Part shown: positions 1 through 55,550 of the stretch, piece by piece
Layout of the letters: each line of letters begins with the position of its first letter
Position numbering within the stretch: the stretch's first letter is position 1
Assembly (NCBI GenBank): GCA_015222055.1
Contig: JADFUR010000010.1
Span: 1 to 55,550, forward strand
Reading direction: 5' to 3'
DNA from: Bacteroidota bacterium
GTDB taxonomy: Bacteria > Bacteroidota > Bacteroidia > Bacteroidales > B39-G9
DNA: 55,550 nt
Translations under genes and position numbers: made by a program
The notes under the pieces: model-generated
Told to the model about the DNA's origin: nothing
Databases searched by the model: none
The model's input: only the letters and a program-made list of their open reading frames with translations

Positions 1-147
1 AGCAATGTTATAAAACAAATTGCTATTAAAGGTGAGATAACAATAAGATATAGATGGTGGAATTATTCTAAATTTCCTATTGCTTTTATCTCGATAGGTT
101 TGTTAATTATACTTGTTACAAATCGCTACAAGAAAACCTGTCGCTAG
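1..147 (+). CDS. 3' end of an unidentified membrane-anchored protein (partial)
   Basis: Frame 1 is open from the first base of the window to a TAG at 145-147, giving 48 residues. The segment contains one hydrophobic stretch (about residues 27-40, FPIAFISIGLLIIL) followed by a basic tail RYKKTCR, which is the pattern of a C-terminal membrane anchor with a cytoplasmic end. A strong hairpin with a short T-run follows at 234-256 and would serve as its terminator. The start and main body lie outside the window, so the family cannot be named. It could still be a chance open frame, but the membrane anchor and downstream terminator favour a real gene end. Confidence 0.45.
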   Translation, partial: SNVIKQIAIKGEITIRYRWWNYSKFPIAFISIGLLIILVTNRYKKTCR

Positions 148-233
148 TCCCCTCGCTCGGCAAAGTCTCTGACTTCGTTGCATTACATTTTTGTAAAGCT
201 TGGCTAAGCGTAGGATAAAATAATACAAGTGCT

Positions 234-256
234 AAGCGAAGTTTTTAACTTCGCTT
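234..256 (+). terminator. Rho-independent terminator
   Basis: A perfect 10-bp stem, AAGCGAAGTT paired with AACTTCGCTT, closes a TTT loop and is followed by TTCT. It lies 87 bases after the stop of the partial plus-strand gene, so it probably ends that transcript. Confidence 0.6.
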
Positions 257-407
257 TTCTAAAGTGCTGTTTTTTAACTATTATTGTAAATAAAAAGAAA
301 TCGTAACAAAAAAAGATGTCAACCGCTTATCAAATTAAAGAATAAGATAAATTATATTACTTAATATTTCAAGTAGTATATTAATAGTATTTAAAAATGC
401 TTATAAT

Positions 408-459
408 GAAAAAGGCCCCGCTACCCCACGATTGCATCGTGTGGTCTAAAAGCAGTTTC
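408..459. repeat. GC-rich imperfect palindrome
   Basis: The core is CACGAT-TGC-ATCGTG (427-441), with outer pairs GCT/AGC and GAAA/TTTC extending towards 408 and 459. It stands out in a very AT-rich spacer. It may be a REP-like element or a terminator. No second copy was seen in the window. Confidence 0.35.
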
Positions 460-584
460 ATAATACCATGATTTGTAAAAATTTTATTACATTTGAAATT
501 AAATATCAACATTAAACCTTAAGGTCTTGAAAAATAATAATAGTGCTTTCTGAAATGCTGGGTAAAAGATAAGAAGTAAAAAAA

Positions 585-1286
585 TTAAAACGGGGAAATT
601 GACAAACCCACAGAAAAAGGAGTAATGTCAGGTCCTTTATCCTTTTCAAACAATTTTGTTAAAGGGAAAAATCCGGTAATGTTAAATTTTCCATAACCAA
701 TTCTTGCAGTTACTCCGTAACGGTATTTCTGAATATTGTCAATATTGTATTTTTTTATTTTAATTTCTTTGCCTGAGCCGTCTAAATTATCTCCTTTGTA
801 TTTTGTGTGACTGTTTACAAGATATCCTGCTTTAAAGCCTGCAAATATTTTAAAACTCTTATCTTTTCTGCTTGCTTTATTTGTCCGCAATCGTATTTCA
901 ACAGGTAGCTCTATATAAGTAGTTGCAAGTTTGTTTGCTTTGTAGTCAATATTATCGGGAATATTAACAAAAGAGGTAACTCCCTGATTGTCAATTTCTG
1001 GTGTGGCATCAATAAAATAATTTTGGCAGCTTATTCCAAATCCTGCAGCAAGGGAAATGTTTGAATGTTGCCCCAGTAGCGTTTCTAGATATGAAATATT
1101 TATTCCTCGAGAGTATGGTTTTAATGTTATGTTTGAAGGTGTGTTGAGCCAAGAATCGTAGTTTATGTCAACAATTAAATTGTCGTTTGAAAATATTTTT
1201 ATCTCAGTTGTTTTTTTTTCTTGTGAAAACAACAAATTAGTTAATAGCAAAAGAATAATAGTAAATACGTGTAGCTTCATTATCAA
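585..1286 (-). CDS. Outer-membrane beta-barrel protein, function unknown
   Basis: This 233-residue protein begins with a signal peptide (basic MIMKLH, then a hydrophobic run ending near LLFSQ) and continues with alternating polar and hydrophobic strands. It ends FSVGLSISPF, with a terminal aromatic residue as expected for BAM-dependent barrels. Length and pattern fit the small porin-type (OMP_b-brl) proteins common in Bacteroidota. Translation may begin at the second Met (MKLHV). It lies alone, downstream of the efflux operon but separated from it by a terminator, so it is not clearly part of that system. No substrate can be deduced. Confidence 0.65.
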   Translation of the reverse strand: MIMKLHVFTIILLLLTNLLFSQEKKTTEIKIFSNDNLIVDINYDSWLNTPSNITLKPYSRGINISYLETLLGQHSNISLAAGFGISCQNYFIDATPEIDNQGVTSFVNIPDNIDYKANKLATTYIELPVEIRLRTNKASRKDKSFKIFAGFKAGYLVNSHTKYKGDNLDGSGKEIKIKKYNIDNIQKYRYGVTARIGYGKFNITGFFPLTKLFEKDKGPDITPFSVGLSISPF

Positions 1287-1340
1287 AGAATTAGAAATAA
1301 ACTCTAATGTAAATTTATGGAATAAAAATTAGAATAACAA

Positions 1341-1366
1341 AAAAGCCCTCTGTGAAGAGAGCTTTT
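1341..1366 (-). terminator. Terminator of the efflux operon (possibly bidirectional)
   Basis: The stem AAAAGC-c-CTCT / AGAG-a-GCTTTT closes a GTGA loop with one internal mismatch. T-rich sequence follows on the minus strand. It lies about 170 bases beyond the last efflux-operon gene and before the barrel gene that starts at 1286, so it separates the two. Confidence 0.6.
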
Positions 1367-1389
1367 TGTTGTTTTAAAATGTGTCCTTT

Positions 1390-1468
1390 TGTCATTCCAA
1401 AGTGAGGCACGAGCGAGGAATCTCCTTTTTTATTTCAAGGGGATTTCTCCCTAACGCTCGAAATGACA
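1390..1468. repeat. REP-like imperfect inverted repeat
   Basis: The left arm starts TGTCATTCC and carries GAGCGAGGAATCTCC. The right arm, read on the other strand, starts TGTCATTTCGAGCG and carries GGGAGAAATCCCC. The two arms are clearly related, so the unit folds into a long imperfect hairpin. Such palindromes are frequent between genes in Bacteroidota. It makes a false reading frame at 1381-1584. Confidence 0.5.
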
Positions 1469-1536
1469 GTTTGAATGAAATTTCGTTGACTTTAAAGGCA
1501 GACACTAATTCTTTACTCTTCCTTTTTAACCAAGCT

Positions 1537-1842
1537 TTAATCGTAGAAATAATCATCAATAGTCCAACTGCAGCAAGTTATTAGCTCGCTTTCATTTTGA
1601 GCATTTTTATTAAAGTCTCGAAGTTTTTGTATCACTTCTTTTGCTTTTTCGTCGTCGTGAAATTGTAAAAAAATTGATGCGTTATAGCCTGGCCAAACAG
1701 CAGTATCTAATCGAGGATCGCCTTTAACACCTTTTGCAGTAACGTGGTCAACCACTTGATAGTCTTTTACATTAATTGTTTCAAGTTGTGTAAGAAGTGC
1801 ATCTAAAACACTTTTGTTACATGTGCAATATATCATTTTCAT
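1537..1842 (-). CDS. PG0541 family transporter-associated protein (PII/CutA-like)
   Basis: This 101-residue cytoplasmic protein has no signal peptide. It is the last gene of the efflux operon, 38 bases after the RND pump gene. The N-terminal MIYCTCNKSVLDALLTQL strand-helix pattern and overall size resemble the small ferredoxin-like fold of PII/CutA/DUF3240 proteins. Bacteroidota RND operons often carry such a protein next to the pump (the PG0541 family of Porphyromonas). Several cysteines are present (one pair near the N-terminus, CTC, and one near the C-terminus, CC), which would suit metal sensing, but that is inference. The family's function is not established. Assignment rests on remembered resemblance and the operon position. 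Confidence 0.65.
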   Translation of the reverse strand: MKMIYCTCNKSVLDALLTQLETINVKDYQVVDHVTAKGVKGDPRLDTAVWPGYNASIFLQFHDDEKAKEVIQKLRDFNKNAQNESELITCCSWTIDDYFYD

Positions 1843-1880
1843 TTTAATATCGTTTTAAATTTTATTTATCTAATTCTAAA

Positions 1881-4800
1881 TTAAATATTTGTAATAAGAG
1901 CTTGTTCGTTACGTTCCTTAATTACTGATTTATAATGAAAAGCCGTATATATAGTAGGAACCAGCAATAATGTGATAACAGTAGAAACGAGTAATCCTCC
2001 AATCATTGTTATTCCAAGTGGTGAAAACATTTCGTTACCCATACCGGTACTCATTGCCATTGGTAACATTCCTAGTATCGTTGTAAGCGATGTCATCAAC
2101 ACAGGTCGCATTCTCGATCTTCCTGCTTCTAACACAGCATCAATAAATTTATATTCACGTTGACGTAATAAATTAGTATAATCAACAAGCACAATAGCGT
2201 TGTTTACAACAATACCAATTAACATTATTATACCAATAAAAGTTGTTATGCTCAATGTTATTCCTGTTATTTTAAATGCCCAAATAACACCAATCAGTCC
2301 AAAAGGTAGAGCAAACATAATGATAAACGGGTCAAGAAACGATTCGAATTGTGCTGCCATAACCATGTAAACTAATAAAATACCAAGTATTAATATTAGA
2401 TACAAATCAGAAAAAGATTCGCCTTGAGAAGTAACCTGACCTCCAATATTTACATCAATTCCTGATGGAACATCAATAGTTGCGAGAATGTCTTTTACTT
2501 TTGTTGTAGCATCTCCAAGTGAAGTGTTATTTAAATTTGCCTGAACAGAAACAATTCGCTGTTGTGATGTTCTTTTTATTTCAAGAGAACCAGATCCTTC
2601 TGTAATTGTAGCAAACGATGATAATAGTATTTGTTTGCCCCTCAGATTAGTTACAGTAATATTTTTTATGTCTTCAATTTTATTTCTGTGGTCTGGAGCA
2701 TAGCGAACAACAATATCATAGTTACTGCCTTTTTCTTTATATTCGCCGGCATCAGCCCCATAAATGCTTTGGCGAACCTGCATTGCAATCATAGCTGTAT
2801 TTAGAGCCATGCTCGATGCTTTTTTCTTATCAATTGATATTTCTATTTCTAATTTTCCTTTATCAATTGTTGTTGATACGTCGCTTAATATGGAAGTGTT
2901 ATCAAATTTATTTTTAATCTGGCTTGCAACTCTGTTCAGTTCCTCAAAGTCGTTTCCAGAGATATTTATTTCAATAGGTTTTTTATTTCCTAAAAGAGCT
3001 GCAGATAAAAGACTACCGGCACTAACATGAAATTTATCTATTTCAGGAATTTCAGCAACTTTTTTTCTAATAACTTCGCCTATTTCTTTGGCTGTTCTTT
3101 CTCGTTTATTAGGTAATGTTAAGTGACAAAGAACCGTACTAACATTTTTTCCCTCAGAAAAACCAACAGTTGTTAATGAACCATCTTCGGTTTGTCCGGT
3201 TATTGATGCAAGTGTTCCGGGAACTCTTTCAGGGACATTTTCTATAATTATTTTCTGAACTTTTTGAGAAACTCTGTCAGTTTCTTCAGCACTTGTTCCA
3301 ACGGGAGTTTCAAAAACAATAGCTAAGTCTCCTGCATCAAATTCGGGAATATAGTCAGTCCCAAGATTTTTGCCAACATATAAAGAGAATACAAATATTA
3401 TAATTGCAGATGATATTGTAATGATTTTATGTGAAACAGCCCAGTTTAATAATTTTTTATATTTACTTTCAGTAACGCTAAATATTTTTTCACTAGCATT
3501 AAATAATTTGCCGTGTTTCTTTTTCTTTTTACTCTTTGCTTTTAATAATTTTGACGAAACCATTGGAGTAAGAGTAAGTGCTGTAAATAACGATGCAATC
3601 ATTGTGGCAGAGGTTAATATAGCAAGTTGTTTAAACATTATTCCTACTACACCACCCATGAATACCATTGGGATAAAAACCATCAATGTTGTTAAGGTTG
3701 AAGCAGAAATAGCCATTCCCATTTCGCTTGTTCCAAATATTGCCGCCATTTTTGGTTTTGCACCTTTCTCAACATGTTGAGTTATATTCTCTAAAACTAC
3801 TATCGCATTGTCAACAACCATCCCTATTGCTATCACTAATGACATTAATGAGAAAATGTTTATTGTGTAGCCTACAAGATACATTACTATAAATGCTATG
3901 ATAAGTGAGAACGGAATTGTTAAGAAAATAATTAAACTTGATTTCCATTCACGTAAGAAAGCAAATACTACTATACTGACAAATAGTAATGCCCACCATA
4001 TGCTCGATGATAAACTGCCAATCGATTGTGTAATTACTTCGTCGGTATTTACTATTTCATCAATCACAATATCTTTTGGTAGTTGCTTTTTTATTTCAGC
4101 CATTTTTTTTCTTGTAGCTTTAATAACATCAAGAGTGTTTGCACCCGATTGTTTTTGAACCATAAAAGCTACACCAAGACCATTTTTTGTTCGTGCAAAT
4201 TCATCTTTTTCTTTAAAAGAATCTTCAATATCTGCAACATCTTTAAGAGTAATTATTCTATCGTTAAAGTTTATTAAAACAATGTCTTTTATATCTTCAA
4301 CAGAAGAAAATTCACCCGGTACACGAACAGCAAAATCATTTTTGCCAACTTTTATATTCCCGCCCGGAATTGTAATATTTTCAGCTTTTAAGATTGTTGA
4401 TATTTGACTTATCGACATATTGTAAGCCTGCAATTTGCCCGGGTCAACATTTATTTTTATTTCGCGTGTAGGCTGTGCTAGGTAAATAACAGTACCAACA
4501 CCTTCAACTTTTCTAATTGGACTTGCAATTTTATCTTCAATAATTTTTTCAATTCCTGTGTAATTTTCTTCAGCTGTAATACCGTAAACTAAAACAGGCA
4601 TCATTGAAGAGTTTATTTTAAATATTACAGGCGATTGTGCATCATCAGGTAAATGGCGTTTCACTAATTCAATAAGGTCACGTGCACTATTTGATGCTTG
4701 GTTAATGTCTGCACCCCAGCTAAATTCTAACGAAACAAAAGAAACATTTTCTTTTGATGAAGATTTTATTTCTTTTAGGTTTTCAGTGCCAGAGAGTACT

Positions 4801-5006
4801 GCTTCAAGAGGTTTTGTAACCTGTTGTTCAACCTCTTCGGCAGAAGCACCCGGATATACAGTTATAACTGTAATTGTAGGCAGTTCCATTTTTGGCATTA
4901 TATCGACAGGTAATTTTTGTAACGATACTAGTCCAAACAATAAAACTGCTATAAATATCATTGCTGTTGCAACAGGTCTTTTTACAGATAATTCAGGTAA
5001 TTTCAT
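1881..5006 (-). CDS. RND efflux pump inner-membrane subunit (AcrB/HAE1-like)
   Basis: At 1041 residues this is full length for a resistance-nodulation-division transporter. It has a first TM helix at about 13-30, the periplasmic start MPKMELPTITV, a large periplasmic loop, a cluster of TM helices from about 335, and the duplicated second half ending with helices near 900-1020. The TM4 signature GMVVDNAIVVLENI has one acidic residue (D399) followed by Asn, where AcrB has two Asp; D399 would carry the proton relay. It exports drugs or other amphiphiles by proton antiport, using the adaptor and TolC proteins encoded just upstream in the same operon. Substrate is unknown. The adaptor's lack of metal-site residues argues for HAE1 rather than CusA type. 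Confidence 0.93.
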   Translation of the reverse strand: MKLPELSVKRPVATAMIFIAVLLFGLVSLQKLPVDIMPKMELPTITVITVYPGASAEEVEQQVTKPLEAVLSGTENLKEIKSSSKENVSFVSLEFSWGADINQASNSARDLIELVKRHLPDDAQSPVIFKINSSMMPVLVYGITAEENYTGIEKIIEDKIASPIRKVEGVGTVIYLAQPTREIKINVDPGKLQAYNMSISQISTILKAENITIPGGNIKVGKNDFAVRVPGEFSSVEDIKDIVLINFNDRIITLKDVADIEDSFKEKDEFARTKNGLGVAFMVQKQSGANTLDVIKATRKKMAEIKKQLPKDIVIDEIVNTDEVITQSIGSLSSSIWWALLFVSIVVFAFLREWKSSLIIFLTIPFSLIIAFIVMYLVGYTINIFSLMSLVIAIGMVVDNAIVVLENITQHVEKGAKPKMAAIFGTSEMGMAISASTLTTLMVFIPMVFMGGVVGIMFKQLAILTSATMIASLFTALTLTPMVSSKLLKAKSKKKKKHGKLFNASEKIFSVTESKYKKLLNWAVSHKIITISSAIIIFVFSLYVGKNLGTDYIPEFDAGDLAIVFETPVGTSAEETDRVSQKVQKIIIENVPERVPGTLASITGQTEDGSLTTVGFSEGKNVSTVLCHLTLPNKRERTAKEIGEVIRKKVAEIPEIDKFHVSAGSLLSAALLGNKKPIEINISGNDFEELNRVASQIKNKFDNTSILSDVSTTIDKGKLEIEISIDKKKASSMALNTAMIAMQVRQSIYGADAGEYKEKGSNYDIVVRYAPDHRNKIEDIKNITVTNLRGKQILLSSFATITEGSGSLEIKRTSQQRIVSVQANLNNTSLGDATTKVKDILATIDVPSGIDVNIGGQVTSQGESFSDLYLILILGILLVYMVMAAQFESFLDPFIIMFALPFGLIGVIWAFKITGITLSITTFIGIIMLIGIVVNNAIVLVDYTNLLRQREYKFIDAVLEAGRSRMRPVLMTSLTTILGMLPMAMSTGMGNEMFSPLGITMIGGLLVSTVITLLLVPTIYTAFHYKSVIKERNEQALITNI

Positions 5007-5046
5007 TTTTATATAATTTTAATTGAATTGTTTTTTTTTGTAACAT

Positions 5047-6081
5047 TTAGTTTTTAATAGTTACTGTGCTACCGTCATGAATTTTATTTTTACCAAGTGT
5101 AACAATTTCGCTGTTGATTTTTAGTCCGCTTACTGCAACTTTTTCTTCAAGAGTTGTAATACGTTTAACAGGGTTTTTAATTACTTTGTTGTTTTTAACT
5201 GTAAAAACATAATCGTTTCCTGTTCCTGCCTGACGTAAAATTGCACTAATAGGCACAAAAATTGCTTTTTCTTGAGGTAATTTTATCGATACATTAGCAT
5301 ACATACCCGGCTTGATAATTAAAGCAGGATTTTTAATATTTATTTCAACTTTTGCTGTTCTTGTCATTGTCGATAAAACGGGTTCAATATTTGAAACAAG
5401 GCCATTGAAAATTTTGTTTGGATAAGCATCAAATACAACTTCTGCTTTTTGTCCTTTATTAATTTTAGATATATCTTTTTCGTTTACGTCAATTTTAATT
5501 TTCAATGTATTTAGTTGCATTAATTGAACAATACCTGAAGTCATTGAATATCCCGGTGAAAGGTTAGGTGCAAAGAAAAAATTCTCACCTTCTTTTACAA
5601 GATAACCTACAATAGTTCCTGAGAAAGGAGCTCTAATTTCCGCACTTTTACGTAACATACTGGTTTTTTCTTTTGAAGCATCATATTTTGCTTTTACATG
5701 ATCAAAGTCTTGTTGACTTAAGCTACCTTTTTCTTTTAATCTTTTAACGCGGTCAAAATCTTTTTTTATTGCATTGTTTTCAATTTCTGCTTGAGCAAGC
5801 AATTCGCCTGATAAAGAAACTAATAAATCGCCTTTTTTAACAAGTTGTCCTTTTTTATAATATAATTTTTCTACTCTTCCAGGTATTGCTGCACCCAGAT
5901 TTGCTTCTTTAATAGCAAAAGCAGTTCCTATATAATTTAATTTTGGAGTGTAATTTTCTAACTTAGTTTGAGTTGTGCTAACTATAATTTTTTCTGCCTC
6001 AACATTTTTTTCTTTTTCTTCATTTGTGCAACTTATTATTCCGAATAATAAGATAAATGCTAAAATTATATTTTTTTTCAT
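5047..6081 (-). CDS. RND efflux periplasmic adaptor (membrane fusion protein), lipoprotein
   Basis: A 344-residue HlyD/AcrA-type adaptor. A lipoprotein signal ends with a lipobox-like IISC at about residue 18, so the mature protein is lipid-anchored. The biotinyl-lipoyl half-motif AAIPGRVEKLYYKKGQLVKKGDLL, a short coiled-coil hairpin (about 100-145), the second lipoyl half (AEIRAPFSGTIVGYLVKEGE) and the beta-barrel with PGMYANVSI follow in the usual order. The coiled coil is short. It bridges the pump encoded 40 bases downstream and the TolC-like channel encoded 64 bases upstream. Confidence 0.93.
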   Translation of the reverse strand: MKKNIILAFILLFGIISCTNEEKEKNVEAEKIIVSTTQTKLENYTPKLNYIGTAFAIKEANLGAAIPGRVEKLYYKKGQLVKKGDLLVSLSGELLAQAEIENNAIKKDFDRVKRLKEKGSLSQQDFDHVKAKYDASKEKTSMLRKSAEIRAPFSGTIVGYLVKEGENFFFAPNLSPGYSMTSGIVQLMQLNTLKIKIDVNEKDISKINKGQKAEVVFDAYPNKIFNGLVSNIEPVLSTMTRTAKVEINIKNPALIIKPGMYANVSIKLPQEKAIFVPISAILRQAGTGNDYVFTVKNNKVIKNPVKRITTLEEKVAVSGLKINSEIVTLGKNKIHDGSTVTIKN

Positions 6082-6145
6082 GGTTTTATTTTTTTGAATA
6101 TTGGTCTAATTGGTTTTTTCTAAATGTTTAATGTTAACGATAAAT

Positions 6146-7642
6146 CTAAAATTTTAACTGACCTGTTACTTTAAGCAAGTTTGTTTTGTTTAATTTGTTC
6201 TCTGTTACAGCATCAATATATTCTGAATATGCATTTTGCCATAAGGCTTGAGCGTCAAGCACATCGGTTGTTTTTAAAATTCCTTCATTAAATTTATTCT
6301 TTGTGTCGTCTAAGTTTTCTTTAGCTTGTTCTAATGATATTTTTGTCATTTGAATTTTAGTTACAGATTCATTGCTTTTGAAAATAGCTTGTTGAACCTG
6401 AAGAGATATTAGTTCTCGAGCTTCTTCTAATTTTAGCTCACTTACTTTTCGTTCATGTTTAGCAGCAACTAAAGTGTGTTTTTTATCACCCCAGTGAAAA
6501 ATAGGAATGTTGCAAACAACGCCTACATTCCAATCACTACCAAAATCCTCTGAAAATCCGGTATAAGGATTTGGGTTTGAGAAGAAGTAATTTGCTGTAA
6601 GTCCAAGGTTAGGCATGTATCTTGATTTCATTATGTTTACGCCAGATTTTGCAATATTTACAGAATTTTGTAATATTTCAATTTCAGGCCTGGTTTGTAA
6701 AGCCATATCAGTATAGGTTTGATCCGGATTAATCTGATATAATCCTGTGAGAGAATCTGTTAATTCTATTTTTGTATTAAGTGGAAGTCCAATAATTTGA
6801 CAAAGAGCCATTTTTGAAAGAACTAAACCATTATTTGCCTTCAAAAGTTTTAGTTTTACTTCGTTAAGTTTAACTTTTGCTTTTAGCAAATCATTGTTTG
6901 TAATAATTCCCTCATCATAAATATTTTGTAAATCTACTAAAAGAGTGTCAAGCATTTTTTTGTAGTCTTCTGCTATTTTTACTTTTTCCTCTACAGATAT
7001 AGTTCTCCAATAAGCCTCGTCTGTTTTGTAAAGAATATCAGACGTTTTTAGTCTTTCGTTTGCGTTAGCTACTTTTTCCCCATATTTAGTTATTTTATAT
7101 GTTTCTTTTATTTTACCTCCCATAAATATCGGCTGTGTTAGGCCAAAATTCATTAAGTACAAGTTTTTAGATCCAATTTTAGCTTTGTCTTTAGGTATAA
7201 ATGTGTAATTTTTAAAAACGGGATTCCCATCTGCATCTAATACCGGTGCCCCTGTTGAAGGATTAAGTGCAAATGTTGAAGCAAATACAGCAGGGTCAAA
7301 ATATGGATTTGTTTGCTCAGCTGTAGGTGGAGTTAAAGCTGCTCCATTTATAGTGCCGTTAGATACCGCACCAGCAGGTATAACAGGCAACAACATATCG
7401 TTTTCTAACAAGCTAAATTGCTTGTTAAGCCTTGTGTATGTTCCATTAAAATTAAAATTTGGCAAAAATTGAGTCTTTGCAGATTTTTTTAACGCTTTGG
7501 CAGCTCCTGAATTTTCGTGAGCAATCTGTATTTTTTGATTGTGCTCTAATGCCAACTTTCGACATTGTTCAAGACTATACTCTTCTTGTGCAAACAGAAT
7601 GTTTGAGAGGAGTAGTAAAATAGACAAAAGTTTAATTTTCAT
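6146..7642 (-). CDS. TolC-family outer-membrane efflux channel
   Basis: A 498-residue outer-membrane factor with signal peptide (KLLSILLLLSNILFAQ). It has the internal repeat typical of TolC: two long helical regions (about 20-60 plus 195-290 and 300-490). The second contains the conserved pattern in which 'NEGILKTTDVLDAQ' precedes 'LLKVTGQL' at the C-terminus. A Pro/Ala/Gly-rich loop of about 50 residues (about 85-145) is an extracellular insertion of unusual length. It forms the exit duct for the adjoining RND pump. It follows tetR by 24 bases in the same operon. Confidence 0.92.
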   Translation of the reverse strand: MKIKLLSILLLLSNILFAQEEYSLEQCRKLALEHNQKIQIAHENSGAAKALKKSAKTQFLPNFNFNGTYTRLNKQFSLLENDMLLPVIPAGAVSNGTINGAALTPPTAEQTNPYFDPAVFASTFALNPSTGAPVLDADGNPVFKNYTFIPKDKAKIGSKNLYLMNFGLTQPIFMGGKIKETYKITKYGEKVANANERLKTSDILYKTDEAYWRTISVEEKVKIAEDYKKMLDTLLVDLQNIYDEGIITNNDLLKAKVKLNEVKLKLLKANNGLVLSKMALCQIIGLPLNTKIELTDSLTGLYQINPDQTYTDMALQTRPEIEILQNSVNIAKSGVNIMKSRYMPNLGLTANYFFSNPNPYTGFSEDFGSDWNVGVVCNIPIFHWGDKKHTLVAAKHERKVSELKLEEARELISLQVQQAIFKSNESVTKIQMTKISLEQAKENLDDTKNKFNEGILKTTDVLDAQALWQNAYSEYIDAVTENKLNKTNLLKVTGQLKF

Positions 7643-7666
7643 TTTTTTGAATTTAATTATTGTTGA

Positions 7667-8272
7667 TTAATGTTTACAAATACCATAATAAAGTATATCT
7701 AATAAATCGTCTAAACGATCTTCTACTTCATGTTCGTTGTCGCTTATAATAAGTGGGATTTCTAATCCCTTCATGGCAGTTACAATTGCCATAGCAATTT
7801 TTCCAGTGTCTTTTATTTTAAATAAATCTTTATCAATTCCTTCTTGTAAAATGTTTTTGAGAATATTATGCTCTTCTTTGTCGTATTTTAGTCTTAATTT
7901 TTCAACAGATTCAAACGAACTTAAAAAATCATTCTTTAAAGCATTATAAAAATTTCCCAGATTTTTAATCCCAATCATCCTTGCAAGAATATATTTTTTA
8001 ATTTTTTCTTTAGGGTCATCTGTTGCTCTAATTTTTATTAAGGCTTCTGATATTAATGTTGTCGCTTCTTTTTCAAGAACGGCTTCAAAAATTTCTTCTT
8101 TACTATTAAAATAGTAATAAATAGAGCTTTTCCCTTTTCTTGCTGCATGTGCAATATCATCAACCGTGGTTTTTTTAAATCCAAAGTGGCTAAAGGTTTT
8201 TTGAGCTACGTTAATTATGAAATTTTTTACCTCCTCTTTCGCATTTTTTTCATTTGAAGTAGGTTTTTTCAT
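7667..8272 (-). CDS. TetR-family repressor of the efflux operon
   Basis: A 201-residue regulator with an N-terminal TetR helix-turn-helix at about residues 35-58 (TTVDDIAHAARKGKSSIYYYF, then NSKEEIFEAVL) and a helical ligand-binding C-terminal domain. It is the first gene of the operon, preceded by a good promoter (8345-8375) and a perfect palindrome (8303-8315) between promoter and start codon. The arrangement points to autorepression relieved by a pump substrate. The inducer cannot be told from sequence. Confidence 0.9.
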   Translation of the reverse strand: MKKPTSNEKNAKEEVKNFIINVAQKTFSHFGFKKTTVDDIAHAARKGKSSIYYYFNSKEEIFEAVLEKEATTLISEALIKIRATDDPKEKIKKYILARMIGIKNLGNFYNALKNDFLSSFESVEKLRLKYDKEEHNILKNILQEGIDKDLFKIKDTGKIAMAIVTAMKGLEIPLIISDNEHEVEDRLDDLLDILYYGICKH

Positions 8273-8302
8273 TTTAAAATAAGTTTAATTTGACATTTTT
8301 AC

Positions 8303-8315
8303 TAATCGACGATTA
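8303..8315. promoter_or_regulatory. Candidate TetR operator
   Basis: The palindrome TAATCGACGATTA has perfect 6-base arms around one central base. It lies in the 5' leader of the tetR-led efflux operon, about 30 bases downstream of the -7 element and 31 bases upstream of the tetR start. A repressor bound here would block its own operon. The role is inferred from position and symmetry. Confidence 0.5.
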
Positions 8316-8344
8316 AAGTTTTCGACTGTTTTAGTATTTCGGTA

Positions 8345-8375
8345 CAAAAGTACGAACAATTTTTTAATCTCCAAA
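8345..8375 (-). promoter_or_regulatory. Bacteroidota-type promoter of the efflux operon
   Basis: On the minus strand, TTTG (8372-8375) is followed after 19 bases by TACTTTTG (8345-8352). This matches the -33 TTTG / -7 TAnnTTTG consensus of Bacteroides sigma-ABfr promoters with the expected spacing. It lies 72 bases upstream of tetR. Confidence 0.7.
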
Positions 8376-8551
8376 TCAATTTTTAGTTTTTTTATTTTTT
8401 ATCATTAAAAGGTTTTAGAAAAATGAGAAAGTAAAAAAAATGAAAAAAAATACATTTATTGCAAACGTTTGAATTAAGACTTTGCTTGGTTTTTCATTTC
8501 TTATTACCTGTTTATCACGATATTATACTTTTTTTTTGCTTAAAAAGATTG

Positions 8552-8559
8552 TATATTTG
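8552..8559 (+). promoter_or_regulatory. -7 promoter element of the susCD operon
   Basis: TATATTTG fits TAnnTTTG and lies 49 bases before the chosen susC start at 8609. No well-spaced -33 TTTG is seen. The element falls inside the longer open frame beginning at 8459, so that upstream start is not used. Confidence 0.55.
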
Positions 8560-8608
8560 CATTAGGTATAAGATTGAAAATTTTTTATTAACTAAAAATT
8601 ATAATATC

Positions 8609-11600
8609 ATGATTAAAAAAGTACAATATGTTGTACTGACCGCATTGTTGAGTTTGCTAATTTCAAGCACTTTTGCACAATCAGGTATGGTGAAAGGAAC
8701 CGTTGCCGATTTGAAGGGTGAGGTACTTATAGGAGCAAATGTATATATTGAAGGAATGACAACAAAGGGAACTATTACAGATGTTAATGGAAATTTTATT
8801 CTTGAAAATGTTCCTGTAGGACAGGTTAAAATAATTTCCAGTTTTATTGGATATCTGAATGAAGAAAAAATTGTTGCTGTTATTGATGGCAAAACTGCTT
8901 CGGTTGATTTTGTTTTAGATGAAGACATTATGCAACTTGATGAACTGGTTGTTATTGGTTATGGTACCAAACGAAAAAGAGACATAACAAGTTCTATTGT
9001 TAAAGTTAAATCTGAAGAAATGGAAAATGTTTCTGTCCCTACTTTTGAATCTGCATTACAAGGACGTACAACTGGTGTTCAGGTTACATCAGATAATGGT
9101 ATGGCAGGCGGAGGTGTTACAATTCGTGTTCGTGGTACTTCATCATTAATGGCAAGTAGTCAACCTTTATATGTTGTTGACGGTGTTCCAATTATTACCG
9201 GAAGTTATACTACAGATAATGGTTTTCCTGACAAATCTAATGCTTTAGCTCAGATTGATCCTTCAGACATTGAATCAATTCAAGTTTTGAAAGATGCTTC
9301 TGCTGCAGCTATTTACGGGGCTCGTTCTGCTAATGGAGTTGTGTTAATTACAACAAAACATGGAAAACAAGGAAAAACAAAATTTAATGTTGGATATTAC
9401 TCTGGAATGTCAGATATTACTAATAAACTTGATATATTAGATGGGTCTGATTATTTAAAATATACTAAACAAGCATGGACTAATTCAAATAAAGGAACTG
9501 AGCAACAATATTATGAGAATTTACCTTTTAATATTTATAATCCTAGCATTACAGTAAATCCAGATTATTCCGGGGATACTGATGGTGGCGTTTATCGAAC
9601 TAATAAAGATGTTATTGATAATACGAATACGGATTGGATAGATTTAATGCTTCGTAAAGGAAATGTTCAGCAAGCGAATGTTTCTGCTAGCGGTGGTGAT
9701 GCAAAAACTACTTATTATCTTGGTGGTTCTTATCGCGACGAAAAAGGTGTTATTATTTCTAATGCGTTTAAACGTGTTAATGGTAGAATGAATTTAGAGC
9801 ATAAAGCTACAGAGAAGTTTTCTTTTGGTTCTGATATTGCTTTAACTTACACCGAAAACAATAGAGTTCCAACAGGTTGGGCTGGTGGACTTGGTACCGC
9901 ACAAAGTCGTTCGTTACCTATTATGCCGGTTTATAATGCTGATGGTTCTTTTTTCGCTCCTCGAAGTGGTGTAAATCCAATTGCAGAAGATGCTAATCTC
10001 AATTATCAAGCAAATACAATGTCTATTCTAGGTAAAATTTTTGCTAAATATAAAATTACTGATGATTTGACATTTAACGCAGACTTTGGACTAAACAATT
10101 TATATTTGCGTGAAAATAAGTATGTTGGAACTATTATTCAAGAAGATGCTTTTTCAATGGATAGAAGAGTGGAAGTAAATAGTTACAATACAAATACTAC
10201 CTTAAATTATGATAAAAATTTTGGTGAGGACCATCATTTAACTGCTATGGCAGGTATGTCAGTTCAAAAAAATAATCAATATGAGAGTGAATTTAATTCT
10301 TCACAATTTCCAAGCCCAACGCTTCAAAATCCGAACAGTGGTGTTAAAAAGGGTGGTTATGATTATGAGACTGAATACGGTTTTATTTCATATTTCAATA
10401 GAGAATCATATTCTTATAAAGGTAAATATTTAGCTTCATTTAGTCTTAGATTTGATGGCTCTTCTCGTTTTGGTTTGAATAATCAATATGGATGGTTCCC
10501 ATCAGGTTCTGTTGGATGGATTATTTCTGATGAAGGATTTATGGAAGGCGTTTCTTTTTTGTCATTATTAAAACTTAGAGGTAGTTATGGGCTTACCGGT
10601 AATGCCGAGATAGGTGACTATAGATCTTTTGGAACTTATTACACTACTCAGTATAATGGAGAATCTGGTATTGGTGTAGGAAATATTGCAAACCCAGATC
10701 TTGGTTGGGAAAAAACATCTCAGACTGATGTCGGTATTGATTACGCTTTCTTAGCAGGACGAATTTCGGGAGGGTTTGATTATTATTATAAATATACTAC
10801 AGAAATGCTTCTTAATGTTAATGTACCTCAAACGAGCGGATCGTCAAGCGTTATTCAAAACGTTGGTAAAATGAAAAATAGTGGTGTCGAATTTTTTATT
10901 GATGCACGAATATTGACAGGTGATTTCAATTGGACAACAAATTTTAATATTGGTCATAACGCAAATGAAATTATTGATATAAATGGACAAATATTATCAG
11001 GTGAAAATTTCGGTAATAATTTTGCTATTGAAGGCAAACCTATCGGTTCATGGAGATTGGTTGAATATGCAGGTGTAGATGAAACAACAGGACAACCATT
11101 GTTTATTAATCAAGAAACAGGCGAAGCCACTTCTGAATATAATTACGATAGAGATGCTATAGTTACAGGGAATCCTTATCCTGATTTTTATGGAGGGTTA
11201 AACAATTCATTTACATTCAAAAATTTTGATTTTAGTGCATTGTTTACATTTTCTTCTGGACAAGATGTTTATCGTGATGATGCCAAATTTTTTCAAGGTG
11301 GTAATATAGGTAGTAACTGGAATCAAATGCAAATTGTTGAAGATAGTTGGCAAAGTTCCGGTGACAAAACAGATGAACCACAATTATCGTGGGATGGTGC
11401 TGGTTCAACTTATAACACTACTCATTATTTAAGTGAAGCATCATACATTAGATTAAAAACTTTATCTTTTGGATATACTTTACCTAGATCTTTTGCAAAA
11501 CGTTTAAAAATTGATAAAGCAAGATTTTATATTAATGGACAAAATCTTTTAACTTTTACTAATTATCCAGGTTGGGATCCTGAAGTTAATAGAGATGGTT

Positions 11601-11683
11601 CAGGTAATATTACTCAAGGGGTAACTTATTTAAGTCCACCTCAAATTAAAACCTTGACTTTTGGTTTAACTTTAAATTTTTAG
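8609..11683 (+). CDS. SusC/RagA-type TonB-linked outer-membrane transporter
   Basis: This 1024-residue protein is full length for a SusC. The start at 8609 is chosen because it gives a clean signal peptide (MIKKVQYVVLTALLSLLISSTFAQ) and lies just after a -7 element; the frame is open to 8459 by chance. After the signal comes a carboxypeptidase-D-like regulatory domain (about 27-110: VKGTVADLKGEVLIGANVYI). The DELVVIGYGTKRKRDITSS segment and the plug domain (about 110-230, LYVVDGVP, ASAAAIYGARSANGVVLITTK) follow, then a 22-strand barrel ending LTFGLTLNF. With the SusD lid it imports oligosaccharides using TonB energy. Downstream maltose genes suggest maltose or maltodextrin as substrate. Confidence 0.95.
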   Translation: MIKKVQYVVLTALLSLLISSTFAQSGMVKGTVADLKGEVLIGANVYIEGMTTKGTITDVNGNFILENVPVGQVKIISSFIGYLNEEKIVAVIDGKTASVDFVLDEDIMQLDELVVIGYGTKRKRDITSSIVKVKSEEMENVSVPTFESALQGRTTGVQVTSDNGMAGGGVTIRVRGTSSLMASSQPLYVVDGVPIITGSYTTDNGFPDKSNALAQIDPSDIESIQVLKDASAAAIYGARSANGVVLITTKHGKQGKTKFNVGYYSGMSDITNKLDILDGSDYLKYTKQAWTNSNKGTEQQYYENLPFNIYNPSITVNPDYSGDTDGGVYRTNKDVIDNTNTDWIDLMLRKGNVQQANVSASGGDAKTTYYLGGSYRDEKGVIISNAFKRVNGRMNLEHKATEKFSFGSDIALTYTENNRVPTGWAGGLGTAQSRSLPIMPVYNADGSFFAPRSGVNPIAEDANLNYQANTMSILGKIFAKYKITDDLTFNADFGLNNLYLRENKYVGTIIQEDAFSMDRRVEVNSYNTNTTLNYDKNFGEDHHLTAMAGMSVQKNNQYESEFNSSQFPSPTLQNPNSGVKKGGYDYETEYGFISYFNRESYSYKGKYLASFSLRFDGSSRFGLNNQYGWFPSGSVGWIISDEGFMEGVSFLSLLKLRGSYGLTGNAEIGDYRSFGTYYTTQYNGESGIGVGNIANPDLGWEKTSQTDVGIDYAFLAGRISGGFDYYYKYTTEMLLNVNVPQTSGSSSVIQNVGKMKNSGVEFFIDARILTGDFNWTTNFNIGHNANEIIDINGQILSGENFGNNFAIEGKPIGSWRLVEYAGVDETTGQPLFINQETGEATSEYNYDRDAIVTGNPYPDFYGGLNNSFTFKNFDFSALFTFSSGQDVYRDDAKFFQGGNIGSNWNQMQIVEDSWQSSGDKTDEPQLSWDGAGSTYNTTHYLSEASYIRLKTLSFGYTLPRSFAKRLKIDKARFYINGQNLLTFTNYPGWDPEVNRDGSGNITQGVTYLSPPQIKTLTFGLTLNF

Positions 11684-11704
11684 AAACTTTTAAACGATAA
11701 TAAG

Positions 11705-13039
11705 ATGAAAAAAATAAATAAATTATTAGTAATAGTTGCTGTAATTTCCATAATATTTACTTCATGTTCTGATGTTTTGGATGTTGAACCAAAAATGGAG
11801 CTGTCTGACCAGACTGCTTTAACAACTACTTTTGGTTTACAAACAGCAATAATTGGAGCCTATGACAGACTTCAATCAGGAAATCTATATGGTGGACGTA
11901 TTTGGGTTGCTGGTGATATGCTGGCTGAGAATGTTCAAAAGTCAGGTCAAAGTGCTCTTGTTTATGAGGAAATTCAGATGATGAATAAAAACATGAGTCC
12001 TGATAATTTAATAACAGCCGAGTTTTGGTCAAATGCTTACACTACAATAAATCTTGTTAATCAAGTTATTGCTGCTATTCCAGAAGTTGAGGCATCCGGT
12101 GATGTTGATATTATAGATAGCAAAGACAGAATTGAAGGTGAAGCATTATTTATCAGAGCTTTGCTTGATTTCGATTTAGTTAGGTATATAGGTAATACTA
12201 AAACAGGTGAAGGTGTCCCTTTAATAACAGAACCTACAGGTGTTGAAGGAAAACCAGCAAGAGCTACTATTGATTTGGTATATTCACAAGTAATTAAAGA
12301 TTTAAAAAGAGCTGCTGTTTTATTACCTGAAGTAAATGATGATAGAGCAACTAGTTGGGCTGCTAAAGCATTGCTTTCTCGTGTTTATTTCTTCCAAAAA
12401 GATTATACTAATGCTGCAATTCAAGCAACAGATGTTATTGAAAATAGTGGTTTTGAATTAGCTGATAGTGTACAAAAAAATTACACTCCTAATCTTTCAA
12501 AAGAAATTATTTTTGCTATAATGAGTACTCCCACAGATGTAAGTTGCGGAACTTTGAACATGTATTACAGAATAAAAAGCACACCTCGATTTTCTCCTTC
12601 AAATGACATTATTAGCTATATGACTTATGGCGGAAATACTGACCAACGATTGTTGCAATTTTTCACTAAAGAAAGTGACGGTAAATTCTACACTAAAAAA
12701 TTTGACGACAGATATATGAATGTTCCTGTAATTAGACTTGCAGAATTATATCTTACTCGAGCAGAATCCAGATTTAACATTAATCCGTCAGACACAGTTA
12801 TTCTTCATGATATTAATGTTATTAGAAAAAGAGCAAATTTAACTGATTTAACAGCGGTAACGAGTACTGCAATTTATCTTGAAAGAACTAAAGAATTAGT
12901 TTTTGAAGGTGATAATTTTTTTAACATGAAACGTTTAGAAAAGAAAATTGCCGGTTATGAGTGGAACGATGTAAAATTACTTTTTAAAATACCACAAAGA
13001 GAAAGAGATGTAAACCCAAATTTAACTCAAAACGAATAG
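11705..13039 (+). CDS. SusD/RagB-type nutrient-binding lipoprotein
   Basis: A 444-residue surface lipoprotein with signal peptide and lipobox (FTSC, Cys about 21), followed by Ser-Asp-Val-Leu-Asp as is common for surface-exported Bacteroidota lipoproteins. The tetratricopeptide-like helices are seen at the EALFIRALLDFDLVRYIG and AKALLSRVYFFQKDYTNAAI segments. The C-terminal family motifs are PVIRLAELYLTRAES and ERTKELVFEGDNFFNMKR. It is the lid of the SusC transporter encoded 21 bases upstream. At 444 residues it is on the short side for the family. The operon ends in a strong terminator at 13051-13082. Confidence 0.95.
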   Translation: MKKINKLLVIVAVISIIFTSCSDVLDVEPKMELSDQTALTTTFGLQTAIIGAYDRLQSGNLYGGRIWVAGDMLAENVQKSGQSALVYEEIQMMNKNMSPDNLITAEFWSNAYTTINLVNQVIAAIPEVEASGDVDIIDSKDRIEGEALFIRALLDFDLVRYIGNTKTGEGVPLITEPTGVEGKPARATIDLVYSQVIKDLKRAAVLLPEVNDDRATSWAAKALLSRVYFFQKDYTNAAIQATDVIENSGFELADSVQKNYTPNLSKEIIFAIMSTPTDVSCGTLNMYYRIKSTPRFSPSNDIISYMTYGGNTDQRLLQFFTKESDGKFYTKKFDDRYMNVPVIRLAELYLTRAESRFNINPSDTVILHDINVIRKRANLTDLTAVTSTAIYLERTKELVFEGDNFFNMKRLEKKIAGYEWNDVKLLFKIPQRERDVNPNLTQNE

Positions 13040-13050
13040 TTAATATGTAT

Positions 13051-13082
13051 AAAAAAGATGGCTTTTCTGAGTCGTCTTTTTT
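13051..13082 (+). terminator. Terminator after susD
   Basis: A 12-bp stem, AAAAAAGATGGC with GTCGTCTTTTTT (two G-T pairs), closes an 8-base loop and ends in a T-run that continues with TTATTTTTT. It separates the susCD transcript from the MFS-pgmB-mapA genes or attenuates read-through. Confidence 0.75.
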
Positions 13083-13137
13083 ATTTTTTAATTAAGAATT
13101 TGTTTAATAATAATATTGTGGAATAAAAAATACATCG

Positions 13138-14640
13138 ATGAAAAAAAAACCGAAATTAAATTTTTGGCAAATTTGGAATATGAGTTTTGGTTTTCTTGGA
13201 ATTCAATTCGGGTTTGCTCTACAGAATGCAAATGTGAGTCGAATTTTTGAAACTCTCGGAGCAAAAATTGAAGATATACCAATTCTTTGGATTGCAGCTC
13301 CTGTAACAGGCTTACTCATTCAACCAATAATAGGACATTACAGCGATAAAACTTGGTCTCGATGGGGGCGCCGCCGTCCATATTTTTTAGTAGGAGCCAT
13401 TTTAGCATCTTTAGCTTTGTTTGTTATGCCAAACTCACCCGCATTGTGGATAGCTGCAGGTATGTTATGGATTATGGATGCATGTATTAATATCTCAATG
13501 GAGCCTTTTCGTGCATTTGTTGGAGATATGTTGCCTTCTGAACAAAGAACAAAGGGCTTTGCTATGCAAAGTTTCTTTATAGGAACTGGTGCTATTGTTG
13601 CTTCCTTTTTGCCTTATATTTTGACTAATTGGTTTAATATTGCAAATGAAGCACCAAAAGGAATTATTCCAGATTCTGTAAAATATTCTTTTTATCTTGG
13701 CGGTGCTGTGTTTATTCTTGCTGTTTTATGGACGGTAATAAGAACTAAAGAATACTCTCCCGAGCAACTAAAAGAATTTGCAGAAGAAGAAGAAATTAGT
13801 AAAGATAAACATCTCGCAGAAGAACTGAATTCTAATTATGAATCAAAAAAACAATTAAAAACAGGTTTAATAGCAACAATTGTAGGATTGATAATTACGG
13901 TGGTTCTTTATTTTATAAATGTTGAAGCAGAAGTATATATTTTTTCTATCGGCATAACAGTATATGGTTTAATTCAGTTAATTTCATTTTTGTTTTTAAG
14001 AAAAACAAAAATGAATGGACTTACTGAAATAATGACTGATTTTAATAATATTCCAAAAACTATGAAACAGTTGGCTTTTGTTCAATTTTTTTCATGGTTT
14101 GCTTTGTTTGCCATGTGGATTTATACCACTGCCGGAGTTACTGAACATATTTACCACACAACAGATGCAACTTCTGCATTGTATAACGAAGGTGCAAATT
14201 GGGTTGGTGTAGCTTTTGGTATTTATAATGGTTTTGCTGCAGCTTTTGCATTTTTACTTGTTTATATGGCAAAGAAAACGAATAGAAAAATTACTCATTC
14301 AATATCATTATTAGTTGGTGGTTTAAGTTTGGCATCAATTTACCTTATTAATGATCCTTCGTGGTTACTTCTTCCTTTTGTTGGTATAGGAATGGCTTGG
14401 GCAAGTATTTTGGCAATGCCTTATGCAATTCTCACAGGAGCTCTTCCTCATAATAAGATGGGTGTCTTTATGGGGATATTTAATTTTTTTATTGTAATAC
14501 CACAAATATTAGCAGCTAGTTTGCTTGGGTTTATAACTAAAACAGTTTTCCATGAACATGCAATATACGCTTTAATTTTAGGAGGAATTTCTATGCTTAT
14601 TGCTGCAGTATTAGTCTTGTTTGTTGAAGATAAAAATTAA
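13138..14640 (+). CDS. MFS sugar transporter (GPH/SLC45-like, probably maltose)
   Basis: A 500-residue inner-membrane carrier with about 12 TM helices. The loop between TM2 and TM3 carries GHYSDKTWSRWGRRRPY (about 66-82), whose RWGRRRP block is characteristic of sucrose/maltose:cation symporters of the SLC45 type. A charged cytoplasmic loop (about 205-240, rich in Glu and Lys) joins the two halves. It lies between the susCD operon and the maltose phosphorylase genes, so it most likely brings maltose into the cytoplasm by cation symport. Substrate is inferred from context. Confidence 0.88.
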   Translation: MKKKPKLNFWQIWNMSFGFLGIQFGFALQNANVSRIFETLGAKIEDIPILWIAAPVTGLLIQPIIGHYSDKTWSRWGRRRPYFLVGAILASLALFVMPNSPALWIAAGMLWIMDACINISMEPFRAFVGDMLPSEQRTKGFAMQSFFIGTGAIVASFLPYILTNWFNIANEAPKGIIPDSVKYSFYLGGAVFILAVLWTVIRTKEYSPEQLKEFAEEEEISKDKHLAEELNSNYESKKQLKTGLIATIVGLIITVVLYFINVEAEVYIFSIGITVYGLIQLISFLFLRKTKMNGLTEIMTDFNNIPKTMKQLAFVQFFSWFALFAMWIYTTAGVTEHIYHTTDATSALYNEGANWVGVAFGIYNGFAAAFAFLLVYMAKKTNRKITHSISLLVGGLSLASIYLINDPSWLLLPFVGIGMAWASILAMPYAILTGALPHNKMGVFMGIFNFFIVIPQILAASLLGFITKTVFHEHAIYALILGGISMLIAAVLVLFVEDKN

Positions 14641-14729
14641 ATATGTAATGTTGCATTATAAAATTCACAGTATACTGCAATAGTTTTTTGATGTTAATTA
14701 TTAATCATCTAATTAGTAATTTTATTTAG

Positions 14730-15419
14730 ATGATTATGAAAAATAAAAAGAAATTAAAAATGACTGAAATTGAAGCTTGTATATTCGATTTAGACGGAGT
14801 GATTGTTGATACTGCTAAATATCATTATCTGGCTTGGAAGCGACTTGCTAAAGAATTAGATTTTGATTTTTCTAAAAATGACAACGAGCAACTAAAAGGC
14901 GTTAGTCGTATGACATCCTTAGATAATTTGCTTGGAATTGGAAAATTATCTTTTTCGCAAGAAGAAAAGCTGAAATTAGCAGAAAAAAAAAATTTTTGGT
15001 ATGTTGAATATATAACAAAAATGACACCCGAAGAGATACTTCCGGGAGTAATTGAGTTTATAAATACTCTTCGTGAAAACAAAATTAAAATTGCTCTTGC
15101 ATCTGCAAGTAAAAATGCCGTTAAAATATTAAATCAAATAAATATGATGAATTATTTTGACGTAATTATTGATGGCACTAAAGTTAAAGAGGCAAAACCA
15201 AATCCAGAAGTGTTTTTAAAAAGTGCTGAGGAATTAGGAATCGAACCAAAATATTGTGTCGTTTTTGAAGATGCTGTTGCAGGTATTCAAGCTGCTATTA
15301 ATGCTCAAATGAATAATGTCGGTATTGGTACTTCTGATATTTTGACAAAGGCCGATTATGTGATGAATAGTTTTGAGAACTTTAATTTCGACCAATTAAG
15401 AAAATATTTTATAAAGTAA
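14730..15419 (+). CDS. pgmB: Beta-phosphoglucomutase (HAD superfamily)
   Basis: A 229-residue HAD hydrolase-fold enzyme with C1 cap. The nucleophile and general acid are in FDLDGVIVDTAKYH near the N-terminus (D20 and D22 from this start). The family cap motif LKGVSRMTSLDNLL, motif II LASASKN, the Lys in TKVKEAKPNPEVFL and motif IV VFEDAVAGIQAA are all present. It converts beta-glucose 1-phosphate to glucose 6-phosphate. It ends 6 bases before the GH65 phosphorylase gene, which makes that substrate. The start may instead be the Met at 14760 (MTEIEACIFD), which fits the usual family length better. Confidence 0.93.
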   Translation: MIMKNKKKLKMTEIEACIFDLDGVIVDTAKYHYLAWKRLAKELDFDFSKNDNEQLKGVSRMTSLDNLLGIGKLSFSQEEKLKLAEKKNFWYVEYITKMTPEEILPGVIEFINTLRENKIKIALASASKNAVKILNQINMMNYFDVIIDGTKVKEAKPNPEVFLKSAEELGIEPKYCVVFEDAVAGIQAAINAQMNNVGIGTSDILTKADYVMNSFENFNFDQLRKYFIK

Positions 15420-15425
15420 TTAATT

Positions 15426-17735
15426 ATGAAGCAATATTTAGTCCTTGACGAATGGAAAATAATTGAAAAAGGCTTTAAACCTGATTTACAAGAAAGGTCT
15501 GAGAGCATATTTAGTTTGGGAAATGGAAGAATGGGGCAACGTGCTAATTTTGAAGAAAAATACAGTGGCTCATCTTTACAAGGAAATTATGTTGCAGGCA
15601 TTTATTACCCTGATAAAACAAAAGTAGGTTGGTGGAAAAATGGTTATCCTGAGTATTTTGCTAAAGTTTTGAATTCAACCAATTGGAATGGTATTAATGT
15701 GTTAATTGACGATGAAGAGTTAGATCTTTATAAATGCAAAGTAAGTCAGTTTTCAAGAATTTTAAACATGAAAGAAGGTTTTCTTGAAAGAGAATTTGTT
15801 GCTGAATTGAAAAATGGGAAAAAAATTAAAGTTAACTCGAAACGATTTATTAGCATTGTAGATACTGAAATTGCTGCTATTCGTTATTCTGTAACCCCAA
15901 TTAATTTTGATGGAGATATTTCGTTTAAACCATATGTTGATGCAGATGTAGAGAATCAAGATGCTAATTATGAAGAGAAATTTTGGGCGGAAAATGAAAA
16001 AAGAGTCAATAATGACAAGGCTTTTTTAAATGTTAGAACTAAAAAATTAGATTTTCATTTATGCACAGGTATAGCATATAAGATATTTCAAGATGATAAG
16101 AGAGTAAATGTTGATGCAAAGATTGTTGAAAAAGACAAATATATTTCTTTTAATTTTTCTGTTAATTCCAAAAAAAATATTGAAACAGTTGTATATAAGT
16201 ATGTTGCTAATCTTTCATCAGAAAATCATGAAAAAAATATATTAACATCAGAGACCGAAAAAGTTTTAGATAAAGCAATAAATAAATCTTTTTCTAATTT
16301 ATTTGAAGAACAAAAAGACGCTTGGGCTGAAAAGTGGAAAGTGTGTGATATTCAAATAAAAGGAGACATTGCAGCACAGCAGGGAATAAGATTTAACATT
16401 TTTCAATTAAATCAGACATATACGGGTGAAGATGAACGATTGAATATTGGACCTAAAGGGTTTACCGGCGAAAAATATGGAGGAAGCACATATTGGGATA
16501 CTGAAGCTTTTTGCCTACCTTTTTATTTAAGCACAGCAGAATCTCATGTGGCTAAAAATCTCTTACTTTATAGATATAAGCAATTAGGAAAGGCTATTGA
16601 AAATGCTCAAAAATTAGGTTTTGATAATGGTGCTGCTTTATTTCCAATGGTAACTATGAATGGGGAAGAGTGTCATAATGAGTGGGAAATTACTTTCGAA
16701 GAAATTCACAGAAACGGGGCAATTGCTTATGCAATATATAACTATGTCAATTATACAGGAGATAAAGAATATCTTGTTAAATACGGCTTAGAAGTGCTAA
16801 TTGCTATTGCTCGATTTTGGAGTCAACGTATAACATATTCTCAAGAAAAAAATATGTATGTAATGCTTGGTGTTACAGGTCCAAATGAGTATGAAAACAA
16901 TGTTAATAACAATTGGTATACAAATATAATTGCATGTTGGTCAATGAAATATGCATTAGAATCTGCTCTGTTTGTAAGCAATAATTTTTTTGAAGATTAT
17001 CAAAGAATAGTCAAAAATAATAATTTTGATGATGAGTTAGAAATATCTAAATGGAAAGAGATTTGTAACAACATGTATTTTCCTTATGATGAGAAAAAAG
17101 GCATCTTTTTGCAACAAGAGGGATATCTTGATAAGGAACAAATTTTAGTAAAAGATTTAGATAAATCTAATTTGCCAATTAATCAAAATTGGTCATGGGA
17201 TAGAATTTTACGTTCATGTTTTATTAAGCAGGCAGATGTTTTACAGGGTTTGTACAGCTTTGAGCAAAATTATAATTTAGAAACCATTAAAAGAAATTTT
17301 GATTTTTATGAACAAAGAACTGTTCATGAATCATCTCTTTCGCCATGTGTTCATTCAATTATTGCTTCAAAAATTGGGGATAATAAAAAAGCTTATGAGC
17401 TTTATCTAAGAACTTCACGGCTCGATTTGGATGATTATAATGATGAGGTTGCTGAAGGGTGTCATATTACAAGCATGGCAGGAACATGGTTAGCTATTGT
17501 TCAAGGATTTGGTGGTATGCGTGTGAAAAATGGAGAGTTGAATTTTAATCCGACAATTCCAAAACAGTGGGATTCTTATTCGTTTAACATTAATTTTAGA
17601 GGTTATTTATTAAATATAGAAGTATTAAAACAACAAATAGTTCTTACAAATAATAGCATTAAATCAATTGAGATTAATGTTTTTGGAACTAAATATAAAA
17701 TCCAACAAGGGAAATCAATATTTATTAATCATTAA
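15426..17735 (+). CDS. mapA: Glycoside hydrolase family 65 maltose phosphorylase
   Basis: A 769-residue cytoplasmic enzyme with the GH65 plan: N-terminal beta-sandwich (about 1-270), linker helices, an (alpha/alpha)6 barrel (about 315-690) and a small C-terminal sheet. The general-acid Glu is E488 in GPNEYENNVNNNWYTN (485-500), matching the sequence known from Lactobacillus maltose phosphorylase. The substrate-site block GSTYWDTEAFCLPFYL is at 353-368 and the phosphate-site region near HITSMAGTW. It splits maltose with phosphate into glucose and beta-glucose 1-phosphate. The neighbouring beta-phosphoglucomutase agrees with an inverting phosphorylase. Trehalose or kojibiose phosphorylase is a less likely alternative. 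Confidence 0.9.
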   Translation: MKQYLVLDEWKIIEKGFKPDLQERSESIFSLGNGRMGQRANFEEKYSGSSLQGNYVAGIYYPDKTKVGWWKNGYPEYFAKVLNSTNWNGINVLIDDEELDLYKCKVSQFSRILNMKEGFLEREFVAELKNGKKIKVNSKRFISIVDTEIAAIRYSVTPINFDGDISFKPYVDADVENQDANYEEKFWAENEKRVNNDKAFLNVRTKKLDFHLCTGIAYKIFQDDKRVNVDAKIVEKDKYISFNFSVNSKKNIETVVYKYVANLSSENHEKNILTSETEKVLDKAINKSFSNLFEEQKDAWAEKWKVCDIQIKGDIAAQQGIRFNIFQLNQTYTGEDERLNIGPKGFTGEKYGGSTYWDTEAFCLPFYLSTAESHVAKNLLLYRYKQLGKAIENAQKLGFDNGAALFPMVTMNGEECHNEWEITFEEIHRNGAIAYAIYNYVNYTGDKEYLVKYGLEVLIAIARFWSQRITYSQEKNMYVMLGVTGPNEYENNVNNNWYTNIIACWSMKYALESALFVSNNFFEDYQRIVKNNNFDDELEISKWKEICNNMYFPYDEKKGIFLQQEGYLDKEQILVKDLDKSNLPINQNWSWDRILRSCFIKQADVLQGLYSFEQNYNLETIKRNFDFYEQRTVHESSLSPCVHSIIASKIGDNKKAYELYLRTSRLDLDDYNDEVAEGCHITSMAGTWLAIVQGFGGMRVKNGELNFNPTIPKQWDSYSFNINFRGYLLNIEVLKQQIVLTNNSIKSIEINVFGTKYKIQQGKSIFINH

Positions 17736-17767
17736 TTAATTCGTGGTGAGTTTTATGACAAGTATTA

Positions 17768-17799
17768 AAAAAGGGCAGTAATTTTTTACAGCCCTTTTT
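17768..17799. terminator. Bidirectional terminator between mapA and trxA
   Basis: The stem AAAAAGGGC-a-GTAA / TTAC-a-GCCCTTTTT closes a TTTT loop, with one A-A mismatch and T-runs on both strands. It lies between two convergent genes and can end both. Confidence 0.75.
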
Positions 17800-17804
17800 C
17801 TATA

Positions 17805-18122
17805 TTATAAAATTGCATCAAGTTTCGACGCCAATACATTTTTTGGCACAGCTCCAACTTGCTTGTCAGCAATCTCTCCGTTTTTAATAAATAAGATTGT
17901 TGGAATATTTCTTATTCCGTATTTTAACGAGATGTTTGGATTACTATCAACATCAACTTTGCCAATAATTGCTTTACCTTTATAATCTTCAGCTAATTCT
18001 TCAACAATAGGACCTACCATTCTGCATGGTCCACACCACTCTGCCCAAAAATCAAGAACAACAGGTTTGTCCGATTTTAAAATCATTTCGTCAAAATTTG
18101 AATCTGTTATTTCTATTGCCAT
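17805..18122 (-). CDS. trxA: Thioredoxin
   Basis: A 105-residue thioredoxin of standard size. The redox motif WCGPC spans residues 29-33 (C30, C33) and the cis-proline loop is in GIRNIPTILFIKNG. There is no signal peptide, so it is cytoplasmic and reduces protein disulfides (ribonucleotide reductase, peroxiredoxins) using thioredoxin reductase, which is not in this window. A TATTTTTG -7 element lies upstream at 18167-18174, so it has its own promoter although dnaE is just upstream in the same direction. Confidence 0.97.
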   Translation of the reverse strand: MAIEITDSNFDEMILKSDKPVVLDFWAEWCGPCRMVGPIVEELAEDYKGKAIIGKVDVDSNPNISLKYGIRNIPTILFIKNGEIADKQVGAVPKNVLASKLDAIL

Positions 18123-18166
18123 AATATTATTTTTTAGGTTTATAAATGAATGTAAATATATTAATA

Positions 18167-18174
18167 CAAAAATA
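18167..18174 (-). promoter_or_regulatory. -7 promoter element of trxA
   Basis: On the minus strand the sequence reads TATTTTTG, matching TAnnTTTG. It lies 45 bases upstream of the trxA start, just past the dnaE stop codon. Confidence 0.45.
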
Positions 18175-18175
18175 A

Positions 18176-21100
18176 TTAATTTAATTTGAATTCTATGTTT
18201 TGATTCTCTTTTAAATATTTAAGAAATTCATTGTTTAAATTTATTTTTTTATTTCTTGAAAACATTTGTATCCAAGTCTTGTCAAGGGGGTTGTATATTA
18301 AAAAGTTTAAAATTACATTTCCTTTGTTTTTTTCTGCTAAATCAAGCATTTCATTTATAAGATTATTAGATAAATCAGATATCTTAATTTTTAATGAAAT
18401 ACTTTTAAGCATTTGTTCTTTCATGTCAGCTAGCATATCAATACTTTTAATTTTAAATTCAAGGTCTTCATTTCCCCACTTCCTTTTTTGAACTATTCCT
18501 TTAACAAATAATGAATAACCAAGTGTGAAGAATTGTTTGAAATTTAAATAATCTTTAGAAAACATCATTATAGTGTAAGAATCGGTGTAGTCTGCTATTG
18601 TTATTGCACCATAAGGCTTACCTGTTTTCGTTGTCGAGTGTCTTACATCTGTAACTATACCAGCAATAGATATTTCTTTTCCTGCGAGTTTAGAAATGTC
18701 AACTAAATCAGACAGATTGTGATTGCAAAAATTATTAATTTCAAATTTAAAATCATCAAGTGGGTGAGCTGTTAAATATATGCCTATATATTCTTTTTCT
18801 TTATTCAGTTTGTCAAGTTTTTTCCACTCGGCTGAAACTGGAATTTGAGGATGGCTTACATCATTATGACCCGTTCCATCAAAAAGTGATTGTTGAGTAC
18901 TGTTTTTTTCGTTTTTTACACAATTACCATATTTAATTAATGTTTCAATAAAAGAAGTATCTTTATTGTCTGTTGCAAAGTATTGTTCGCGTTTGAGTTC
19001 TGAAAAAGAATCTAATGCACCCGAGAAAGCTAAAGCCTCAAGTGTCTTTTTACTAACACAATGTAAATCTACTCTTTCAGCAAAATTAAAAATGTTTTGA
19101 AAATCACCTTCATTATTTCTTTCTTTGATAATATTTTTAACGGCACCTTTGCCAACTCCTTTAACAGCTCCTATTCCAAAACGAATATTGCCTTTTTTGT
19201 TAACAGTGAATTTAAAGTAACTTTCATTTACATCTGGAGGAAGAACGTCTAATCCCATCCTTTTGCATTCATCCATGTAAATAGTAATTTTTTTAATATC
19301 AGTAATATTTCTACTTAGTACAGCAGCCATATATTCAGCAGCGTAGTTGGCTTTGAGATAGGCTGTTTGATAAGCAATGTAGGCATAACAAGTTGAGTGT
19401 GATTTGTTAAAGGCATATTGTGCAAAAGATTCCCAGTCTTTCCATATTTTATCAGTAATTTTATTTTCAAAACCATTGTTTTTGCAACCTTCATCGAACT
19501 TAACTTTAAGCTCGTCCATCATCGTTTTTTTCTTTTTACCCATTGCTTTACGCAAAGAATCTGCTTGCCCACGTGTAAAGCCGGCAAGTTTTCGAGAAAG
19601 TAACATAACCTGCTCCTGATATACTGTTATGCCGTAAGTATCTTTAAGATATTCTTCCATCTCAGGAAGATTATAATCAATTTTTTCTTTACCGAGTTTT
19701 CTATTTATAAAACTTGGAATGTATTCCATTGGACCCGGACGATAAAGAGCATTCATGGCAATTAAATCTTCAAACTTATTAGGCTTAAGATTGCGCAAAT
19801 GCTTTTTCATCCCTGGTGATTCAAATTGGAATGTCCCCGTGGTGTTACCGCTACTGTAAAGATCAAAAGTTGGTTTGTCATCAAGACTAATATTGTCAAT
19901 ATCAACATCAAGGTTTCTTGATAATTTTATGTTTTCAATCGCATCTTTTATTATTGATAATGTTTTTAATCCCAAGAAATCCATCTTAAGCATACCAACT
20001 GGCTCAACAAAACGACCGTCATACTGAGTAACCAATAAATCAGAATCTTTAAGTGTACACATAGGTATGTGCTCAATTAAGTCGTCTTTACCAATAATAA
20101 TACCACAAGCATGTGTGCCTGTGTGTCTTATTGAACCTTCGAGTTCTTCAGCATATTTTAAAGTAGATGCAATAAGTTCGTTGTCTGATTTTTTTGCTTT
20201 TTCTAATTCGGGAACTTCTTTATATGCTTTTTTTAATGTAATTTTAGGAGTGTCGGGCACTAATTTTGCTAACTTGTCTGATTCTGATAAAGGTAGTTTT
20301 TGAACTCTAGCAACATCACGAATAGCCATTTTTGCAGCCATCGTACCAAATGTTATTATGTGAGAAACACGTTTGTATCCATATTTATTAACCACCCATT
20401 TTAAAATTTTTTCTCTACCATCATCATCAAAATCAATATCAATATCAGGCATTGATATTCGGTCGGGGTTTAGAAAACGTTCAAAAAGTAGGTCGTATTT
20501 GAGTGGGTCTATTTGTGTAATTTTTGTGCAATAAGCAACTACAGAACCAGCAGCAGAGCCCCTTCCTGGACCCACTACTACGTCGAGTTCGCGTGCTGCA
20601 CGAATAAAATCCCAAACAATAAGAAAGTAACCAGGGAAGCCCATTCTTTTAATAGTAGAAAGCTCAAAGTCGATTCTTTCTTTAATCTCTTCTGTTATCT
20701 CAGGATATCTTTCTTTTGCACCTTCGTATGTTAAGTGCTCTAAATAAACGTCTTCATTATCAAACCCTTCAGGTAAAGGAAAATCAGGCATTATTGGTTT
20801 GTAATTAAGCTCGTAAACTTCAACTTTATCAACAATTTCTTGTGTGTTTGATAATGCCTCAGGTACATCCGAAAAAATTTCTGCCATTTGCTCAGGACTT
20901 TTAAGATATTCTTGTTTTGTATATCTCATCCGTGTCGGATCATCAAAGTCTTGTCCTGTGTTTAAGCAAATAAGCCTGTCGTGAGCTTCAGCATCTTCTG
21001 CTTTAATAAAATGGCAATCGTTTGTGGCAATTATTTTAACATTGTGTTTTTTAGCTAATTCAATAATTGTTTTATTTACAATAACCTGCTTGTCGTATAT

Positions 21101-21661
21101 ATCTTTGTTTTTGTCAATATTATCGCTTTTGTGCAACATTAATTCAAGATAATAATCTTCTCCAAATAGATTCTTAAACCATTCAATTGTTTTAGAGGCA
21201 TCATCAATTCTGTTGTCCATTATTAGCTGAGGTATCTCACCACCAAGACAAGCCGAAGATACAATTAAACCTTCGTGATATTTTTCTAATAATTCTTTGT
21301 CTATTCGAGGTTTATAATAAAATCCTTCGGTGTAAGCAAAAGACGAAAGTTTTATTAAGTTTTTATATCCCTTGATATTTTTTGCTATAATTATTAAATG
21401 TTCTCCAGACCTATCCTTTTTTGTTTTTTGCTCTGTTCTGCTATTTCTGGCAACATAAGTTTCAATTCCTAATAATGGTTTTATTTTTTGTTTTAAAGCT
21501 TCGTCGTAAAATTCTTTAACACCAAACATATTTCCATGGTCGGTAATGGCTAATGCATCCATTCCCAATTCTTTGGTTCTTGCTATTAATTTGGGGATAT
21601 TTGATGCTCCGTCTAAAATTGAATATTGAGTGTGAACATGAATGTGCGTGAATTTTGACAT
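18176..21661 (-). CDS. dnaE: DNA polymerase III alpha subunit
   Basis: A 1161-residue replicative polymerase. The N-terminal PHP domain starts [17 protein letters not shown] (residues 4-20) with further metal-site residues ([13 protein letters not shown]). The catalytic aspartates lie in MPDIDIDF (404-411; D406, D408 correspond to E. coli D401, D403). Fingers motifs ([35 protein letters not shown]-type region), a helix-hairpin-helix segment and a C-terminal OB fold (about 985-1060, [22 protein letters not shown]) follow. It synthesises both DNA strands at the fork. Length and domain order are normal for DnaE1. Confidence 0.97.
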   Translation of the reverse strand: [1161 protein letters not shown]

Positions 21662-21981
21662 TTGCTAAAAAATTGTTAATGAGGTAAATATATTAAAAAG
21701 CTAAATAATAAATTGTTTTGTAAATTTACAAAATCAATAAAAGAAATATCGTTTTGTTAATAAGTATTTAATATCTTTTTTTTAAGAGAAGAGAGGCTTT
21801 TTTTGAAAGATACTATTTGTTCTGTTGAAAACTTATTGTCAAATTATTTTATTGTAAGTAAGGCAGTTGAAAATAATTTGTAAATATATAATGAGAGATA
21901 AGTTTTAAAAAAATACACTAATAAATTGTTTTATATAATGAAAGATTGTTTTATCTTTGCAAAAATTTAAATAATATTAAT
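21662..21981. other. Intergenic region between divergent dnaE and rpsP
   Basis: 320 bases of AT-rich sequence without a credible gene. It contains the rpsP -7 element near its right end. I see no clear -7 element for dnaE and no strong hairpin. Confidence 0.5.
21952..21959 (+). promoter_or_regulatory. -7 promoter element of rpsP-rimM
   Basis: TATCTTTG followed by CAAAAA matches TAnnTTTG exactly. It lies 22 bases before the rpsP start at 21982, giving a very short leader. It overlaps an upstream ATG at 21946, which therefore cannot be the real start. Confidence 0.6.
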
Positions 21982-22614
21982 ATGCCTGTAAAAATTAGAT
22001 TACAAAGACAAGGAAGAAAGAAAAAGCCGTTCTATCACATTGTGATAGCGGATAGCAGGGCGCCACGAGATGGTAAGTACATTGAAAGATTAGGTATTTA
22101 TAATCCGAATACAAATCCTGCTACTATTGAAATAAATTTTGATAGGGCATTGTCGTGGCTACAAAAAGGAGCTCAACCAACAGATACATGTAGAGCTATT
22201 TTATCTTATAATGGAGTTCTTTACAAAAACCATTTATTAAATGGTGTAAGAAAAGGAGCTTTTGACGAAGCAACAGCTGAAGTTAAGTTTAATGAGTGGA
22301 AGACGCAAAAAGACGCTAAAATTTTAACAAACAATGAAGAATTAGCGACTAAAAAACAAGAAAAAGCTAAAAAACGTCTTGATGCTGAGATTAAAATTAA
22401 CGAAGAAAGAGCACAGGAAATTGCTAAGAGAAATTCTGAATTAGTTGCTGAAGTTGAAGCAAAAGCTAAAGAAGAAGAGGATGCTAAAGCTGAAGCTAAT
22501 AAAAAAGTTGAGGTAAAACCAGAAGTTGAACCAAAAGCTGAACCAAAAGCTGAGGTAAAAACAGAAGAGTCTGTTAAAAAAGATTCTAAAGAGGAACCTA
22601 AAACAGAAGTTTAA
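21982..22614 (+). CDS. rpsP: 30S ribosomal protein S16 with long charged tail
   Basis: The start at 21982 gives [31 protein letters not shown], the canonical S16 N-terminus. The conserved domain occupies about residues 1-85. The remaining ~125 of 210 residues are a Lys/Glu/Ala-rich tail with repeated [12 protein letters not shown]-like units and long predicted helix. S16 in most bacteria is 80-90 residues; extended forms are known in Bacteroidota. S16 stabilises 30S assembly. rimM follows after 8 bases, a conserved ribosome-biogenesis pairing; trmD, often next, is absent here. Confidence 0.96.
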
Positions 22615-22622
22615 TTTATAGA

Positions 22623-23141
22623 ATGACGTTAAGTGATTATTATTTAATTGGAAGTATTGTCAAAACCCATGGAAATCATGGCGAATTGGTTTTAAAATTT
22701 GATAATAATTTATTTTTTGGTACAAAGAAGGAATTGGTTTTCATTGAAATTAATGGAGAACTAATTCCTTTTTTTATACATGAATATATTCAACGGACAA
22801 GTACAACCGCTATTGTTAAGTTTGATTATATTGATGACCTAGTAAAGGCTGGAGAATTTGTAGATTGTTCTATTTATTTTCCAAAGAAAGATCTTGCCTT
22901 ATCCACACAAAATACTGAAGAGAATCAAATTATTGGATTTGACGTTATTGATAAACATTTTGGAGAAGTGGGTAAAATTAACGATGTAGTTAATATTAAG
23001 AATAATCCTCTTTTAGTTATATTAAGACAAGAAAAAGAAATATTATTTCCTTTCAATGAAAAATTTATTGAAGAAGTAGATAATGTAAAAAAATTAGTTA
23101 AGGTTGATATGCCCGAAGGTTTAATTGATTTATATTTATGA
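22623..23141 (+). CDS. rimM: 16S rRNA processing protein RimM
   Basis: A 172-residue assembly factor with the N-terminal RimM barrel (YLIGSIVKTHGNHGELVLKF at 7-26) and a C-terminal PRC-barrel (about 95-172, IGFDVIDKHFGEVGKINDVV and ILFPFNEKFIEEVD). It binds S19 and helps mature the 3' domain of the 30S subunit. It is cotranscribed with rpsP. Its stop codon ends at 23141, immediately next to the stop of the convergent gene at 23142, leaving no spacer and no terminator between them. Confidence 0.95.
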   Translation: MTLSDYYLIGSIVKTHGNHGELVLKFDNNLFFGTKKELVFIEINGELIPFFIHEYIQRTSTTAIVKFDYIDDLVKAGEFVDCSIYFPKKDLALSTQNTEENQIIGFDVIDKHFGEVGKINDVVNIKNNPLLVILRQEKEILFPFNEKFIEEVDNVKKLVKVDMPEGLIDLYL

Positions 23142-25016
23142 CTAATTTTTTTCGTCAAGCTCTTCGTAAACAGAATTTCTACTTATAAATTCAGGAACAA
23201 TTTTTTTCATTAATTTTACAACTTCCATATTATTTTGTGTTTCGACATAGCCAAGTAAATCATTAATTTTTAGAGAAATTTCATCGTGATCACATCCGTG
23301 ATTTTTTGCAATCATTATTTGTGAGTTATAAGTAGGAATTGTATTCTCTTTAGTGTTTAATAATTCTTCGTATAGTTTTTCTCCCGGACGAAGTCCTGTG
23401 AATATTATTTTTATATCTTTATCTAGAGTTAATCCCGAAAATTGAACCATTCTTTTTGCTAAATCAAGAATTTTCACTGATTTTCCCATATCGAAAATAA
23501 AAATTTCACCACCTTTACCCATAGTACTAGCTTCAAGCACTAACTGGCATGCTTCTGGAATGGTCATGAAATATCGTGTTACTTCTGGATGAGTTACTGT
23601 TATTGGGCCTCCCATCTCAATTTGTCTTCTAAAACGTGGAATTACAGAACCATTTGATCCAAGCACGTTGCCGAATCGGGTAGTTATAAAACTTGTTTTG
23701 TGAAATTTGTTAGATGATTGTACGTAAATTTCTGCAATACGTTTTGAAGCTCCCATAACATTTGTTGGATTTACTGCTTTATCAGTTGAAATCATTACAA
23801 ATGTTTTAACGTTGTTTTTTACTGAAAAATCTGCAATGATTTTTGTTCCTAGTATGTTTGTGTGAATAGCCTCGGTTGGGTTGTTTTCCATCATTGGAAC
23901 ATGCTTATATGCTGCTGCATGATAAACAATTGTTGGGTTAAAAGTAGTAAAAATATTATTCACTCTTTCTACATTAGTAATATCTCCAATAACAATATCA
24001 ACCTTAGTAAATTCATATTTCTCTCTAATTTCAAGCTCAATGTCGTAGAGAGGAGACTCAGCTTGGTCAAAAAGTATTATTCTTTTGGGATTATATTTAA
24101 TTAATTGTCTTACAATTTCACTACCGATTGAACCCGCAGCACCAGTTACCAATATAATTTCGTTATCGGTTTGTTCTTTTATTTTTGCTTTGTCAAGTTT
24201 TATTGTGTCTCGTCCTAATAAATCTTCAACCTTAATTTTTTTAATTTGTTTAAAACTTAATTCTCCATTAATCCAGTTGCTTATTTCAGGTACTGCAAGA
24301 ATTTTAATGTCTTTTTTTAAACAAATGTCAATAATGTTGTTTTTTATTTTTTTATCGGGAATGCTTTTTGCAAGAATAAAATTAGATACTAAATTATTTT
24401 CTAATAGATAGTTTAGTTTTGAATATGGGTAAATTGAAACACCTTCAAGCTTTTTCTTAGCGTTGCGTTTTGTATTATCAACAAATGCTATAACATTGTA
24501 TTTTGTTCCGGTATCTCTTTCTAAAGTTTGTTTTGTAATCATACCAAATTCATCTGCCCCCCAAATAATAACATTTTTATTAATTCGTTTAGGGTTAATA
24601 ATTGCAGAATAAATTGTTTTTATAATTAAGCGTAAAACTGTCATTAAAAAAACGGTAGTAATAAAATCAATTATTATTATTGAAATAGGTATAACAAAGG
24701 CTTTTGTAATAAAGTAGTAACTAATAAAATTACTCAATAGAAAAAATATGCTACCGTATAAAATTACGAAAAAAATGCGTTGAGCATCTTTTAATCCTGT
24801 AAAACGGATAATTCCAGAATATGTACGTCCGCAAAAAAAACTTATTACTCTAACAGAAAGGGCAAAAGGAATAATAAAAGATAATTTGGCAAAATCTGCT
24901 TCGGGAATAGTAAAATTAAAACGAAGTAAGTATGCTATAGTTATTGAAAGTGAAGAAATGGAAACATCAATAAGAAAAATAATCCAACGAGGAGTATATT
25001 TTTTTTCAAAAATCAT
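23142..25016 (-). CDS. FlaA1/CapD-type nucleotide-sugar 4,6-dehydratase/epimerase, membrane-bound
   Basis: A 624-residue polysaccharide biosynthesis enzyme. Four N-terminal TM helices (about 10-140) precede a CoA-binding-like Rossmann domain (about 146-270). The catalytic SDR domain has TGAAGSIG at 291-298 and STDKAVNPTNVMGASK at 410-425, where Met replaces the usual Tyr of YxxxK. That Met-x-x-x-Lys form is typical of PglF/FlaA1 UDP-GlcNAc 4,6-dehydratases. It probably makes a 4-keto-6-deoxy sugar nucleotide for surface glycans or glycoproteins. It stands alone, not in a capsule cluster. Confidence 0.88.
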   Translation of the reverse strand: MIFEKKYTPRWIIFLIDVSISSLSITIAYLLRFNFTIPEADFAKLSFIIPFALSVRVISFFCGRTYSGIIRFTGLKDAQRIFFVILYGSIFFLLSNFISYYFITKAFVIPISIIIIDFITTVFLMTVLRLIIKTIYSAIINPKRINKNVIIWGADEFGMITKQTLERDTGTKYNVIAFVDNTKRNAKKKLEGVSIYPYSKLNYLLENNLVSNFILAKSIPDKKIKNNIIDICLKKDIKILAVPEISNWINGELSFKQIKKIKVEDLLGRDTIKLDKAKIKEQTDNEIILVTGAAGSIGSEIVRQLIKYNPKRIILFDQAESPLYDIELEIREKYEFTKVDIVIGDITNVERVNNIFTTFNPTIVYHAAAYKHVPMMENNPTEAIHTNILGTKIIADFSVKNNVKTFVMISTDKAVNPTNVMGASKRIAEIYVQSSNKFHKTSFITTRFGNVLGSNGSVIPRFRRQIEMGGPITVTHPEVTRYFMTIPEACQLVLEASTMGKGGEIFIFDMGKSVKILDLAKRMVQFSGLTLDKDIKIIFTGLRPGEKLYEELLNTKENTIPTYNSQIMIAKNHGCDHDEISLKINDLLGYVETQNNMEVVKLMKKIVPEFISRNSVYEELDEKN

Positions 25017-25037
25017 AATTTGTGCTTTTATTTAATG

Positions 25038-25045
25038 CAAAAATA
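25038..25045 (-). promoter_or_regulatory. -7 promoter element of the FlaA1/CapD-type gene
   Basis: The minus strand reads TATTTTTG, matching TAnnTTTG, 22 bases upstream of the start at 25016. Confidence 0.45.
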
Positions 25046-25121
25046 TAAATTTATAATGATATATATTAGGGAATGAGAATAAATTATTAAATGATTTGAA
25101 AAAAAAATATTTAATAAAAAA

Positions 25122-25147
25122 AGGCTGTCTATCAAGATAAACAGCCT
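25122..25147 (-). terminator. Terminator of the ferredoxin gene
   Basis: AGGCTGT (25122-25128) pairs with ACAGCCT (25141-25147), with inner TA/TA pairs, and a run of A on the plus strand at 25113-25122 gives a U-run on the minus-strand transcript. It follows the ferredoxin stop by about 24 bases. Confidence 0.7.
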
Positions 25148-25170
25148 CAAATAAACTTAATAAGTTTTTT

Positions 25171-25341
25171 TTACTTAGCTAAATGAATTGCTTCAATAGG
25201 ACATACTTCTGCACAAGAACCACATTCTGTACATAGTTCAGGATCAATTTTATAAATATCACCTTCTGAAATTGCCTCTACAGGGCATTCACTTATGCAT
25301 GTTCCACATGCAACACAATCGTCAGAAATTTGATAAGCCAT
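25171..25341 (-). CDS. 2[4Fe-4S] ferredoxin
   Basis: A 56-residue protein, MAYQISDDCVACGTC at the start and ending EAIHLAK. Two full CxxCxxCxxxCP cluster motifs are present: C9, C12, C15, C19 with P20, and C37, C40, C43, C47 with P48. Size and symmetry match clostridial-type bacterial ferredoxins, low-potential electron carriers for enzymes such as pyruvate:ferredoxin oxidoreductase. That suggests an anaerobic or facultatively anaerobic host. It has its own promoter (25372-25379) and terminator (25122-25147), so it is a single-gene unit. Confidence 0.95.
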   Translation of the reverse strand: MAYQISDDCVACGTCISECPVEAISEGDIYKIDPELCTECGSCAEVCPIEAIHLAK

Positions 25342-25371
25342 ATTTTTATTTTTTAATTTATTAATTTAATG

Positions 25372-25379
25372 CAAAGTTA
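25372..25379 (-). promoter_or_regulatory. -7 promoter element of the ferredoxin gene
   Basis: The minus strand reads TAACTTTG, matching TAnnTTTG, 31 bases upstream of the ferredoxin start. Confidence 0.55.
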
Positions 25380-25430
25380 ATTTACATATTTTAAAAAAAA
25401 AGCAAAAGCTTTATTATTTTTATTTTATTT

Positions 25431-26090
25431 TTATTTTAGAATACCAATAATTGTTTGCGAACCTTTAACTTTTTGTTTGAGTTTAACGATTATTTTTGTA
25501 TCAAGAGGCAAAAACATATCAACTCGTGAGCCAAATTTAATAAATCCTAATTCATAACCTTGTTTGCATACTTCATCTTTATTTACGTAAGAAACAACTC
25601 TTCTGGCAACAGCACCAGCTATTTGTCTTACTAAAATTTTTATACCATCATCCATTTTTATTACTGTTGTTATGTTTTCGTTGTCGGTTGATGATTTTGG
25701 AAGAAAAGCTGCAACATGTCTTCCATTGTGATGTTTATGATAACAAACAGAACCACTAACAGGAAGCCAATTAATGTGTATGTTCCATATTGACATAAAT
25801 ACAGACACTTTTAGCATTTTTTGGTTGAGATATTCATTCTCTGTAGTTTCTTCAACTGCAACAATTTCTCCATCGGCAGGAGATAAAACATGTTTTTCGT
25901 TTATGTTTGCAATTCTATTTGGTTTTCTGAAGAAAATAAAAATAAAGGAATAAAGAATAAAGGAAATTGAAAAAAATAGTTTGTAAAATAAAGGATTCGC
26001 TTTGCAAAAAAAATATACCCCTAAATTAAGTGTTAATAATATAAAAAACACAACGATTAAAAGTCGATGGCCAGTTTTGTGTATTGTCAT
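25431..26090 (-). CDS. psd: Phosphatidylserine decarboxylase proenzyme (short type)
   Basis: A 219-residue enzyme of the short archaeal/Bacteroidota PSD class, with two N-terminal membrane-associated segments (about 9-28 and 36-54). The block SPADGEIVAVEE (70-81) is present, as is VFMSIWNIHINWLPVSG (97-113). The self-cleavage site GS is at 187-188 in FIKFGSRVDMFLP; Ser188 becomes the pyruvoyl cofactor. It makes phosphatidylethanolamine from phosphatidylserine. It follows cdsA by 31 bases, so two phospholipid steps are in one operon. The phosphatidylserine synthase gene (pssA) is not in this window. Confidence 0.93.
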   Translation of the reverse strand: MTIHKTGHRLLIVVFFILLTLNLGVYFFCKANPLFYKLFFSISFILYSFIFIFFRKPNRIANINEKHVLSPADGEIVAVEETTENEYLNQKMLKVSVFMSIWNIHINWLPVSGSVCYHKHHNGRHVAAFLPKSSTDNENITTVIKMDDGIKILVRQIAGAVARRVVSYVNKDEVCKQGYELGFIKFGSRVDMFLPLDTKIIVKLKQKVKGSQTIIGILK

Positions 26091-26121
26091 ATAAATTAGT
26101 TTTTTTACAAAAATAAAAAAA

Positions 26122-26940
26122 TTAATTAATTAATTGCATATATGTGAAAATAATTGGTGCAGATAATAAGACACTATCAATTCTATCTAAGATTCCTCCA
26201 TGCCCTGGGATTATTTTTCCTGAATCTTTAATATGGATACTTCTTTTGAATAAAGATTCAACTAAATCTCCAAATGTCCCCATAACGATTATAATAAGAG
26301 ACATAATAATCCAGTGGATTAAGGGTAGTTCAATAAAAAAAGTTGAAATAATATAAGATGTCGTTAATGATGTTATTGCTCCTCCAAAGAAACCTTCCCA
26401 TGTCTTTTTTGGAGATATGCGAGGGAAAAATTTGTGTTTGCCTAGACTAGCACCAAAAATGTAAGCTCCTGTATCGGTAGCCCATAACAAAATAAAAAAT
26501 CCAAGTAAAATATTTGGATTGTAATTTAAAGTAGGGTAGGGATAAAAAACAAAAAAATTAAACGCTGATAATGGTATTGCAATATAAAAAATCCCGAGTA
26601 AAGTATATGCAATGTTTGAAAAAGGTTTTCTGTTTTTCCGATATAATTCATTTATGAAAACGAAAAAAAATAATGGTAATAATATTATATAAATTTTATA
26701 GCCAACAATTTTTTGTGCAAATAAGTAGTTGGCTATAAAAAATAATGTGCCAATAAAAATGCCGTAATTTTTTTGAGAACGAATTCTTTCTTTGATTGAA
26801 ATACGATAAAATTCATGCATGCTCAATACCAGAAGAGTCAATGATAATAGTAAGAATGTTATTTTTCCGGCTGAAATACAACCAACAACAACTAACACAA
26901 AAATAATCCCCGTGATGCTTCGTTTAATAAAGTTGTTCAA
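26122..26940 (-). CDS. cdsA: Phosphatidate cytidylyltransferase
   Basis: A 272-residue polytopic membrane enzyme with about eight TM helices. The C-terminal family signature is GDLVESLFKRSIHIKDSG followed by GHGGILDRIDSV, and the upstream block PRISPKKTWEGFFGG is also conserved. It makes CDP-diacylglycerol from phosphatidate and CTP, the precursor of all phospholipids. Its start overlaps the end of the DUF2007 gene by 4 bases, indicating translational coupling. psd is next. Confidence 0.95.
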   Translation of the reverse strand: MNNFIKRSITGIIFVLVVVGCISAGKITFLLLSLTLLVLSMHEFYRISIKERIRSQKNYGIFIGTLFFIANYLFAQKIVGYKIYIILLPLFFFVFINELYRKNRKPFSNIAYTLLGIFYIAIPLSAFNFFVFYPYPTLNYNPNILLGFFILLWATDTGAYIFGASLGKHKFFPRISPKKTWEGFFGGAITSLTTSYIISTFFIELPLIHWIIMSLIIIVMGTFGDLVESLFKRSIHIKDSGKIIPGHGGILDRIDSVLLSAPIIFTYMQLIN

Positions 26941-27143
26941 TTTTGTAATTTTTTTATTAGAAATTTGGCTTTAATAACATTCTCTGCTTTTACATATATT
27001 TCAATATCGCCTAATGTAACGTATGCCGAATCTTGTTTGTTAAAAATAACAGCTTGCATATCATTATCAGCTAATACATCTTTAATTATTTCAGCCAAAT
27101 AAATTTGATTAGTAGTAAATATATTCACCCAGTTTTTTTCCAA
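26937..27143 (-). CDS. DUF2007 domain protein (putative signal-transducing protein)
   Basis: A 68-residue cytoplasmic protein with the DUF2007 beta-alpha-beta pattern: WVNIFTTNQIYLAEIIKDVLADNDMQAVIFNKQDS, then IEIYVKAENVIKAKFLIKKL. Similar small proteins are found between ftsH and cdsA in Bacteroidota, but the function is unknown. It overlaps cdsA by 4 bases and follows ftsH by 53 bases. Possible roles as a regulator of FtsH or CdsA are only suggested by context. Confidence 0.8.
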   Translation of the reverse strand: MEKNWVNIFTTNQIYLAEIIKDVLADNDMQAVIFNKQDSAYVTLGDIEIYVKAENVIKAKFLIKKLQN

Positions 27144-27196
27144 AATATTATTTTTTATTAAAGGAACAAACTATTTTAACTGAAAAATTATTTGTG

Positions 27197-29164
27197 TCAA
27201 TTTTTTTTTGTTGTGTCTACTAGTTCAGAAGTTTTATTTCCAAAATTTCTTTTACCAAATATCTCTTCAAGATTTTCACTAAAGATTACTTCCTTTTCTA
27301 ATAATAATTCGGCTAATTTTTTTAAACCGTCTTTATTTTTTGTTAAAACATCATACGCTCTTTTGTATTGTTTTTCAATTATCAAATTTGCCTCTTTGTC
27401 AATAAGTTCTGCGGTTTTTTCGCTATAAGGTTTTGAAAATGAGTAGTCTGACTGTCCCGAAGAATCGTAGAAGCTCAAATTGCCTATTTTTTTACTCATT
27501 CCATAATATGAAATCATGGCATAAGCTTGTTTTGTAATTTTTTCTAAATCATTTAAAGCTCCGGTTGAAATTTTTCCAAAAGTAATTTCTTCAGACACCC
27601 TTCCTCCAAGTGCAGCACACATCTCGTCAAGTATTTGTTCTGTAGTTGTTATTTGACGTTCTTCAGGTAAATACCAAGCAGCTCCTAAGGCAGCTCCACG
27701 AGGTATAATTGTAACTTTTACAAGAGGGTTTGCATGTTCGAGTAACCAGCTTATTGTAGCATGCCCCGCTTCGTGATAGGCTATGGTTTTTTTCTCATCA
27801 GGTGAAATTATTTTATTTTTTTTCTCCAACCCACCAATTATTCTATCCACAGCATCAAGAAAGTCTTGGCGACCAACTATTTTTTTATCTTGTCTTGCTG
27901 CAATAAGGGCTGCTTCATTACAAACATTTGCTATGTCTGCACCTGAAAAGCCTGGAGTTTGTTTAGAGAGAAAATTAACATTAACATCTGGTGATATTTT
28001 TTTTAATGGGCGTAAATGAACCTTAAAGATTTCTTTACGTTCGTTTAAGTCGGGTAATTCAACGTGTATTTGGCGGTCAAAACGTCCAGCACGAAGTAGT
28101 GCTTTGTCTAACACATCAGCCCTGTTTGTCGCTGCTAGGATTATTACACCACCATTAGTGTCAAAGCCATCCATTTCAGTGAGAAGTTGATTCAGGGTGT
28201 TTTCTCTTTCATCGTTAGCTCCCATATTTGGATTTTTTCCACGAGCTCTACCAATTGCATCAATCTCATCAATAAAAATTATACAAGGAGCTTTTGATTT
28301 GGCTTGTTTAAATAAATCACGAACTCGTGAAGCACCAACTCCAACAAACATTTCAACAAAATCAGAGCCTGACATTGAGAAAAAAGGCACGTGAGCTTCA
28401 CCTGCAACGGCTCTTGCTAAAAGTGTTTTTCCTGTTCCTGGAGGTCCTATTAGTAATGCTCCTTTTGGTATTTTACCTCCTAAATTTGTGTATTTATCTG
28501 GGGTTTTTAAAAAATCAACTATTTCTTTTATCTCAACTTTAGCTTCGGCTAATCCTGCAACATCTTTAAAATCAATTTTCACTTCAACATCATCGCCATT
28601 AAACATTTTCGCTTTTGATTTTCCTATGTTGAAAATTTGTCCTCCTGCATTGTTTGTCCCCCCCATTTTTTTTAATATAAATATCCAAATAGCTATTAAA
28701 ATAATAATCGGGAACAGCCAGCTCAAAATATTTCCAAGATGGTCTTTTCTTTTTTCATAATTTACATTAATTTTTTCATTTTCAGGAAAACTATTTTGTG
28801 CTTTTTCTAATTGCTCCGAAAAATAATCAACAGAACCTATGGTGAAAAAATAATGAGGCCCTCCTTTAGATGGTGAGCTTAAATTTGATTTAAAAAGTTC
28901 TTCATATCGACCAGAGTTTAATCTGTCTTTTTTGATGTAAACTTCAACTTTTTCTTTATTTATTACTGCAACTTTTTCAACATCATGATTAGAAAGCATC
29001 TTGCTCCTAAAATCATGCCAGTTTGTCTGCATTGGATTCGAACCAAAGTTTAAAAATTGGAAAGCCAGTAGAGCAACAGCCAATATTCCATATACCCAAT
29101 AAATATTTATTTTTGGTTTAATGGGTTTCGTGGGTTTGCTATTTTCGGGAATTGGATTATTCAT
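27197..29164 (-). CDS. ftsH: ATP-dependent zinc metalloprotease FtsH
   Basis: A 655-residue membrane AAA protease. TM1 is at about 22-42, the periplasmic domain at about 43-145 and TM2 at about 147-166. Walker A GPPGTGKT is at 240-247, Walker B IIFIDE at about 295-300, and the second region of homology with GRFDR near 360-364. The zinc site HEAGH is at 464-468, with the third ligand in the later LNDLEK region. It degrades membrane and short-lived cytoplasmic proteins; in E. coli its targets include LpxC, which balances LPS and phospholipid. It lies between rsfS and the cdsA/psd genes, in keeping with that balance role. Confidence 0.97.
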
Positions 29165-29195
29165 TTTTTTATTTTAAATAAATATGTATAATAGT

Positions 29196-29552
29196 CTATT
29201 CAACGTCTTGAATTGTTTGGATCTTGGCATCTGCCCATAAATCTTCTAAATTGTAAAATTTTCTATCTTCTTTTTGAAAAACGTGAACAATCACCGAACC
29301 GTAATCTAATAATACCCATTGAGAGTTTTCTTTTCCCTCTTTGTGAATGGGCTTTTCATCAAGTTCTTTTTTGACAAAATATTCTACAGAATCGGCTATT
29401 GCACCCACTTGTGTATTCGAATCTCCATGACAAATGATGAAATTGTCTGCAATTGATTGTTCGAGTTTTGTAATATCAAGGTTTACAATGTTTTTTCCTT
29501 TTTTTTCTTGAATGCCTTTAATAATATTGTCTACTAATTGTTTTGTTAACAT
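29196..29552 (-). CDS. rsfS: Ribosomal silencing factor RsfS
   Basis: A 118-residue RsfS/Iojap protein. The family core DNFIICHGDSNTQVGAIADSV and the WVLLDYGSVIVHVF segment, followed by FYNLEDLW, are intact. It binds L14 and blocks subunit joining during starvation. It is the first gene of the rsfS-ftsH-DUF2007-cdsA-psd run (32 bases to ftsH), preceded by a -7 element at 29581-29588. Confidence 0.95.
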   Translation of the reverse strand: MLTKQLVDNIIKGIQEKKGKNIVNLDITKLEQSIADNFIICHGDSNTQVGAIADSVEYFVKKELDEKPIHKEGKENSQWVLLDYGSVIVHVFQKEDRKFYNLEDLWADAKIQTIQDVE

Positions 29553-29580
29553 TTATTTCGTTTTGAGTGGAAAATTTTTA

Positions 29581-29588
29581 CAAATTTA
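29581..29588 (-). promoter_or_regulatory. -7 promoter element of the rsfS-ftsH-cdsA-psd operon
   Basis: The minus strand reads TAAATTTG, matching TAnnTTTG, 29 bases upstream of rsfS. No well-spaced -33 TTTG is evident. Confidence 0.45.
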
Positions 29589-29673
29589 AGTAATTTTAAT
29601 TACAATCTAAATTGTATCGTTTATATGTTTTTACAAAAAGCGTGCAATTTTTTTTTAAAATATAAAATGCACT

Positions 29674-29681
29674 TATATTTG
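29674..29681 (+). promoter_or_regulatory. Candidate -7 element of the porin-like gene
   Basis: TATATTTG fits TAnnTTTG and lies 113 bases before the start at 29795. A weaker copy, CATATTTG, lies nearer at 29762-29769. Either could serve. Confidence 0.35.
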
Positions 29682-29794
29682 TGGTTCCAAATTTACGAGA
29701 AATATGCTTTAAAAAGAATATTTATCATAAATTGCGTATTTTTATATAGATAAATATTACTCATATTTGCAATAAGTTTAAAAAAATATTAATA

Positions 29795-31096
29795 ATGACG
29801 AAATTTATTTTAATTTTATTTTTTGTGTTTTTAACAAATAGTTTGTTAGCACAATTTTCTGTTAAAGGAGAATTTAGACCAAGAGGAGAAGTACGCGATG
29901 GTTATACTCAATTGCCGGATTCTTCGAAAGACCCGTCTGTGTTTGTAAGTCAACGAAGTAGGCTGACTTTTGATTATAGTAATAGTAAATATATTACTCG
30001 TTTTTCTATACAAGATATTAGAGTTTGGGGAGACGAAACTTTATATAATTCAACTTTGATAAAAGGAGATAATGCAAGTGTTGATGTGCATGAAGCATGG
30101 GTTGAGTTGTTTTTAAACGAAAAATCAACTTTAAAAATTGGCCGTCAAGAATTGACGTATGATGACCAACGATTAATTTCTCGTCGTAATTGGGGGCAAA
30201 CGGGTATATCATACGATGCTTTTATATATAAGTTCAATAATAATAATAATTTTGAATTCAATCTTGGTTTGTCTTTAAACAATAACAAAGAAAATAAGTT
30301 TGGGAATCTTTACACTCCTGATAAAATGAAAACATTAGATTTTATTTATTTGAAAAAGAAATTTAATGATAATTTAAATGTTTCCTTAATTAGTATAGCT
30401 TCTGGTTATGAAAAAGAGAATACTTCTGAAACGATTTATGTTCAAGGTAGTTATGGTACAAACATCGTTTATCAAAAAAACAATTTAAAAATTAAAGGTT
30501 CTGCTTATTATCAGAATGGAAAAAATAAAACGGGACAAGATGTAAGTGCTTATTTTTTTGGAATAAGTGATGATTATAAATTTAATAAAATTGTTCTTAC
30601 AACAGGGCTTGACTTTTTGTCAGGTCAGGATGCTTCAAATACAGATTCTTCTTATATTAAAACCGACCACCTTTTTGATATTTTATATGGTTCAAGAACC
30701 AGTCATTATGGTAGTATGGGATATTTTTTAAATCTTGATCAATCAACGGGAAGCGGTGGTCTGTTTAATGTTTTTGCAAAAATAAAATATCAATTTTTCG
30801 AGAAAAACACAATCAATTTTAATTATCATTTGTTAATGTTGGCTAATAATGTTGCAGATAACACATATACCGGTTCGGGGTTTAAGAGTTTGAATAAAAA
30901 TCTTGGCTCAGAATTCGATTTTGTTTTTACTCGCAAGTATAGGAAAGACATTAAATTTCAATTCGGATATTCATTTTTATTGGCAACTAATTCATTAAAA
31001 ATTATTCAAAATGTTATTGATAAAGACTGTAGATTGCCCCAGTGGGCTTGGGTTATGTTAACAGTTTCTCCTGATATTTTTAAATCGAAAAAATAA
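29795..31096 (+). CDS. Outer-membrane porin of the alginate-export (AlgE-like) type
   Basis: A 433-residue barrel with a signal peptide (KFILILFFVFLTNSLLAQ). The N-terminal part has the alginate-export family pattern: FSVKGEFRPRGEVRDGY, SRLTFDYSNSKYITRFSIQDIRVWGD, then VHEAWVELFLNEKSTLKIGRQEL-type strands with the IGRQ block. It is probably an 18-strand channel in the outer membrane. The substrate is not known; members of this family in Bacteroidota are not always tied to alginate. It is a single gene between the rsfS operon and birA. The protein ends PDIFKSKK, lacking the usual terminal aromatic residue. Confidence 0.75.
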   Translation: MTKFILILFFVFLTNSLLAQFSVKGEFRPRGEVRDGYTQLPDSSKDPSVFVSQRSRLTFDYSNSKYITRFSIQDIRVWGDETLYNSTLIKGDNASVDVHEAWVELFLNEKSTLKIGRQELTYDDQRLISRRNWGQTGISYDAFIYKFNNNNNFEFNLGLSLNNNKENKFGNLYTPDKMKTLDFIYLKKKFNDNLNVSLISIASGYEKENTSETIYVQGSYGTNIVYQKNNLKIKGSAYYQNGKNKTGQDVSAYFFGISDDYKFNKIVLTTGLDFLSGQDASNTDSSYIKTDHLFDILYGSRTSHYGSMGYFLNLDQSTGSGGLFNVFAKIKYQFFEKNTINFNYHLLMLANNVADNTYTGSGFKSLNKNLGSEFDFVFTRKYRKDIKFQFGYSFLLATNSLKIIQNVIDKDCRLPQWAWVMLTVSPDIFKSKK

Positions 31097-31162
31097 TTTT
31101 CTTGCAATATTTTTTATTAAAATTCCTTAGTTTGTAAAGTTATTAACTTATTTATTTTTAAA

Positions 31163-31915
31163 ATGAAGGCAAAGTTTATAGGAAAAAGTTTAATCGAGTT
31201 AGATGCTGTTAGCTCAACAAATGAGTATGCTCTTGATTTAATAAAAAATGATATTGTTGCCGAAGGACTTATTGTTTTTGCAAAATATCAAACTTCGGGA
31301 AAAGGACAAAAAGATAATTTTTGGGAGAGTGAAAAATCAAAAAATTTATTGTTATCAATAATCCTTCACCCTAATTTTGTGAAAGTAGAAGAGCAGTTTT
31401 TAATTTCAAAAGCTGTTTCGCTGGCAGTTGCAGATTTTGTTAACACGAAAGTTGATAAGGTAAGCATAAAATGGCCGAATGACATTTATGTTGATGATAG
31501 AAAAATTTCAGGAATTTTAATAGAAAATACATTATCGGGTAACATTATTAGTAATACTATTGTAGGAATTGGTTTAAATATTAATCAAATAGATTTTATA
31601 AGTGATGCCCCAAATCCTGTTTCGTTAAAATTATTAACAGGTAAAACTTACATTCTCGACGATTGTATTAATCAATTGAGTTTTTTTATAGAGAAACGTT
31701 ATAAAGAACTAAACAATGATTTTAATAAAACGAATTTTGATTATTTGAAAAGTTTATATCTCTTTAATTTTTTTAATTTGTATGAGGCCAAAGGTGAGAG
31801 GTTTGTGGCAAAAATTATTGATGTTGAAAATAACGGTGAATTGATTCTTGAAACAAGACAAAAAGAAATTAGAAAATATTTTTTTAAAGAAGTTTCTTTT
31901 CTGAATTTAAAATAA
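31163..31915 (+). CDS. birA: Biotin--[acetyl-CoA-carboxylase] ligase
   Basis: A 250-residue ligase. It has the biotinyl-AMP loop SGKGQKDNFWES (45-56; E. coli has GRGRRGRxW) and the catalytic block KWPNDIYVDDRKISGILIE (103-121). The N-terminal winged-helix DNA-binding domain of E. coli BirA is absent, so it is a type I ligase without repressor function. It attaches biotin to the carboxyl carrier protein of acetyl-CoA carboxylase. It lies 66 bases after the porin gene on the same strand. Confidence 0.94.
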   Translation: MKAKFIGKSLIELDAVSSTNEYALDLIKNDIVAEGLIVFAKYQTSGKGQKDNFWESEKSKNLLLSIILHPNFVKVEEQFLISKAVSLAVADFVNTKVDKVSIKWPNDIYVDDRKISGILIENTLSGNIISNTIVGIGLNINQIDFISDAPNPVSLKLLTGKTYILDDCINQLSFFIEKRYKELNNDFNKTNFDYLKSLYLFNFFNLYEAKGERFVAKIIDVENNGELILETRQKEIRKYFFKEVSFLNLK

Positions 31916-32029
31916 ATTGAAACGAGTTTTAGTTTATTTTAAACACTCTTTAGAGAATTCTGTAATATAGTTTTTTGTTATTTAAAGAGTATTGAATTCT
32001 AAATTTAAAAAAATATTGAGAAAAATTTA

Positions 32030-32076
32030 CTTCTTAAAACTTTCATGATTTATAAAATTCAGAAAATTTTAAGAAG
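32030..32076. terminator. Hairpin between convergent birA and YfhO-type genes
   Basis: CTTCTTAAAA-c-TTTC pairs with GAAA-a-TTTTAAGAAG, a 14-bp stem with one mismatch and a 17-base loop. It lies between two convergent genes. A weaker hairpin (AACACTCTTTA / TAAAGAGTATT, about 31940-31993) precedes it. T-runs are poor, so the terminator role is tentative. Confidence 0.45.
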
Positions 32077-32090
32077 CAATTATAATAGAT

Positions 32091-34646
32091 TTATTGTTCT
32101 TTCTTTTTTAAAAATTCTTTTGCAAAAATTCCTATTAATAATAGAATTAATATTGATGAGCTTGCTATAGAAATATTATTTCCTATAACATATGATTTAG
32201 GTTCAAATTTAAATTCAATAGTATGTTTTCCCGCTGGAACTTTCATTGCACGCAAAACATAATTTGCTCTAAAATAGGGAGATAATTTCCCGTCAATAAA
32301 TGCATCCCATCCTTTATCATAATATATTTCGGAAAAAACAGCCAGTTGCTCAACCTTCGAATTTGATGTGTATTTTAAGTAAGTTGGAGTGTATTTGTTT
32401 AAATTAATATTTGCTGTAGAATCTTTTTTGTAAGAAAAATTATCAATTTGTTTTTTAAATCGTTTGTCAACAATTAACTCATTTGCAGGGCTGAAATTTG
32501 ATAATTCATTAATTTCAGAATCGGCATTCTCTACAATTTTGTATTTTTCAACAAACCATGCATTACCTAGCGTGTTCGGATTTTGTTGAACAGTAGCTTG
32601 ATTGTTACCTTTTGCAGGAATAATAAAATATTTAGTGTTTAACATATTTAACACATCCATATTATTTTTGCTTATCTGATAATCAATAAGTTCTTGGTAG
32701 CGTTTCATTTTTGCCGCATGATAACCACCTATTGACTTGTGAAAATAAGCAGTGCTTGCGTCGTTAAAAGTATTTACGGCTAAATTAAATATTCTGTAAT
32801 CGGTTGCGAAATTTAATGTTGTGAACTTTATATTATTGATTTCATCAATTGAAATTTTATTTTTGTTTTCTTTTTTAAATTCAGTAATCTTGTCATTTAT
32901 CTGTTTCTGTATCTCTGGATTTTCATTTAATTCTGACTGCAAAATTTGCATATCGTATTGTTGAGGATGATATGGTGTGTTGGCTTCTTTTTTTGTTACA
33001 AAATTATTGTTATTAACGTATCTTTTATTAATAGGCCACATATCAATAATTATTAATACAGCGAATAAAACATAGGCCGTATTTTTGTTGATTTTTTTAA
33101 GATAAGTAGTAAGCAAAACAGTAGCAGAGAGTAGAATAAATATTAAAGATCGAAATGCATCGGTTTGTAATAATGATTTTCTGTCTGCATGCCAAGCATT
33201 AACTAACCATTCAGGATAACCTGATGCTACATATTGTGCATCACTACTTGCTTTGAAGTCGAAAAAAGCTCCAGGAAACAATGTGAAAAATAAAGTAATG
33301 CCACCCACAATGTAAAGTGAGTATTTAAATGCTTTCATAAAAGATTTTTTGTCAACTTTCCCATCAAAAATCTTTTTTAAACCTAGAAAAGCTAATAGTG
33401 GCATTGTAAATTCTGCAATAACAAGTATCATCGATACTGTTCTGAATTTGTTGTAGCCAGGAAAATAGTCGAGAAATAAACTCGACAGTGGCATGAAATT
33501 TTTACCCCATGCCAATAAAATAGATAATATGGTTGCCGATAAAAGCCACCATTTAGTTTTGCCTCTAAGAATAAATAAAGACAAAATAAAAAGGAAGAAA
33601 ACAATGGCACCAATATAAACTGGACCTGAAGTAAAAGGTTGAGTTCCCCAATAACAAGGTTGTTGTTTAATAATATTTCTAGCATTAGGCACGTTGTTCT
33701 GTTTTAATATTTTATAGGTTTCTGAATTTGTGCCTAGAGCCCCGCCCGAAGCACCACCTTTAAAATTAGGAATTAAAAGCGTAAGTGTTTCATCAATTCC
33801 ATAACTCCAAGAGGTCGCATAATCTTTGTCTAAGCCAGAAGTTTTGTTGTCTTTATTTGCAGTAAGTTCTGATTTGCCCCTGATTGAGTACTTGCTGTAT
33901 TCGTAGGTTAACCAAATGTTGTTTATGTTACTCCCAATTGCTAGTATTGCAGCAATTATGAGAACTCCAAGAGTCTTGAAAAATTTTTTGAGAATTTTAT
34001 TTTTATATGAATATACAAATTGGAAGATACCCAAGATTAAAATAATTAGTCCGGAGTAATATGTTATTTGTAAATGATTTACCAATAATTGCATGGCAAA
34101 AAAAATGGAAAATATTATACTCCCTAATAACATGTTTTTTTTAAAAGCATAATAGACACCTGCAATAATTACTGGCATATATCCTATTGCAATAATTTTA
34201 GTAGTATGTCCGGCATCAATTATAACAAAGAAATAGGAGGAAAATCCATAAGCTAAAGCACCAACAATGCTAAGCCAAGGGTTAACACCAAAAAGCAATA
34301 ATGCTATATAAAAGCTAAGAAAATACATAAAAATAAAATTAGCTGGTCGTGCTCCATTATTAAAACTGAAAAAATAATGAATGTGTTTTATAAAACTTTT
34401 TGTAGTAGGGTTGGAGGTTAAGTAAGTTGGCATACCCCCAAACATACTGTTTGACCAAAGCACGTTTTCGCCGGTTTCTTTTTTGTAATCTCTCAGTTCT
34501 TTCGACATTCCGTAGTAATTGGTCATGTCAGATTGTCTAATTTTTTTTCCTTCTAATAAAGGGCTGAAATAAGTAAATGAAAGAATTAAAAAGAACACAA
34601 TAGCTACTAAGTGAGGAATAATTTTTTTAAAAGAAATATTAGTCAT
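32091..34646 (-). CDS. YfhO-family polytopic membrane protein
   Basis: The start at 34646 (MTNISFKKIIPHLV, 851 residues) is preferred over an upstream in-frame Met at 34688, because a -7 element lies at 34686-34693. About 12 TM helices are spread over residues 1-540, with a last TM near 820-840, and a periplasmic domain in between (about 560-810). The architecture and the WSNSMFGGMPTY motif fit YfhO proteins of the GT-C-like superfamily. YfhO in Gram-positives is linked to glycosylation of lipoteichoic acid. The role in Bacteroidota is not known; transfer of a lipid-linked sugar is possible. Confidence 0.85.
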   Translation of the reverse strand: MTNISFKKIIPHLVAIVFFLILSFTYFSPLLEGKKIRQSDMTNYYGMSKELRDYKKETGENVLWSNSMFGGMPTYLTSNPTTKSFIKHIHYFFSFNNGARPANFIFMYFLSFYIALLLFGVNPWLSIVGALAYGFSSYFFVIIDAGHTTKIIAIGYMPVIIAGVYYAFKKNMLLGSIIFSIFFAMQLLVNHLQITYYSGLIILILGIFQFVYSYKNKILKKFFKTLGVLIIAAILAIGSNINNIWLTYEYSKYSIRGKSELTANKDNKTSGLDKDYATSWSYGIDETLTLLIPNFKGGASGGALGTNSETYKILKQNNVPNARNIIKQQPCYWGTQPFTSGPVYIGAIVFFLFILSLFILRGKTKWWLLSATILSILLAWGKNFMPLSSLFLDYFPGYNKFRTVSMILVIAEFTMPLLAFLGLKKIFDGKVDKKSFMKAFKYSLYIVGGITLFFTLFPGAFFDFKASSDAQYVASGYPEWLVNAWHADRKSLLQTDAFRSLIFILLSATVLLTTYLKKINKNTAYVLFAVLIIIDMWPINKRYVNNNNFVTKKEANTPYHPQQYDMQILQSELNENPEIQKQINDKITEFKKENKNKISIDEINNIKFTTLNFATDYRIFNLAVNTFNDASTAYFHKSIGGYHAAKMKRYQELIDYQISKNNMDVLNMLNTKYFIIPAKGNNQATVQQNPNTLGNAWFVEKYKIVENADSEINELSNFSPANELIVDKRFKKQIDNFSYKKDSTANINLNKYTPTYLKYTSNSKVEQLAVFSEIYYDKGWDAFIDGKLSPYFRANYVLRAMKVPAGKHTIEFKFEPKSYVIGNNISIASSSILILLLIGIFAKEFLKKKEQ

Positions 34647-34685
34647 GATTATTATAAGTTTAAAATAAATTATCTTTGCTTTTTG

Positions 34686-34693
34686 CAAACTTA
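34686..34693 (-). promoter_or_regulatory. -7 promoter element of the YfhO-type gene
   Basis: The minus strand reads TAAGTTTG, matching TAnnTTTG, 40 bases before the start at 34646. It rules out the earlier in-frame start. Confidence 0.5.
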
Positions 34694-34756
34694 ATTTTTT
34701 TTATGCAATATTTGAATGTTTTTTTTTAAAATTTTATTTTTTTAAAGGTTATTTAG

Positions 34757-36241
34757 TTGGGTATAATTCAAAGACAAACAATAAAAGGTAGTATATATTC
34801 ATACATTGGTGCACTTATAGGATTTGTTAATGTAGGAGTGCTATTACCGAAAATATTTTTAACAGAACAGGTTGGATTAACTAATTTGTTGCTTGCTATA
34901 TCAATTATTTTAATTCAGTTTGCTGGACTTGGAGTTAATAGTGTAACTACACGACTTTTTCCTTATTTTAGAAATGAAAAAAACAATAATAATGGTTATT
35001 TGTTTATTTCTTTGATGGTAACATTAATAGGGTTTTGTTTAGCTTTATTGGCGTTTTTTATTTTTACTCCCTATATTATTGAGCAAAATGTAAATAAATC
35101 TCCTCTTTTTGTAAAATATATATACTATATAATCCCTTTAACTTTTTTTACACTTATTTTTAATGTTTTAGATAATTATAACAAAGTTTTGTATGATGCA
35201 GTTTTTGGTACATTCCTGAGAGATTTTGTTTGCCGAATATTGAATTTTGTGATTATACTGCTTTTTGCTTTTAATATTATTGATTTCGATAAATATGTAT
35301 TTTTTTATGTATTAGTATATAGTTCGCCTGTTTTTTTTATTACTGCTTTACTTTTAAAAAGAAAGCAATTTAATTTAAAACCCAATTTGTCTTTTCTTAC
35401 TCCTAAATTGAAAAAGATGATGATTAGTGTTGCTTTTTTTGGTTTGCTGACAGGCTTTAGTGCAATGGCAATAGTAAATATTGATAGGTATATGATAAAT
35501 TCTATGATAGACCTTAGTGCAACAGGAATTTATTCAACAACATTTTTTTTTGGTACCTTAATATTAATACCAGCTAGGTCTTTACGGAAAGTGTCCTCTG
35601 CTATAATTGCTGATGCATGGAAAGATAATGACATAGAAACGATTAGTCAAGTTTATTTTAAAAGTACGATTAATCAACTGATAATTGGCTCGCTACTTTT
35701 TATTGGCATTTGGGCAAATATTAATAATGTGTTTCAAATTTTACCTGCAGAATATCAGTCTGGGAAATATGTGATTCTGTTTATTGGTATTTTAAATTTG
35801 TTAGATATGTCTTCTGGAGTTAGCGGTTCAATTATTTCAACTTCAAATAAGTATAAAGTTCTTGCATATTTATTGGTGGGTTTTCTTGTATTGGTAGTTG
35901 TTTCAAATTTTATTTTTATTCCAATATTTGGTATTGCAGGAGCAGCTCTTGCTTCATTAATTTCCAATTTTTTATTTATTCTTTCTAAGTATATATTTTT
36001 AGTTAAAAAATATAAAATGCAACCATATAATTATAAGCATTTGGTGATTGTTATTATTGCAGTTGTAAGTTATCTGCTTAGTTTATTTATTCCAGAAATT
36101 AATAATTTTTATTTTGATATAATTGTTAGAAGTTCTTTTATAACAATCATTTTTTTCATTTTAATATATTTTACAAAAGTGTCAGTTGAGATTAACCAAG
36201 TTGCAGAAAATGCTTTGAAAATTATTTTCAAAATAAAATAA
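34757..36241 (+). CDS. Polysaccharide flippase-like membrane protein (MOP superfamily, Wzx type)
   Basis: A 494-residue protein with 12-14 TM helices. It starts GIIQRQTIKGSIYSYIGALIGFVNVGVLLPKIFLTEQVGLTNLL, the pattern of lipopolysaccharide biosynthesis flippases. The start codon is TTG at 34757, with AAAGG about 10 bases upstream. Members move undecaprenyl-linked oligosaccharides across the inner membrane. It stands divergent from the YfhO-type gene (about 110 bases between starts). No O-antigen genes adjoin it, so its cargo is unknown. Confidence 0.82.
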   Translation: MGIIQRQTIKGSIYSYIGALIGFVNVGVLLPKIFLTEQVGLTNLLLAISIILIQFAGLGVNSVTTRLFPYFRNEKNNNNGYLFISLMVTLIGFCLALLAFFIFTPYIIEQNVNKSPLFVKYIYYIIPLTFFTLIFNVLDNYNKVLYDAVFGTFLRDFVCRILNFVIILLFAFNIIDFDKYVFFYVLVYSSPVFFITALLLKRKQFNLKPNLSFLTPKLKKMMISVAFFGLLTGFSAMAIVNIDRYMINSMIDLSATGIYSTTFFFGTLILIPARSLRKVSSAIIADAWKDNDIETISQVYFKSTINQLIIGSLLFIGIWANINNVFQILPAEYQSGKYVILFIGILNLLDMSSGVSGSIISTSNKYKVLAYLLVGFLVLVVVSNFIFIPIFGIAGAALASLISNFLFILSKYIFLVKKYKMQPYNYKHLVIVIIAVVSYLLSLFIPEINNFYFDIIVRSSFITIIFFILIYFTKVSVEINQVAENALKIIFKIK

Positions 36242-36245
36242 TTTA

Positions 36246-36950
36246 TTATTGTTTTAATAAATTATTAAACAATAATAAATCTGATTTGTAAGTAATTTTT
36301 ATGTTTGTCTCAGATCCTTCAACAATAAAAATTTTTTCATCTTTAAGATAATTTAAAACAACACTGCAATCGTCAGTTGTTTTGAAATTTGAGTCTTGCA
36401 AGGCTTTTTCATAAGCTATTTTTATTGTGTTGAGATTAAAAGCTTGAGGAGTTTGACTTATTCTAAGGTGTTTTCTATTTGGGATGTTTTTAATAAATCC
36501 ATTTTTATCAAGTTCAAGTATCGTGTCTGTTGCAGGAATAGCAACATCAACCGCATTGTGCTTTTTAAGTGCATTAACAACATTTTCAATAATATTACAT
36601 GTAATTAGTGGTCTTACAGCATCGTGAAAAATTAGGTTAATATTTTTGGAGTTTTTTTCCGTTTTATAGGCGTTAATTGCTGAAAGACTAGAGCCATTTC
36701 TATCTTTACCACCGGGCAATATTTTTTTCACTTTTGTGAATTTGTTATTTTCAATTATGTTTTCTATTTCCGAAAAATAATTTTTGTTAATAATTATTGC
36801 AATTTCGTCAATAGAATTAGTTTTTTGAAAAGTGTTTATTGTGTATTCTATTAGTGTTTTTCCGGCTATACTAATAAATTGTTTAGGTAATTTTGAACCA
36901 AGGCGTAAGCCTGAACCACCTGCTAATATAACAGCAATATTTTTTTTCAT
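36246..36950 (-). CDS. ispD: 2-C-methyl-D-erythritol 4-phosphate cytidylyltransferase
   Basis: From the Met at 36950 the protein has 234 residues, starting MKKNIAVILAGGSGLRLGSK with the nucleotidyltransferase GGxGxR loop. LPKQF follows, then HDAVRPL and the C-terminal TDDCSVV block. The frame is open upstream to 36989, but a -7 element at 36977-36984 overlaps that start, so 36950 is chosen. It is the third step of the MEP isoprenoid pathway. It converges on the flippase gene with only 4 bases between stops. Confidence 0.94.
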   Translation of the reverse strand: MKKNIAVILAGGSGLRLGSKLPKQFISIAGKTLIEYTINTFQKTNSIDEIAIIINKNYFSEIENIIENNKFTKVKKILPGGKDRNGSSLSAINAYKTEKNSKNINLIFHDAVRPLITCNIIENVVNALKKHNAVDVAIPATDTILELDKNGFIKNIPNRKHLRISQTPQAFNLNTIKIAYEKALQDSNFKTTDDCSVVLNYLKDEKIFIVEGSETNIKITYKSDLLLFNNLLKQ

Positions 36951-36976
36951 TGGGATGAAATTAAAATACAATGTTA

Positions 36977-36984
36977 CAAAATTA
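36977..36984 (-). promoter_or_regulatory. -7 promoter element of ispD
   Basis: The minus strand reads TAATTTTG, matching TAnnTTTG, 27 bases upstream of the chosen ispD start. Confidence 0.4.
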
Positions 36985-37028
36985 TTCAATTAGACGAGAA
37001 TAAAATAATTTTGAATTTTGATAAAAAA

Positions 37029-37054
37029 AAGCCTTGCTAATTCTAACAAGGCTT
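37029..37054 (-). terminator. Terminator of the rimP-nusA-infB operon
   Basis: AAGCCTTG (37029-37036) pairs with CAAGGCTT (37047-37054), with inner TA/TA pairs. The plus-strand run of A before it gives a U-run on the minus-strand transcript. It is 20 bases past the infB stop. Confidence 0.8.
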
Positions 37055-37073
37055 AAATTATGTATATATTTTT

Positions 37074-40046
37074 TTATTTTAATGTTCTTTTTACTTCTTT
37101 TTCTTCATAAGCTTCAACAATATCGGCAACTTTAAGATCATTAAATTTATCAATATTAAGGCCACATTCGTAACCGGAAGAAACTTCTTTCACATCCTCT
37201 TTAAAGCGTTTAAGAGAACCAAGTTCGCCAGAATAAAGAACTATTCCGTCTCTAATAATTCTAATTTTTAGGTTACGTTTAATTTTACCTTCTTTAACTA
37301 TACATCCTGCAATAGTACCAACTTTTGTGATTCTGAAAGTTTCTCTAATTTCAGCAGTACCAACAATCTCTTCTTTTATCTCTGGGGCAAGCATTCCCTC
37401 CATGGCATCTTTTAGCTCATTGATAGCATCATAAATAATAGAATAAAGACGAATTTCAATTTCTTCTTTTTCTGCTAATTTTCTAGCACCAATAGACGGT
37501 CTAACTTGAAAACCTATAATAATGGCTTCCGAAGCGGTAGCAAGAAGAACATCAGATTCTGATATTTGTCCAACTGCTTTATGAATTACATTTATCTGTA
37601 TTTCTTCTGTGGATAGTTTAACTAAAGAATCAGATAATGCTTCAATAGAACCATCAACATCACCTTTAATAATTACGTTAAGTTCTTGGAAGTTCCCAAT
37701 GGCAATACGTCTTCCAATTTCATCAAGAGTAATATGTTTTTGAGTTCTTAAGCTTTGTTCTCGTTGTAATTGTTCTCGTTTGTTTGCAATTTCTTTAGCT
37801 TCGTGGTCAGTGTTCATAATATTAAACGTGTCACCTGCTTGAGGTGCACCATTTAAACCAAGAATTAGAGCTGGAGACGAAGGTCCTGCTTCTTCAATTT
37901 TATTACCACGTTCGTTGTACATTGCTTTAACACGTCCCGTGTAACTACCGGCTAAAACTATATCTCCAAGCTTAAGAGTCCCCGATTTTATAAGAATAGT
38001 TGCAACATATCCTTTCCCTTTATCAAGAGCTGATTCAATAATTGTTCCTTGAGCTTTTTTATTAGGATTGGCCTTTAAATCAAGCATTTCAGATTCTAGT
38101 AGAATTTTTTCAAGTAATTCTTCTACATTTTTACCTTGCTTTGCTGAAATGTCTTGTGATTGAAATTTTCCACCCCAATCTTCAACTAAATAATTCATGC
38201 CGGCAAGTTGTTCTTTTATTTTTTCGGGATTTGCACCAGGTTTGTCTATTTTATTAATAGCAAAAACTATTGGCACTCCTGCTGCTGAAGCGTGATTTAT
38301 TGCTTCAATTGTTTGAGGCATAATATTATCATCTGCAGCAATAATTATTATTGCAATATCAGTAATTTGAGCACCACGTGCACGCATCGCAGTAAATGCT
38401 TCGTGACCCGGAGTGTCAAGGAATGTTATTCGTTTGCCATTTTTTAATTGTACGTTATAGGCTCCAATATGTTGAGTAATACCGCCAGCTTCACCAGCAA
38501 TTACATTGGCATGACGAATGTGATCTAATAATGATGTTTTTCCATGGTCTACATGTCCCATAACAGTTACAATTGGAGGCCTTGGAATTAAGTTTTTTTC
38601 GTCGTCTTTTTCAGCTTCATCTTCGCTTATGGCATTAACAACATCGGCACTAACGAAGTCAACTTTATAATGGAATTCATTAGCAACCAGTTCCATGGTT
38701 TCTGCATCTAATCGTTGATTAATTGAAACGAACAAGCCTAAATTCATACATGTTTGTATAACTTCATTAACAGGGGTGTCCATCATAGTTGCTAATTCGT
38801 TAACAGAAACGAATTCAGTAACTTTAAGAATGTTTTTTTGTTTTAGTACTTCCGCAGACCTTAATTGTTCTTTGTGGCTAACTGCATCTCTTTTTTCTCT
38901 TCGGTGTCTAGCTCCTTTTGATTTGCTTTTAGATGTTAATCTTGCAAGAGTTTCTTTAATTTGTTTTTGAACATCTTCTTCGCTAATTTCTTTTTTTATT
39001 ATCGGTCTTCTTTTCTTAAATTGTTTTTTACCGATGTCTTTTTTTGCTTTATTTGATTGTGCCGATAAATTAACTTTATCTTTTTTTATTCTTTTTCGTT
39101 TTTTCTTTTTTTGATTAATCCTATCTTCATTAGATTTTTCTGAAGAGGATTTTTTAGGAGTTGGTAAATCAATTTTTCCTACAATAGTTGGTCCAGACAA
39201 TTTTTTAATTTTTGACTGGTAAATTCTATCTTCAGATTTTCCTGTTGAAGGAGATCTTTCTCCAGTTTCAGCTGTTGCTTTTTCTCTTCTATCAGCTTCT
39301 TTTTGTTTTTTTGCTTCTGCTTTTTGTTTTTTCTCTTCTTCTCTTTCTTTTTTTGTTTTTTTTGTGGGTCGGGTTTTTTGATTAATAGAACTTAAATCAA
39401 TTTTTCCTATAACTTTTATTTTGTTATCCTCAGCAACGGCTTCCTCTTTCTTTGGTATTATAGGTTTTTTTAGTTCTTTTTTTACGTCTTCTTTTATATC
39501 CTTTTTAGTTTCTTTTTCAACTTCTTTTTCAGGTTCTTTTTCAGCTTCTTTTTTAGGTTCTTCTTTAGCTTTTATCGGTGGTCTTTCCTTTTTTTCTTTT
39601 TCAGGTTCTTCTTTCTCTTTTATTGTTATGGTTTTTGGCTCTTCTTTTACTTCTTTTTTTATTTCTTTTTCAGGTTGCTTGGTAGTAGTCTTCTTTTCTT
39701 CCTCAAGATTTATTTTACCAACCACTTTGACTTTAACCTCTTCTTTTTCTTCTGCGTAAATTTCTGTATTTTTAACTTTAACAGAAACTTTTTCTTCCTC
39801 AATAGAAATGGTTTCTTTTTTTTCTCTTGTTTTATTAAAGTTCAGATTCTCAGATTCTTTTTTAACAATAATTTCAGAACTAAATTCTTTTGCTAATATG
39901 TCAAAAACATCTTCGGGAATTTTTGTGTTAGGATTAGAATCAATCTTAACATTTTTTTTATGAAGATAATCAACTATGGTTGATATTCCAACATTAAACT
40001 CGCGTGCGATTTTACTTAGTCTTTTGGTTTTTTTGCCTTGTGCCAT
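37074..40046 (-). CDS. infB: Translation initiation factor IF-2
   Basis: A 990-residue IF-2. An N-terminal IF2_N subdomain (residues 1-50, [18 protein letters not shown]) is followed by a ~340-residue low-complexity Lys/Glu linker, a second IF2_N (about 405-460), the G domain with GHVDHGKT at 497-504 and its DTPGHEAF and NKIDKP motifs, and domains II-IV. In the linker a short motif, V-[VI]-GKI-[ND]-L, occurs three times (about 107-114, 211-218, 287-294). It places initiator tRNA on the 30S subunit. It is the last gene of the rimP-nusA-infB operon, 53 bases after nusA. Confidence 0.97.
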
Positions 40047-40099
40047 ACTATAAATTAAAAAGCTATAAATATTTTTGTAAAATTAGTTTATAATATTAA

Positions 40100-41335
40100 T
40101 TATTCAAATTCTGCTTTTAAAATTCGAAGAACGTCTTTTACTGTTTCTTCTTCAAGATCAGTACGTGTTACCAAATCTTGAGCAGATAAGGTGATAACAC
40201 TTTTTGCTGTGTCACAACCTATAGCTTTTAGTTCATCAATAACCCAACCTTCAATTTCGTCTCCAAATTCATCTAAATCAACATCTTCATCGTCTTCTTT
40301 AATGTCGCGATAAACTTCAATTTCGTAACCAGTTAGTTGACTTGCTAATTTTATGTTTGACCCGCCTTTACCAATAGCCATTGATACTTGGTCAGGGTTT
40401 AAATATACTTCAGCTTTTAGTTTTTCTTCATTTAGTTTTATTGCATTAACTTTTGCAGGGCTTAATGAGCGTTGAATGTAAAGTTGAGTATTGTTTGTAT
40501 AATTAATAACATCTATATTTTCATTTTTAAGTTCTCTTACAATTCCATGAATACGAGAACCTTTAATTCCAACACAGGCTCCAACAGGGTCAATTCTGTC
40601 ATCATATGATTCAACAGCAACTTTTGCCCTTTCACCGGGAATTCTTTTAATATTTTTCATGGTTATTAAGCCATCAAATATTTCGGGAACTTCTAATTCA
40701 AATAATCTTTCGAGAAAAACTGGAGATATTCGAGATAAAATAATTATTGGGTTGTTGTTTCTCATTTCAACTTTAACAACAACAGCTTTTGTGTTTTCTC
40801 CTTTTCTGAAATAATCTGAAGGTATTTGTTCTGATTTAGGCAATATTAATTCGTTACCTTCATCGTCGAGAACATAAATTTCTTTTTTCCAAACTTGGTA
40901 AACTTCACCGTTAATTAAGTCGCCAATTTTGTCTTTGTATTTTGTATATATATTGTCTTTTTCAAGTTCGAGTATTCGAGCAGTTAGGTTTTGTCGAATT
41001 GATAAAATCGTTCGTCTTCCAAAATCAACAAGTTTAACTTCATCGGTTACTTCTTCTCCTACTTCATAATCTTCGTCAATTTTTTTTGCTTCAGTAAGTG
41101 TTATTTGTAAATTTTTATTTTCAATTACATCATCTTCTACAACTGTTCTGTTTCTCCAAATTTCAAAATCGCCCTTATCAATATTAATAATAATATCGAA
41201 ATTTTCATCGGTCTCATATTTTTTTAATAAGATACTCCTAAATACATCTTCTAAGACTCTCATCATTGTGGCTCTGTCAATGTTCTTGAGTTCTTTAAAT
41301 TCTGAGAATGTGTCAATTAGGTTTAAGTTTTCCAT
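40100..41335 (-). CDS. nusA: Transcription termination/antitermination protein NusA
   Basis: A 411-residue NusA with the N-terminal RNA polymerase-binding domain (1-125), an S1 domain (about 130-200, GDLINGEVYQVWKKEIYVL) and two KH domains (DDRIDPVGACVGIKGSRIHGIVRELKNE and DQVSMAIGKGGSNIKLAS). A short acidic C-terminal region (about 345-411) follows. The E. coli AR repeats are reduced to about one helix-hairpin-helix unit. It controls pausing and termination. rimP lies 15 bases upstream and infB 53 bases downstream, the classic order. Confidence 0.96.
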   Translation of the reverse strand: MENLNLIDTFSEFKELKNIDRATMMRVLEDVFRSILLKKYETDENFDIIINIDKGDFEIWRNRTVVEDDVIENKNLQITLTEAKKIDEDYEVGEEVTDEVKLVDFGRRTILSIRQNLTARILELEKDNIYTKYKDKIGDLINGEVYQVWKKEIYVLDDEGNELILPKSEQIPSDYFRKGENTKAVVVKVEMRNNNPIIILSRISPVFLERLFELEVPEIFDGLITMKNIKRIPGERAKVAVESYDDRIDPVGACVGIKGSRIHGIVRELKNENIDVINYTNNTQLYIQRSLSPAKVNAIKLNEEKLKAEVYLNPDQVSMAIGKGGSNIKLASQLTGYEIEVYRDIKEDDEDVDLDEFGDEIEGWVIDELKAIGCDTAKSVITLSAQDLVTRTDLEEETVKDVLRILKAEFE

Positions 41336-41350
41336 TTTAATATTTTCTTT

Positions 41351-41809
41351 TTAAAAAGTGATTATTGCTTTTGTCGATTTTATTTTTTCTAAATCAACAT
41401 CTAATTTTTCAATCACTGTTTGTTTTTTGTTTTTGTTTTTTATTTTTTTTTCTATTTCAAGTTCAATTTTGTTATTGTTGTGAGAAAGTAATTTCCCTTC
41501 ATGTCTTTCGCCTTCTAGGGTAATTACTTCAACTATTTTATTTATATTTTTTTTGTATTGCAAAGGTATAATAAAAGGTTGGTTTAATCCAGGGGTTGAT
41601 ACTTCTAAACTAAAATCTTCAACATCTCTGTCTAAATTGAACTCAATTGCTCGGCTTATTTTTATGCAGTCATCAATAGTTACACTTTTTTCACTATCAA
41701 TATAAACAAAAATTTTATTAGTAGGTTTTATTTCTATATCAACAAGAATTAAATCTTCTTCCTTTAATTTTTCTTCTATTAATTTTATTATTTGTTCTTT
41801 GGTTATCAT
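41351..41809 (-). CDS. rimP: Ribosome maturation factor RimP
   Basis: A 152-residue assembly factor. The N-terminal alpha/beta domain includes IEIKPTNKIFVYIDSEKSVTIDDCIKISRAIE and the DFSLEVSTPGLNQPF core. The C-terminal SH3-like domain (about 85-152) includes VEVITLEGERHEGKLLSHNNNKIEL. It acts early in 30S maturation. It is the first gene of the nusA operon. A very strong palindrome lies in the leader, 22 bases upstream of its start. Confidence 0.95.
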   Translation of the reverse strand: MITKEQIIKLIEEKLKEEDLILVDIEIKPTNKIFVYIDSEKSVTIDDCIKISRAIEFNLDRDVEDFSLEVSTPGLNQPFIIPLQYKKNINKIVEVITLEGERHEGKLLSHNNNKIELEIEKKIKNKNKKQTVIEKLDVDLEKIKSTKAIITF

Positions 41810-41830
41810 ATAATAAGTTTAGTTAATAAA

Positions 41831-41851
41831 ATAGGGGACACTGTCCCCTAT
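41831..41851. promoter_or_regulatory. Perfect palindrome in the rimP-nusA-infB leader
   Basis: The core TAGGGGACACTGTCCCCTA (41832-41850), extended by one A/T pair at each end, has 10-base arms around one central C. It is very GC-rich for this genome. It sits between the promoter at 41873-41880 and the rimP start at 41809, so it would be transcribed in the leader, or bound as DNA by a dimer. Confidence 0.6.
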
Positions 41852-41872
41852 CCAACTCCTCTATAATTTTTG

Positions 41873-41880
41873 CAAATATA
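41873..41880 (-). promoter_or_regulatory. -7 promoter element of rimP-nusA-infB
   Basis: The minus strand reads TATATTTG, matching TAnnTTTG, 64 bases upstream of rimP. The implied start of transcription lies just before the leader palindrome. Confidence 0.55.
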
Positions 41881-42061
41881 TGGATAAAAGTTTAATAATC
41901 AAAATAAAGGAGGTGAAAACTATTGCAAATGGCTGTAATAGTTTTGGTGTTTCGTTATTATTATATTTTTTTGAGATGCTAATTGAGATTTTTACAACGG
42001 AAAATACAGATTTCATAGTTGTATCCGCCAGCACTTTGAGTTTTTTTCTGAAGCAAATTTT

Positions 42062-42679
42062 TTAGTTGTTAATTAATAATTCGTAATTTTTATTTTCATA
42101 CTTATATTTCACTATCCCTAATTTATGATTATAATAAATCTCGCTTACCGGAACACTATCAAGTGAAGTAAAATAATATACATTTTTTAACATAATGCCA
42201 TTAACGCTAAAGTTTTCATTTGAATTTTTCAATTTGTACATTTTATCCATAAACCAAATACCGGGCTCATATATTTTGTCTTCTCCGTAGAAAACATTGA
42301 TAGATTTACAGCCAAAAGGTGGATAAGGATACAATGTCATACCTTCTCCATAATCATATTGTATGCTATCATCAAAAATCAAATTACAGCCTTTAATATC
42401 ATCTGCATTAAAATAGAAATATAAATATTGAATTTTATAGATTTCATAAGGATTTTTAAGAGACGATCCACTCAATGAATGTTGCTGAGGTGCATTTAAA
42501 AGAGTTTTAACAAAAATTGTGTCATAATCAGTTTCTGATTGGTAAATTAATGTGTCATTATTTTTTAATTCTGTGTGATATTCGTCAGGTAATGTGTGAT
42601 ACTCATCATTAGATGGCTCACACGAAATTAATGACGCTTATACTATCAGTACAATAATTATTTTATATTTTATTTTCAT
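42062..42679 (-). pseudogene. Lipoprotein gene interrupted by one in-frame TAA
   Basis: Reading from the ATG at 42679 gives MKIKYKIIIVLIV, a TAA at 42638-42640 (codon 14), then in the same frame ASLISCEPSNDEYHTLPDE and on to the stop at 42062, 206 codons in all. Without the stop it is a textbook lipoprotein signal with lipobox LISC. The rest is a ~185-residue unknown protein rich in Tyr and Asp. There are no frameshifts, so a single base change explains the break. A short downstream part can start at TTG 42475 but would lack export. It overlaps the upstream gene by 17 bases. The family is not recognised. Confidence 0.75.
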
Positions 42680-43148
42680 AATTAGTTTGAATTAAAGTTT
42701 TTGTAATATTGAATTTAACAACTGAATTTTTATTTACTTTTTGTATTAAGCACCAAATTTCAATTGGGTTTTTTCTTTTACATAGTCCATTTTGCTCAAT
42801 TATGATGTCTACTGTATAATTATTGTTATTCTTTTTTATTTCGTATACGACTTTTGGTTCAAGACATCCCCCAACTGAAGAAATATAACCTATTATGGTG
42901 TGTTTATTAAAGTCAATTTGTGGTAATTCATAGGAATAGCAATCGGGATGAGGAGAACGGTCTTCTAATAATTTTTGGTAGTCAATATTATTACTAATTA
43001 CATGTTCTCCTGATAATTAGGAACCTAAAATAAGACATCCTAATGCAATTTCTTGACAAGGAATAATTTTTTCATCATTATGTATTATTGGATTTTTAAA
43101 CCCATATAATACTTCTGCAATTATAATTATTACTAATAGCTTTTTCAT
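42663..43148 (-). pseudogene. Small exported-protein gene interrupted by one in-frame TAA
   Basis: From the ATG at 43148 the frame reads MKKLLVIIIIAEVLYGFKNP, continues to a TAA at 43017-43019 (codon 44), then runs on in the same frame for ~117 residues (LSGEHVISNNIDYQKLLEDR onward) to the stop at 42663. The N-terminus is a plausible signal peptide, and several Cys are present (PCQEIALGC, HPDCYSYE, GGCLEP, GLCKRK, WCL), suggesting disulfides in an exported protein. The tail overlaps the next broken gene by 17 bases, an operon arrangement. The family is not recognised; each half alone would be incomplete. Confidence 0.7.
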
Positions 43149-43477
43149 AATCTATTGTTTCGTGTTATTATTCTATTCATTATTTATGGGGATTCGGGTT
43201 TTATAATTTTTCCATATTTTTAATATATTACATATATATACCCTCGCTAAGTGTATTTTTTAACTACAATTTTTAATAACAATAATGGGGATATTTTATT
43301 TTAACTAAAAGATTTAGAAGATATTAACATAAGAAAAAAGACAAACAGAAAAGGTGAAATTCGTTTCATAGTTATATTGTTTGTTCGTTTTTATAATATT
43401 TTTTAAATATAAAGAATAAAAAGAAACTTTGGCAATAAATTTTTCACATTCAATATTAATGAAAATTTGTAAGAATG

Positions 43478-43640
43478 TTAGTTTTGTTTTTTACGCTGAA
43501 AAATATATATCTCATACTCATAACCACCCAATACTTTAAATTTATTTTTTTCATCTTGACTTTTTCATATTTTATTTTTAATATATTTGTAAACTGGCGA
43601 TTTTTTCGGATGGGATTTGTATTTTTGATTGCAAGACAAA
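43478..43640 (-). pseudogene. Possible decayed 3' gene end with in-frame TGA
   Basis: The minus strand can be read as NQKYKSHPKKSPVYKYIKNK, I, TGA (43565-43567), then KSQDEKNKFKVLGGYEYEIY and IFQRKKQN to TAA at 43478-43480. The residues after the TGA look protein-like (a GGYEYEIYIFQRKK ending recalls C-termini of some transferases), but the family is not identified. The next gene's promoter lies inside this segment. It may be a gene remnant or chance. Confidence 0.25.
43582..43589 (+). promoter_or_regulatory. -7 promoter element of the GT-C-like / GT2 operon
   Basis: TATATTTG matches TAnnTTTG, 78 bases before the start at 43668. A TTG lies 23 bases upstream, farther than the usual spacing. 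Confidence 0.45.
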
Positions 43641-43667
43641 TTTAAATAGGACTTAAGTAAAAACAAA

Positions 43668-45944
43668 ATGATTAAAAAAAATAATATAGCTAAGAATGTT
43701 TCTGTTTTGGCTGTTTCAACAATACTGTTAATTGTATTTTTTGGAAATATATTAAAATCTCCCAATAATGTTTTTTTTGCAAAAGGAGGTGATGGACTAA
43801 AGAGCACATTCGGTTCATATTACCACCTTCAATATGATTCTACATATTGGCATACCAATTGTATGAATTATCCATTAGGAGAATCTGTTTTTTTTACAGG
43901 GAATCAACCTGTAATTATAAATGTTTTAAAAGTATTGCAAACATTTGGAATAGATGCTTCAAATAATCTTACAGCAATACTTAATGTTTGGCTTTTGTTG
44001 TCAATGGTTTTGGGTGCATTTTTTATGTATCTTCTGCTAAAAAAATTGAATTTGCCATGGATTTATGCATTAATAGTTGCAAATATTATAATTTTTATGT
44101 CGCCACAATTGGGCCGTTTGGGAGGACATTTCAATTTGGCTTATTTATATTTGATTCCTCTATTTTTATATTTACTAAAATTATTTTATGACAAGCCTTC
44201 ATATAAAATATCTTTTTTAATTGCAATACTTTCTTTTGTTGCATTATTTACTCATGCCTATTTTCTGGCTTTTTATTCTTTTTGGTTATTTTTTTTACTC
44301 ATATATTATTATTTTAACGAAAAAGAAAATCCTGCAAGCATTATCAAATTAATTTTATTTTTTACAATTCAAATAATATTGCCTTTTATAATCTTTAGCT
44401 TGCTTACAAATTCTTATCCGTCAGACAGATGCGTTTTTCCATGGGGTTTTTTTCAAACGAGAGCTTTTCCCGAATCTGTATTTTTGCCCATAGGTAAACC
44501 TTACGGAAAATTTTTGCATTTTAGTTACTTGAAATGGGAAGGAATGGCGTATGTCGGTTTGGTGTCAACCATAGTTTTTTTATTTATAGTTTATAAATAT
44601 TTTAAGTTTAAAAAGAACAATATTTTGAGATGCTATAAACTTACTGATAATAATTTTTTAAATGCTTTGTTTATAGGAGCGTTCTTAGCTCTATTAGTAA
44701 GCTTTGCATACCCATTTGAATGGGGATTAGAATGGATGCTGAAATATACTGGTCCATTTAGACAATTTAGAGCCATAGGAAGATTTAGTTGGTTATTTTA
44801 TTATACAATAAATATAATTTCATTTTATTTGATTTGGAATTATTATAAAAAAAATAAAAATACATTAAGTAAATTAATTTTAGTTGTAGCCTTGCTTTGG
44901 AGTGGTTATGATACGTGGTTAAATGTAAAAGATAAAGAATCTTCAATAAATCACAGATTTGTTCATCTTGAAGATATTAATAATAAATTACCTGAAAATA
45001 GATGGATAAATAATATAAATATTAAAGAATATCAGGCAATACTAACATTCCCATTTTTTCATATTGGTTCAGAAGTGTACTGGATTGATAGTCAAGGTGA
45101 AGCAGTGAAAAATACTTTTATTGTATCTTGGAAAACAGGATTACCTATAATTCCGGTAATGTTAAGCAGAACATCATTGTCGCAAACAATGAATACCTTG
45201 GCTCTGTATTTTGAACCTTTGGAAAAATACTCAATTTTGAATAAATATAACAATAAAAATATATTGTTACTTAAAGAAAATAACACAAAACTCAATAATA
45301 ACGAAAATAGATTTGTAAATTATGCTTTAATGATTGACAGTAATAAGTATTATTCTGTTTATAAGCTACCTGTAGATAGTATTAAAAAACTTAATTCAGA
45401 TTATAGAAACAGGTTGATTGACACTGCTAATGATCCTTCATTGTTTCGAAAAGATAATTTTTTAGTTTCAGACACAAATATGTCATTTATTTATTATTCG
45501 CATGAAAATGTTTTGCCCGATTATAAGCATTTATTTTATTTAAAAGGGCATGCAAAAAAGACAAATTGTATTATCGAAACTAATTTGTTTGATGATACAG
45601 ACACAATTACAATTTCATTTTGGATGAAAAATTTAAACAAAGATTTAATTCCTAGATCAGAACTTAGATTAAAAGCACAAGATAAAGATGGTAATTGGAG
45701 ACAAATATTTGGAACAACAATTTTTCGTATGGTCAAATTTGTGTCTAAAGATGGTTGGGGATTGGTGGAATTTGATTATAAACCACAAAAAAATAATGAA
45801 AGAATAAGAATAGAAGTTTTGAATAAATTGGTTGTTTCGGGAGAATTTGGTTTTGATGATATCTTGATTAAAAAAACACACACTGATATTTATTACAAAA
45901 CAGATAGCTTTGTCTACAAAAACAACAGATATGTAAAAAAATAA
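43668..45944 (+). CDS. Large polytopic membrane protein, GT-C-like glycosyltransferase candidate
   Basis: A 758-residue protein. About 10-11 TM helices lie in residues 1-420, with an N-terminal periplasmic loop after TM1 (SPNNVFFAKGGDGLKSTFGS, then YYHLQYDSTYWHTNCMNYPLG) containing conserved-looking Asp and His residues. The layout is that of GT-C enzymes that use polyprenyl-phosphate sugars. After the membrane part comes a ~330-residue extracytoplasmic region. Its last 150 residues (about 600-745, DTITISFWMKNLNK ... GEFGFDDILIKKT) look like a jelly-roll carbohydrate-binding sandwich. The GT2 gene follows after 21 bases, supporting a donor-lipid/transferase pair. No exact family is recognised. 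Confidence 0.6.
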   Translation: MIKKNNIAKNVSVLAVSTILLIVFFGNILKSPNNVFFAKGGDGLKSTFGSYYHLQYDSTYWHTNCMNYPLGESVFFTGNQPVIINVLKVLQTFGIDASNNLTAILNVWLLLSMVLGAFFMYLLLKKLNLPWIYALIVANIIIFMSPQLGRLGGHFNLAYLYLIPLFLYLLKLFYDKPSYKISFLIAILSFVALFTHAYFLAFYSFWLFFLLIYYYFNEKENPASIIKLILFFTIQIILPFIIFSLLTNSYPSDRCVFPWGFFQTRAFPESVFLPIGKPYGKFLHFSYLKWEGMAYVGLVSTIVFLFIVYKYFKFKKNNILRCYKLTDNNFLNALFIGAFLALLVSFAYPFEWGLEWMLKYTGPFRQFRAIGRFSWLFYYTINIISFYLIWNYYKKNKNTLSKLILVVALLWSGYDTWLNVKDKESSINHRFVHLEDINNKLPENRWINNINIKEYQAILTFPFFHIGSEVYWIDSQGEAVKNTFIVSWKTGLPIIPVMLSRTSLSQTMNTLALYFEPLEKYSILNKYNNKNILLLKENNTKLNNNENRFVNYALMIDSNKYYSVYKLPVDSIKKLNSDYRNRLIDTANDPSLFRKDNFLVSDTNMSFIYYSHENVLPDYKHLFYLKGHAKKTNCIIETNLFDDTDTITISFWMKNLNKDLIPRSELRLKAQDKDGNWRQIFGTTIFRMVKFVSKDGWGLVEFDYKPQKNNERIRIEVLNKLVVSGEFGFDDILIKKTHTDIYYKTDSFVYKNNRYVKK

Positions 45945-45965
45945 TCATATTTATATAAAAAATAT

Positions 45966-46916
45966 ATGGAACAAGTTAATCTAAATGTTGTTGTATCAGT
46001 ATATAATGAGCAAGAATCATTGCCTTTTTTTTACAAAGAAATAAAAAAGCAATTGAATTTATTAGATATTTCTTATAAAATAATATTTATAAATGATGGC
46101 AGTATTGATAGAAGTATTGAGATACTGCGAGAGTTTGCGGAAAAAGACACTACAGTAAAAGTTATTAACTTTTCTCGAAATTTTGGACACGAAGCTGCAA
46201 TGCTTGCAGGTATTGACTATTCAGATGCAGATGCAGTAATTTTTATGGATAGCGATTTACAGCATCCTCCGGCTTGTATAAAAAAAATGATGCAAACGTT
46301 TAACAACGGTGCCGATATCATAAATATGATTCGAGAAGAAAGAAAAGATGGAGGATTTCAAAAAAATTTGATGTCTAAATTGTTTTATGTACTATTGAAT
46401 AAAATATCAAAAATAAAAATAGAACACAATGCTTCCGATTTTTTTCTTCTGTCAAAACGCGTAGTAAAAATATTAAAAGAAGATTACAGAGAAAGAACAC
46501 GCTTTTTGCGTGGATTGATTCAAATAATAGGTTTTAATAAAGAGAAATTATCATTTACTGCTCCAAAAAGAATCGCAGGAAAGAGCAAATACTCTTTTAT
46601 GAAATTATTAGTTTTTTCATTTTCAGCCATATCTGTATTGTCAAAAGCTCCATTGCATTTAGGCATTTTTTCGGGACTTATATTTGCTTTTTTTAGTATT
46701 ATTGTTACAATATATTCCGTTGTAATGCGCTTTTTGAATCAACCTGCACCAGGCTATACAACTCTTGTTGTTCTTATCAGTCTGTTATTCAGCATATTAT
46801 TTTTTATTTTAGGAATTATAGGAGACTACATTGGATTGTTGTTTGATGAAATAAAAAAACGTCCTAATTACATTGTAATGGAAGAAATATCAAATAATAC
46901 AAATAATTTACATTAA
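45966..46916 (+). CDS. GT2 glycosyltransferase, polyprenyl-phosphate hexose synthase type (GtrB/DPM1-like)
   Basis: A 316-residue protein with an N-terminal GT-A domain and two C-terminal TM helices (about 225-252 and 262-292). The motifs NVVVSVYNEQESLP (7-20), FINDGSIDRS (41-50), FMDSDLQHPP (93-102, the metal-binding DxD variant) and YRERTRFLRGL are those of the GtrB/ArnC/DPM1 group. It probably moves a sugar from a nucleotide donor to undecaprenyl phosphate on the cytoplasmic side. The GT-C-like protein encoded upstream would use it. A GtrA-type flippase gene is not present nearby. Confidence 0.9.
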   Translation: MEQVNLNVVVSVYNEQESLPFFYKEIKKQLNLLDISYKIIFINDGSIDRSIEILREFAEKDTTVKVINFSRNFGHEAAMLAGIDYSDADAVIFMDSDLQHPPACIKKMMQTFNNGADIINMIREERKDGGFQKNLMSKLFYVLLNKISKIKIEHNASDFFLLSKRVVKILKEDYRERTRFLRGLIQIIGFNKEKLSFTAPKRIAGKSKYSFMKLLVFSFSAISVLSKAPLHLGIFSGLIFAFFSIIVTIYSVVMRFLNQPAPGYTTLVVLISLLFSILFFILGIIGDYIGLLFDEIKKRPNYIVMEEISNNTNNLH

Positions 46917-46997
46917 AAAAAACGATATGCAAATTATTAGATTTTTATAAAAATTTTCCAGACGAGTAATCTTGGGGTCACTTCATAAAGTTGTGGA

Positions 46998-47930
46998 TTA
47001 AGCGTAAATTTTAGCGAATCTGAATAAAATGAATGATATATCTGTCACACCTTTTTGTGAAGCACGAAAAGCTTTTATTTTAGCATTAAAAGATTCTGCT
47101 GAAATTTGTACTTTTTTTGTCAAAAAAGTTTAGTATCTCTGGATAATGACTATAAATAGTTGCCGATATTGTATTAAATGATTTAAATCTCGATACTGTA
47201 ATTTCATTAAACCATCTTGCCAGTTTTGTTTAAGCAACATTCTTTTACTTAGTTTGAGAAAATATTATTCTCAAACGATGCGTTAGATTTGTAAGCTTTT
47301 GTTATATTAGGATATTGTTCAGATAGGATTTGGGGTCTTTGTTTCTGTTTTTCTGTCCATTTTTCAATAGATTTAAATAATAAATATCGACTGCGTGCCA
47401 ATAATTGTTTTCGAGAATCTTCATTTGAAAATAGAATAGGTAAGTGCTTTGTACCATCTGTTCTCGCATTTTCTATAGCACCTATTTCTTCATTTATAGC
47501 ATCCCATCTATAAGCAATACGCATTTCTTGGAGTGCATCGTAAGCTAAATTTTGGATATGAAAACGATCAATAACGTTTGTTGCTTGTGGAAAACAATTG
47601 CTAATTATTTTATTAATTGAACCTGCCATGTCAAAAGCAACCTCTTTTACTTGTTTTTTTTTAGATATACATTCTAAAACTTCATTTATTTTTTCACTAC
47701 AGGTTCCTTCAACCATATCTCCAATTGCATCTTTCTTTCCCTTACAGGCTTTATTATTAAAATTGTATATAATTCTCCATTTAGCAAACTTGTTTCATCA
47801 ATACTTAAGTGATAACCAATATTTTCAGGGAGATCATCCATTCTTTAGCATGTTTTTTTTGCTTCCAATTTTTATTGTTGTTTAAATATTTTTTGTATTG
47901 TTGACCAAAATAATCACCATTAGCATGATG
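46998..47930 (-). pseudogene. ISL3-family DDE transposase, frameshifted
   Basis: Pieces in successive frames read: HANGDYFGQQYKKYLNNN..KHAKEW; then, shifted, DDLPENIGYHLSIDETSLLNGE; then, shifted, the longest intact piece 47249-47842, including KKDAIGDMVEGTCSEK, VAFDMAGSINKIISNCFP, VIDRFHIQNLAYDALQEMR. After a stop at 47249 the C-terminus resumes in other frames, ending ISAESFNAKIKAFRASQKG and FRFAKIYA at 46998. The DET (first Asp), FDM (second Asp) and AESFNAKIK (Glu) blocks are the ISL3 catalytic triad. At least four frame changes separate the pieces, so it is dead. Confidence 0.8.
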
Positions 47931-47931
47931 A

Positions 47932-48289
47932 TTATTTGAGAAATCCTTTTAAAAAATCAGCAAATTTTTTTGTGTAACTTGTTCCGTTTGCTGTTAAATC
48001 TCAATTGGTAGTATATACTTTTCCTGTTGTTTTATTTATCCACTTACGTCTCGTACTCTTAGGCAAACAGCTTTATCCCTTATAGGAATTTTTTTATTCG
48101 TACTGGCTCATCAAAATTTTTAGATACTAATTGCTTTTTTTTATGTTCTGTCGGTTTTCTTCGCTTTTCATCCAAATGTAGTAACAAAACATTTTCTGTG
48201 GTTCTTTCTATTTCTACCAAATCAAAATATTCAAGCATTTTTTGTAAAAAGCATTTTAAATTTTCCCGAATTTTAAAGTGATCCTTCAT
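47932..48289 (-). pseudogene. ISAon1-type transposase N-region protein, broken
   Basis: The intact start is 69 residues (48080-48289), MKDHFKIRENLKCFLQKMLE to EPVRIKKFL. A frameshift then leads to PIRDKAVCLRVRDVSG, another to WINKTTGKVYTTN, a TGA where Trp would be expected, then DLTANGTSYTKKFADFLKGF and a TAA at 47932-47934. ISAon1-like elements encode this small zinc-/HTH-like N-part separately from the transposase. This copy is disrupted by two frameshifts and one nonsense codon. Confidence 0.65.
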
Positions 48290-48436
48290 TTGTTAATATT
48301 CAATTCTTTATCATAAATTGTTGAATGTAGCCATTATTTGTCTTTGCTAGCGTGTCCACTAAAAGTTTTTTTTGGTAACAGTTTATCCTGATACTTCCTG
48401 AGATCTTTTTTTATATTCGTGATTTTTGTTGAGAGC

Positions 48437-49579
48437 TTATTTATTATGAATGATTCTATTAAAAACAGGTTGTGCATACATATTAATTAATAAATCAATA
48501 TTGAATTTTTTTTCTTTAGGAATATTGTCAATTTGCTTGTTGAGATAATCTAAAAAAGCTTCTTTTTCTTCTTGCGAATACCAGTCTTGATATTCGGACG
48601 TTTCGTTTAGTAAGTCGTAGGCAATATAATTAGCAGGCCAAAGTTCATAGTTTGTGTGAATTTCTTTATCAATAAGAGAAGTTAGGACTTTTATTTGATT
48701 GTTTTTGTTTTTTATAGTGTTTAACACTTCTAATTTCTCAGCCATAGGTTTTCCAATAGAAAAATGAACACGCCCTTTATATCCTGAGATATCAAGATTC
48801 ATGCTTTTTAAATCGTCTTCAGGCTTTTTTTTGTAGTTGGGATTGTTTTTTTTTGCAATTCTTTCTGTAATTTTTAATGCGTCGCAAGGGTCATATTCAT
48901 AAGAAATTGCTAAAGGGACGATGTTTAAAAAATCAAAGTTTTCAAAAGGTGTTTTGTCGCCACTCATATTAAGCATTTTCAGTAAGCTTGTTTGTGTTTT
49001 GTCGTCACCGTCTTTAGTTCTTCCTTCGCGTTGAGCAATCCATATTGAATTTTTATTTTCGGTAATTGTTTTTCTAATATAGGCAGACAATTGGTTAGAA
49101 GCTTCAAGCATTTTTTTAACAGGAACATTCCTTTTAACAATAAAGCTCTTGTCAAGTTTTACGACATTCCTTATCCAAGGGTAAATTAATAAATTATCGC
49201 CAATGGCAATTTCAACCGTTTTAAAACGATGTTTTACTAACAAGTGGTTTAGTAAAAGAGAATCGAGAATAATGTTGCGGTGATTTGACATAAATAAATA
49301 ATTCTTATTTTTTTTAATGTTTTCAATTCCGCTACAGGTAACTCTTTTGGTGGTTTTGTCGATTATCCCTGAAATTACCGGAGTAACAACTCGTTTGTGA
49401 ATACCAATTATTGAATGAATATTTTTAAATTTCCGCTTAATTACTCTTTCCGTTAAGTCGGGGAACAGTAAACGTGAAAATTCAATAAACTGAGGTTCTT
49501 CTAATAGTTGTTTTATGGCACGATTTATTTCACTATCGTTATATGGTCTAATATCGTCAAAATTTATTTCGCTTGTCAT
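48437..49579 (-). CDS. Glycerol-3-phosphate/1-acylglycerol-3-phosphate acyltransferase family protein
   Basis: A 380-residue membrane-associated acyltransferase. The catalytic His and Asp are in MSNHRNIILDS (H100, D106), here five residues apart, where the textbook motif is HX4D. The phosphate-binding block is REGRTKDGD (184-192), and VPLAISYEYDPCD (about 220-232) completes the set. It probably acylates glycerol phosphate, lysophosphatidate or a related acceptor; large PlsC-like proteins of this type are common in Bacteroidota. It has a -7 element just upstream (49599-49606). It is a single gene flanked by the dead insertion sequence. Confidence 0.8.
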   Translation of the reverse strand: MTSEINFDDIRPYNDSEINRAIKQLLEEPQFIEFSRLLFPDLTERVIKRKFKNIHSIIGIHKRVVTPVISGIIDKTTKRVTCSGIENIKKNKNYLFMSNHRNIILDSLLLNHLLVKHRFKTVEIAIGDNLLIYPWIRNVVKLDKSFIVKRNVPVKKMLEASNQLSAYIRKTITENKNSIWIAQREGRTKDGDDKTQTSLLKMLNMSGDKTPFENFDFLNIVPLAISYEYDPCDALKITERIAKKNNPNYKKKPEDDLKSMNLDISGYKGRVHFSIGKPMAEKLEVLNTIKNKNNQIKVLTSLIDKEIHTNYELWPANYIAYDLLNETSEYQDWYSQEEKEAFLDYLNKQIDNIPKEKKFNIDLLINMYAQPVFNRIIHNK

Positions 49580-49598
49580 TTTTGTTATTTTTAATATG

Positions 49599-49606
49599 CA
49601 AAGTTA
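49599..49606 (-). promoter_or_regulatory. -7 promoter element of the acyltransferase gene
   Basis: The minus strand reads TAACTTTG, matching TAnnTTTG, 20 bases upstream of the start at 49579, in the gap after the preceding gene's stop. Confidence 0.45.
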
Positions 49607-49610
49607 AGAA

Positions 49611-51812
49611 TTATTTTTTTATGCCATGCTTCCATTTTGTTTTATTAATAATCCCTCCTGTTTTATTAAAGAATTCCCACTTGCCATTTTTTTTACCATT
49701 TTTATATTTACCTTTCATTTTTAAAACACCATTTTTATAAAAATAAGTTGCATCTCCGTTAAATTTCCCTTTTTCAATACTTATTATTGCTTTTCTTTTT
49801 CCAGTTGCATAAAATTCACGATAAATATTAATTATCGCCCCTTTTTTAAATTCAATTTCTGATTTAATTGTTTGTTCACTTGTGTTGTAATAAAATGTTG
49901 CAAATCCATCAACCTTACCATTGCTGTAATTTACAGAGTTCTTTATGTTTCCATTATAATAGAATGAACGGCATAAACCAACAATTTTTCCATCACTGAT
50001 TGTCCCTTCATATTTTGGGTTTTCATTTTCGTTATTTATTACAAATGCACCATCTTTTTGTAAATATTTGGGGTCTAAAATTATTTTAAATTTTAGAGAA
50101 TCATATTCGGAGAAAAAAAGTTCGTCTTTTGTAGAAACTTCTATATCCTCAAGTTTTTTATCTTCAACTGCGTTTTTGTCATAGTTCGCAATTAATACTG
50201 ATTTAAGAATATTGTTGTTTGAAATCAATTGAAAGCCAATATTAGTAAAGCTTATTATTATTGACTTGTTTTTTTTGATTTTATTTTTTGTTGTGTTATT
50301 GCTGTATTTAAATATTTGTGAGTATAGTTGAGGCGTTTGAATAAAAAAATTAAGGTTTGATTTTGTGTTAAAATCTTCAATAAAATTAGTAAAAGAAATT
50401 TTGTTTTCAAGAGTATTGCCAAGCATGAATTCGTCAATCATGTCAATTAAACAAGATTTTGAATTGCTAAAAACAACAAAATTGTCAATTGTTGTGAAAT
50501 ATGGTTTTTGAATTACCCCAAAAAGTTTGCCAAACAAGAGTTTAAAAAATCCTTTAATGTTGAGGAAATTAATTTCATAACCTTTATATATTTCAATTTC
50601 AAATTTTAAAGGAGAGTGTTTTGAAATTTGTTTTGTAATATGGTTTAATTTTTTGTTTGCTTTATCAATGTCGTTTGTGTGGAAAATTATTGTCGCGTCA
50701 TTTTTATTTGTTGTTGAATTAGGTTCTGGCTTTACAAAAGATATCTCTTTTCCTATCCAGCTAAAAAAATCATCTTGAATATTAATTTTGAATAATTTTT
50801 CGATTTTTTTTAGCTGTTTGTTATATTGATTAAATTTTTTAGAATCAAGAGTGTTGAATTGTTTAGAAAATTCAGCATAAAAATCTTCAAAATTATTAAA
50901 ACAAAGAGGGATATACATTACCGATTTGTTGGGTATTATTTTAGAAGCTCTCATTTTTGCAGGTTCTACCTTCGACAGAGTTTTAAAATATGACATAACA
51001 GTGTCGTTAATATTAGTATAACCTTCAAGCCTAATGTGATTGTTTTTAATGTTTGCATTAAAAACAGAAAACATTAATGACTGACTTGTTGAATTAATAA
51101 ATTGATTTTCATCTTGCGAAAAGGTATTTGCAAACCTTGTAAGTTGAGAATAATTGAAATAAAATTTTATTAGGTTTTGATTGCTTAGCTGCTGAGATAC
51201 ATCTTGAAACTTAATGTTATTTTTCCAATAATTGTCATTTCTTTGTAATAAAGCATCCTCTATTAAGACTCCTTTTTTAGTAAAGACAACTAAATTGTCA
51301 ATAACTGCAAAATAGGTTTTGTCACTTGTTTTATTATCAATTAATTCGAAAAATTCACAGGCTTTAAAATGGCGTTTGTTTACAGTGTAATTAAATGCTT
51401 TTAAGGCATTTGCCATAATTGATAATTTTGATACTTCTGGCATGTCAATAACATAAATAAAATCATAATCTACACCCGAAGTCATGTGAGCTGATATTAA
51501 AAAGGGTCTGTTGCTTAGTAATAAATTGGAGGCGAAATTTCTTTTTAGAAGAGAATCAATACTCAGAATATTTTCATTAATTTCATTAAAACTATTGTTT
51601 GACAGCAAAGCTTCGTAGATATTCGTTTTATTAAACTCATTCCATGCCTGTGAAAGGTTCTTTGTTTCAATAATATATATTGCATCGGAAGGAACAAGGC
51701 TTATTGCTTCGCGAGTTTTAGTTTTGCTAAAATGTATGTATGCTATGTAAGCACCAATGCTTAGAATTATAGTTATAAATATTATCAGAAAGTGTTTGAA
51801 AAATTTTTTCAT
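49611..51812 (-). CDS. Membrane-anchored protein with C-terminal YwqK/MORN-like repeats
   Basis: A 733-residue protein with an N-terminal TM anchor (about residues 8-28) and a long extracytoplasmic region of DUF3352-like character (PSDAIYIIETKNLSQAWNEF, later DFFSWIGKEISFV and FVVFSNSKSCLIDMIDEF). From about residue 600 to the end come five to six ~22-residue repeats of the type FYYNGNIKNSVNYSNGKVDG, YREFYATGKRKAIISIEKGK and YKNGVLKMKGKYKNGKKNG, which match the MORN-variant repeats of YwqK-like proteins. The function is unknown. It has its own -7 element (51848-51855). The joining of these two parts in one protein is unusual. Confidence 0.65.
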   Translation of the reverse strand: MKKFFKHFLIIFITIILSIGAYIAYIHFSKTKTREAISLVPSDAIYIIETKNLSQAWNEFNKTNIYEALLSNNSFNEINENILSIDSLLKRNFASNLLLSNRPFLISAHMTSGVDYDFIYVIDMPEVSKLSIMANALKAFNYTVNKRHFKACEFFELIDNKTSDKTYFAVIDNLVVFTKKGVLIEDALLQRNDNYWKNNIKFQDVSQQLSNQNLIKFYFNYSQLTRFANTFSQDENQFINSTSQSLMFSVFNANIKNNHIRLEGYTNINDTVMSYFKTLSKVEPAKMRASKIIPNKSVMYIPLCFNNFEDFYAEFSKQFNTLDSKKFNQYNKQLKKIEKLFKINIQDDFFSWIGKEISFVKPEPNSTTNKNDATIIFHTNDIDKANKKLNHITKQISKHSPLKFEIEIYKGYEINFLNIKGFFKLLFGKLFGVIQKPYFTTIDNFVVFSNSKSCLIDMIDEFMLGNTLENKISFTNFIEDFNTKSNLNFFIQTPQLYSQIFKYSNNTTKNKIKKNKSIIISFTNIGFQLISNNNILKSVLIANYDKNAVEDKKLEDIEVSTKDELFFSEYDSLKFKIILDPKYLQKDGAFVINNENENPKYEGTISDGKIVGLCRSFYYNGNIKNSVNYSNGKVDGFATFYYNTSEQTIKSEIEFKKGAIINIYREFYATGKRKAIISIEKGKFNGDATYFYKNGVLKMKGKYKNGKKNGKWEFFNKTGGIINKTKWKHGIKK

Positions 51813-51847
51813 TTTTTTTTGGATTAGCTAAATTGAAACTTTTATAT

Positions 51848-51855
51848 CAAATGTA
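51848..51855 (-). promoter_or_regulatory. -7 promoter element of the repeat-protein gene
   Basis: The minus strand reads TACATTTG, matching TAnnTTTG, 36 bases upstream of the start at 51812. Confidence 0.45.
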
Positions 51856-51924
51856 ATTTGATTAATTTTGGGAATAATAAAAGATAAAATTAATAACTTT
51901 ATTTAGAAAACAAAACTTTAATTT

Positions 51925-52497
51925 ATGATTAAAAAACTTCAATGGAAACCGGGTACAATGATTTATCCTTTGCCTGCAGTTATGGTGAGCTGTGGTTCAG
52001 ATATTAGCGAATATAATATTCTTACAGTATCGTGGACAGGTACTATCTGTACAAATCCCGCTATGTGTTATATCTCTATACGACCTGAAAGACATTCGTA
52101 TGAAATAATTAAAAAGAATAAAGAATTTGTGATAAATCTAACAACCAAAAAATTAGTTTATGCAACAGATTGGTGCGGTGTGAAGTCGGGCAGGGAACAT
52201 GATAAATTTAAAGAACTGAAATTAACTGCCGGAAAAGCACAGCTAGTAAAAGCTCCAATTATTGTTGAATCTCCCGTAAATATTGAATGTAAAGTTAAAG
52301 ACATTATTCCGCTTGGTTCACATCATATGTTTATCTCCGAAGTTGTTAATGTTAGTGCCGACGAGAAATATATTAATCCTAAAACAGGAGAGTTTAAATT
52401 TTTTGAAGCCGAACCAATTGCTTACTCTCATGGTTTTTATTATGAACTTGGAAAAATGATTGGACGCTTTGGTTTTTCAGTTAAAAAGAAGAAATAA
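51925..52497 (+). CDS. Flavin reductase family protein (FMN-binding split barrel)
   Basis: A 190-residue protein of the FMN-binding flavin reductase-like fold. The N-terminal barrel contains YPLPAVMVSCGSDISEYNILTVSWTGTICTNPAMCYISIRPERHSYEII, in which the TVSWTGTICTNPAMCYISIRP block is the flavin-binding core. FVINLTTKKLVYATDWCGVKSGREHDKF follows. Such proteins bind FMN and may act as flavin reductases or electron-transfer proteins with rubredoxin-like partners in anaerobes. Substrate unknown. It is a single gene, divergent from the repeat protein. Confidence 0.85.
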   Translation: MIKKLQWKPGTMIYPLPAVMVSCGSDISEYNILTVSWTGTICTNPAMCYISIRPERHSYEIIKKNKEFVINLTTKKLVYATDWCGVKSGREHDKFKELKLTAGKAQLVKAPIIVESPVNIECKVKDIIPLGSHHMFISEVVNVSADEKYINPKTGEFKFFEAEPIAYSHGFYYELGKMIGRFGFSVKKKK

Positions 52498-52550
52498 TCG
52501 CAAGCACTAAAATATTTTTTAAAGAAGAAATGTTTTTTTGAATTTTATAA

Positions 52551-52585
52551 AAATGCTAAACTGTTATTATAACTGTTTAGCATTT
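52551..52585. terminator. Bidirectional terminator
   Basis: An 11-bp perfect stem, AAATGCTAAAC (52551-52561) with GTTTAGCATTT (52575-52585), closes a 13-base loop; T-runs flank it on both strands. It lies between the convergent flavin reductase-like gene and the Gate-domain gene. Confidence 0.8.
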
Positions 52586-52614
52586 TTTTATATAAATTAT
52601 TGTTAAAATAATAT

Positions 52615-53784
52615 TTAAAATATAAAAACAGCTAATAAATAAAGATAGTGAGCAGATATTCCGGCCATAAGTCCTCCAATTGTATGTGATAGTAAAGCTT
52701 TTGAAGTAAGTTCGCGGTATCCTAATGTGTCTAACATAGCAGTGTGAGTGCTTAAATATCCACTCCAGCACATTCCCATAGCAGTAAAAACAGCAATAGC
52801 GTTACCGTTTATTATACCTTCGGCAACGAAAGCTTTTACTAATGAAAGTGCGGCACCTACAGCACCAAGAGAAGTAATTGGGAAGGCAATTAACTCAGGA
52901 TTTTCGAATCCGAATAAAGCATAAAATAACCAATCGGCATAACCAGCCAGTTTTGGTAAAATAGGCACCCCTTCGTAAGCTAAACCTTGGTAACCAATAG
53001 TTGCGTCTTTTGGTCCAAAAGTAACAATCATAATAATTGAACTAATGATTAAAACACCCGGAATGATTGCAAGACCTAGGCTAACTCCTGATTTTCCTCC
53101 GTCTAAAATTGCATTAAGAAACCTCAAAAAGACTCCACCTTCGCTTTTATAAGATACATGTTCGTCGGTAACATTATCTTTAGGAGGAGCTTTTTTCACG
53201 GGAATTTTATTTTTTATCATTAATTGCATTAGCCTTGTTGACACAATTGCCCCAATAATTGAACCTGCAAAGCCAATCATTGCCGGTTTGAAATAACCAA
53301 GACCCGACATAAATGCTAAAACAATTAAGCCCATTCCAAAAGCGGTTCCAAAGTTTGTTAATGAAATAAGTTCGTGTTTCTTGAAATATTTGCTAAAACT
53401 CTTGTCGTTTGCAAGACTAATAATTGCGGGATTGTCTGAGAAGAAAGTCATTAGTCCAGCTAAAGCCGCCACTCCCGGCAAATTAAATATAGGTCGCATA
53501 AGAGGAGACAATCCAGCTTCAAGCAAACGCACAACACCAAATTCAATCATTAATTTTCCTAAAGCACCAGATATAACAGTAATTCCCATAATAAAGAAAA
53601 CTGTGTTCAGCAATAAGTCCCACGAAGTGTTCATTATGGTGTTTAGCATATTTGCAACACCCATTTTATTGCCTAAATATCCAAAAAATAGAAAAAATAA
53701 GATTAAAAATATATAAGCCTCATGACGACGATTTTTTAAAAAATCAGTGTCTTTTATATTCTTAAAATGGTACATTTTAAACAT
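52615..53784 (-). CDS. Nucleoside-recognition (Gate) domain membrane protein
   Basis: A 389-residue polytopic protein with about 9 TM helices. Two Gate-type halves are visible: SWDLLLNTVFFIMGITVISGALGKLMIEFGVVRLLE with the following PGVAALAGLMTFFSDNPAIISL, and VSLGLAIIPGVLIISSIIMIVTFG with the following LGAVGAALSLVKAF. It resembles SpmA/SpmB-YjiH type proteins, whose role is not settled; transport of a nucleoside or small ligand is a guess. It starts at 53784, or at the Met at 53775. It is 14 bases after the AhpD-like gene in the miaB operon. Confidence 0.8.
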   Translation of the reverse strand: MFKMYHFKNIKDTDFLKNRRHEAYIFLILFFLFFGYLGNKMGVANMLNTIMNTSWDLLLNTVFFIMGITVISGALGKLMIEFGVVRLLEAGLSPLMRPIFNLPGVAALAGLMTFFSDNPAIISLANDKSFSKYFKKHELISLTNFGTAFGMGLIVLAFMSGLGYFKPAMIGFAGSIIGAIVSTRLMQLMIKNKIPVKKAPPKDNVTDEHVSYKSEGGVFLRFLNAILDGGKSGVSLGLAIIPGVLIISSIIMIVTFGPKDATIGYQGLAYEGVPILPKLAGYADWLFYALFGFENPELIAFPITSLGAVGAALSLVKAFVAEGIINGNAIAVFTAMGMCWSGYLSTHTAMLDTLGYRELTSKALLSHTIGGLMAGISAHYLYLLAVFIF

Positions 53785-53798
53785 TTTATTGAAATTTA

Positions 53799-54143
53799 TT
53801 ATTTTTCGTTAAGCTCACCCCAATATTCTACAGCTCTTCTAAGATGAGGTATTACAATCGTTCCTCCTACAATATTTGCAACTGAAAAAATTTCAAACAA
53901 CTCTTCTTCTGTTACGTTTTTTTCAAAGCATTTCTCAAGGTGATATTTAATGCAATCGTCACAGCGTAAAACCATGGAACTTGCTAATCCAATCATTTCT
54001 TTTGTTTTTGACGATAAGGCACCATCCATATAAGTATTAGTGTCGAGATTAAATAAACGTTTTATTACTTTATTATTCTTCGATAATATTTTTTCGTTCA
54101 TCTTAGCTCTGTAATCGCGATAATCATCAATTTTTTTATTCAT
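53799..54143 (-). CDS. Carboxymuconolactone decarboxylase (AhpD-like) family protein
   Basis: A 114-residue protein. The redox motif is CDDC (C61, C64) with H68 in MVLRCDDCIKYHLEKCFE, the CxxCxxxH pattern of AhpD-type peroxidases/reductases. The N-terminal helix and the EEELFEIFSVANIVGGTIVIPHLRRAVE region match the family's all-helical fold. It could be a small disulfide reductase or peroxidase partner. It is 13 bases after miaB and 14 before the Gate gene, so it is in that operon. Confidence 0.88.
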   Translation of the reverse strand: MNKKIDDYRDYRAKMNEKILSKNNKVIKRLFNLDTNTYMDGALSSKTKEMIGLASSMVLRCDDCIKYHLEKCFEKNVTEEELFEIFSVANIVGGTIVIPHLRRAVEYWGELNEK

Positions 54144-54156
54144 TTTATTATGTTAT

Positions 54157-55485
54157 TTATTTAACGACTTCTCCAATTAATGTGGCGGATGTGTATCGGT
54201 TAATTTTTACATTAACGTAATCGCCGACTTTGTAATTTTCTTTAGGGAAAACTACAACCTTATATTGTTGTGTTCTTCCATATAATTCTTTATCAGATTT
54301 TTTTGAAACACCCTCAACCAAGACTTCAAAAATTTTGTCAATATCTTTTTTGTTGCTTTCTTCCGATGATTTTAATTTTGTCTTAATAACTTCTTCTAAT
54401 CGTTTAAGTTTTGTTTCTTCTGGTACATCATCTTCTAATTTATTAGCAGCATATGTTCCAGGGCGTTCAGAATATTTGTACATATATGCAAAATCAAATT
54501 TCGCCCATTTCATTAGTTCTAAAGTTTCCTTATGATCCTCTTCTGTTTCTGAACAAAAACCTGTAAAAACATCTGTCGAAATACCACAGTCAGGAATATA
54601 TTTTCTTATAGTTTCTATTCTATCCCTATACCATTCTGAAGTGTATTTTCTGTTCATTAGTTTTAGAATTCTACTGCTTCCCGATTGAACAGGTAAGTGA
54701 ATGTAATTACAAATGTTTTTATATTTTGCAATTGTTTTTATTGTCTCATCTGTCATATCTTTTGGATGAGAAGTGGAGAAACGAATTCTTAAGTTGGGGA
54801 ATTTTATCGCAACTAATTCAAGCAGATTGGGAAAATTTATTTGCTCTGTTTCGTTTTTCCATAAATAGGAATTCACGTTTTGTCCTAAAAGAGTTATTTC
54901 CTTAAATCCCTTGTTTTCTAAATCGGTAATCTCAAAAATAATATCTTCAGAATTTCGGCTTCTTTCTCTTCCTCGAGTGTAAGGCACTATACAATATGTG
55001 CAAAAATTATTACATCCTCTGGTTATTGAAACAAAGCCCGAGATGCTATTGCTGTCTAATCTGGTAGGGCAAATCCCGTCATAGGTTTCTGTTTCAGATA
55101 ATTCAATATTTGTTGCTTGTTGTTTGTTTTTTGCAATATTGATTAACTGTGGAATATCGCGATAAGCATCAGGACCAGCTACTAAATTAACAATATTGTT
55201 TTTATAAAAGCCTTCGCCTACTCGCTCAGCCATACATCCAATTACGCCAATAATCAATTTTTTATTTTTCTTTTTTAGTTGATTAAAAACGTTTAGTCTA
55301 CCCCAAATACGCTGCTCTGCATTATCTCTAATTGAGCAAGTATTTATAAAAATAACATCGGCATCATTAATGTTTTTTGTAATTGAATAATTGTTTTCTT
55401 CCATGATGGCTGCAATAACCTCGCTGTCAGCTACATTCATTTGGCAACCATAGGTTTCAATATATAAATTATTTTTCATCAACAT
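54157..55485 (-). CDS. miaB: tRNA-2-methylthio-N6-dimethylallyladenosine synthase MiaB
   Basis: A 442-residue methylthiotransferase. The N-terminal UPF0004 domain holds C14, C50 and C84 for the auxiliary 4Fe-4S cluster. The radical-SAM CxxxCxxC motif is RGCNNFCTYC (C158, C162, C165). A C-terminal TRAM domain (about 375-440, VLVEGVSKKSDKELYGRTQQYKVVVF) binds tRNA. It modifies A37 of tRNAs reading UNN codons. The start may be 55485 or the Met two codons later. A -7 element lies at 55539-55546. It leads the operon with the AhpD-like and Gate genes. Confidence 0.95.
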   Translation of the reverse strand: MLMKNNLYIETYGCQMNVADSEVIAAIMEENNYSITKNINDADVIFINTCSIRDNAEQRIWGRLNVFNQLKKKNKKLIIGVIGCMAERVGEGFYKNNIVNLVAGPDAYRDIPQLINIAKNKQQATNIELSETETYDGICPTRLDSNSISGFVSITRGCNNFCTYCIVPYTRGRERSRNSEDIIFEITDLENKGFKEITLLGQNVNSYLWKNETEQINFPNLLELVAIKFPNLRIRFSTSHPKDMTDETIKTIAKYKNICNYIHLPVQSGSSRILKLMNRKYTSEWYRDRIETIRKYIPDCGISTDVFTGFCSETEEDHKETLELMKWAKFDFAYMYKYSERPGTYAANKLEDDVPEETKLKRLEEVIKTKLKSSEESNKKDIDKIFEVLVEGVSKKSDKELYGRTQQYKVVVFPKENYKVGDYVNVKINRYTSATLIGEVVK

Positions 55486-55538
55486 TTTTTTGTAATTGAT
55501 TGATTTATAATTATAATATTCTATAAAAAAGAATGAGG

Positions 55539-55546
55539 CAAATTTA
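55539..55546 (-). promoter_or_regulatory. -7 promoter element of the miaB operon
   Basis: The minus strand reads TAAATTTG, matching TAnnTTTG, 54 bases upstream of miaB and near the window edge, so the -33 region is only partly visible. Confidence 0.4.
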
Positions 55547-55550
55547 ATAT

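Follow-up and report, generated by a model that had tools for sequence, protein, structure and literature searches.

Single in-frame stop codons in two overlapping lipoprotein genes of a Bacteroidales genome very probably mark ordinary pseudogenes

A stretch of 55,550 nucleotides (the window) from a draft Bacteroidota genome of 118 contigs (3.75 Mb, completeness 98.56) harbors two overlapping genes on the minus strand, each interrupted by one in-frame TAA and otherwise open. This arrangement raises the question of what the two stops represent: lost genes, suppressed codons, a reversible switch or errors in the assembly. Re-reading the frames confirms the coordinates given in a preliminary description of the locus. 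Gene 1 has its TAA at codon 44 and gene 2 at codon 14, within the signal peptide; both frames stay open past the stop to their end with no frameshift needed, and they overlap by 17 bases.

42663..43148, minus strand: gene 1, likely relic of a small exported protein from a lipoprotein family; TAA at 43019-43017, no lipobox cysteine
42062..42679, minus strand: gene 2, likely relic of a lipoprotein gene; TAA at 42640-42638 in the signal peptide, paralogue stop-free
42663..42679, minus strand: overlap of genes 1 and 2; gene 1 probably reads on by chance into the beginning of gene 2

The gene 1 frame spans 161 residues and the gene 2 lipoprotein frame 205, with one TAA each. At the local GC content of 25%, a given reading frame stays open over 117 codons with a probability of ~1e-5, and over 191 codons with ~8e-9; across the 2 kb region in all six frames, 9 of 1000 mononucleotide shuffles have an open frame of at least 117 codons (longest 192). 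Length by itself is therefore suggestive but not decisive at this composition, and the frames are taken as real coding sequences because both have relatives in other genomes. Before the TAA, 43 residues of gene 1 and 13 of gene 2 remain. There is no in-frame ATG after the stop in gene 1, and the first one in gene 2 lies 100 codons downstream; a possible TTG restart at 42475 would yield 137 aa of gene 2, with signal and lipobox missing. With no good restart, the truncated products are unlikely to be functional. The overlap itself is probably not original but a chance read-on of gene 1, because the gene 1 family profile stops at 42699 and the homology between gene 2 and its paralogue begins at 42683. 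The profile, which was built with gene 1 included, leaves out the final 36 bases of the gene 1 frame.

The proteins had been described as unrecognised, which no longer fully holds: families are found for both, still without a named function. Profile searches at E 0.001 or better, in which the best 12 (gene 1) and best 10 (gene 2) candidates per genome were scored, detect the gene 1 family in 15 of 295 genomes and the gene 2 family in 20, own genome included. Internal stops are absent from 13 of 16 rows in the first family and 28 of 29 in the second (own copies and many partial matches counted); the stop-bearing rows are the two genes of the window and two short stretches of the gene 1 family (G119, G167). 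Both families occur together in three genomes (own, G178, G259), and on one contig solely in the window, a weak comparison given that G178 and G259 are split into hundreds of contigs. The profile searches found neither family in two genomes of the same genus (completeness 88 and 66). By these profiles, genes 1 and 2 are members of small lipoprotein families with a patchy distribution across the order.

Domain libraries add little. No scanned member of either family has a Pfam or NCBIfam match over the cut-off. Below it lie CotH (20 bits vs 23.8) for one gene 2 relative in G178, DUF237 (17.5 vs 25) for one gene 1 relative in G045, and a few weaker matches, and neither family profile finds a solved structure with E below 0.68. 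The profile NF053773 (NCBIfam, BSAP-5i family immunity protein) aligns over positions 1-109 of 135 with residues 1-111 of one gene 1 homologue (L007, in G178), scoring 18.5 bits (E 0.0016) where the cut-off is 150, and gives no match for gene 1 or for three other homologues. Membership in this family is rejected on that score and on the missing match in gene 1; the similarity is at most a lead. The gene for a BSAP-5i immunity protein has a MACPF toxin gene next door. In G178 the upstream neighbor of the gene 1 relative, the one neighbor scanned, has no MACPF match and encodes a trypsin-like protein carrying a T9SS tail, directly before the relative. A relative in G153 likewise directly follows a gene for a protein with Peptidase_S74 and T9SS domains, and by eye the relatives in G045, G061 and G005 (contig C505) have no secreted-protein neighbor. 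Elsewhere in G178 (L034 1-2943, minus strand), a gene 2 family lipoprotein, an exported protein, a second gene 2 family lipoprotein and a second exported protein, cut by the contig end, follow one another; the exported proteins are alike by eye, and the arrangement is a duplicated two-gene unit.

Gene 1 shows losses beyond its stop. Its four closest homologues are stop-free and 23-33% identical to it, and it matches 12 of the 19 columns on which they agree, the other 7 being lost. By eye, all four have a cysteine directly after the hydrophobic signal, and the first cysteine of gene 1 is residue 31. MAFFT aligns the gene 1 TAA to a column with cysteine in all four, a placement made uncertain by a cysteine six residues earlier; the C-terminus of one homologue (L029) extends a few residues past those of the other three. 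In a single-sequence search with gene 1, four of ten rows contain stops: the window gene; L007, an intact gene that simply ends at its stop; and L011 and L013, both weak and apparently chance matches. Gene 1 has no second copy in the genome. Gene 1 looks like an older relic than gene 2, because the lipobox cysteine (a loss judged against proteins 23-33% identical) and several residues common to its relatives are gone and gene 2 has one visible lesion.

Gene 2, on the other hand, has a stop-free paralogue on another contig of the genome (C114, L005 3815-4435, minus strand), with 90% DNA identity over 615 bases. The homology is limited to the gene, running from four bases before the ATG to within the last codons. 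A third family member, on C113, is 29% identical over 93 residues. Differences between gene 2 and the paralogue are spread over codon positions as 24/21/22, and dN/dS is 0.62 by NG86 (bootstrap 0.38-1.17) and 0.72 by YN00. These values would fit weak or relaxed constraint, the range being also compatible with constraint until recently. The differences are concentrated in one block:

42254..42334, minus strand: mosaic block, gene 2 codons 116-142; 20 of its 27 codons differ between gene 2 and the paralogue, against 30 of 176 in the remainder

Such clustering is matched by none of 20000 shuffles. Within the block dN is 0.46 and dS 0.59, against 0.057 and 0.107 in the remainder, and outside it dN/dS is 0.53 (bootstrap 0.25-1.27). 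Because dS in the block is also high, the pattern points away from selection alone and towards import of a diverged stretch by one of the copies. The C114 paralogue may keep any function of gene 2. Just before it (L005 4442-4601, minus strand), the signal peptide of an exported protein is seemingly joined by deletion to the C-terminus KIEELTLYVIEQNK; in G005 (L035 3-1323), a full-length exported protein with an end like KIEELTLYVIEQNK precedes a small lipoprotein gene. Also upstream of the paralogue, at L005 4692-5595 on the minus strand of C114, lies a glycosyltransferase-like frame (named by eye) with an in-frame TGA and a frame change.

In the window, genes 1 and 2 are flanked by rimP-nusA-infB on one side and by a divergent gene encoding a long membrane-type protein on the other. 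Among five genomes from the same genus or family, rimP was located in three (G003, G004, G005) and in neither of the same-genus ones, and the pair is not seen beside it in these three (~1.5 kb viewed each). Next upstream of rimP lies a divergent gene in G003, and in G004 and G005 a gene for a small exported protein that does not evidently resemble gene 1 or gene 2. The pair at this place would be an insertion or a survivor, because it is unseen upstream of rimP in the three same-family genomes. Three further features surround it:

43449..43547, minus strand: degenerate direct repeat, upstream copy; one frame reads ...GGYEYEIYIF...stop
43301..43369, minus strand: short open reading frame resembling a signal peptide and closed by TAA; may be what is left of a third exported gene
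41951..42047, minus strand: degenerate direct repeat, downstream copy; one frame reads ...GGYNYEICIF...stop

The two degenerate repeats of ~100 bases bracket the gene pair, and their peptide alignment score is reached by none of 1000 random pairs. Stricter DNA scoring of the flanks gives a different best alignment, reached by 10 of 500 shuffles; support for the repeat comes from comparing the peptides and from looser DNA scoring of a part picked after viewing. The repeats may be the ends of related genes left by an old duplication. For the short frame between gene 1 and the upstream copy, the rest of the genome holds weak matches alone (best E 0.09), and five short stretches of DNA elsewhere in the genome that match the region look unrelated by eye. 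Some 4 kb from the pair, at 47249-48289 on the minus strand, lies a transposase-like relic (named by eye), broken into several frames with stops. Promoter-like sites in the region number 28 against 18.4 expected (sd 5.0), which told nothing; a scan of the region for terminator-like sequences was empty, as was a search of the window against Rfam at gathering scores.

Taken together, the two stops are very probably the result of ordinary pseudogenization of lineage-specific accessory lipoprotein genes. This reading follows from the stop-free paralogue, the stop-free relatives and the decay nearby, namely the transposase-like relic by the pair and the broken glycosyltransferase-like frame by the paralogue: the stops truncate frames that are kept open in the homologues of both genes. 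Both genes, lineage-specific and encoding small exported proteins, would have lost their function and acquired nonsense mutations, their frames being otherwise kept. Gene 1 probably decayed first, and its frame now runs, probably by accident, to an end within gene 2. Gene 2 would have decayed later through the one stop in its signal peptide, the C114 paralogue perhaps retaining the function. We infer loss of function, this order of events and redundancy as its cause. The earlier suggestion of a recent paired loss thus survives as to loss, and only half as to "recent and paired", since gene 2 has one visible lesion and gene 1 looks older. The locus resembles known nonsense pseudogenes of accessory genes in several ways: each frame has one in-frame stop, other genomes carry stop-free homologues, the genome itself has a paralogue, neighboring sequences are decayed and the position is lineage-specific. 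It differs in having two adjacent genes with one stop each and no frameshift, and is otherwise ordinary. That two neighboring nonsense codons occur without a frameshift is a little neat and counts against long decay.

Errors of assembly or sequencing, by which the stops would be consensus errors or alleles of a minority strain, are an unlikely explanation. The assembly is a draft of many contigs and each TAA stands in an otherwise open frame, as such errors would have it, but two independent stop-making errors would be needed within one kilobase, and gene 1 has additional losses beyond its TAA. A scan of 231 kb likewise revealed no other convincing case by eye: 280 in-frame stops were weighed and 10 lie between coding-like frames, nine of them shadows of other frames by eye and the tenth the stop of gene 1. 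The scan is insensitive, having missed gene 2 (its pre-stop piece scores -0.04), and other broken genes may escape it too; within that sensitivity, it shows that the pseudogene rate of the genome is not high.

A silent-donor role for gene 2 is very improbable. Here the unexpressed gene in the window would serve as a reservoir that recombines with the expressed C114 paralogue, conversion swapping the variable block 116-142 of a surface lipoprotein. The pilS and vls loci are silent-cassette systems for surface proteins, and the likeness is partial: a copy whose signal peptide is cut by a stop accompanies a stop-free copy, the two form a mosaic with one variable block, and their homology is restricted to the gene. 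Where several silent donor copies would be expected, however, the genome holds one near copy and no array, the C113 member being a distant one, and exchange is unobserved. The high dS of the block also fits a single import from a diverged relative. A donor role would moreover leave gene 1 unexplained, and the searches detected neither gene in the two genomes of the same genus.

Programmed read-through or suppression of TAA, giving full-length products, is hardly credible. It would account for frames kept past both stops. As the preliminary description held, however, TAA is a normal stop in this genome: among 97 long open reading frames (~250 codons or more) in the 231 kb, terminal stops are 76 TAA, 18 TAG and 3 TGA, TGA being rare in this set (window, L039, L040 and L044-L050). 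ARAGORN reads 39 distinct tRNA genes with ordinary anticodons (150 of 309 first-look candidates scored) and none has the anticodon TTA, which reads TAA; tRNA-Ile is also missing from this incomplete set, and a tRNA may hence have been overlooked. Most members of both families are, besides, stop-free. Suppression, which the preliminary description had entertained, is rejected along with recoding on the tRNA set and on TAA as the main stop.

Phase variation through reversible mutation at the stops, also raised there, drew no supporting sign and is practically dismissed by the repeat scans of the region, in which none of six tandem-array rows covers 43019-43017 or 42640-42638 and the inverted repeats are weak (18-35 bases at 71-89%), while gene 1 is single-copy and has no second copy for conversion.

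After this analysis, neither recoding nor switching is a likely account of the two stops, and the finding has little wider importance. If gene 2 did act as a silent donor, the lipoprotein would perhaps protect the cell from a rival's toxin. As a by-product, two small lipoprotein families without a named function have been delineated, and the mosaic formed by gene 2 and its C114 paralogue hints at exchange of a variable block.
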